From contig JAWXAX010000072.1 of NCBI GenBank assembly GCA_034439735.1, positions 1 to 34,003 of the forward strand: a DNA stretch of 34,003 nt, written 5' to 3'. The position numbers and the translations under genes are program-made. Each line of letters begins with the position of its first letter. The first letter of the stretch is position 1. The notes under the pieces were generated by a model that made no database searches, had not been told where the DNA came from, and was given only the letters and a program-made list of their open reading frames with translations. Below, piece after piece: positions 1-34,003 of this stretch. Source of the DNA: Rhodothermales bacterium (GTDB lineage Bacteria; Bacteroidota; Rhodothermia; Rhodothermales; JAHQVL01).

Positions 1-150
1 CCGCGCAGGCGGGGACCCAGAAAAATGCCAGTCTGATGGCTGGATTACTTCGTAAGTCGCTTCGCTCGTTTCCCGCCTTCGCGGGAGCCTGCCCCCGGCC
101 TTGACCGGGGGATGACTATGCCTTCGGTTGTGGAAATCTCAACAGTTTCT
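1..150. mobile_element. Right part of a MITE-like repeat element (copy 1, cut by window edge)
   Basis: The segment shares its left part (CCGCGCAGGCGGGGACCCAG, then the GATGGCTGGAT core) and its right end (GGAAATCTCAACAGTTTCT, 132-150) with the complete copy at 20130-20279. Between these blocks this copy carries extra hairpin-forming DNA absent from the other copy: TCCCGC/GCGGGA at 71-86 and CCCCCGG/CCGGGGG at 92-111. The left terminal repeat lies outside the window. No gene is visible in it. It sits upstream of murD, so it lies inside or at the edge of the dcw transcription unit. Confidence 0.65.
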
Positions 151-209
151 AAATAGTGCACATTAACCATTAAACATGAAGCCTTGAACCCCTTTTAGCG
201 GGCAATGAG

Positions 210-1568
210 ATGACGGACGTCACCGGACGGAATATCACGATCGTGGGAGCGGCGCGGAGCGGCTTTTCGGCGGCGTTTCTGCTGGCGAAGGCAGGTGCGC
301 GGGTCTTCCTTACGGACCGTGGGCCCATCGACGAGGGACGCATGTCCGCCCTAAAGGCGGCCGGCATTGCCGTCGAGGCCGGCGGTCATACACCCCGTGC
401 GCTGGAAGCCGACCTGGTGGTCTTAAGCCCCGGCGTGCCGACCACGTCGCCCCTCATTCAGGATGCGTTGGGCCGCGGCCTTCCGGTCGTCTCCGAGATC
501 GAGGCGGCGAGCTGGTTCTGCCGCGCTCCGATCGTGGCCGTCACCGGCTCGAACGGCAAGACGACCACCACCAGCTTGCTCGGCCACCTGTTCCGGCTGG
601 CCGGCCGGACGGTGCACGTGGCCGGGAATATCGGGTTTCCCTTCTCGGATATAGCGATGGATGCCCGGCCCGAAGACGTGGTCGTGCTGGAGATTTCCAG
701 CTTTCAGCTGGACCATATCGACACCTTCAAGCCGCGCGTGGCGGTGGAATTAAACATCACACCGGATCATCTCGATCGATACGGATACCGCTTCGAGGCC
801 TACGCGGCGAGCAAACTCCGGCTGTTCGAGAACCAGGGTCCCGGCGACACCATCGTCTATAACCACGACGACGTGTTGCTCAGGGAGCGGGCACAATCGG
901 CGGCCAGGTCGCAGGGCTGCGAGGGCCTCGGCTTCAGCCTGGAAGAAGTACTCAGCGCCGGCGCATTCCTCCGCGGTACGGAGATCGTGCTTCGGAGACA
1001 TCAGGAAGAGATACCGCTCATGGAAAATCATCAGCTAGCCTTACCGGGCCGGCACAATATGTACAACTCGCTCGCCGCCGCGATGGCGGCCCGGGCGATG
1101 GAGGTCAGCGCCGACGCCATCCGCGAGAGCCTGGCGAGTTTCGAAGGCGTGCCGCACCGGCTGGAGTTCGTGCGCGACTTCGAGGGGGTGCATTACATCA
1201 ACGACTCGAAGGCGACGAACGTAAACGCCGTCTGGTACGCGATTGAAAGCATGACCCGGCCGGTTGTGCTGATCGCCGGCGGACGCGACAAGGGGAATGA
1301 CTACGAAAGTATCAAAACGCTGGTCAAAGAACGCGCCCGCGCGGTGATCGCCCTCGGCGAAAGCGCTGGGACGGTGATGCGCGAACTGGGCGCCCTGGCG
1401 CCGGAAGCCATCGAAGTGGCCTCCATGACCGATGCCGTCGCCACCGCGCGCCGGCTGGCGCAGCCCGGCGATGTCGTGCTTCTCAGCCCGGCCTGCGCCT
1501 CGTTCGACCAGTTCAAGAACTACGAAGAACGGGGAGACCTCTTTCGTCAACTGGTCTGGGCCTTCTGA
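210..1568 (+). CDS. murD: UDP-N-acetylmuramoyl-L-alanine--D-glutamate ligase MurD
   Basis: MurD is a cytoplasmic Mur ligase that adds D-glutamate to UDP-MurNAc-L-Ala using ATP. The 452-residue length is normal for the family. An N-terminal Rossmann-like UDP-binding domain (IVGAARSG near residue 11) is followed by the ATP loop TGSNGKTTT at 112-120. The central domain carries the motifs EISSFQLD and NITPDHLDRY, then LPGRHNMYNSLAA. The C-terminal domain has HRLEFV, NDSKATN and the glutamate-binding LLSPACASFDQFKNYEERG. It is the first gene of the visible dcw run; mraY and murF would be expected upstream, outside the window. ATG 210 leaves the beta strand before the UDP motif intact. The next gene, ftsW, starts about 100 bases on, after an inverted repeat. 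Confidence 0.97.
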   Translation: MTDVTGRNITIVGAARSGFSAAFLLAKAGARVFLTDRGPIDEGRMSALKAAGIAVEAGGHTPRALEADLVVLSPGVPTTSPLIQDALGRGLPVVSEIEAASWFCRAPIVAVTGSNGKTTTTSLLGHLFRLAGRTVHVAGNIGFPFSDIAMDARPEDVVVLEISSFQLDHIDTFKPRVAVELNITPDHLDRYGYRFEAYAASKLRLFENQGPGDTIVYNHDDVLLRERAQSAARSQGCEGLGFSLEEVLSAGAFLRGTEIVLRRHQEEIPLMENHQLALPGRHNMYNSLAAAMAARAMEVSADAIRESLASFEGVPHRLEFVRDFEGVHYINDSKATNVNAVWYAIESMTRPVVLIAGGRDKGNDYESIKTLVKERARAVIALGESAGTVMRELGALAPEAIEVASMTDAVATARRLAQPGDVVLLSPACASFDQFKNYEERGDLFRQLVWAF

Positions 1569-1571
1569 ATG

Positions 1572-1654
1572 GTTGCAGGCTCCAGGTTGCAGGTTTCAAG
1601 TTGGGTTCGCCGATGGTGGCGCTATCCCGCAACCTACAACCTGCAGCCTGTAAC
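1572..1654. repeat. Imperfect inverted repeat between murD and ftsW
   Basis: The arms at 1572-1595 and 1631-1654 pair over 24 bases with three mismatches. Each arm is built from GCAGGCT/AGCCTGC and GGTTGCAGGTT/AACCTGCAACC type words, so the arm itself is internally repetitive. The loop is about 35 bases. There is no U tract after it, so it is not an evident intrinsic terminator. It could be a dispersed intergenic repeat or a transcript-stability hairpin inside the dcw operon. Confidence 0.7.
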
Positions 1655-1670
1655 GTGTAACGCATAAACC

Positions 1671-2822
1671 ATGAACAAACGGCAACCGAAATCGAATGTG
1701 GCGACCGCCACCCGCCCTCCCCTGGATAAATACATCCTGTGGGTGGTGCTGGGGCTGGGCGCCATCGGGGTTGTGGCCGTCTATAGCGCCATCGGCTACC
1801 TGGCCACGACAAAGGCGGAGGGCAACGTCACGGGACTGATGCTGCGGCACCTGTTGCATATCGGCATCGGCATCGGGGTGATGCTGGTCTTTAGCCGGAT
1901 TGACTACCACGTGGTGGTCCGCTACAGCCGGCCGGCGCTGATCATAGGAACCGGACTGCTCGTGCTCGTCCAACTCATCGGCGTCTCCATGGGCGGCGCC
2001 CAGCGTGCGCTCCAGGTAGGGAGCATGATGTTCCAGCCGGCGGAACTGGCCAAGGTATCCCTGCTGGTCTATATGGCCGTGTTGCTCGCGCGAAAGCAGA
2101 CGTACATCGAGAGTTTCGGACGTGCTTTCGCGCCGCTGTTCGCCTGGGTCATCCTCACGGTGGTGCTGATCGGGATGGAGGACCTCTCCACGGCTTCACT
2201 CGTGCTCGCTTCAGCTGTCCTGATGTGTTTCGTCGCCCGCGTACAGGTGCTTCAACTCGGCGGGCTTGGCCTGGTGACGATCTTGCTCGCCACGCTTTTC
2301 CTCGTCTCCTCGCCGGCGCGTATGTACCGCCTCGAAGAGTTCGTGGGCATGAGGCTGTCAGCCGACGGAACGGAGCAGGTGGATGATATCGAGGTCGAGC
2401 AGAGTTACCAGATGCGCCAGTCGATGATTGCCTTTGCGCTCGGCGGGATCGCCGGCCAGGGCCCGGGCAAAAGCATCCAGCGCGACTTCCTGCCGGCGCC
2501 TTACAACGACTTCATCTTTGCCATCATCGCCGAGGAATACGGGATGCTCGGCGCCCTGGCGCTGCTCTTCCTCTTTCTGGTGCTGCTCTTTAGAGGCTAC
2601 CTCCGGGTAGCACGGCACGCGCCGGATCCGCTCGGGATGTTTCTCGCGGTAGGACTCACAACGACGGTGGCCATGTACGGCTTTGTGCACGCCGCCGTCA
2701 CCTGCGGTTTGCTGCCCGTTACCGGCTTGCCGATGCCGTTTGTGTCCTATGGCGGTACATCGATCCTGGCCAACGGTCTGATGATGGGCATCCTGCTCAA
2801 TATCAGCCGGCAAGTGAAATAA
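1671..2822 (+). CDS. ftsW: Septal peptidoglycan glycosyltransferase FtsW (SEDS family)
   Basis: FtsW is a polytopic inner-membrane SEDS protein that polymerises lipid II into glycan strands at the division septum, together with its class B transpeptidase. The 383 residues hold about ten hydrophobic segments. Family signatures include MFQPAELAKVSLLVYMA, the loop FLPAPYNDFIFAIIAEEYG, and the C-terminal GLPMPFVSYGGTS followed by ILLNISRQ. Asp280 in the NDFIF motif corresponds, as recalled from the RodA/FtsW literature, to the essential catalytic aspartate. The usual H-T before that Asp is Y-N here. Its position between murD and murG favours FtsW over RodA. The start ATG 1671 gives a short basic cytoplasmic N-terminus before the first helix. 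Confidence 0.95.
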   Translation: MNKRQPKSNVATATRPPLDKYILWVVLGLGAIGVVAVYSAIGYLATTKAEGNVTGLMLRHLLHIGIGIGVMLVFSRIDYHVVVRYSRPALIIGTGLLVLVQLIGVSMGGAQRALQVGSMMFQPAELAKVSLLVYMAVLLARKQTYIESFGRAFAPLFAWVILTVVLIGMEDLSTASLVLASAVLMCFVARVQVLQLGGLGLVTILLATLFLVSSPARMYRLEEFVGMRLSADGTEQVDDIEVEQSYQMRQSMIAFALGGIAGQGPGKSIQRDFLPAPYNDFIFAIIAEEYGMLGALALLFLFLVLLFRGYLRVARHAPDPLGMFLAVGLTTTVAMYGFVHAAVTCGLLPVTGLPMPFVSYGGTSILANGLMMGILLNISRQVK

Positions 2823-2850
2823 GCATCCGTTGCCCGATGACTTCCAATTC

Positions 2851-3969
2851 ATGACCACGGACCACACTCCATCCCGTGCACCGCGTGTTCTCTTTGCCGG
2901 CGGCGGCACGGGGGGGCACGTGTATCCGGCAATCGCCATCGCCGATGCCGTCCGTGCGCTGGAGCCGCGGGCGGCCGTCGCGTTCGCGGGTACCGAGGAC
3001 CGGATCGAGTGGAAAGCCGTGCCGCATGCCGGCTACCCGATCCACCCGATCGTCGTGCAGGGATTCCATCGGAAACAGCCCCTGCGCAACCTGGGCTTTC
3101 CGTTCAAGGTGGCGAAAGGGTTTATGCAAAGCCTGAGCCTGGTTCGAGCCTTCGACCCCGATCTCGTCGTCGGCACCGGTGGGTATGTCGCCGGGCCGGT
3201 GTTGCTGGCGGCGCGCGTGCTGGGCCGGCCGATCGTCATCCAGGAGCAGAATGCGTTTCCCGGAGTGACGAACAAGCTACTTGGCCAGATGGCGACCTCG
3301 ATCCATCTCGCTTTCCCGGAAGCGCGACGCTTTTTTGATGCGAAACGGTGCATCGTCAGCGGTAACCCGACCCGGGCGGCACTTGTCGATGTGGATCGCG
3401 CCGAGGCGCGACGCCACTTCGCCGTGCCGGAGACAGGGCGCTTACTCCTGGTCTTCGGTGGATCGCTCGGGAGCGCCGCGTTGAATACGGCGATGGAGAC
3501 GCACCTGGAGCGTCTGCTAGCCGAACCCGACATCTACGTGATCTGGCAAACGGGGTCGTTGTACTTCGACCGCGTCCATGACAGGGTTACGCCGCACGAG
3601 CGGCTTTCCGTGCTGAAATACATCGACCGGATGGACCTCGCGTACGCCGCCGCGGATGCGGTGCTGGCGCGCGCCGGCGCCATCACATGCAGCGAACTGA
3701 TGGTCACCGGCACGCCGTCGATCCTGGTGCCGTCGCCAAACGTGGCGGAGGACCACCAGACGCCCAACGCCCGGAGCATGAGTGATGCCGGCGCCGCGCG
3801 CTTCCTGGCCGAGGCCGACCTCGCCGGCCGGCTCGCCGACGAAGCGCTCGGGTTACTCCGCGACGCGGACACACGCCGCGCCATGCGCGACGCCGCGCTG
3901 AGGATCGCAAAGCCGCATGCCGCACGCGAAATCGCGGCCGACATCTTGAATCGAATTAACACCCCCTGA
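2851..3969 (+). CDS. murG: UDP-GlcNAc--undecaprenyl-PP-MurNAc-pentapeptide GlcNAc transferase MurG
   Basis: MurG is a peripheral inner-membrane GT28 glycosyltransferase that converts lipid I to lipid II. The 372 residues show the N-terminal glycine-rich loop AGGGTGGHVYPA, the motif GTGGYVAGP, then QEQNAFPGVTNK. The second glycine-rich loop FGGSLGSAALN opens the C-terminal UDP-GlcNAc-binding domain, which carries RAGAITCSELMVTGTPSILVPSP and EDHQTPNA. ATG 2851 is preferred. An upstream in-frame TTG at 2830 would add seven residues and bring the start within 8 bases of the ftsW stop. Neither choice changes the fold. The gene is tightly spaced within the operon. Confidence 0.96.
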   Translation: MTTDHTPSRAPRVLFAGGGTGGHVYPAIAIADAVRALEPRAAVAFAGTEDRIEWKAVPHAGYPIHPIVVQGFHRKQPLRNLGFPFKVAKGFMQSLSLVRAFDPDLVVGTGGYVAGPVLLAARVLGRPIVIQEQNAFPGVTNKLLGQMATSIHLAFPEARRFFDAKRCIVSGNPTRAALVDVDRAEARRHFAVPETGRLLLVFGGSLGSAALNTAMETHLERLLAEPDIYVIWQTGSLYFDRVHDRVTPHERLSVLKYIDRMDLAYAAADAVLARAGAITCSELMVTGTPSILVPSPNVAEDHQTPNARSMSDAGAARFLAEADLAGRLADEALGLLRDADTRRAMRDAALRIAKPHAAREIAADILNRINTP

Positions 3970-3990
3970 CCGGGCATATCGTCACCTGTT

Positions 3991-5418
3991 TTGAAACACG
4001 AGATTACATCGAAAAATCCCGGCCTGCACCGGCGTCAACCCTTCCTGGGGCGGATCCGTCGCGTGCACATGGTCGGCATCGGCGGGATCGGGATGAGCTC
4101 GATCGCCGAGGTGCTGATCAACCGCGGGTATGCGGTGACGGGGTCCGACATGAAAAAAAGCGACATCACCGACCACCTCGAGACGCTCGGGGCGACGATC
4201 TTCGAGGGCCACGCCGCCGGCCAGGCGGAAGGGGCCGACGTCGTCGTCTATTCGTCCGCCGTGCGCCCCGCCGACAACCCGGAGACGCAGGAGGCGGACC
4301 GTCTCCGGATTCCGCTCATCTCCCGAGCCGTCATGCTCGGCGAGTTGATGCGGATGAAGTTCGGCATCGGCATCGCCGGCACGCACGGGAAAACGACGAC
4401 CACGACGATGACCGGGCTGGTGGTGGCCGAAGCGGGGTTCGACCCGACCATCATCGTGGGCGGCAAAGTCGCCTCGTTCGGCTCAAACGCCGTCGCCGGC
4501 GAGGGAGACATCATCGTCATCGAGGCCGACGAGTACGACCGCACCTTCCTCCGGCTGACGCCCTCGCTGGCGGTCGTCACCAACATCGACACCGACCATC
4601 TGGACATCTACGAGGACCTCGCCGACATCCAGAACGCCTTCGTCACCTTCACCAACAGCGTCCCCTTTTTCGGAGCCGCCATCCTGTGCCTCGACGACCC
4701 GAAGGTACAGGAGATCGTGGGGCGGATCGACCGGCGCATCGTCACGTACGGTACCGCGCGCCAGGCGCACATCCGCGCTGAAGCGATACGCCAGCAGGGC
4801 CTGGAGAATCAATTCGACGTGTACCGTGGCAAAGAGCGACTCGGCGCGATTGTAATCAAGGCGCCGGGCCTGCACAACGTGCAGAACGCCCTGGCCGCGA
4901 TCGCCGTCGGGCTCGAACTGGATATCCCATTTGACAAGATCGCCAGCGGTCTGGCGCACTTCACGGGCGTTCAGCGGCGCTTCCAGCTCCTCGGAGAAGC
5001 CGCCGGCATCCTGGTTGTGGACGACTACGCCCATCACCCGACGGAGGTGCGCGCCACGCTGCGCGCCGCGAGCGCCGGCTGGCCGGACCGGCGCATCGTC
5101 GCGGTGTTTCAGCCGCATCTGTACTCCCGAACGCGGGATTGCATGGACGACTTCGCCCGCGCCTTCTTCGATGCCGACGTGCTGGTGCTCACCGAGATCT
5201 ACGGAGCCCGTGAAGCCCCAATACCGGGCATCGACGGGCGCATCGTGGCCGACCTCGCCGCCGCGTACGGTCATCGCGATGTGTATTTTGAACCGAATAT
5301 CGAGGCGTTGCCCGCGCTGCTACGCGGCATCATCCGAGCCGGCGACGTCGTCATTACCATGGGCGCCGGCAACATCTGGCGGTACGGAAGACGGTTATTT
5401 GAAGAACTGGGGTCGTAA
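3991..5418 (+). CDS. murC: UDP-N-acetylmuramate--L-alanine ligase MurC
   Basis: MurC is a cytoplasmic ATP-dependent Mur ligase that attaches the first amino acid, L-alanine, to UDP-MurNAc. The 475-residue length fits the family. Visible motifs are HMVGIGGIGMSSIAEVL (UDP-MurNAc-binding Rossmann loop), the ATP loop GTHGKTTTTT starting near residue 130, the catalytic-metal segment IVIEADEYDRTFL, NIDTDHLD, PGLHNVQNALAA, and the C-terminal DDYAHHPTEV and FQPHLYSRT. The start is uncertain: TTG 3991 gives the full first strand. The next ATG (4069) lies inside the Rossmann motif and would remove part of it, so TTG is preferred. No murB or ddl follows, as is usual in Bacteroidota-type clusters. Confidence 0.95.
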   Translation: MKHEITSKNPGLHRRQPFLGRIRRVHMVGIGGIGMSSIAEVLINRGYAVTGSDMKKSDITDHLETLGATIFEGHAAGQAEGADVVVYSSAVRPADNPETQEADRLRIPLISRAVMLGELMRMKFGIGIAGTHGKTTTTTMTGLVVAEAGFDPTIIVGGKVASFGSNAVAGEGDIIVIEADEYDRTFLRLTPSLAVVTNIDTDHLDIYEDLADIQNAFVTFTNSVPFFGAAILCLDDPKVQEIVGRIDRRIVTYGTARQAHIRAEAIRQQGLENQFDVYRGKERLGAIVIKAPGLHNVQNALAAIAVGLELDIPFDKIASGLAHFTGVQRRFQLLGEAAGILVVDDYAHHPTEVRATLRAASAGWPDRRIVAVFQPHLYSRTRDCMDDFARAFFDADVLVLTEIYGAREAPIPGIDGRIVADLAAAYGHRDVYFEPNIEALPALLRGIIRAGDVVITMGAGNIWRYGRRLFEELGS

Positions 5419-5499
5419 GGCGCTCCGATCGATCTGCCATGTTAACAATGTACGCGCGGCCGACGCCACGCATCGACGCCGGGAGATACCCGGATAGCA

Positions 5500-6477
5500 A
5501 TGAGGAAAGACAAAAAGGGTTCGAAGAACGGCGCCGGGGGAGAGATTCCTCGCAACCCCATCTGGGGTACGCCGAGCGAGCCGCCCCAAGGCGCGAAGTC
5601 GGCGAAGGACAAACGTCCGGAGCCGTCGCGCGGGCCGACGCCGGTCAAGGAGCGACAGCCGGAGCCCCGGAGCACGTCGCGCAGCACGCCGCGACCGCGG
5701 CCGGCGCCTCGCCCCCGGGCGAAACGCCCCGCCTCCGATCGACCGAGCATCGGGCCCATTCCCATCGCGGCGCTGGCGGCGGTCGTCATGCTGAGCGCCA
5801 TCGGGTGGATGTGGAAATCGCAGCTTCGCGTACGCGACGTGGTGGTGGAAGGCGCGCGGCATACGCCGGCCGACACCGTGCTAGCGCTCGCGCGCGTCGA
5901 CACAGCCGTCGCGTTTTTCGATATCGACACCATCGGTATCGTGGAACGTCTCGCCCGGTTGCCCTGGGTGGAAACGGCGACGGTTCGCCGCGCCCCGAAC
6001 ATCACCATCCAGATCGACATCCTCGAACGGAAGCCGGCACTACTCATCATCGACGACGCGGGACGCCCGGCGCGCTACCTGGATCGGTATGGGTACCCGA
6101 TGCCTTACGCCCGCGGCGGCTACGACGTGCCGCTTTTACGCGGGTTCGACGGTCCATTTGTCGCCGGCAAGCCGACGGACCATCCGGCCCTGCTCGAACT
6201 GGTCGACGTCCTCGCGGACACCGGCCCCACCACGGACGCCCTGTTGTCGGCGTTTGAGCTGGGGGTGGACGGGATGGTGGAACTGTACACGACGCCCAAA
6301 CCCGGCCGAGGATCGGTTCATGTCGGGCTGGGCACAGGGAATTTTGAGCACAAGCTGTCGCGCCTCCAGGCCTTCTGGGATCAGGAGGTCCTGGCGCAAC
6401 GCGAAAAGCATTTTGAGTGGATCGACCTCCGTTTTGACAGTCAGATCATCACCAGGGAACGTACCCTGACTCAATAA
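5500..6477 (+). CDS. ftsQ: Cell division protein FtsQ (POTRA domain)
   Basis: FtsQ is a bitopic inner-membrane divisome protein that recruits late proteins (FtsB/L type partners) to the septum. Residues 1-85 form a long cytoplasmic tail rich in Lys, Arg and Pro with many RPxP-like words. One membrane helix follows (IPIAALAAVVMLSAIGWMW, about residues 86-105). A POTRA domain starts at LRVRDVVVEGARHTPADTV and runs to about ILERKPALLI. The remainder is the beta domain, ending in IDLRFDSQIITR, a typical FtsQ ending. The 325-residue length is slightly above usual because of the tail. It lies between murC and ftsA, its classical position. Confidence 0.92.
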   Translation: MRKDKKGSKNGAGGEIPRNPIWGTPSEPPQGAKSAKDKRPEPSRGPTPVKERQPEPRSTSRSTPRPRPAPRPRAKRPASDRPSIGPIPIAALAAVVMLSAIGWMWKSQLRVRDVVVEGARHTPADTVLALARVDTAVAFFDIDTIGIVERLARLPWVETATVRRAPNITIQIDILERKPALLIIDDAGRPARYLDRYGYPMPYARGGYDVPLLRGFDGPFVAGKPTDHPALLELVDVLADTGPTTDALLSAFELGVDGMVELYTTPKPGRGSVHVGLGTGNFEHKLSRLQAFWDQEVLAQREKHFEWIDLRFDSQIITRERTLTQ

Positions 6478-6499
6478 TCGAAGAAAACCGGTAACCATT

Positions 6500-7762
6500 A
6501 TGGATGGAGAAATCGTAGTCGGCCTCGACATCGGCACGACCAAGATCTGCGCTGTGCTTGCAGCGGAGGATGACCTCGAAGGCATCCATATTCTCGGCGT
6601 CGGTGTAGCCGAGTCGGAAGGCCTCAACCGCGGCGTCGTGGTAAACATCGACAAGACGGTCGCCGGCATCCGCGAGGCGATCGAAAAGGCCGAACGCGCC
6701 GCTGGTGTGACCGTGCGCAACGTGATCGTAGGCATCGCCGGAGACCACGTGCAGAGCTTCCAGAGCCGGGGCGTGATCACCACGCACCGGGACGGGGAGA
6801 TCACCGAACGGGATGTCCAGCGCCTGCTCGAGGATACCACGCACGTGGCGATGCCGGCGGATCGTGAGATCCTCCACGTGTTGCCGCAGGAGTTCATCGT
6901 CGACGGCCAGGACGGCGTCGTCGATCCCGTGGGCATGAATGGCGTCCGCCTCGAAGCGAACGTTCATATCGTCACCGGGCTCGTCTCGGCGGCGCGCAAT
7001 ATCTATCGCTGCGTCGAAAAAGCCGGCTACACCGTGGCCGACATCGTGCTCGAGCCGCTCGCCTCGTCCTACGCGGTCCTGCACCAGGATGAGAAGGAAG
7101 TGGGCGTCGCGCTGATCGATATCGGCGGCGGAACGACGGACATCGCGGTGTTCGAGGATAAGACGATCCGCCATACGGGCGTCATCGCGGTGGCCGGCAA
7201 TAAAGTGACGGACGACATCCGCAAGGGCCTCGGGCTGATGAAGGATCAGGCCGAGCAACTCAAGAAGCAGTACGGCACCGCGCTGGTCGACATGAACGTG
7301 CCCGACGAGACGATCGGCATCCCGGGCATCGGCGGCCGCACGGAAAAAACGATCAGCCGCAGCGCGCTCACACAGATCATCCAGCCCCGACTGGAAGAGA
7401 TCCTCGAGATCGCCGGCATCGAAATCAAACGCAGCGGCTATGCGCGCCATCTTGGCGCCGGCGTCGTCCTCACAGGCGGCGGCTCGATGGTGCCGGGCAC
7501 GGCGGCGCTTGCGGCCGAGGTGCTGGGTGTCGAGGCTCGCGTGGGAATCCCGACGGGGCTTGGGGGCGGCATGGTCAAGGAAGTCAGCGATCCGAAGTTC
7601 GCGACGGCCGTCGGCCTGGTGCTCTACGGCCTGCGGCCGAGCCTGATGGGGCGCGAGTTTCTCGCCCAGAAGGAACGCTGGTCCGCCGGCCACACGCACC
7701 CGGAGGAATCCGGCGCGCGCCGCATCGTGGAACGCATGACGCGGTGGTTCCAAGAACTTTAA
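6500..7762 (+). CDS. ftsA: Cell division protein FtsA (actin-like FtsZ membrane anchor)
   Basis: FtsA is an actin-fold ATPase that tethers FtsZ filaments to the inner membrane and links them to the downstream divisome. The 420 residues show the phosphate-1 loop GLDIGTTKICAV near residue 8, the SHS2/1C region (residues about 85-165), the phosphate-2 loop LIDIGGGTTDIAVF near 210, and the adenosine motif LTGGGSMVPG near 330. The C-terminal IVERMTRWFQEL is an amphipathic helix matching the membrane-targeting sequence of the family. ATG 6500 lies 22 bases after the ftsQ stop, consistent with co-transcription. Confidence 0.96.
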   Translation: MDGEIVVGLDIGTTKICAVLAAEDDLEGIHILGVGVAESEGLNRGVVVNIDKTVAGIREAIEKAERAAGVTVRNVIVGIAGDHVQSFQSRGVITTHRDGEITERDVQRLLEDTTHVAMPADREILHVLPQEFIVDGQDGVVDPVGMNGVRLEANVHIVTGLVSAARNIYRCVEKAGYTVADIVLEPLASSYAVLHQDEKEVGVALIDIGGGTTDIAVFEDKTIRHTGVIAVAGNKVTDDIRKGLGLMKDQAEQLKKQYGTALVDMNVPDETIGIPGIGGRTEKTISRSALTQIIQPRLEEILEIAGIEIKRSGYARHLGAGVVLTGGGSMVPGTAALAAEVLGVEARVGIPTGLGGGMVKEVSDPKFATAVGLVLYGLRPSLMGREFLAQKERWSAGHTHPEESGARRIVERMTRWFQEL

Positions 7763-7881
7763 TAAGTACTGGTTGACCATTAACGATTAACGATTGCACA
7801 CGGCATCTTAACCATTTTAGCCGGATCTGCTCAATTCGGCTTTACAAAGGAGAATCTTGCATTCTTCGCCAGGAGGGATTT
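7763..7881 (+). promoter_or_regulatory. ftsA-ftsZ spacer with strong Shine-Dalgarno for ftsZ
   Basis: AGGAGGG at 7871-7877 stands four bases before the ftsZ ATG at 7882. This is the clearest ribosome binding site in the dcw run and fits the high copy number needed for FtsZ. A second SD-like AAAGGAGA lies about 30 bases further upstream with no start codon behind it. A short direct repeat (ATTAACGATTAACGATT) lies near the ftsA end. I see no convincing promoter hexamers. Confidence 0.6.
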
Positions 7882-9168
7882 ATGGACAACATTATCAGCT
7901 CACGCTTCGCGTTCGATGACGGCGCAAGTGAAGGCCCGAAAATCGCCGTCATCGGTGTTGGCGGCGGTGGAGGCAACGCCATCAACAACATGGTGTCGAA
8001 AGGCATCAACGGGGTCGATTTTATATCGATCAACACCGACAAACAGGCGCTCGACGTCAACAGGGCCGAGGTGAAAATCCAGGCCGGCGCGAGCCTGACC
8101 AAGGGGCTTGGGGCCGGCGCGCGCCCCGTGAAGGGGGCCGAGGCCGTCGAGGAGAGCCGCTCCGAAGTGGAGCAGCTGCTTCGCGGCTACGAAATGGTGT
8201 TTATCACCGCCGGCATGGGCGGTGGCACCGGCACGGGCGGCGCGCCCGTTGTGTCCGCCATTGCCCGCAAGCTGGGCATCCTGACGGTGGCCATCATCAC
8301 CAAGCCGTTTGAATGCGAGGGGCGCCGGCGTATGGAATCCGCCCAGGCCGGCATCGAATTGCTCCGCGAGCAGGTCGACACCCTCATCATCATCCCGAAC
8401 GAACGGCTGCTCGACATCGCCGAGCCGCATACGAGCATGATCGAGGCCTTTGAGAGGGCGGACGATGTGTTGCTGAACGCCACGCGGGGGATCAGCGACC
8501 TCATCACCGTGCACGGCCTCATCAACCTCGACTTCGCCGATGTCGAGACGACGATGAAAAATGGCGGCACGGCCCTGATGGGCTCGGCCACGGCCGCCGG
8601 CGAGAACCGCGCGGAACGCGCCGCCATCGAGGCTATCTCGAGCCCGTTGCTCGACGGCGTCTCGATCGCCGGCGCGCGGAATGCCCTCGTGAACATCACG
8701 GCCGGCCGCAACCTCGGCATCCACGAGGCGACCACCGCCACGAGCATCATCCAGCGCGAAGCCGGCGATGATGTCGAGGTGATCTTCGGCACCGTGATTG
8801 ACGAAGATATGGGCGACAGTCTCCGCGTGACGGTGATCGCGACCGGGTTCGATCGGCGTAAGCAACAACACGGGCCGCCCGCCGCCGCTCAGGCGCCGCC
8901 GCGACGCAGCTCGCCGCTGGAACAGGAAAATTCGGTGAACTACCCCAACTACAAGGGGGAGGATAACCTGCGTCAGCTGGATATCCCGGCGTTTGAACGC
9001 CGCCAACCGGGCCCGCCCCGGATGACCAATCCGATCGAGCTGTCGGATGACGCCGACGCCGCCGGCCGCATCAAGCGCCTGCAAAGCGACGACATCCGCG
9101 AGCGCCGCGAGCGGATCGGCAAGGGCAACACGGATGTGCCAGCCTTTCTTCGGAAGATGATCGATTGA
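7882..9168 (+). CDS. ftsZ: Cell division protein FtsZ (tubulin-like GTPase)
   Basis: FtsZ polymerises with GTP into the cytokinetic ring at mid-cell. The 428 residues include the N-terminal IAVIGVGGGGGNAINNM loop, the tubulin signature MGGGTGTGGAPVVS near residue 111, the T7-loop region with NLDFADVETTMKNGG, and the GSATAAGENRAERA stretch. A variable linker (about residues 325-415) is rich in Gln, Pro and Arg. The conserved C-terminal peptide DVPAFLRKMID binds FtsA. ATG 7882 is fixed by a strong Shine-Dalgarno. It is the last gene of the cluster and is followed by a terminator at 9327-9367. Confidence 0.97.
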   Translation: MDNIISSRFAFDDGASEGPKIAVIGVGGGGGNAINNMVSKGINGVDFISINTDKQALDVNRAEVKIQAGASLTKGLGAGARPVKGAEAVEESRSEVEQLLRGYEMVFITAGMGGGTGTGGAPVVSAIARKLGILTVAIITKPFECEGRRRMESAQAGIELLREQVDTLIIIPNERLLDIAEPHTSMIEAFERADDVLLNATRGISDLITVHGLINLDFADVETTMKNGGTALMGSATAAGENRAERAAIEAISSPLLDGVSIAGARNALVNITAGRNLGIHEATTATSIIQREAGDDVEVIFGTVIDEDMGDSLRVTVIATGFDRRKQQHGPPAAAQAPPRRSSPLEQENSVNYPNYKGEDNLRQLDIPAFERRQPGPPRMTNPIELSDDADAAGRIKRLQSDDIRERRERIGKGNTDVPAFLRKMID

Positions 9169-9169
9169 T

Positions 9170-9424
9170 AAGGAAAAAGGTAAAAGGTAAAAGGTAAAAT
9201 GAGTTGAGACGTGGCAGAGGCTACGACAGCTTCGGTCTCGAATGGGCTGCCCCGTTTTTTCCTTTTTCCTTTCCCCTTTTTCCTTTCCCCTTTTCCCTCC
9301 CTTCCGGCCCCTGAGCAAGGCCGCGTCCCACACGTCTGCCCATCGCAGTACGTGTGGGCTTTTTTTTACTCCCCCCCGCCACCAAATCGCTATTCGCGAA
9401 TCGCTACTCACTAATCGCTACTCA
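9170..9424. repeat. Simple-repeat spacer after ftsZ
   Basis: Three tandem GGTAAAA heptamers (9179-9199) follow the ftsZ stop. AAGGAAAAAGG (9170-9180) is a perfect complement of 9261-9271, at the start of a C/T-rich tract reaching about 9305. Further on, AATCGCTA-type words recur at 9385, 9399 and 9413, the last two as identical 12-mers 14 bases apart. No gene is supported between 9169 and 9464. Apart from these repeats and the terminator I see nothing. Confidence 0.6.
9327..9367 (+). terminator. Intrinsic terminator closing the dcw cluster
   Basis: CCCACACGT (9327-9335) pairs perfectly with ACGTGTGGG (9350-9358). The pair is followed by C and then eight T residues (9360-9367). The nine-pair stem and T tract fit a Rho-independent terminator on the + strand, about 160 bases after ftsZ. 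Confidence 0.85.
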
Positions 9425-9464
9425 TCCCGTATCTTCCCTGTCCGATACTTTCGCTCCTTCTTGC

Positions 9465-11159
9465 ATGGTTGCGTTCATGCTATTTCGTGGTGCCCTCCGT
9501 TCGATCTTATGTGTGATGTGGTTGGGCATCGTCGCCCAACCGGCGGCGGGCCAATCAGTGCGTGGCATGGTGTGGGAGCCGCCGCTGCGTACGGATCTGG
9601 CGGAGCTCGATCTGCGGGAGATGCAGGCCATCGGCGTTCAGGCGGTGCGTTCGCCGCTGCTGCGTAATGAACGGCTCTACGAAGTGGCCGATTCGCTCGG
9701 AATTGCTCTCTATCAGGACCTACCGTTTGCGTACCTCGCCGCCGGCGAATTGATGGATACGCTCCGATACGCCGGACAGGTCATCCAGGAAGCGCTCTGG
9801 TGGGCGCGCGATCATCCCTCGGCGCGCCACTTCGGTCTGGCGCGACTCGTGGACACGAGCGACGCCCGGTCTTGTGCCGCGCTGTCGATCATGGCGCAGC
9901 AGTTCCGTGCTGACGGACCGGCCGACGTTCGGGTGTATTATCTCACCTCATTTATCGAAAGCGACCGGTGCGCCGGCTAGGTCGACCTGGTCCTACTGGA
10001 TGCCCTCGACGCTCCCGACGCCGTCGCGCTCGTCCGCGCCTGGCAGTCCGCTCAGCCCGAGTTCGCGGGGCGGACCGGCATCGGGCGGATCGGTACGTGG
10101 GTGATCGACGGCCGCGATGAAGACGGTACGCGTGTTCCCCATTCCCGCTCGTACCAGGCACGTTTTCTGGAAGATCAGCTTAACGTGCTTCTCGCGGATT
10201 CGTTGGTCCATCCGCCGGCCACCGTGTTTGTGCATAGGTGGCGAGATCGGCAGTTCGACCGGCCTTCGCTCGGCCACGATCTATCCAACCCCTATGCAGA
10301 CGCGTACGGCCTGCATAGTCCATCCGGTGAGCGCCGGCTGGCTCTCGCGGTGGTGGAAGGAATCTTCACGGGGAGGCAGACAGTGTTTGCGTTTCCGCCT
10401 GGGAATCGTCCGCGCGATGCGACACCGTGGCCCATCGTGTTGGGCTGGAGCGTGCTGCTGTTGCTGGGACTCGGGTATTTCCGGTACAGCCGTTTCCAGT
10501 CGATGGTGCGGCGCTACTTTTTTGCGCACGGGTTTTACCGAGAATCGGTGGCCCAGGGGCGAGAGTTGATGTTCGGACCCAACACGTTGGTGGTGACCGC
10601 CCTCATCATTGCATCCGGACTGGTCAACAGCGTGGTGCTCGAGGCCGTACGCGAGCAGCCCGCGGTTGCGTTGCTGACACGCAGCCTGCCCGAGTCGATG
10701 GTGCTCTCGATCGTGGCAGTGTTGGGCCGGCCGCTCACGGTGACCCTTGTGCTCGGAAGTATTTTCGCTGTCGGCGTGTTCATCTGGACATCCGTTTTGT
10801 CTGCCCTATCGAGCCGCAATCGGCATCCGTTGTTGCCGGGGCAGGTGCTTATGCTTGTCGCCTGGCCCCGGTGGAGCCTGCTACTGGCCATGCTCGCAGC
10901 GATGGTAGTGAGTACGCTCCCTCCGTCGGAGGCCATCGGATGGGCGATCGCGCTGGGCATCGTGGCGTTGCTGGCCGGCATGGGCGCCACGTTTCGCACC
11001 GTCAACGACTATCGGCACATCACCCGCGCCCGGTGGTCCAAACTCGTGGTCGCTCTGGCCGGGAATCCCTTTTTCCTGCTCGTTCTGGTGTGTCTCTACC
11101 TTGCCATACGTCATATGCCTCGGGTAGCGTTTTTTGTGCACCTCGTGCTGCGGCAGTAA
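9465..11159 (+). pseudogene. Secreted glycosidase-like domain fused to a polytopic membrane domain, split by one in-frame TAG
   Basis: One reading frame runs from ATG 9465 (or ATG 9477) to 11159 and is interrupted only by TAG at 9978-9980. The reading on either side is continuous in sense (DRCAG, stop, VDLVLLDALD). The N-terminus is a signal peptide ending near QPAAGQS. The next part, with LREMQAIGVQAVRSP, ERLYEVADSLGIALYQDLPF and a late DAYGLHSPSGERRLAL, resembles the TIM-barrel core of GH2-type glycosidases; this is similarity of motif pattern only. The C-terminal 240 residues hold about five or six membrane helices starting near 10430, somewhat like Yip1-type membrane domains. The gene would encode 564 residues if the TAG were a sense codon (CAG to TAG is one transition). 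It could be a recent pseudogene, a sequencing error or a natural split. Confidence 0.6.
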
Positions 11160-11222
11160 GCCGGGACCTTATCCTTCAACGCACGCGTATTCCGAGCGCC
11201 ATCTGCCGCCCTTTATTTAATC

Positions 11223-12350
11223 GTGCCGTCCATGTCTCCACGGATGTGTGTGTTGGTCCTTGTGTGTGGTGTCGTTTGCATCGGGTCCGCCATGCTCGCG
11301 GCACGGCCGGTAGCGGCGCAACGTCCCGCGTCAGAATCCAGCGCCGATACAACCGACGTCGTCAAGCGCAGCTGGGTGGTGCTCCCCAGTCTGTTTTATA
11401 CACCCCGTACAAAGATTGGTGGTGGCGGCTCGGTCCGCTTCTTCCCCGAGCGCCTGCGCAGCGGCCGCCCTTCCGTCATAGAAGCCTCCGTCATCTACAC
11501 GCAGCGTCGACAGACGATCATCAGCCTGTCGCCCGACATCTTTTTTGATGGAGATCGCCGGCGGGTATTCGGATCCATGCTCTATTTCAATTTCCCGGAT
11601 CGGTTTTATGGCATCGGAAACGATCAGCCGCTCCGTGCCAGCGAGAGTTACACGTCGCGTGTGGTCAGCGGCCTGGTCGGGGGCGAGCAGGAGGTACTGC
11701 CGGGGTTCCGCGTAGGCTTGACCGCCTGGGTGCGGCGTGAGCGGTTGTCGGACCTCGAGCCGGAGGGTGTGCTGGCCGGCGGGACCCTGCCCGGCAGCGA
11801 GGGGAACTGGGTCGTGGGGCCGGGCGCGTATGTTCGGTGGGATACGCGGGACGACCTCTTCTACCCGTCGCGCGGCGCCTATGCGCGGTTGTCGTGGATG
11901 TACTTCGATCCTGCGTTTGGCGGTGACTTTCAGTTCAGCCGAGCCGGCGTCGACCTGCGTCGGTTCTGGTCGTTGGGCTGGGATCAGATCCTCGCGGTGC
12001 AGCTCCAGGGGCTGGCGGTCGCGGGCGGTGCGCCATTTCAACTCTACCCTGAGGTGGGCGGTAGCGAGTTGCTGCGCGGTTATGCGCAGGGTCGCTACAA
12101 GGACCGACTCGTGCTGGCGCTGCAGGCCGAGTACCGCCTCTGGGTCTACGGTCCCGTCGGGTTCGCTCTCTTCGGCTCCGCGGCGGATGTCCAGCCGGCC
12201 GTGCGCCATCTCTTATCCGATCCCTTTATCCTATCCGGAGGCGCCGGGTTGCGCTTTTTGATGAACGAGCAGGGCGTGAACTTCCGCGTCGATTACGCCT
12301 GGGGCCGCGATGGCGGGGCGCTCTATATCTCCGTCGGCGAGGCGTTCTGA
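11223..12350 (+). CDS. Omp85/BamA-type outer-membrane beta-barrel protein without POTRA domains
   Basis: The 375-residue product starts with a signal peptide (VLVLVCGVVCIGSAMLAARPVAAQ). The rest alternates short amphipathic strands and turns, as in the surface-antigen (D15) barrel of Omp85 proteins. Typical words are NFPDRFYGIGND, YVRWDTRDDLFYPSRGAYARL, and GGSELLRGYAQGRYKD, which matches the conserved (V/L)RGY/F loop motif. The chain ends in a C-terminal Phe, the usual barrel-assembly signal. There is room for only about 16 strands and no POTRA repeats, so it is not BamA itself. Substrate and role are unknown. Its 3' end overlaps the convergent gene on the other strand by 28 bases. Confidence 0.85.
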   Translation: MPSMSPRMCVLVLVCGVVCIGSAMLAARPVAAQRPASESSADTTDVVKRSWVVLPSLFYTPRTKIGGGGSVRFFPERLRSGRPSVIEASVIYTQRRQTIISLSPDIFFDGDRRRVFGSMLYFNFPDRFYGIGNDQPLRASESYTSRVVSGLVGGEQEVLPGFRVGLTAWVRRERLSDLEPEGVLAGGTLPGSEGNWVVGPGAYVRWDTRDDLFYPSRGAYARLSWMYFDPAFGGDFQFSRAGVDLRRFWSLGWDQILAVQLQGLAVAGGAPFQLYPEVGGSELLRGYAQGRYKDRLVLALQAEYRLWVYGPVGFALFGSAADVQPAVRHLLSDPFILSGGAGLRFLMNEQGVNFRVDYAWGRDGGALYISVGEAF

Positions 12351-13150
12351 CCGGGTACTACGTAGCGATATTCGATATTGAGCGAATGCACGTGGGCGTA
12401 ACGGAGCACCAGATAGTCGCCGGAGATCGGATAAAACCGTACATCGTCATCCGCCGACTTGACCGACGGGTTCGCCTTGTCCTGGTCCAACCGCCGGCGT
12501 TTGGCGTGGGTGAGCACGATACGATCGAGCGCGCCGGCTTTGTCGAAGTAGAATTTGTGGAGGTAGCCCCAGTAGATATAGGCGATGCCACCCTGTTCCA
12601 CGACGGCAGAAACGTACGTGTACCCCTGGATCGAGCGGTAGAACTTGAGCCAGTCCTGTAGCTCACGCCCACCCCATTTCCACTGGCGCGCTTCGATGAT
12701 CTCCATGATCGGGTCCTCCTGGCGGAAGAGGTAATACCACTCGTTGCGGAATCGAAGAGAACGGAAACGGAGGTCTAGTCGGAGCCGGCGGACCAGAGCG
12801 TGAAGCCCAAACCCGACCCCGATCGCGAGCGCGTTCAGCCCCAGGAAGTAGATAAAGATGCGCTCGGGCGCAAAGGTGATGGCGCGGATGGCACGCTGTC
12901 CGGACCCATTCTCGACTCCGGTCAGGAAAAACAGCACGGCTTCGAGGTCTATCGCTACCCCGAACATCGAAAGCGCCCAGCCCCAGAGCAGATGCAGCGC
13001 GGCGGCCAGGACGACCCCGTAGGCGATTTCCTCGGAGATCGACGTGAGGTAGACCGGGCTCGTCCACGTGCCCTTCCGGTACGCATACCGGCAGATGATC
13101 CCCGGGAGTACGATCAAAAAGATGAGGAGCGCCGGGAATGCGACATCCAT
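12323..13150 (-). CDS. Unrecognised inner-membrane protein with C-terminal soluble domain
   Basis: I do not recognise this 275-residue protein with confidence. Residues 1-25 form a membrane helix (FPALLIFLIVLPGIICRYAY). Two more hydrophobic stretches follow at about 43-70 and 93-118. The remaining 155 residues are soluble and basic, with RNEWYYLFRQEDP, REWQ-like KWGGRELQDWLKFYRSIQGYTYV and a final YVVPGQN. The layout recalls families of unknown function with three helices and a cytoplasmic DUF domain. Its 3' end overlaps the end of the Omp85-type gene by 28 bases. A 68-residue gene on the same strand precedes it by 49 bases and may share its transcript. Confidence 0.75.
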   Translation of the reverse strand: MDVAFPALLIFLIVLPGIICRYAYRKGTWTSPVYLTSISEEIAYGVVLAAALHLLWGWALSMFGVAIDLEAVLFFLTGVENGSGQRAIRAITFAPERIFIYFLGLNALAIGVGFGLHALVRRLRLDLRFRSLRFRNEWYYLFRQEDPIMEIIEARQWKWGGRELQDWLKFYRSIQGYTYVSAVVEQGGIAYIYWGYLHKFYFDKAGALDRIVLTHAKRRRLDQDKANPSVKSADDDVRFYPISGDYLVLRYAHVHSLNIEYRYVVPGQNASPTEI

Positions 13151-13199
13151 CGATGCGGAGAGCTACGTGCGCGATGAGGCGGGCGCGCCGGCTAATCGC

Positions 13200-13406
13200 C
13201 TAGCGCGCCTGGGAACGGCCGTTTTTGCGCTTTTTGATGGAGCGCGCGAGGTCCATCGCTTCGTCGAGCGAGCGCGTCACGTAATAGGCTTCGCCGTCGA
13301 CCTTCACCCAGCCGTCCTTGTGGTCGTGATGGAGCCGGCCGAGCGCTTTGCACGCGTCCGGGTCGTCGAGCAGTTTACGCGCGTTTTTGGAAATGTAAGC
13401 GTCCAT
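13200..13406 (-). CDS. Small hypothetical protein
   Basis: The 68-residue product begins MDAYISKNARKLLDD and ends in a Lys/Arg-rich tail (SIKKRKNGRSQAR). It has no signal peptide or membrane helix. The central VKVDGEAYYVTRSLDEAMDLA reads like a small alpha/beta fold. It lies upstream of, and in the same direction as, the membrane protein at 12323-13150. I cannot assign a function. Support for a real gene is the clean ATG, the position in the same-strand pair and the lack of a better reading on the opposite strand. Confidence 0.5.
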   Translation of the reverse strand: MDAYISKNARKLLDDPDACKALGRLHHDHKDGWVKVDGEAYYVTRSLDEAMDLARSIKKRKNGRSQAR

Positions 13407-13619
13407 ACGGGATATCGTGTAGCGTCTAGGTGCAGGATCGAACGCATACGTTCGATCTAAAACCCTTTTGCGGCAGGTTCAGGGGGAATGTACGCATCAT
13501 CCGCGGCATTGTTTACAAACAGGCGCGGGCATATCTCATCTTTCGCTCATGCTCCGCTCATGTTGCGGGCCGATTCCAGGGCGATTTTGGGCCATCCGTT
13601 CATCGAACTGTGCCCGGCC

Positions 13620-16600
13620 ATGAAAACTGTCGTCTGTCTGCTGCTTGTTGTGCTTACCGCGGCGCCATTGCGCGCCCAACAGAGCCTGATCTTTAACCAG
13701 TACATCACCCAGCCGGATGTATGGCGGCCGGCCGCGCCTTCCGAGCCCGGCGTTGACGCAAAAGGGGATCTGACCCTTTCGGTCCCCGTGATGACGGTCC
13801 CGGGTCGAGGCGGGTTGGATTACACGATCCAGTTCACCTATCGGTCGGGCATCCGCGTAGGGCAACGGGCTGGCTGGATTGGCCTTGGCTGGGAGTTTGA
13901 TCCTGGCTCCATCACCCGAGAACCGATGGCGCTGGTGGATGTCGGCGGCTCGGTGCATGGAACCGACTGGGCGACAGGCGCCGCGCCCGTGTGGCAGCCG
14001 GATGCCTACTTCGTGACGACGCCTGCAGGCTCATCCATGATGACGCGCTTCGTCGCCGGCGCCACGCCCCCGCGGACGGATACAGACGGGTTCTACCTGA
14101 ACGAATGGCGCCCCTGGAAGGTGGACTTTACCACGGCGAACCCTGTCACCGTCGTCGACGCCGCCGGCGGCGGGACCACCACCTCGGTCGTCTACAATGG
14201 CGCGGCCACCCCGAAGCCGGACTATACCGCCTTCACGATCACGGCCGATGACGGCTCCCGGTACATCTTCGCGCACCCGACCCTCTCTACCTTTCGGGCA
14301 TTTGCCAGCAATCTGACGGAGCAGGACGATCTGCAGGTCGAGTACTTCGTGAGCACCTGGCGCCTGCGGGCAATCCTGGGGCCCGATTACCTCGGGCCCG
14401 ATATCCCCGTCGGCGTCGAAGCCGGCAGTTGGATCCGGTTTGACTACACCGCGCCCACGACGATCGTCGACATGAATGGCGTAGAAGCCCCCACACGCCA
14501 GCAGGTGGCTTATCTGAGCGCAATCGTCACACCCACGCATCAGGCGTCGTTTTCGACCTCGCCGCGCTTCAACGAGGACTTCGCGTTGTACGAGGAGGGG
14601 CATTTCCAGGAGTTGAACACCATCACCCTGGCGGCCCGGTCGGCGCCGACGACGATCATCCAGAAAGTCGAACCGATCACCTCCAAGCTCCATCAGAGCC
14701 CGGAGGAAAAGAGGCTTTCGCTGGATGGAATCAAAATCTATGGCAAGTCGAGCGATGCCTCGATGCCGGCATATGCGTTCACCTACTGGGGATCATGCCA
14801 TACCACAATCACTGGCGACCATGATGACTGGTTCGGCTTCTGCCACCAGGATACGTCCGACGTCTTCAACACCGGCTCCAATAACGCCGGACGCGCATGG
14901 AGCCTCAAGCGGATCACGTATCCAACGGGTGGCTATGATGAATTCGACTACGAAGACGATGCCATCCTCAGTACCGAAACGGCGCCGTTCTGGCAATATG
15001 ACCTTGAAAATGGCGCCACGACGACGGCACTCACCTTCAGCGTCACGACCGAACAAACGCGCCAGGGAGGAGCGCGGGTGCTGTCGTACAAACGAGGTGA
15101 TGGCCTCGGGAGCGAGTGGACCGCCACGTACAGCTACGGCGCGGGCCGGCTGAGCGGTATCCCGAGCGGTTGGTGGAAGACCTGGTACACGACCTTCCGG
15201 GCATTCCTGGGGAGCGAACGCGGGCAGGCCGCCGTGTTTTACGACTACGTTCGTCGTACCGATCCGGATGGCGGCGCGGTCCAAACCCATCATGTTACCA
15301 GTGGGAATCACGCCGCCAGCGCCCTCAAGCTCCAGACGTTTCTGTACCTGAAGCTCGATTATGGCAACGCTAATTTTTTATATCACGACTTCACGCTGGT
15401 CCAGGGAAACCAACACTGGAACTGGGGGCTCCCGTTCGAGACGCGCTACTTCAACAATGGCGGCACAAACCCTGTCCGAAAAACGACCCGCACCTACGAC
15501 TTCACGAGCTACAAGCTCGCCAGTGCGTTCACCTCCGGCGCCAACGAGGCGAAAATCGTCTGGGCATACGCCGACAAAGTGAGCAGCGAGACCGATACCG
15601 ACTATGGTCAGAGCGCCAGCCCCTCGACGTTTATCACCCGAACCACTACGTACGAGCACGATTCCGCCGCCGGCACGGGTACGGGCTACGTGACGTCCAC
15701 CGAGGAGACGCTCAACAGCACCGCCACGCCGGCCCGGCGGACTGAGTACACCTATACCTATCAGCAGTACACGGATCTCAACACGCGCAACATCCTTCAC
15801 CCTGCGGTTCAGACACTCGTCGGTGAAAAAACGAGCGCCACCTCTACCACCTGGCATGCCTCACAGGTGACTCGTTGGGGCAGTTTCTCCGTGACCGGGG
15901 GTACACTCTGGAAGCCCAAATACACCGTCGCCTGGAATGGCGCGGCATCGGCGACCAAGCCCACCTACAGCAACTGGTCGATAGATACCATACCCGCCGG
16001 CTGGCAGAAAAAGGACGAGACCACCGCCTATAACGAACACGGTCTCCCTACTTCCACCAAGGACCCGCGCGGGAAGGTGATCACCCTGACGTACTTCACC
16101 GGCACAACAGGCACAAGCGTCATCCCCCCGGGGCTGCTCAAGACGGTAGCCAGAAGCGGGCTGTCAGTCGAGTTCGGTTACGACGCATCGTTCGGCCTGA
16201 TTACCACCGTGAAAGATGAAAATGAGCACACACGCACCTACGAGTACGACAATTTCGGCCGGCTCCAGGGGGTCAAGGACCGGATGAGTCCGTCGAATAC
16301 GGTTACTACCTTTACGTACACGACGACCACGGCGCCATTCCAGGTGCTCACCAAACAGTTCCACGCCGGTGGGCTCGCCTATGAAACGCTGTCGTTCTAC
16401 GACGGTCTCGGCCGGCCGCTACAATCGCAAACGAAGGACGGTAGCGTGTACATCGTCGGGCATACCGAGTATCTGCCAGGCACCTCGTCCGCCGGTGCAA
16501 AGGTCCGCCAGTGGAAGCCGTACAGCCACGCGACGGCCGGCGCCTATCATGCGGGCTTCGCCGCCACGGCTCGCACGCAGTACGGGAGCGGCACCAATCC

Positions 16601-19364
16601 ATACGTCGAGACGCAGTATCGCCGCGATGGCCTGGCAAGGGTGAGTCACATTACACCGGAGAACGATGGCGTTACCGCGCCCAATGTCGTCACTTCCTAC
16701 AACGTGGGCGCACTCGACGGTGGCTCGTCTTCCAACTACAGCTTTCAGGAAATAACCGACGAAGTTGGCCACATTACACGCACGTACACCGACACCTTCG
16801 GCCGCACCAAACAATCCGTGGCCGGCTACAACACGGCCGACAAAGCCGTCACGACCTTTACGTACAATGTGCTCGGCCTCCCGACGCAGATTGTCGATCC
16901 GCGCGGCCTCGTCACGACGAATACCTACAACGTCCAGGGCCAACTCACCCAGCGCATTTCGCCCGACGCAGGCACGGTGAAGTTCGAGTACGATGCCGCC
17001 GGCAACATCCGCTTTAGTCAAGATGCCGTCCAGACCGCGGGAAGTGACGTGCTGTACACGAAATACGATGACCTGGGCCGGCCAACGATCACCGGGCTCC
17101 ATACCAACATCGGCTTCGCGACGTTGGCTGGGACGACGGACTATAGCTGGGAGACGTCGACTACAGGCTATTTCTTGTTCGTCAATCACTATGGCGATGC
17201 CGCCAATGGCTATGCAGGCACCGCCGCGAAGCCGGGAACAAGCACCTTCCCGTGGTCGCTATTTTCCACACAGATCAATGCGGTGCCCGCGGTTCTTAAC
17301 GGCAAAGCACATCGCACAGCCGTTGCCTTTAAAAGCAACGGGCGGTGGCAGATCGAGCTGGCCAGCTTCGATAATGAGGAGCGCGCGGCCTGGAAGCGGG
17401 TCTATACGGAAGCCGCTGCCGGCGGCATTGCGAACGCGCTGAATACGACATTTACTTACGCATTTAACTGGCAGGATCAGCCGACCAGTATCCAATCGAC
17501 CGTCGGCAGCCTGAACTGGTACCAGTGGTACGACTACAACGAGCGAGGCACGGAAGCCAGGAGCTCGGCCTCGACGACTTCCATTAAACCCGCACTGGCC
17601 GATGTACAGCTTCTCTATAATCCGGCCGGCGCCGTCAGAACGGTGCAACTGGCGGAATATGGGACCAATTCCTACCGCGATTCAAAGGCGTATACCTACA
17701 ACCTGCGGGGCTGGGTAACGGGTATCGATCTGGACGCGGAAAGTACCCCTTTTGCGGCTACGTATGAGTACGCCGGCGACGGAAACGTCACCACCGCCAT
17801 CGTAAACCAGGGCGCCGCGGCGATCGACAAGCGCTACCGGTACGTCTTCACCTACGATGCGCTCAACCGGATGAAGACGGCGGATTATTCCTACGCCGTC
17901 TGGAACAACACCGGGCAAGTTGGCCCCCAACCGTTTGCTGTGGGTGGGTGGGACTGGTACTTCTCCACGCGGTACGACGTGTCGGGTGTCACGTACGACA
18001 AAAGTGGCAACCTGACCGCCCTGACCCGCAATCGGGAGACCGGTAGCGCGATCGACCAGCTCACCTATGCCTACACCCCCGGCACAAACAGGCTGGCCTC
18101 TGTCACGGATGCGCTGACCACTGCCGAATCCTGGGATGCCGAGACGGGGAGTTTTTCCTACGACGCCAGTGGCAACATGAAGACGGCCCCGGCGCCCTAT
18201 GGCATCACCGCCACCGTGTACGATGAACGTAATCTGCCCATTTCCATCACCGCGGGCACAACGACTACCTATCGGTATAGCGCCGACGGCCAGCGCTTCG
18301 CGAAGAAAGTTGGAAGTGCGGCGGGAGAGCATTACGTTTTGGATGGGAGCCAGGTTATTGGCGTGTTCTCTGACACAGGGGCCCTCAAGCATTGGAATAT
18401 TATCTCGGGCGGGTCGGTCTGGGGTCGTTATGATGGCGCCGCCCGATTCTACTACCACAAGGACGCCCTGGGCTCTACGCGGCTCGTGATGAACGGGGCC
18501 GGCACAACGGTCGAGTGGCGGGACTATTACCCCTTTGGCCTCACGATGCCCGGGCGGAGTTATCTGTCGGGGGCGGTCGCAAAAGAAGGCTTTACCGGTA
18601 AGGAACGGGACGCCGAGACGGGGCTGGACTACTTCGGCGCGCGGTATTACATGCCGGCGCTGGGGCGGTGGGGAAGTATGGATCTGCTGGCGCTGGATCC
18701 TGCCCAGGTCGACAAGTCGCCTTATGCCTACAGCTGGAACAATCCGGCCACGCTGACTGATCCGGATGGGCGGTGCCCAAAGTGCCTCAAGACGGCCTAC
18801 AACGTCGTCAAGCGAGCCTATAAAGCCGCTGAAAATGCCGGCGACATGAGTCAGCTTTTTAAGCTGGATACCTGGAAAAAGGCCGGCGTGGATGAGGTTG
18901 TGGATTTCGTTGACAACGTGAGCACGCTTGCGGATGGTCAGGCGACTGTCGACGACGCGACCGCTGTAGTAGATCTGGTGACCGGACTTGGGGATGAGGC
19001 GAAGGCGGTTGGGAAAGCTGTCGGAGCGATTGAGGAGGCGGGAGATATTGCAGGTGCAGCCCGGAAGACAGATTTTGTGGTTACGGAGACGGGTACGGCG
19101 ATTCCTGTTCCCGACGGTGCTGTTGGCCCTTCGACTCCTCCCTCGGGAGGTAAAGGAATGGTTTACTCAGGAGGCTCGGGCGGCAAGGGAATGCATGCTT
19201 CGGCCTCCGACGTATTTATCATGGATCCCATAACGGGCGGTCCATTTCCACAGGGACGCCGTGTATACTATATGAATGATCGCAATCAAAAAATAAATCG
19301 AGCAACTGGGCAAACCGTCGGGAAGAAAGATCCAGAGGCGCATATATATATTGAGGAAGACTGA
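13620..19364 (+). CDS. Secreted RHS/YD-repeat protein with variable C-terminal toxin-like tip
   Basis: ATG 13620 is chosen because it opens a perfect signal peptide (MKTVVCLLLVVLTAAPLRAQ). Upstream in-frame starts to 13488 would bury it. The product is 1914 residues. An N-terminal SpvB/RHS-like region (DVWRPAAPSEPGVDAKGDL, then LDYTIQFTYRSG) is followed by many YD repeats such as HTRTYEYDNFGRLQG and KFEYDAAGNIRF. The RHS-associated core lies at about residues 1610-1718, with YYHKDALGSTRLV, YYPFGLTMPGRSY, FTGKERDAETGLDYFGARYY and the terminal DPDGR. RHS shells of this kind encapsulate a C-terminal effector. The tip (about residues 1719-1914) has an alanine-rich helical part, then DFVVTETGTAIPVPDGAVGP and a final 50-residue segment with IMDPITGG, RRVYYMN and DPEAHIYIEED. 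I cannot name the toxin activity. The last 110 bases are clearly AT-richer. The immunity gene overlaps the stop codon. Confidence 0.92.
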   Translation: MKTVVCLLLVVLTAAPLRAQQSLIFNQYITQPDVWRPAAPSEPGVDAKGDLTLSVPVMTVPGRGGLDYTIQFTYRSGIRVGQRAGWIGLGWEFDPGSITREPMALVDVGGSVHGTDWATGAAPVWQPDAYFVTTPAGSSMMTRFVAGATPPRTDTDGFYLNEWRPWKVDFTTANPVTVVDAAGGGTTTSVVYNGAATPKPDYTAFTITADDGSRYIFAHPTLSTFRAFASNLTEQDDLQVEYFVSTWRLRAILGPDYLGPDIPVGVEAGSWIRFDYTAPTTIVDMNGVEAPTRQQVAYLSAIVTPTHQASFSTSPRFNEDFALYEEGHFQELNTITLAARSAPTTIIQKVEPITSKLHQSPEEKRLSLDGIKIYGKSSDASMPAYAFTYWGSCHTTITGDHDDWFGFCHQDTSDVFNTGSNNAGRAWSLKRITYPTGGYDEFDYEDDAILSTETAPFWQYDLENGATTTALTFSVTTEQTRQGGARVLSYKRGDGLGSEWTATYSYGAGRLSGIPSGWWKTWYTTFRAFLGSERGQAAVFYDYVRRTDPDGGAVQTHHVTSGNHAASALKLQTFLYLKLDYGNANFLYHDFTLVQGNQHWNWGLPFETRYFNNGGTNPVRKTTRTYDFTSYKLASAFTSGANEAKIVWAYADKVSSETDTDYGQSASPSTFITRTTTYEHDSAAGTGTGYVTSTEETLNSTATPARRTEYTYTYQQYTDLNTRNILHPAVQTLVGEKTSATSTTWHASQVTRWGSFSVTGGTLWKPKYTVAWNGAASATKPTYSNWSIDTIPAGWQKKDETTAYNEHGLPTSTKDPRGKVITLTYFTGTTGTSVIPPGLLKTVARSGLSVEFGYDASFGLITTVKDENEHTRTYEYDNFGRLQGVKDRMSPSNTVTTFTYTTTTAPFQVLTKQFHAGGLAYETLSFYDGLGRPLQSQTKDGSVYIVGHTEYLPGTSSAGAKVRQWKPYSHATAGAYHAGFAATARTQYGSGTNPYVETQYRRDGLARVSHITPENDGVTAPNVVTSYNVGALDGGSSSNYSFQEITDEVGHITRTYTDTFGRTKQSVAGYNTADKAVTTFTYNVLGLPTQIVDPRGLVTTNTYNVQGQLTQRISPDAGTVKFEYDAAGNIRFSQDAVQTAGSDVLYTKYDDLGRPTITGLHTNIGFATLAGTTDYSWETSTTGYFLFVNHYGDAANGYAGTAAKPGTSTFPWSLFSTQINAVPAVLNGKAHRTAVAFKSNGRWQIELASFDNEERAAWKRVYTEAAAGGIANALNTTFTYAFNWQDQPTSIQSTVGSLNWYQWYDYNERGTEARSSASTTSIKPALADVQLLYNPAGAVRTVQLAEYGTNSYRDSKAYTYNLRGWVTGIDLDAESTPFAATYEYAGDGNVTTAIVNQGAAAIDKRYRYVFTYDALNRMKTADYSYAVWNNTGQVGPQPFAVGGWDWYFSTRYDVSGVTYDKSGNLTALTRNRETGSAIDQLTYAYTPGTNRLASVTDALTTAESWDAETGSFSYDASGNMKTAPAPYGITATVYDERNLPISITAGTTTTYRYSADGQRFAKKVGSAAGEHYVLDGSQVIGVFSDTGALKHWNIISGGSVWGRYDGAARFYYHKDALGSTRLVMNGAGTTVEWRDYYPFGLTMPGRSYLSGAVAKEGFTGKERDAETGLDYFGARYYMPALGRWGSMDLLALDPAQVDKSPYAYSWNNPATLTDPDGRCPKCLKTAYNVVKRAYKAAENAGDMSQLFKLDTWKKAGVDEVVDFVDNVSTLADGQATVDDATAVVDLVTGLGDEAKAVGKAVGAIEEAGDIAGAARKTDFVVTETGTAIPVPDGAVGPSTPPSGGKGMVYSGGSGGKGMHASASDVFIMDPITGGPFPQGRRVYYMNDRNQKINRATGQTVGKKDPEAHIYIEED

Positions 19365-19723
19365 TGATCAAATCGGAAGCCCTGAAATCGTTCGCAGCCA
19401 GGTTAAAGCTTCTCGAAGGGGAAGAGCTCTGTGCGATCACGTTTATTCGTGATTATGTACAGTTTACTCTTGGTGAGAACATACTGAATACATACACGTG
19501 GCCGATTCTAGATGAGGGAGGTATCTTGTATCACGAGGACACTCTCGGATATAGAGATCGTTTGTGTGGACAAATCGGAAACAAGGTATCTGAAGTGTCC
19601 TATGAAGAGCCTGTGGCCATGATCGACTTTGGAGAATTGTGTTTGCGGGTGATTCTGGACGGTGATGATTGCTATGAAACCGCAAGCCTTCGCGATTCCG
19701 GGGGTGAATATAGTGCCGTTTAG
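19364..19723 (+). CDS. Probable immunity protein for the RHS tip
   Basis: The 119-residue acidic cytoplasmic protein starts at ATG 19364, sharing its first base with the RHS stop (TGATG), so it is translationally coupled. There is no signal peptide or membrane helix. The sequence (KLLEGEELCAITFIRDYVQFTLGENILNTYTWP, then VAMIDFGELCLRVILDGDDCYETA) suggests a small alpha/beta fold. I do not recognise the family. The immunity role is inferred from its position directly behind a variable RHS tip, its small size, its net acidity and the AT-rich composition shared with the tip. Confidence 0.7.
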   Translation: MIKSEALKSFAARLKLLEGEELCAITFIRDYVQFTLGENILNTYTWPILDEGGILYHEDTLGYRDRLCGQIGNKVSEVSYEEPVAMIDFGELCLRVILDGDDCYETASLRDSGGEYSAV

Positions 19724-19928
19724 TCGGGCATTGGATACGAAAAATCTTCACTCCTTTAGTATTGGTTATTTGTAGATAATATTCAAGGATAATGGAGTGC
19801 CAGGCAGTAAGATTTTCCCCCTATGCGGCTCGAATGATACCAGTGTAAAGATGATTTGATGTAGCACCTGCAAGCACAAAGTATACGGTGAAATAGAACA
19901 CCATGATTGCCAATAAAAGGTGATTCAC
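19724..19928. other. AT-rich spacer between the two small genes
   Basis: The 205 bases are much AT-richer than the rest of the window and carry no open frame of note. AAAGGTGA at 19916-19923 is a Shine-Dalgarno for the ATG at 19929. I see no convincing promoter or terminator. It may be remnant cassette DNA from earlier tip/immunity exchanges. Confidence 0.4.
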
Positions 19929-20144
19929 ATGAGTGACAAATTCGAATTCCACTGGGGAGATACTGTGCGCGTTCGACTCGCTCCCGAAGAATCCTGCAAA
20001 ACCGAACAGCTGGCCTCAATTTGTGGTATCAGGGAGGACGGTGGTCTGATCATGTATCTTGTAGAATTCTCTGATGGATCGACCTTTGAATTGCCGGAAG
20101 AAAGGCTCATGAAGTTCGATGAAAACTCCTTAAAAAACTGTTGA
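19929..20144 (+). CDS. Small acidic protein, possible second (orphan) immunity gene
   Basis: The 71-residue product (MSDKFEFHWGDTVRVRLAP, then GIREDGGLIMYLVEFSDGSTFELPEERLM) starts at ATG 19929, five bases after AAAGGTGA; an in-frame GTG at 19920 lies inside that SD and is rejected. The pattern of a short beta barrel with W-G-D-T-V-R-V at the front and S-x-x-x-F-E-L-P-E-x-x-L at the end recalls small immunity proteins of the Imm31 type; this is from memory and not verified. The final residues and the TGA stop lie inside the left terminal repeat of the adjacent element, so the original 3' end may have been replaced. Confidence 0.55.
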   Translation: MSDKFEFHWGDTVRVRLAPEESCKTEQLASICGIREDGGLIMYLVEFSDGSTFELPEERLMKFDENSLKNC

Positions 20145-20279
20145 GATTTGCGTATTGCATAAGGAGCAAGTCATCCCCGCGCAGGCGGGGACCCAGGAAA
20201 ATGCCTGTCTGATGGCTGGATCCCCGCCTGCGCGGGGATGACAATGCATTGGGCTGTGGAAATCCCAACAGTTTCTAAA
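20130..20279. mobile_element. MITE-like palindromic element with terminal inverted repeats (copy 2, complete)
   Basis: The ends 20133-20151 and 20258-20276 are inverted repeats matching at 16 of 19 positions (right end read in reverse: AGAAACTGTTGGGATTTCC). Weaker matching extends to 20130 and 20279. Inside is a perfect 21-base inverted repeat (20171-20191 with 20221-20241) around the core ACCCAGGAAAATGCCTGTC. The inner palindrome resembles the widespread CCCCGC-type REP/dRS3-like repeats of other bacteria. The element has no coding capacity. It overlaps the 3' end of the preceding small gene. Confidence 0.7.
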
Positions 20280-20306
20280 GGATAGCAGCCCTTTTCGTGG
20301 CCTGGA

Positions 20307-21146
20307 TTAATCGGGGCTCTGCACAGGCTTCATAGCCGCCTCAAACCCCACCATCGCCTTCTTGCGCGCACTCCCCCAGTGGTACTGCCCGAAGTGGCCG
20401 GACTTTCGGATGACCCGATGGCAGGGGATTAAATAGCCGATGGGATTTTTCGCGACGGCGCTCGCCACGGCGCGGGTGGCCGCAGGCCGGCCCAGCGCAT
20501 GCGCCAGTTCCTCGTACGACACCACCTGCCCTGGCTGGACCCGCAGCAGGGCCTGCCAGACCTGCACCTGGAAGTTGGTGCCACCCAGCAATAGACGAAG
20601 CGGGGCGCCATTCGCTGTCGTCTCACCAAAGATGCGGTCCACTAACGCCCCGGTTTCCGCCGGCGCCTCCACCAACACGGCACCAGGCCACCGTGCGGCT
20701 AGCTCGGCTACGGGCTCGGGTCCGGGCGGATTGAACGCCATATGGCAGATGCCCCGCTCCGTCAGCCCGATGAAGCACCACCCGAACCGGGTCTCGTGAA
20801 ACCCGTACCGGATGACGACGCCGGCACCCTGCTGCTTGAACTCACCGGGCGTGACCGCCTCGACGGTGACAAACAGATCGTGTAGCCGGCCCGGGCCGGA
20901 TAGCCCGCTGTCCAGCGCGGCTTCGAGCACCGAGGCCGACTCGCTCAGGCGCTCCTTGGCGTATCCCAGCGTGAGGTACTGCAAAAACTGCTTCGGCGTC
21001 ACGCCGGCCCAGCGTTTAAACAGCCGCTCGAAGTGAAACGGGCTCAGGTGGACGTACTCCGCGATGTCGTCCAGGCGGGGCTGGTCGTTCACGTGGTCTT
21101 CTAGAAAGCGAATGGCGCGCTCGATGCGCTCGTAGTCGGTCGTCAT
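20307..21146 (-). CDS. AraC-type HTH / methylated-DNA--protein-cysteine methyltransferase fusion (Ada-like)
   Basis: This is a suicide DNA repair enzyme that removes O6-alkylguanine onto its own cysteine, fused to a DNA-binding domain. ATG 21146 gives 279 residues. Residues 1-105 form an AraC/XylS double helix-turn-helix (DDIAEYVHLSPFHFERLFKRWAGVTPKQFLQ). The Ogt part ends in FQVQVWQALLRVQPGQVVSYEELA, the wing AVGxAVAxNP-like ASAVAKNPIGYLIPCHRVI and the acceptor Cys242 in PCHRV. The N-terminal zinc phosphotriester domain of Ada is absent, so it cannot sense methylphosphotriesters as E. coli Ada does. A GTG at 21221 would add 25 residues of no evident function. It lies 84 bases behind the kinase gene on the same strand. 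Confidence 0.9.
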   Translation of the reverse strand: MTTDYERIERAIRFLEDHVNDQPRLDDIAEYVHLSPFHFERLFKRWAGVTPKQFLQYLTLGYAKERLSESASVLEAALDSGLSGPGRLHDLFVTVEAVTPGEFKQQGAGVVIRYGFHETRFGWCFIGLTERGICHMAFNPPGPEPVAELAARWPGAVLVEAPAETGALVDRIFGETTANGAPLRLLLGGTNFQVQVWQALLRVQPGQVVSYEELAHALGRPAATRAVASAVAKNPIGYLIPCHRVIRKSGHFGQYHWGSARKKAMVGFEAAMKPVQSPD

Positions 21147-21230
21147 GGTCGTCTTGATCTGGTTGGAAACTACACCAGAATACGCTGCCGGCACCGGTGG
21201 ATCGACCCGAATCTTGCGCACTTCATGCGC

Positions 21231-22574
21231 TCAAAAGCGAAGCGTAAACGTCGTCCGTAGGTCCGGCTCCGAGACGACGCTCAGAGCGCCGCCGTGCTGC
21301 CGCATGATCTGGCGCGACAGGCTGAGTCCGATACCGGAGCCCTCTTTTTTGGTGGTGTAAAATGGGATAAAGATCCGGTCGACGGCTTCCGGCGGGATAC
21401 CTGGCCCGTTGTCACGTACCTGGATGACCGTTCGACCGCGCGCCGACATCCGAGCGATGAGGGCGATGCGCGCATCCGGCCGCCCTCGCAACGCCTCGAT
21501 GGCATTTTTGATGAGGTTGATCAGCACCTGCTCGATCAACTCGGGGTCCGCCGTGACATCCAGTTCCACCGGATCGATGGAGATCTCCAACGCGATACGA
21601 GCCTCTTCGAGCGACGTGCGGAACAGGTGTTCGATCGCTCCAAACAACTTATGGATCGGGAAAATACCGAGGTTCGGCCGGGGAATGCGAGTCAGGCTCC
21701 GATAGGCATTGACGAAGTGGAGCAGATGCTGGCTGCGCCGCGCGATGGTCTGCATCGCCATGTGTACATCGTCGAGCGTTTCCCGGGCTTCGTCGGCCGG
21801 ACCGTTCGGCGCCAGGTCCCTCAATAGATCGTTCGCCGTGTCCGCCATCGAGGCGATCGGTGTGATCGAATTCATGATCTCGTGGGTAAGGACGCTGACG
21901 AGCTTTTGCCACGACTGAATTTCTTTCTCCTCGAGTTCGGCCTGGATATCCTGGATCGACACGAGGGTGTAGAGCTGGCCGTGCAGGCGGAATTCCGTCG
22001 CATACATGACCAACTCCAGCAGTTCGTCTCCATCGACAACCTTGACGAGGGCTTTGTCGCCGGCGTGCATCCCGAGTAGCGTTTCCACCAGTTCGACGCT
22101 GAAATCGCCCAGCGCCCGCACATTTTTCAGATACGGTACACGCAGCAATCGTTTCGCCGCGTTGTTGATCAGACCGATGCTCCCCTGCTGCTGGAAGGCG
22201 AGGAGGCCGATACCGATGTGCTGAATGACCGTGTTCAGGTACAACACGTGCTCCTCCTTCTCCGCGCGCGCCTTTCGGAAGTCCTCCATGACGGCGGTGA
22301 ACGCCTGTCCGAGCTCGCTGAACGATCCCCCCAATCCTGCGGCGTGGAAGGCCTGCGAGAAGTCTGAATATCGGATGGCGAGCAGCAGCCGGCTCAACTC
22401 GCGGTTCGTGCGGTCGACGAACCGGATGAGCGAAATGAGTTGTCCTCCTGTCAACACGGCAGCTACCCCGCCCAGCAGCAAGGACGCATACGTCAGCGCG
22501 CCGTAGATGCCGGCGAGTATTGTGCAGGCGAGCATTATCACGCGCAAGGCGCACTGGATGCGGAAGCCTTTCAT
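21231..22574 (-). CDS. Sensor histidine kinase, NtrY-like, with minimal periplasmic part
   Basis: ATG 22574 gives 447 residues. Residues 11-50 are one hydrophobic stretch long enough for two membrane helices with almost no loop between them. A cytoplasmic PAS-like segment follows (VIQHIGIGLLAFQQQGSIGLINNAAKRLLRV). The phosphoacceptor is His231 in LTHEIMNSITPIASM. The ATPase domain has the N box NLIKNAIEALRG, the G1 box VRDNGPGIPPE, the F box FIPFYTTK and the G2 box GSGIGLSLSRQI. It starts seven bases after the response-regulator stop, so the two are co-transcribed and very likely cognate. The lack of a periplasmic sensor suggests sensing within the membrane or in the cytoplasm. An upstream in-frame GTG/ATG extension inside the regulator gene is rejected. 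Confidence 0.93.
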   Translation of the reverse strand: MKGFRIQCALRVIMLACTILAGIYGALTYASLLLGGVAAVLTGGQLISLIRFVDRTNRELSRLLLAIRYSDFSQAFHAAGLGGSFSELGQAFTAVMEDFRKARAEKEEHVLYLNTVIQHIGIGLLAFQQQGSIGLINNAAKRLLRVPYLKNVRALGDFSVELVETLLGMHAGDKALVKVVDGDELLELVMYATEFRLHGQLYTLVSIQDIQAELEEKEIQSWQKLVSVLTHEIMNSITPIASMADTANDLLRDLAPNGPADEARETLDDVHMAMQTIARRSQHLLHFVNAYRSLTRIPRPNLGIFPIHKLFGAIEHLFRTSLEEARIALEISIDPVELDVTADPELIEQVLINLIKNAIEALRGRPDARIALIARMSARGRTVIQVRDNGPGIPPEAVDRIFIPFYTTKKEGSGIGLSLSRQIMRQHGGALSVVSEPDLRTTFTLRF

Positions 22575-22581
22575 GGAGCGA

Positions 22582-23961
22582 TCATAACCGATATTTCTCC
22601 AGCCGGCGGTAGAGGGCGGCACGTGTCAGGCCCAGTTCCTTTGCTGCCTTGCTGATGTTGCCCTCGTGTTTGTCTAGCGCTTTACGGATTACGGTGCGCT
22701 CGACCTCCTCGAGATTGTACGCGTCGAACACGAGCCCCTCCGCGTCGGGCTTGCGCGTCCCCGCGAAGAAAAAATCCTCCCGCTGCAAGGTGTTCGATTC
22801 CGTCATGATCACCGCTCGCTCGATCATGTGCTCCAACTCGCGGACGTTGCCCGGCATGTGGTACGCCTTCAACTGTGCGATAGCCGCCGCCGCCAGAGCA
22901 TGCACGGGCCGGCCGTATTTTCGGGCAAAACGCTGCAGGAAGTGGTTGGCCAGAGGCTCGATGTCCTCCGGGCGCTCGCGCAGGGGGGGGAGGTGGATTT
23001 CGACCGTGTTGAAACGGTAGAGGAGATCCTGCCGGAAAGTCCCCGCATCCACCATCTCGTACAGCGGCATGTTCGTCGCACAGATGAGCCGGACGTCAAT
23101 GGGAACAGGTTTATTGGATCCGATACGGACGATCTCGCGCTGCTGGAGCGACGTGAGCAGCTTCGATTGCTTGGCGAGCGACAGGTTGCCGATTTCGTCG
23201 AGGAACAGCGTCCCCTTCGAAGCCATCTCGAAACGCCCCATGCGGTCCTCCCGGGCGTCGGTGAACGCGCCGCGGACATGGCCGAACAGCTCGCTCTCGA
23301 AGAGCGTGTCCGCCACGGCGCCCATGTCCACGCCCACAAAGGGGTGCTCCGCGCGCAGGGAGTGTCGGTGGAGGGCGCGGGCAACGAGCTCTTTGCCCGT
23401 TCCGTTTTCCCCCAGAATGAGCACACTCGCATCCGTGTCGGCTACTTTGTCGATCTGCTCGAACACGCGTTGCATGGCCGGCGACTCCCCTACAAAGTCC
23501 TGGTAGCGCTGGTCCATGTCGGACATCAGCTGACGCCGGGTGTCGCGCAGCATGCCGGCCTCGGCCCTTGACGAGCGCAGCCGACGCGCTGCCGTCAACG
23601 TCGCGAGCAACTTCTCGTTTTGCCACGGTTTGAGCACAAAATCCGTGGCGCCGGCTTTGATCGCGTTTACCGCCATCTCCACATCCCCGAACGCGGTGAT
23701 GAGCACGACCACGGCCGCCGGGTCGATCGCGAGAATCTTATCCAACCAGAAAAAACCCTCCCGGCCGCTCGCGACATCGCGCGTGAAGTTCATGTCCAGC
23801 AGAATGATGTCGTACGTTTCATTCTGCAGCAACTCGGGGATGCGCTCGGGCCGGTTTTCGGTATGGACGCGGCGCGCATGTTTCTTCAATAACAGGCGCG
23901 CGGCCTGCAAGACGTCTGCGTCGTCGTCCACGATCAATAGGCTGCCAAAGTCACTCATCAT
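22582..23961 (-). CDS. Sigma-54-dependent response regulator (NtrC family)
   Basis: The 459-residue activator has a receiver domain (residues 1-125) with acidic pocket VDDD and phosphoacceptor Asp56 in IILLDMNF, Thr/Ala switch LITAF and Lys111 in LKPW. The sigma-54 AAA+ domain has Walker A GENGTGKE (184-191), the L1 loop GAFTDA (231-236) and Walker B TLFLDEI (251-257), and the arginine-finger region DLLYRFN. The C-terminus is a Fis-type HTH (NISKAAKELGLTRAALYRRL). The L1 loop has Asp in place of the second Gly of GAFTGA, a variant I recall from Bacteroidota regulators. It is divergent from the exporter genes, whose upstream region holds a sigma-54 promoter, so it is probably their activator. 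Start is the first of two adjacent ATGs. Confidence 0.95.
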   Translation of the reverse strand: MMSDFGSLLIVDDDADVLQAARLLLKKHARRVHTENRPERIPELLQNETYDIILLDMNFTRDVASGREGFFWLDKILAIDPAAVVVLITAFGDVEMAVNAIKAGATDFVLKPWQNEKLLATLTAARRLRSSRAEAGMLRDTRRQLMSDMDQRYQDFVGESPAMQRVFEQIDKVADTDASVLILGENGTGKELVARALHRHSLRAEHPFVGVDMGAVADTLFESELFGHVRGAFTDAREDRMGRFEMASKGTLFLDEIGNLSLAKQSKLLTSLQQREIVRIGSNKPVPIDVRLICATNMPLYEMVDAGTFRQDLLYRFNTVEIHLPPLRERPEDIEPLANHFLQRFARKYGRPVHALAAAAIAQLKAYHMPGNVRELEHMIERAVIMTESNTLQREDFFFAGTRKPDAEGLVFDAYNLEEVERTVIRKALDKHEGNISKAAKELGLTRAALYRRLEKYRL

Positions 23962-24068
23962 AGGAAATTAGACGGGGGGATGAGGCGCGGGGAAGGCGAC
24001 GATCTCCAAACATCGTTCCAGGGCCCAATATAGGCGCCACAAGCATTTTACCTGCGGCAAGTGTTCGG

Positions 24069-24083
24069 ATTCGGACACCGAAT
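24069..24083. promoter_or_regulatory. Candidate activator binding site (UAS)
   Basis: ATTCGG-ACA-CCGAAT is a perfect palindrome about 85-100 bases upstream of the sigma-54 -24 element, the usual distance for an enhancer-binding protein. A second inverted pair surrounds it: GTGTTCG at 24061-24067 and CGAACAC at 24094-24100. The divergent NtrC-type regulator is the obvious candidate to bind. This rests on position and symmetry only. Confidence 0.45.
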
Positions 24084-24166
24084 GGTACGCCGGCGAACAC
24101 CTCTTCGTGCAAGAGCAGGATCCGGATGGATACTTAAACTATATGAAATAAACGACTTAGTGTGAA

Positions 24167-24182
24167 TGGCACTCATCTTGAC
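24167..24182 (+). promoter_or_regulatory. Sigma-54 (-24/-12) promoter of the exporter operon
   Basis: TGGCAC-TCATC-TTGAC fits the consensus TGGCAC-N5-TTGC with correct GG-to-GC spacing. The one deviation in the core is A for C at the -12 position. The predicted start, about 24193, lies some 20 bases before the adaptor gene ATG at 24212. A sigma-54 activator gene starts 250 bases away in the other direction, which supports the call. Confidence 0.65.
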
Positions 24183-24211
24183 ATACGATCCTCTACAAAA
24201 CCAAGCGACCT

Positions 24212-25570
24212 ATGAGCGAAGCCCCTGATTCCAAACCCGATATCTCCGTCCTTTTGCGCCCTGCCTCACACCAGAGCGGCGAGGGCGCCGGCCGGCGCAT
24301 GGGCGGCGGCGAAGGCATGGACCGTCAGCTGGCGCGAACCTTCTGGACCCGGAGCCGGCTGTTTCAATTCGTGGGAGGCGCCCTGGTGATCGCCCTGATC
24401 GCGTATGCGTTGTGGTCGACGACCGGCGGTCGGAAGTTGAATGTGGATCGCGAGCGGCTCACGATTTCAACCGTCTCGTTTGAGCCCTTCCAGGAACGGA
24501 TTTCGATCACGGGCAACGTGTTGCCCCGCACGACGGTCTACCTGGACGCCGTCGAGGGCGGGCGGATCGAGGAGATCTACGTCCAGGAGGGTGCGATGGT
24601 AGAAGATGACGAGCCCATCCTCCGGCTCTCGAACAGCACGTTGCAACTGAGCCTGTTGAACACGGAGTCCCAGCGCCTGGAGCAGATCAGCCAGCTGGAA
24701 CAGACGCGGTTCCAGATCGAGGAGGGCAACCTGACCCGCCGGCAGCAGCTGACGGACATGGATTACAACGTCCTGCGCCTGCGTCGCGACCTGGAGCGTA
24801 ACCAGGAGCTGTTCGAGAAGCATGTGATCTCCGAGCGGGAGTTTCAGACGGTGAAGGACGAATACGAGTACTGGGAGCGCCGTCGCGATCTGACGCAGCA
24901 GTCATTTCGACAGGATTCGCTCCGGCAGGCGCTGCAGGTCCAGCGCATGGTCATCGCCGTGGATCGCATGGACGCCAACTTTCAGGTGATGCAAGAGCAG
25001 CTGGAAAACCTCACCGTTCGTGCGCCGCTCGCCGGCCAGCTGACGGCCCTCAACGCCGAACTCGGCGAGATGAAAGGCGCTGGCTTCCGGTTTGGCCAGG
25101 TGGACGTGCTCGACGGCTTCAAGGTCCGCGCCGGCATCGACGAGTACTACATCAACCGCGTCATTCGAGGTCAGCGCGCCACGACACAGCCTATCGCCGG
25201 CATCGAGTACGCGATGGAGACGACCCGCGTCTACCCCGAGGTGCGCGAGGGACGGTTCGAGGTGGACCTCACCTTCGTGGGCGAAACTCCGCCCGACATC
25301 CGTCGCGGGCAAACGATTCGGCTGGGTCTTGAGATGAGCGATCTGGGCGAGGCGATCACCGTGGCCCGGGGCGGCTTCTACCAGTCGACCGGAGGCAACT
25401 GGGTGTACGTCGTCGATCCGTCCGGCGACTTCGCGGTGAAACGGCCCGTCCGCCTCGGCCGGCAGAATCCACTGGTGTACGAAGTCCTGGAAGGGCTCGA
25501 GGCCGGCGAGCAGGTCGTCACTTCGTCGTATGAAACCTTCGGCGATGTCGATCGCCTCGTTCTTCGCTAG
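24212..25570 (+). CDS. Periplasmic adaptor (membrane fusion) protein, MacA/HlyD type
   Basis: The 452-residue protein has an N-terminal cytoplasmic tail, one membrane helix (FVGGALVIALIAYALWS, about residues 50-67), and a periplasmic part. The periplasmic part includes a biotinyl-lipoyl half (GGRIEEIYVQEGAMVEDDEPILRL), a long coiled-coil hairpin (about residues 145-265, Glu/Gln/Arg-rich), the second lipoyl half (LENLTVRAPLAGQLTAL), a beta barrel and a membrane-proximal domain ending GLEAGEQVVTSSYETF. Such proteins link an inner-membrane ABC transporter to a TolC-like channel. No TolC homologue is present in the window. ATG 24212 is used because the predicted sigma-54 transcript would begin about 24193. 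ATG 24317 (MDRQLARTF) is the alternative and matches the common family start better. Confidence 0.9.
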   Translation: MSEAPDSKPDISVLLRPASHQSGEGAGRRMGGGEGMDRQLARTFWTRSRLFQFVGGALVIALIAYALWSTTGGRKLNVDRERLTISTVSFEPFQERISITGNVLPRTTVYLDAVEGGRIEEIYVQEGAMVEDDEPILRLSNSTLQLSLLNTESQRLEQISQLEQTRFQIEEGNLTRRQQLTDMDYNVLRLRRDLERNQELFEKHVISEREFQTVKDEYEYWERRRDLTQQSFRQDSLRQALQVQRMVIAVDRMDANFQVMQEQLENLTVRAPLAGQLTALNAELGEMKGAGFRFGQVDVLDGFKVRAGIDEYYINRVIRGQRATTQPIAGIEYAMETTRVYPEVREGRFEVDLTFVGETPPDIRRGQTIRLGLEMSDLGEAITVARGGFYQSTGGNWVYVVDPSGDFAVKRPVRLGRQNPLVYEVLEGLEAGEQVVTSSYETFGDVDRLVLR

Positions 25571-25667
25571 GCACAACTCCACACGCCTTGCAGGGCACTG
25601 GCCTGGCATCGCCCAATGCACCAACGTTCAACGCGAATACGTTCAACCCACCAACAGTATTAACGGT

Positions 25668-26366
25668 ATGATCAAAGCCACCAACCTCAAGAAGGCGTAC
25701 GTGACGGAGGAGGTCGAGACTACGGCCCTCAACAACGTCAACATGGAAATTAAAGAGGGCGAGTTCATCTCGATCATGGGCCCCTCGGGCTGCGGGAAAT
25801 CGACCCTCTTGAACATCCTCGGGTTGCTGGACAGCCCGTCGGAGGGCTCGTATACCTTCCTCGGGCACGAGACCGCCAACATGTCCGAGCGCCAGCGCGC
25901 CGGCCTACGCAAGGGCAACATCGGCTTCGTGTTCCAGAGCTTCAATCTGATCGACGAACTGACGGTGTACGAAAACGTCGAGCTGCCCCTGTTGTATCTG
26001 GGGATGTCGACCTCGGAGCGGGAGCAGCGGGTGACGGCGTCGCTGGATCGGGTGCAGATCACCCACCGGAAGGGCCACTTTCCCCAACAGCTTTCGGGTG
26101 GACAACAGCAGCGCGTGGCCATCGCGCGGGCTGTCGTGGCCTCGCCGAAGCTGATCCTCGCGGACGAGCCGACGGGTAACTTGGACTCGACCCACGGCGA
26201 GGAGGTGATGGCGCTGCTCACCCAACTCAATGAAGCCGGCACCACCATCGCCATGGTGACGCACTCGCCGGCAGACGCGGAATACAGCCATCGGATCGTC
26301 CACTTGTTCGACGGACACATCGTCACGGAGAACTTCTTGAAGCAACGCTACATCGCGCCGGCGTGA
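25668..26366 (+). CDS. ABC transporter ATP-binding protein (MacB/LolD type)
   Basis: This cytoplasmic ATPase powers the FtsX-type permeases encoded downstream. ATG 25668 gives 232 residues, the normal size; an upstream start at 25530 inside the adaptor gene would add an unrelated leader. Walker A is GPSGCGKST (38-46), the Q-loop glutamine is Gln90 in FVFQSFNL, the signature LSGGQ is at 142-146, Walker B LILADEP at 162-168, the D-loop NLDS follows, and the switch histidine is His199 in VTHS. The sequence class is that of MacB, LolD and FtsE partners. It lies 97 bases after the adaptor gene and is the only ATPase gene seen for three permeases. Confidence 0.96.
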   Translation: MIKATNLKKAYVTEEVETTALNNVNMEIKEGEFISIMGPSGCGKSTLLNILGLLDSPSEGSYTFLGHETANMSERQRAGLRKGNIGFVFQSFNLIDELTVYENVELPLLYLGMSTSEREQRVTASLDRVQITHRKGHFPQQLSGGQQQRVAIARAVVASPKLILADEPTGNLDSTHGEEVMALLTQLNEAGTTIAMVTHSPADAEYSHRIVHLFDGHIVTENFLKQRYIAPA

Positions 26367-26428
26367 TGGGTGCTGGCGGGCGCGGCGCGGACAGGCGCCC
26401 CTCCTCCGCCCTTTAAAAACCAACCGTT

Positions 26429-28861
26429 ATGCTCAAAAGCTACCTCACCATCGCCCTGCGTAACCTACGCCGGCATAAAAGCTACGCGTTTATCAATATC
26501 TTCGGTCTCGCGGTCGGGCTGGCGGCGTGTTGCCTGATCTTGCTGTACGTCCGCGACGAGTTGCTATTCGAATCGATGCACAAGCGGGCGGACCGGATCT
26601 ACCGCGTGCATCTGGAAGGCGCCCTCGCCGGCCAGACCTTTAACTCGGCCACCACGTCGGCCCCGATGGCAGCGGCGTTGCGACAGGACTACCCGGAGGT
26701 CGAGTCCGCCGCCAGGATCTGGGGCACAGGGCGTGTCCTGCTGCGTAGCGGTGACCGCTCGTTTTACGAGGAGGACTTTTTCTGGGCGGATTCGACGGTT
26801 TTTGAGGTCTTTTCTTTTCACTTCTTGCAGGGGAATGCCCGTACTGCCCTCAACCGACCCGATGGTTTAGTCATCACTGAATCTACCGCACGTCGCTATT
26901 TCGGTGAGGCGGATCCCTTGGGAAAGACGCTGACGCTGGACAACCAGCTCGACCTCACGGTGACGGGGGTGATTTCGGATATGCCGGACAACACCCACTT
27001 CCAGTTCGACATGCTGGGCGCGCTCCTCAGCCAGGACCGCAGCCGAAGCCCGGAGTGGATCGGCAATTCGTTTTATACCTACGTGCTCCTGCGAGAAGGG
27101 CATGCCGGCGACGTGTTGGAGGCCAAATTCCCGGATCTGGTGCGCACCTACGCCGGCCCGCAGCTTCAACAGGCGACCGGGCAGAGTTACGAGGCACTCC
27201 TCACTTCGGGCGTCCGCTACGGCTTTTATCTCATGCCCCTGCGCGACATCCACCTGCACTCGAAGGCCGAAAACGACTTCGCGGTCAACGGCGATATCCA
27301 GTACGTGTATATCCTGCTCGCGGTGGCCGTTTTTATCGTGCTCATCGCCTGCATCAACTTCATGAACCTTTCGACGGCTCGATCGGCGAATCGGGCCCGG
27401 GAGGTGGGGCTGCGTAAGGTGTTGGGGTCGGATCGCCGGCGCCTGGTGCAGCAGTTTCTTGGCGAGTCGGTCCTGATGGCGATCGTGGCCATGGTGATCG
27501 CCCTCGCCCTCATGGTGGCGTTGTTGCCGGTAATGAATACGCTGTCCGGGAAGTCGCTCTCGCTCGACCTCTTCCGCGATCCCGCGATCGCGCTCGGGTT
27601 GCTGGGTGTCGCCCTCACGGCCGGATTGCTGGCCGGGCTTTATCCCGCCGTCGTGCTTTCGTCGTTTCGCCCGATAGAAATCCTGAAGGGCCAGTTCACC
27701 ACCGGCGCACGTGGACTGTGGATGCGACGTGTGCTGGTGGTCACCCAGTTCGCAATTTCGATGATGTTGCTGGTGGGCACCGGCGTGATGTACAACCAGT
27801 TGCGGTTCATGCAAGAGCGCGACCTCGGGTTTCGCGGGGCGCAGGCGGTGGTGCTTCCCATCGAAACCGAGGCTATGCGCCGGCACTACCCGGCGTTGAG
27901 TGATGCGTTGCAGGCCCATCCAGGCGTGGAACACGTCGCCGCGGGCAATGGAGTCCCTGGACGGTTTATGAACGACACCGTGTTTCGTCCGGAGGGCGGG
28001 ACCAACGAGGACCTTAAAAACCTGAAGGTAGCCTCGATCAGCGACACGTACATCGAGACCCTCGGGCTGGAGATGGCCGCCGGCAGGCCTTTTTCGAGCG
28101 ACGTGACGTCGGACTCCACCCAGGCGTTTCTGCTCAACGAAACCGGGGCCCGGTTATTCGGGTGGTCGCCCGAGGAGGCCGTCGGCAAGAAGGTGGCCTG
28201 GGTATCCCGAAACGACGATGGGACGGATGAGATGCGGACGGTCGTAGGCGTCGTGCGCGACTTTCACCTGGAGTCGATGCAGCTGGAAATCAAAGGGATG
28301 ATCTTTTATCCCGGACCGCAGGCGTTCACGAATGTCGTCGTGCGCGTCCGCCCGGGGGACATGCCGGCGACCCTCGCGTTCCTGGAATCGACCTGGACGA
28401 CGTACGAGCCGGGGTTTCCTTTTCGCTATTTCTTTCTCGACGAAGACTTCGGCCGGCTCTTCGAGCGCGAGCGCCGGCTGGGCCAGATGTTCACCGGCTT
28501 CACCGCGCTGGCCATCCTGATCGCCTGCCTCGGATTATTCGGACTCGCGTCGTTCATCACCCAGCAGCGCACCAAGGAGATCGGCGTGCGCAAGGTGCTC
28601 GGGGCGAGCGTACCGGTCATCCTCCTGATGTTGTCGAGGGAGTTCACGCGGATGGTCCTCTGGGCGTGTGTCCTCGCGTTCCCGGTCGCCTGGTTTGTGA
28701 TGGATCGCTGGATGGACGGGTTCGCCTACCGCACCGAACTCGGCTGGGGCGTGTTCGCCCTGGCCGGCCTCGCCACCCTGCTCATTGCCTGGCTTACGGT
28801 GGGGTATCAATCCATCAAAGCCGCCCTCGCCGACCCGGTGAAAAGCCTCCGCTACGAATGA
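26429..28861 (+). CDS. ABC transporter permease 1 (MacB/FtsX type, two FtsX domains)
   Basis: The 810-residue inner-membrane protein has the duplicated FtsX layout. The first helix (INIFGLAVGLAACCLILLYV, about 22-43) is followed by a MacB-like periplasmic domain (about 45-280). Three helices follow, the first in YILLAVAVFIVLIACINFMNLSTARSANRAREVGLRK form. A second first-type helix (VLVVTQFAISMMLLVGTGV) starts the second half, which has its own periplasmic domain and three final helices. The cytoplasmic motif TKEIGVRKVLGAS and the end ALADPVKSLRYE are typical. MacB-like permeases of this kind do not form a channel across the membrane but drive periplasmic substrates through an adaptor and outer-membrane channel. 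It starts 62 bases after the ATPase gene. Substrate is unknown. Confidence 0.94.
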   Translation: MLKSYLTIALRNLRRHKSYAFINIFGLAVGLAACCLILLYVRDELLFESMHKRADRIYRVHLEGALAGQTFNSATTSAPMAAALRQDYPEVESAARIWGTGRVLLRSGDRSFYEEDFFWADSTVFEVFSFHFLQGNARTALNRPDGLVITESTARRYFGEADPLGKTLTLDNQLDLTVTGVISDMPDNTHFQFDMLGALLSQDRSRSPEWIGNSFYTYVLLREGHAGDVLEAKFPDLVRTYAGPQLQQATGQSYEALLTSGVRYGFYLMPLRDIHLHSKAENDFAVNGDIQYVYILLAVAVFIVLIACINFMNLSTARSANRAREVGLRKVLGSDRRRLVQQFLGESVLMAIVAMVIALALMVALLPVMNTLSGKSLSLDLFRDPAIALGLLGVALTAGLLAGLYPAVVLSSFRPIEILKGQFTTGARGLWMRRVLVVTQFAISMMLLVGTGVMYNQLRFMQERDLGFRGAQAVVLPIETEAMRRHYPALSDALQAHPGVEHVAAGNGVPGRFMNDTVFRPEGGTNEDLKNLKVASISDTYIETLGLEMAAGRPFSSDVTSDSTQAFLLNETGARLFGWSPEEAVGKKVAWVSRNDDGTDEMRTVVGVVRDFHLESMQLEIKGMIFYPGPQAFTNVVVRVRPGDMPATLAFLESTWTTYEPGFPFRYFFLDEDFGRLFERERRLGQMFTGFTALAILIACLGLFGLASFITQQRTKEIGVRKVLGASVPVILLMLSREFTRMVLWACVLAFPVAWFVMDRWMDGFAYRTELGWGVFALAGLATLLIAWLTVGYQSIKAALADPVKSLRYE

Positions 28862-28869
28862 CCCAAACA

Positions 28870-28897
28870 CCGTAAAGACGCCATACATGGCGTCTCC
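28870..28897. repeat. Single GACGCC/GGCGTC hairpin between permeases 1 and 2
   Basis: AGACGCCA and TGGCGTCT (28876-28895) pair over eight bases around a four-base loop (TACA). With its flanks (CCGTAAAG before, CC after) the 28-base block matches the start of the array at 31313-31340 with one difference in the loop. There is no U tract behind it, so full termination is unlikely. Confidence 0.75.
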
Positions 28898-28933
28898 TCA
28901 CAGCCGACCGTGCGCTCCTAAGACAGCACCGCC

Positions 28934-31306
28934 ATGCTCAAAAACTACCTCAAGATCGCCCTCCGCACCATGCGGCAGCAGAAGCTCTACAGCGGACTCA
29001 ACATCCTGGGTCTGGCGCTCGGCATCGGCTGTTTCCTGCTGATCGCCTCGTTTATTCGATACGAGCTGAGTTACGACCGCTTCCACCCGGGTGCGGACCG
29101 GGTCTTCCGCATCGTCGAACGGCAACCGAACAATGTGTTCATGGGCAGCGATATGTTCGCCGTCACGCCGGCTCCGCTCGCCCGCACCCTCGAGGCCGAC
29201 TTTCCCCAGGTGGCACACGCCACCGCCCTCTCCTCGATCAGTGTGCTGATCGGCATCGGGGACGCGCACTTCTTTGAGCAGGGCATCTGGGCGGATTCGA
29301 GTTTCTTCGATGTCATGCCGTTCCCGCTTGAGCGGGGCGATGTTTCCACGGTGCTCCGCTCTCCAGATGGCATGGCCATTTCGGCGACCCTCGCGAAGCG
29401 GATGTTCGGAGAGGCAGACCCCATCGGGCAGGTCGTCGAGGTGCAATATTGGGCCGGCACGTTGCCGCTCCGGGTCGACGCCGTCGTGGCCGACGTACCG
29501 GACAACGCCCACTTTACGTTCGATTTTATCCTCCCCATCATGGCCAACTCGGATTATGCGAGCAGCCTGGCTTACTGGACGAACAACTCGTGGTATACCT
29601 ACTTCCGGGTGCGCGAAGGCGCCGATCAGGACGCGCTGCAGGCCACCATGCCCGACTTTGTGTTGCGGCACGTGGGCGCGGAAGAGGCCGGCAATTACGA
29701 GTACATCGTCGAGCCGATGACCGATATCCACCTGCATTCCGATGTCAACTTCGACCTCGGGGCCCCCGGCGACATCCGCTACGTGTACCTCTTCGGAGCG
29801 ATCGGTATCGTGATTCTGCTGCTGGCCGGCATCAACTACATGAATCTGGCCATCGCGCGGTCGATCAAACGGGCCAAGGAAGTCGGGTTGCGCCAGTCGA
29901 TCGGAGCCCATCGCACACAAATCATCGTCCAATTCATCAGCGAATCGGTGTTGATGGCGTTTTTCGCGCTCGGCCTGGGCGTCTTGCTGGCCTGGTTCAG
30001 CACGCCGGTCTTCGCCACGCTCATCGACCGTCCTGTCATGCTGGCCTGGGAGGAGCCATTGCTCTACCCGCTACTCGCGATCCTCGTCCTGGCAGTTGGT
30101 CTACTCTCCGGCAGTTATCCCGCGCTCTACATGTCCCGGTTGCGGCCTATCCAATCGCTCAAGGGTGTGCTTGCCGGAGGGACGGATCGCTCTGTGGTGC
30201 AACGTGGGCTGATCATTTTCCAGTACACGGCATCCATCGTATTGATCGCCGGCAGCCTCATCATCTATCGCCAGCTCGATTACATCCAGCAAAAGGCGCT
30301 CGGGTATACCCGCGAACACATCGTCACCGTCCCGATTCGTGATTCGGCCTTGCGACAGGAAGCCGATGTGTTGGAGGCTGCCTTCGGTCGTCATCCGGAT
30401 GTGGTCGGGGTGACCGCCGTCAGTTCGTTGCCGACGAACATCGGCTCGTCCAACGGGGTGAGCTCCTGGGAAGGGCGTGAAGGGGATCGAACCCTGTCGG
30501 TCTACCAGGCGAATGTCGGGTACGACTTCTTTGAGGTATTCGACATCCCTATCGTCGCCGGCCGGCCGTTTACGCCGGAATTTACATCCGACTCGCTCGA
30601 AGCCGTCATCCTGAACGAGACGGCCGTCGCGGCGCTGGGATGGACGCCGGATACGGCTGTCGGGAAACGGTTCATGGAAACTGGGCACGTGGTAGGGGTG
30701 ATGAAAGACTTCCACCTCCACTCGCTCCATCTCCCGATCGCGCCGATGATGGTTCGGATGAGTGGCAACTGGTACAATCACCTGGCCATCCGCATCTCTG
30801 GAAATAACATACCGGCCAGCCTCGCCTTTATTACCGAGACGATGGATGGCTTCACGGATTACCCGGTCGAATACGCGTTCCTCGACGAGGTTTTCGACGA
30901 CCTCTATACATCCGAACGCCGGCTCGGCCAGGCCTTCGGCTATTTCACCTTTCTGGCGCTGCTGATCGCCTCGCTGGGACTCTTTGGCCTCGCGGCGTAC
31001 GCCTCCGAGCGGCGGTCCAAGGAGATCGGGATCCGCAAAGTCCTCGGCGCCTCGGTGGCGGACCTCGTGGCGCTTCTTTCTCGGGAGTTCCTGGTGCTGG
31101 TCATCGCCGCCCTGGTGATCGCCATTCCCGTGGCCTACTTCGGCGTCCGTCGCTGGCTGGATGGCTTTGCGTATCGGGTGGATCTGGGGGCGGATGTGTT
31201 CCTCATCGCCGGCGCGCTGGCGGTGGTCGTCGCCCTGGTGGCCGTCGCCTACCAGGCCCTCCGCGCCGCCCTCGCCGACCCCGTCCGCAGCCTCCGCTAC
31301 GAATAA
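28934..31306 (+). CDS. ABC transporter permease 2 (MacB/FtsX type)
   Basis: This 790-residue paralogue of its neighbours starts MLKNYLKIALRTMRQQK and ends ALADPVRSLRYE. It shows the same duplicated layout: first helix ILGLALGIGCFLLIASFI, a MacB-like periplasmic domain, the middle helix block with GINYMNLAIARSIKRAKEVGLRQSIGA, a second half starting LIIFQYTASIVLIAGSLII, and the final block with SKEIGIRKVLGASVADLVALLSREF. The periplasmic domains differ strongly from permeases 1 and 3, while membrane and cytoplasmic motifs are conserved. This suggests different substrates or heteromeric pairing; that is inference. It shares the single upstream ATPase gene. Confidence 0.94.
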   Translation: MLKNYLKIALRTMRQQKLYSGLNILGLALGIGCFLLIASFIRYELSYDRFHPGADRVFRIVERQPNNVFMGSDMFAVTPAPLARTLEADFPQVAHATALSSISVLIGIGDAHFFEQGIWADSSFFDVMPFPLERGDVSTVLRSPDGMAISATLAKRMFGEADPIGQVVEVQYWAGTLPLRVDAVVADVPDNAHFTFDFILPIMANSDYASSLAYWTNNSWYTYFRVREGADQDALQATMPDFVLRHVGAEEAGNYEYIVEPMTDIHLHSDVNFDLGAPGDIRYVYLFGAIGIVILLLAGINYMNLAIARSIKRAKEVGLRQSIGAHRTQIIVQFISESVLMAFFALGLGVLLAWFSTPVFATLIDRPVMLAWEEPLLYPLLAILVLAVGLLSGSYPALYMSRLRPIQSLKGVLAGGTDRSVVQRGLIIFQYTASIVLIAGSLIIYRQLDYIQQKALGYTREHIVTVPIRDSALRQEADVLEAAFGRHPDVVGVTAVSSLPTNIGSSNGVSSWEGREGDRTLSVYQANVGYDFFEVFDIPIVAGRPFTPEFTSDSLEAVILNETAVAALGWTPDTAVGKRFMETGHVVGVMKDFHLHSLHLPIAPMMVRMSGNWYNHLAIRISGNNIPASLAFITETMDGFTDYPVEYAFLDEVFDDLYTSERRLGQAFGYFTFLALLIASLGLFGLAAYASERRSKEIGIRKVLGASVADLVALLSREFLVLVIAALVIAIPVAYFGVRRWLDGFAYRVDLGADVFLIAGALAVVVALVAVAYQALRAALADPVRSLRYE

Positions 31307-31536
31307 CCCGAGCCGTAAAGACGCCATACCTGGCGTCTCCCCGCCATACCTGGCGTCTCCCCGCCATACCTGGCGTCTCCCCGCCATACCTGTCGTCTGG
31401 CCATACCTGGCGTCTGGCCATACCTGGCGTCTGGCCATACCTGGCGTCTGGCCATACCTGGCGTCGGGCCATACCTGGCGTCGGGCCATACCTGGCGTCG
31501 GGCCATACCTGGCGTCTCTATACCCGTCTCCCCCAT
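31307..31536. repeat. Tandem hairpin array between permeases 2 and 3
   Basis: Within 31321-31517 are eleven head-to-tail units: four of 20 bases (type CCGCCATACCTGGCGTCTCC; unit 4 has TGTCG and ends TGG) and then seven of 17 bases (GGCCATACCTGGCGTCT or ...CG). The 20-base type can fold as CGCCA-TACC-TGGCG and the 17-base type as GCCA-TACC-TGGC. The first unit with its flank (31313-31340) is almost identical to the single hairpin at 28870-28897. The last 19 bases before the ATG of permease 3 are not part of the array. No gene is supported here. Confidence 0.9.
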
Positions 31537-33963
31537 ATGCTAAAAAACTACCTCACCCTCGCCCTACGCACCCTCTGGCGCGACAAAGGCTACGCCGGCA
31601 TCAATATCGTCGGCCTCAGCGTCGGGATCGCCTGCAGCGTCCTGATCTTCCTCTTCGTCCGCTCCGAATGGAGCTACGACCGCTTCCACACCCACGCCGA
31701 CCGCCTCCATCGCGCCTGGGTCCGCGAGGCCTACGACGGGGGGCAGACGTACTTCAACAGCGTCACCCCGCTCCCCCTCGGACCAACGCTGGCAGCCACC
31801 TACCCGGAGGTGGAGGCGTTCACCCGCGTGGTCGCCTTCGAAAACCTGGTGCAGTACGAGGACGACCGCTTCATGGAATCGATCCGACTCGTAGATCGGC
31901 ACTTTTTCGACCTGTTTGATTTCGAAGGGATCGCCGGCGATCCCCGCACGGCGCTTTCCGGGCAAAACGGGGCGGTGCTCACGGAGGACGCCGCCAGTCG
32001 GATCTTCGGTACGCCTGAGGTGATCGGGAATACGGTCTCTATCCGCGTCGGCGACGAGGCCTTCGAGGCGTTTGTGGTCCAGGCCGTCGTGGCGAATCCG
32101 CCGGCTACCAGCAGCATCCAGTTTGATGTCTTGCTGCCCTTCGAAGTCGGCGACGGCCGAATCTGGCCGCCTCGTGCGCATCAGGCCTGGTTTAACGTCG
32201 TACCCGAAACGTACATCCTCCTGCGCCCCGGGGTCGACGCCGCGTCCCTCGAAGCCAAATTTCCGGCCATGATCGCCTCGGCGCTCGGCGACCAGGTGTC
32301 CCCGGGCCAGTATACCATCGGTCTTCAGTCGATGACGGATATCCATCTCAATCCCGCGATCCCACAGGGCATCGCTCTCGTCAGCGATCCGGGGTATTCG
32401 TATCTCCTCGCGGCCATTGCATCCTTGATCCTGGTGATCGCCTGCATCAACTTCACCATCCTGGCCATCGGACGATCGGCCGGCCGGGCGACGGAGGTGG
32501 GGATTCGCAAGGCCGTAGGAGCCAGCCGGCCCCAACTCATGCGGCAGTTCTGGGGCGAGACGCTGGTGCTCACGGCCCTTACGTTGATCGGCGGGTTCGG
32601 ACTTGCGTCCCTTGCCCTACCCCTGTTCAACGAACTCGCCGGCCAGCAATTGACGTTGACGCTTGACGGCACGATTGTGATGGCGGCGCTGGCCCTCTTC
32701 CTGGGTGTCGGTTTGCTGTCAGGGGCGTATCCGGCCTTTGTTATGTCCGACTATCGGCCCATTCAGGTGCTGAAGGGAGCCGTCATCGCCGGCCGGCGCG
32801 GCAGTTGGTTGCGAAGGAGCCTTATCGCCGTCCAGTTTGTGGTCTCAATTGCCCTGATCGCCGGCACGCTGGTCATCCGGTCCCAACTGGACTACATTCG
32901 AAACCGCGACCTCGGTTTCGAGCGGGAGCAGGTGGTGATCGTGGACACCGGCGTGTCACCCGAGCAGGGCCTGCCGATCGTGGAACGGTTGCGGAACGAA
33001 CTCGCCGGCGATCCAGGAGTCGCCGCGGTCGGTAGCGCGCGGTTCGTGATGGGCGGCGGCTCGTGGCTCCGCGCTGGCTACCGGGCCAACGACGGCTCGT
33101 TTCGGGAGTTTAACCTCAACGTGGTCGACCCGGCCTATGTCGAAGCGATGGGGATGGAGATGGTCGCCGGCCGCAATTTCTCGGATGAAATCCCGTCCGA
33201 TCACCAACAGGGGATCATTGTGAACGAGGCCTTCGTGGCCGCCTACGGGTGGACGGACCCGCTGAATGCCCAACTCTCCGGGGATTTCGGGCCGCATCGA
33301 ATCGTGGGCGTCGTGCGGGATTTTAACTACGCCTCGCTCCACACGGAAGTGATGCCGCTGGCTCTCGTCCAGGACCCCACCGCGATACTTCAGGGAGTGT
33401 CCGATCAGAACGCCGGCCAGTCGGACTCCCCAAAACTCGCCATCCGCCTCCGTGCGGGGGAAGTTCGCGACGCCATCGGCCGGCTCGAAGCGGCATGGAA
33501 AGCCGTGGCGCCCGAGCAGGAGTTCGCCTATACGTTTCTGGATCAGGCGCTCGAGAGCCAGTACCGGCAGGAGCAGGAACTGGGCCGGATGGTCGGCATG
33601 GCGTCAGGCCTGGCCGTATTTATCGCCTGCCTCGGTCTGTTCGGACTCGCCACGCTCACCGTGGCGAGGCGGACTAAGGAGATCGGAATCCGCAAAGTGC
33701 TCGGCGCCTCGTCGCCGCACCTCGTGATGCTCATCGCCAGCGAGTTCGTTATCCTGATCGGGTTTGCGTTCCTGATCGCCACGCCGGCGGCCTGGGTAGC
33801 CATGCAGCGCTGGTTGGATGGATTTGCGTACCGGATCGATCTGTCGCTCGCCCTGTTCGTCGGCGCGGGCGTGCTGGTTCTGCTGGTCGCCCTCGCCACC
33901 GTAAGCCTTCAGGCCATCCGCGCCGCGCTGGCGGACCCGGTGGATAGTTTGCGATATGAATGA
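31537..33963 (+). CDS. ABC transporter permease 3 (MacB/FtsX type)
   Basis: The 808-residue product starts MLKNYLTLALRTLWRDK and ends ALADPVDSLRYE. It repeats the duplicated FtsX architecture: helix NIVGLSVGIACSVLIFLFV, a MacB-like periplasmic domain, the middle helices with LVIACINFTILAIGRSAGRATEVGIRKAVGAS, a second half from SLIAVQFVVSIALIAGTLVI, and a C-terminal block with TKEIGIRKVLGASSPHLVMLIASEF. It is complete in the window. Its upstream gap of 230 bases, filled by a hairpin array, is three times that of permease 2, so its expression relative to the upstream genes may be lowered or uncoupled. Confidence 0.94.
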   Translation: MLKNYLTLALRTLWRDKGYAGINIVGLSVGIACSVLIFLFVRSEWSYDRFHTHADRLHRAWVREAYDGGQTYFNSVTPLPLGPTLAATYPEVEAFTRVVAFENLVQYEDDRFMESIRLVDRHFFDLFDFEGIAGDPRTALSGQNGAVLTEDAASRIFGTPEVIGNTVSIRVGDEAFEAFVVQAVVANPPATSSIQFDVLLPFEVGDGRIWPPRAHQAWFNVVPETYILLRPGVDAASLEAKFPAMIASALGDQVSPGQYTIGLQSMTDIHLNPAIPQGIALVSDPGYSYLLAAIASLILVIACINFTILAIGRSAGRATEVGIRKAVGASRPQLMRQFWGETLVLTALTLIGGFGLASLALPLFNELAGQQLTLTLDGTIVMAALALFLGVGLLSGAYPAFVMSDYRPIQVLKGAVIAGRRGSWLRRSLIAVQFVVSIALIAGTLVIRSQLDYIRNRDLGFEREQVVIVDTGVSPEQGLPIVERLRNELAGDPGVAAVGSARFVMGGGSWLRAGYRANDGSFREFNLNVVDPAYVEAMGMEMVAGRNFSDEIPSDHQQGIIVNEAFVAAYGWTDPLNAQLSGDFGPHRIVGVVRDFNYASLHTEVMPLALVQDPTAILQGVSDQNAGQSDSPKLAIRLRAGEVRDAIGRLEAAWKAVAPEQEFAYTFLDQALESQYRQEQELGRMVGMASGLAVFIACLGLFGLATLTVARRTKEIGIRKVLGASSPHLVMLIASEFVILIGFAFLIATPAAWVAMQRWLDGFAYRIDLSLALFVGAGVLVLLVALATVSLQAIRAALADPVDSLRYE

Positions 33964-33977
33964 TTGCGGTACCCACC

Positions 33978-34003
33978 TGGAGACGCAACATGTTGCGTCT
34001 CCA
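33978..34003. repeat. Perfect 26-base palindrome after permease 3
   Basis: TGGAGACGCAACA is followed directly by its own reverse complement, reaching the last base of the window. The GAGACGC/GCGTCTC arms match those of the hairpins in the two earlier permease gaps, with AACATGTT at the centre. Such GAGACGC palindromes are, as I recall, common intergenic repeats in Bacteroidota and cyanobacteria. A longer array may continue beyond the edge. Confidence 0.8.

What the first reader, a model, noticed from the sequence alone, without database searches (positions are those of the whole stretch)
18774..20144. RHS tip and immunity cassette with a sharp composition change
The conserved RHS core ends at DPDGR (about 18770). 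From about 19255, in the last part of the tip, the sequence becomes AT-rich, and this continues through the overlapping immunity gene, the spacer and the second small gene. This is the pattern expected for tip-plus-immunity exchange by recombination. The toxin tip (DFVVTETGTAIPVP..., IMDP, YYMN, DPEAHIYIE) is one I cannot assign to a named activity.
Basis: partly seen in the sequence, partly recalled or inferred. Interest (0 to 1): 0.6.

Follow-up and report, generated by a model that had tools for sequence, protein, structure and literature searches.

The report
Swappable toxin tip with immunity gene
The end of this large surface protein is a swappable bacterial toxin cap followed by the gene that probably neutralises it; the pair belongs to a real family found in at least five bacterial phyla that the Pfam and NCBIfam databases do not model, but the kind of system is well known.

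Summary
The RHS core ends at DPDGR (about 18773). The toxin domain proper is the last 97 residues (19071-19361), followed by an immunity gene (19364-19723, 1-base overlap) and a small ORF. Total GC drops at about 19255, but GC3 changes at 18813 (18801-19014), just after the core; Gly/Pro-rich codons in the first half of the tip mask the earlier change.

A motif scan of 84,980 genomes found 19 further tips of the same family, all at C-termini. A tblastn search added three Leptospira plasmid tips. All seven non-actinobacterial tips are followed by a gene of the window's immunity family (window gene held out: E 6.5e-17). Actinobacterial tips carry a different immunity gene. Related RHS shells carry unrelated tips. 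So this is a laterally exchanged toxin-immunity cassette.

The tip matches no Pfam or NCBIfam model and no solved structure. The immunity model resembles PIM7, partner of the DNase toxin PT7. A 15-residue motif resembles colicin E3. A nuclease activity is my best inference, untested. The window's tip lacks an Arg present in the other 15 tips of a broad alignment and sits on a long branch, so it may be weakened. New member of a known kind.

The parts
13488..18773 (+). RHS shell (RHS/YD repeats, DUF6443, RHS-associated core ending at DPDGR); true start probably ATG 13620, which opens a signal-peptide-like stretch
   Evidence: core model 63.7 bits; start from inspection of the sequence
18774..19070 (+). 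Variable pre-toxin linker; GC3 falls from 0.75 to 0.61 here
   Evidence: changepoint 18813 (18801-19014)
19071..19361 (+). Toxin tip domain (97 aa; FVVTxxGxAIPVP...GGSGG...IMDP...YMN...TG...DPxAH)
   Evidence: Alignment with 19 motif-found tips and four others found without the motif; AF2 model pLDDT 81.8, mostly beta
19364..19723 (+). Cognate immunity gene (119 aa), start overlaps toxin stop by one base (TGATG)
   Evidence: Same family directly behind the tip in seven other loci; held-out profile E 6.5e-17
19724..19928 (.). AT-rich spacer (39.5% GC), no recognisable remnant of tip or immunity gene
19929..20144 (+). Small gene (71 aa) with ribosome-binding site; possible leftover immunity gene
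   Evidence: AAAGGTGA upstream; only weak hit to DUF7141, E 7.8e-4, below cut-off; no relative found
20160..20275 (.). Dispersed palindromic repeat that marks the 3' end of the AT-rich block
   Evidence: 85 matches in the own genome, counting both strands of the palindrome; DNA fold z -8.1

Best explanation
This is a polymorphic RHS toxin whose 3' end is a laterally acquired toxin-immunity cassette. Shown by comparison: the 97-residue tip (19071-19361) belongs to a family found in at least five phyla, and the 119-residue product of 19364-19723 belongs to the family that accompanies the tip outside Actinomycetota. Inferred: the shell is exported through the Sec pathway, the tip is released near DPDGR and enters neighbouring cells, and it acts there as a small beta-rich nuclease, more likely on RNA without a metal (conserved Tyr, Gln, His and usually Arg) than on DNA. 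The immunity protein binds and blocks it in the producer. The cassette came in by recombination near the end of the RHS core (18801-19014). The 71-aa gene behind it may be a leftover immunity gene. The window's own copy may be weakened, since it lacks the usual Arg.
For: Nineteen genome loci with the tip motif, all at the C-terminal end of open frames; Leptospira tips found without the motif score 59-67 bits against the profile. Immunity family directly behind the tip in L055, L062, L066, L067 and three Leptospira plasmids; held-out E 6.5e-17 for the window gene, 1e-32 to 1e-15 for four others, best shuffled sequence 0.4. GC3 changepoint at the core boundary. Nine related shells with nine other tips. 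Immunity model resembles PIM7, partner of the DNase toxin PT7 (TM 0.52, probability 1.00; PT7 in PMC9990079). Toxin-then-immunity order and leftover immunity genes are typical (PMC3482391).
Against: No activity is shown. The tip model has no convincing fold match. The window tip lacks the Arg that the 15 other aligned tips keep and has the longest branch, so this copy may be inactive. One of three Leptospira immunity genes is only marginally related (E 0.019). The nuclease class rests on weak analogies.
Confidence: 0.75

Rival explanations
1. The pair is a distant branch of the PT7-PIM7 system: the tip is a non-specific DNase like PT7 of Bacillus cereus, and the neighbour is a PIM7-type immunity protein.
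For: The two best PDB fold matches of the immunity model are the PIM7-complex chains 8owu_E and 8owu_D (E 0.017 and 0.019, probability 1.00, TM about 0.52; next best E 0.11). PT7 is a non-specific DNase unlike known nucleases.
Against: Neither tip profiles nor immunity profiles find PT7 or PIM7 by sequence among PDB chains, and the tip model does not match the toxin of 8owu among the 50 listed hits. Immunity folds can be shared between unrelated toxins.
Confidence: 0.2
2. The tip is a remote member of the colicin E3 group, a metal-independent RNase that cuts 16S rRNA.
For: A [DN]PxTGxxxxxxDP motif at the same distance from the C-terminus; profile comparison P 0.011, 0 of 100 column shuffles as good. 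An E3-like CdiA toxin (4ntq_A) is in the fold list, but at E 4.3.
Against: Only 15-17 residues align. The E3 residues D55, H58/H72 and E62 have no clear counterparts. PF09000 hits none of 20 tips and not this genome, though it finds a true E3-like RHS tip in the same class.
Confidence: 0.15
3. The 3' end is a decayed tip: the exchange happened, but this copy of the toxin is no longer active and the downstream genes persist as orphan immunity genes.
For: The near-invariant Arg is Phe here, and the end branch is 1.42 against a median of 0.32.
Against: The frame is intact, the other conserved residues (Pro, Gly, Met, Tyr, Gln, His) are kept, and the immunity gene is intact and coupled.
Confidence: 0.25
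4. The AT-rich stretch is not foreign: tip and immunity genes evolved in place and drifted in composition under weak codon selection.
For: Short toxin and immunity genes often have atypical composition (general knowledge).
Against: The GC3 break sits at the core boundary; of 295 other sampled genomes of the phylum only one has a tip of the family, a divergent one; related shells have other tips.
Confidence: 0.07

Closest known systems
RHS polymorphic toxin systems (Zhang et al. 2012, PMC3482391)
   Same: Large RHS shell, variable C-terminal tip after a conserved core, toxin-then-immunity gene order, leftover small genes behind.
   Different: Nothing in kind; this tip and its immunity family are not matched by the Pfam or NCBIfam models that I searched.
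PT7-PIM7 of Bacillus cereus (PDB 8owu; PT7 described in PMC9990079)
   Same: Predicted fold of the immunity protein; a polymorphic-toxin tip with its own immunity gene.
   Different: No detectable sequence similarity of either partner; the toxin fold was not matched.
Colicin E3 / cloacin rRNase domain (PF09000)
   Same: Size about 95-100 aa, beta-rich, a PxTG...DP motif close to the C-terminus.
   Different: No profile match; the E3 active-site residues are not recognisable.
Ntox30 (PF15532) and Ntox10 (PF15520)
   Same: Ntox30: all-beta, a His motif (THIP), similar range of phyla. Ntox10: its first 81 positions match the region upstream of the tip in one Leptospira protein.
   Different: No match of either model to the tip domain itself.

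Membership tests
RHS polymorphic toxin | RHS repeats and RHS-associated core | tested here: met
   PF05593 46.1 bits, TIGR03696 63.7 bits, both above cut-off
RHS polymorphic toxin | C-terminal tip that differs between related shells and recurs on other shells | tested here: met
   Nine related cores with other tips; same tip on other proteins in five phyla
RHS polymorphic toxin | Immunity gene directly downstream, conserved with the tip | tested here: met
   Seven of seven non-actinobacterial loci
RHS polymorphic toxin | Tip is toxic and the neighbour protects | not testable with these tools
   Needs expression
PT7-PIM7 | Immunity protein with the PIM7 fold | tested here: inconclusive
   Foldseek E 0.017, probability 1.00, TM 0.52, on a model with pLDDT 76.8
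PT7-PIM7 | Toxin similar to PT7 in sequence or fold | tested here: not met
   No hit with tip profiles at E up to 10 nor among the 50 listed fold hits
PT7-PIM7 | Non-specific DNase activity | not testable with these tools
   Needs an assay
Colicin E3 rRNase (PF09000) | Profile match | tested here: not met
   None of 20 tips; own genome no match, while a control RHS tip in the class scores 72 bits
Colicin E3 rRNase (PF09000) | Active-site acid and histidine pattern (D55, H58 or H72, E62) | tested here: not met
   The aligned part covers only the C-terminal motif; residues taken from PMC3482391
Ntox30 (PF15532) | Profile match to the toxin domain | tested here: not met
   No hit to 20 tips at E up to 1; own genome no match (nothing rang anywhere in that search, so it is weak by itself)
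Ntox10 (PF15520) | Profile match to the toxin domain | tested here: not met
   The model covers only residues 3-82 of the L. kirschneri protein, upstream of the tip; no hit to any tip

The most novel reading that the evidence does not exclude
The tip founds a new toxin-domain family (no curated model, no recognisable fold) that works in at least five phyla and is neutralised by two unrelated immunity families, one shaped like PIM7 and one actinobacterial; the same toxin would then have been met twice by different inhibitors.
Probability: 0.45. Interest if true: 0.5.

Novelty: new member of a known kind. Interest (0 to 1): 0.36.

Why it matters
It turns an anonymous tip into a toxin-immunity family with a defined domain boundary, a partner gene and candidate key residues, spread across Bacteroidota, Lentisphaerota, Gammaproteobacteria, Spirochaetota and Actinomycetota. 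That is enough to build a profile that would name such proteins in annotation, and two different immunity families for one toxin family make a ready test of how inhibitors evolve. The system type itself is long known.

Tried and rejected
Pfam, NCBIfam, PHROGs and PADLOC scans of the window's proteins gave nothing useful for tip or immunity. tblastn of the window tip in plasmids, a peptide-pattern scan of genomes and a single-sequence search of 296 phylum genomes found no relative; the other hits (E 0.01-1) are noise. My first motif was one base out of register, so searches are void; the corrected motif was checked on the window. Scans of viral contigs for the tip motif or the immunity family found nothing. 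Pfam 2C_adapt hits 14 tips at best E 8e-4, by a short motif as far as I know that family; not taken as homology. The two immunity families are not alignable (hhalign probability 0.4%). Fold searches of the tip gave no match below E 0.6 in PDB or viral models. Phylum searches for DUF7141 and Ntox30 rang nowhere. The paper that describes PT7 itself is not held. The tree of tips does not place the window firmly.

Full report
What is there. The + strand carries one RHS gene, 13488-19364, with RHS repeats and an RHS-associated core that ends at DPDGR near 18773. A search of the genome with the whole protein finds no second copy. The listed start is probably too early: an internal ATG at 13620 opens a signal-peptide-like stretch (position; the reading as a signal peptide is from inspection). 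The stop codon of the RHS gene overlaps the ATG of a 119-codon gene by one base (TGATG). A 205-base AT-rich spacer and a 71-codon gene follow.

Composition. The drop in GC is real: 19255-20144 is 44% GC, and the lowest-GC window of that length in the 34 kb starts at 19261. Third-position GC already falls after the core: core 0.75, linker 0.61, tip 0.44, immunity gene 0.48, last gene 0.51. The best changepoint is 18813, with 18801-19014 nearly as good, and its support is more than twice the best of 300 permutations. So the foreign-looking block begins soon after the core, as expected if the whole tip with part of the linker was exchanged.

Finding the family. The tip alone matches no model and no database sequence by ordinary search. 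I took the motif YMN-x9-TG-x6-DPxxH from the window and scanned one genome for each of 84,980 species. It gave 19 loci. In all of them the motif lies at the C-terminal end of an open frame, in RHS, HINT-containing and other proteins. In 18 of them the similarity extends upstream, well beyond what the motif asked for; L066 aligns only over the last third. This fixes the toxin domain as about 19071-19361.

Independent check. tblastn with the Pedobacter tip, not with the motif, found weak hits in Leptospira plasmids (E 0.03-0.9). In L. noguchii the hit lies 0.7 kb behind an RHS gene. The three Leptospira frames score 59-67 bits against the tip profile. A divergent tip in the window's own order (L070) was found with the profile (E 2.8e-9). 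Across 16 diverse tips the fully invariant residues are P, G, G, M, Y, Q and H. The Arg of a V-R-x-M-D motif is present in all but the window, where it is Phe.

Immunity partner. Behind the tip in Saprospiraceae (L055), Pedobacter (L062), Arenimonas (L066), Lentisphaerae (L067) and three Leptospira plasmids lies a gene of the family of 19364-19723. Each was tested against a profile built without it: window E 6.5e-17; L055, L062, L066 and L067 between 1e-32 and 1e-15; Leptospira 5e-8, 3e-7 and 0.019. In the same tests actinobacterial immunity genes gave 29 or worse and the best shuffled sequence 0.4 (E-values for 1000 sequences). Relatives without a tip beside them occur in other genomes of the phylum and on Paraburkholderia and Embleya plasmids, as expected of orphan immunity genes. 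In Actinomycetota the gene behind the tip is a different family of about 170-190 residues, not alignable with the first.

Exchange. Nine loci from relatives with RHS cores 32-55% identical near the core end carry nine different sequences after it, none like this tip by inspection. In 295 other genomes of the phylum only L070 has a tip of the family. This is the ordinary pattern of polymorphic toxins: toxin then immunity, exchanged together, with small genes left behind from earlier exchanges (PMC3482391). The 71-aa gene fits that last role, but no relative of it was found, so this is inference.

How it may work. The tip is predicted almost all beta with good confidence (pLDDT 81.8), yet no solved or viral structure resembles it convincingly. 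Three weak leads point to a nuclease. First, the immunity model (pLDDT 76.8) has as best fold matches two chains of 8owu, the PT7-PIM7 complex (E 0.017, probability 1.00, TM 0.52); their length (114-115 aa) fits PIM7 and I take them to be PIM7. PT7 is a non-specific DNase (PMC9990079). Second, the last 15-17 aligned residues resemble colicin E3 (P 0.011; 0 of 100 column shuffles as good), and an E3-like CdiA toxin appears in the fold list, at an insignificant E of 4.3. Third, most novel toxin domains of this kind are thought to be nucleases (PMC3482391). None is proof, and the tip fails the membership tests for PF09000, Ntox30 and Ntox10 and, on the toxin side, PT7. A small beta-rich nuclease blocked by a dedicated protein is my best reading: about 0.6 for a nuclease of some kind.

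Caveat on this copy. The window's tip lacks the otherwise constant Arg and has by far the longest end branch (1.42 against a median of 0.32). It may be weakened or inactive. Relatives that keep the Arg are the better first test objects.

Verdict. What is added: the domain boundary, the earlier compositional break, the family and its spread, and the conserved partner gene. The system type is known; the toxin and immunity families have no curated model in the libraries searched.

Noticed in passing
window 20160-20275 (and 1-45): A 116-base palindromic repeat just behind the AT-rich block. The own genome has 85 matches, counting both strands of the palindrome; many lie at contig ends, and this contig itself begins with one. 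As DNA it folds far better than shuffles (z -8.1); a relative occurs on Azospirillum plasmids.
   Followed up: partly
window 13488-13620: The RHS start is probably ATG 13620 (MKTVVCLLLVVLTAAPLRAQQ...), a signal-peptide-like start, and not 13488.
   Followed up: no
L078:1-2104: On a Leptospira noguchii plasmid an RHS gene is followed by another small gene and then by an unannotated frame with this tip and its immunity gene: a displaced tip cassette.
   Followed up: partly
L055:1280-1955: In a Saprospiraceae bacterium the tip frame is only 105 codons long, with its immunity gene behind it and an RHS core fragment about 550 bases further on: a cassette without its shell.
   Followed up: no
L081: An RHS protein of the same class ends in a true colicin E3-like domain (72 bits to PF09000), another tip on this kind of shell.
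   Followed up: no
L070:860-1390 and 1366-1977: A divergent relative of the tip in the same order ends differently (DPEVHH then a further 15-20 residues) and is followed by a gene that is not obviously of either immunity family.
   Followed up: no
window 26429-33963: Three successive similar ABC-transporter permease-like genes of about 800 aa each; identified by inspection only.
   Followed up: no
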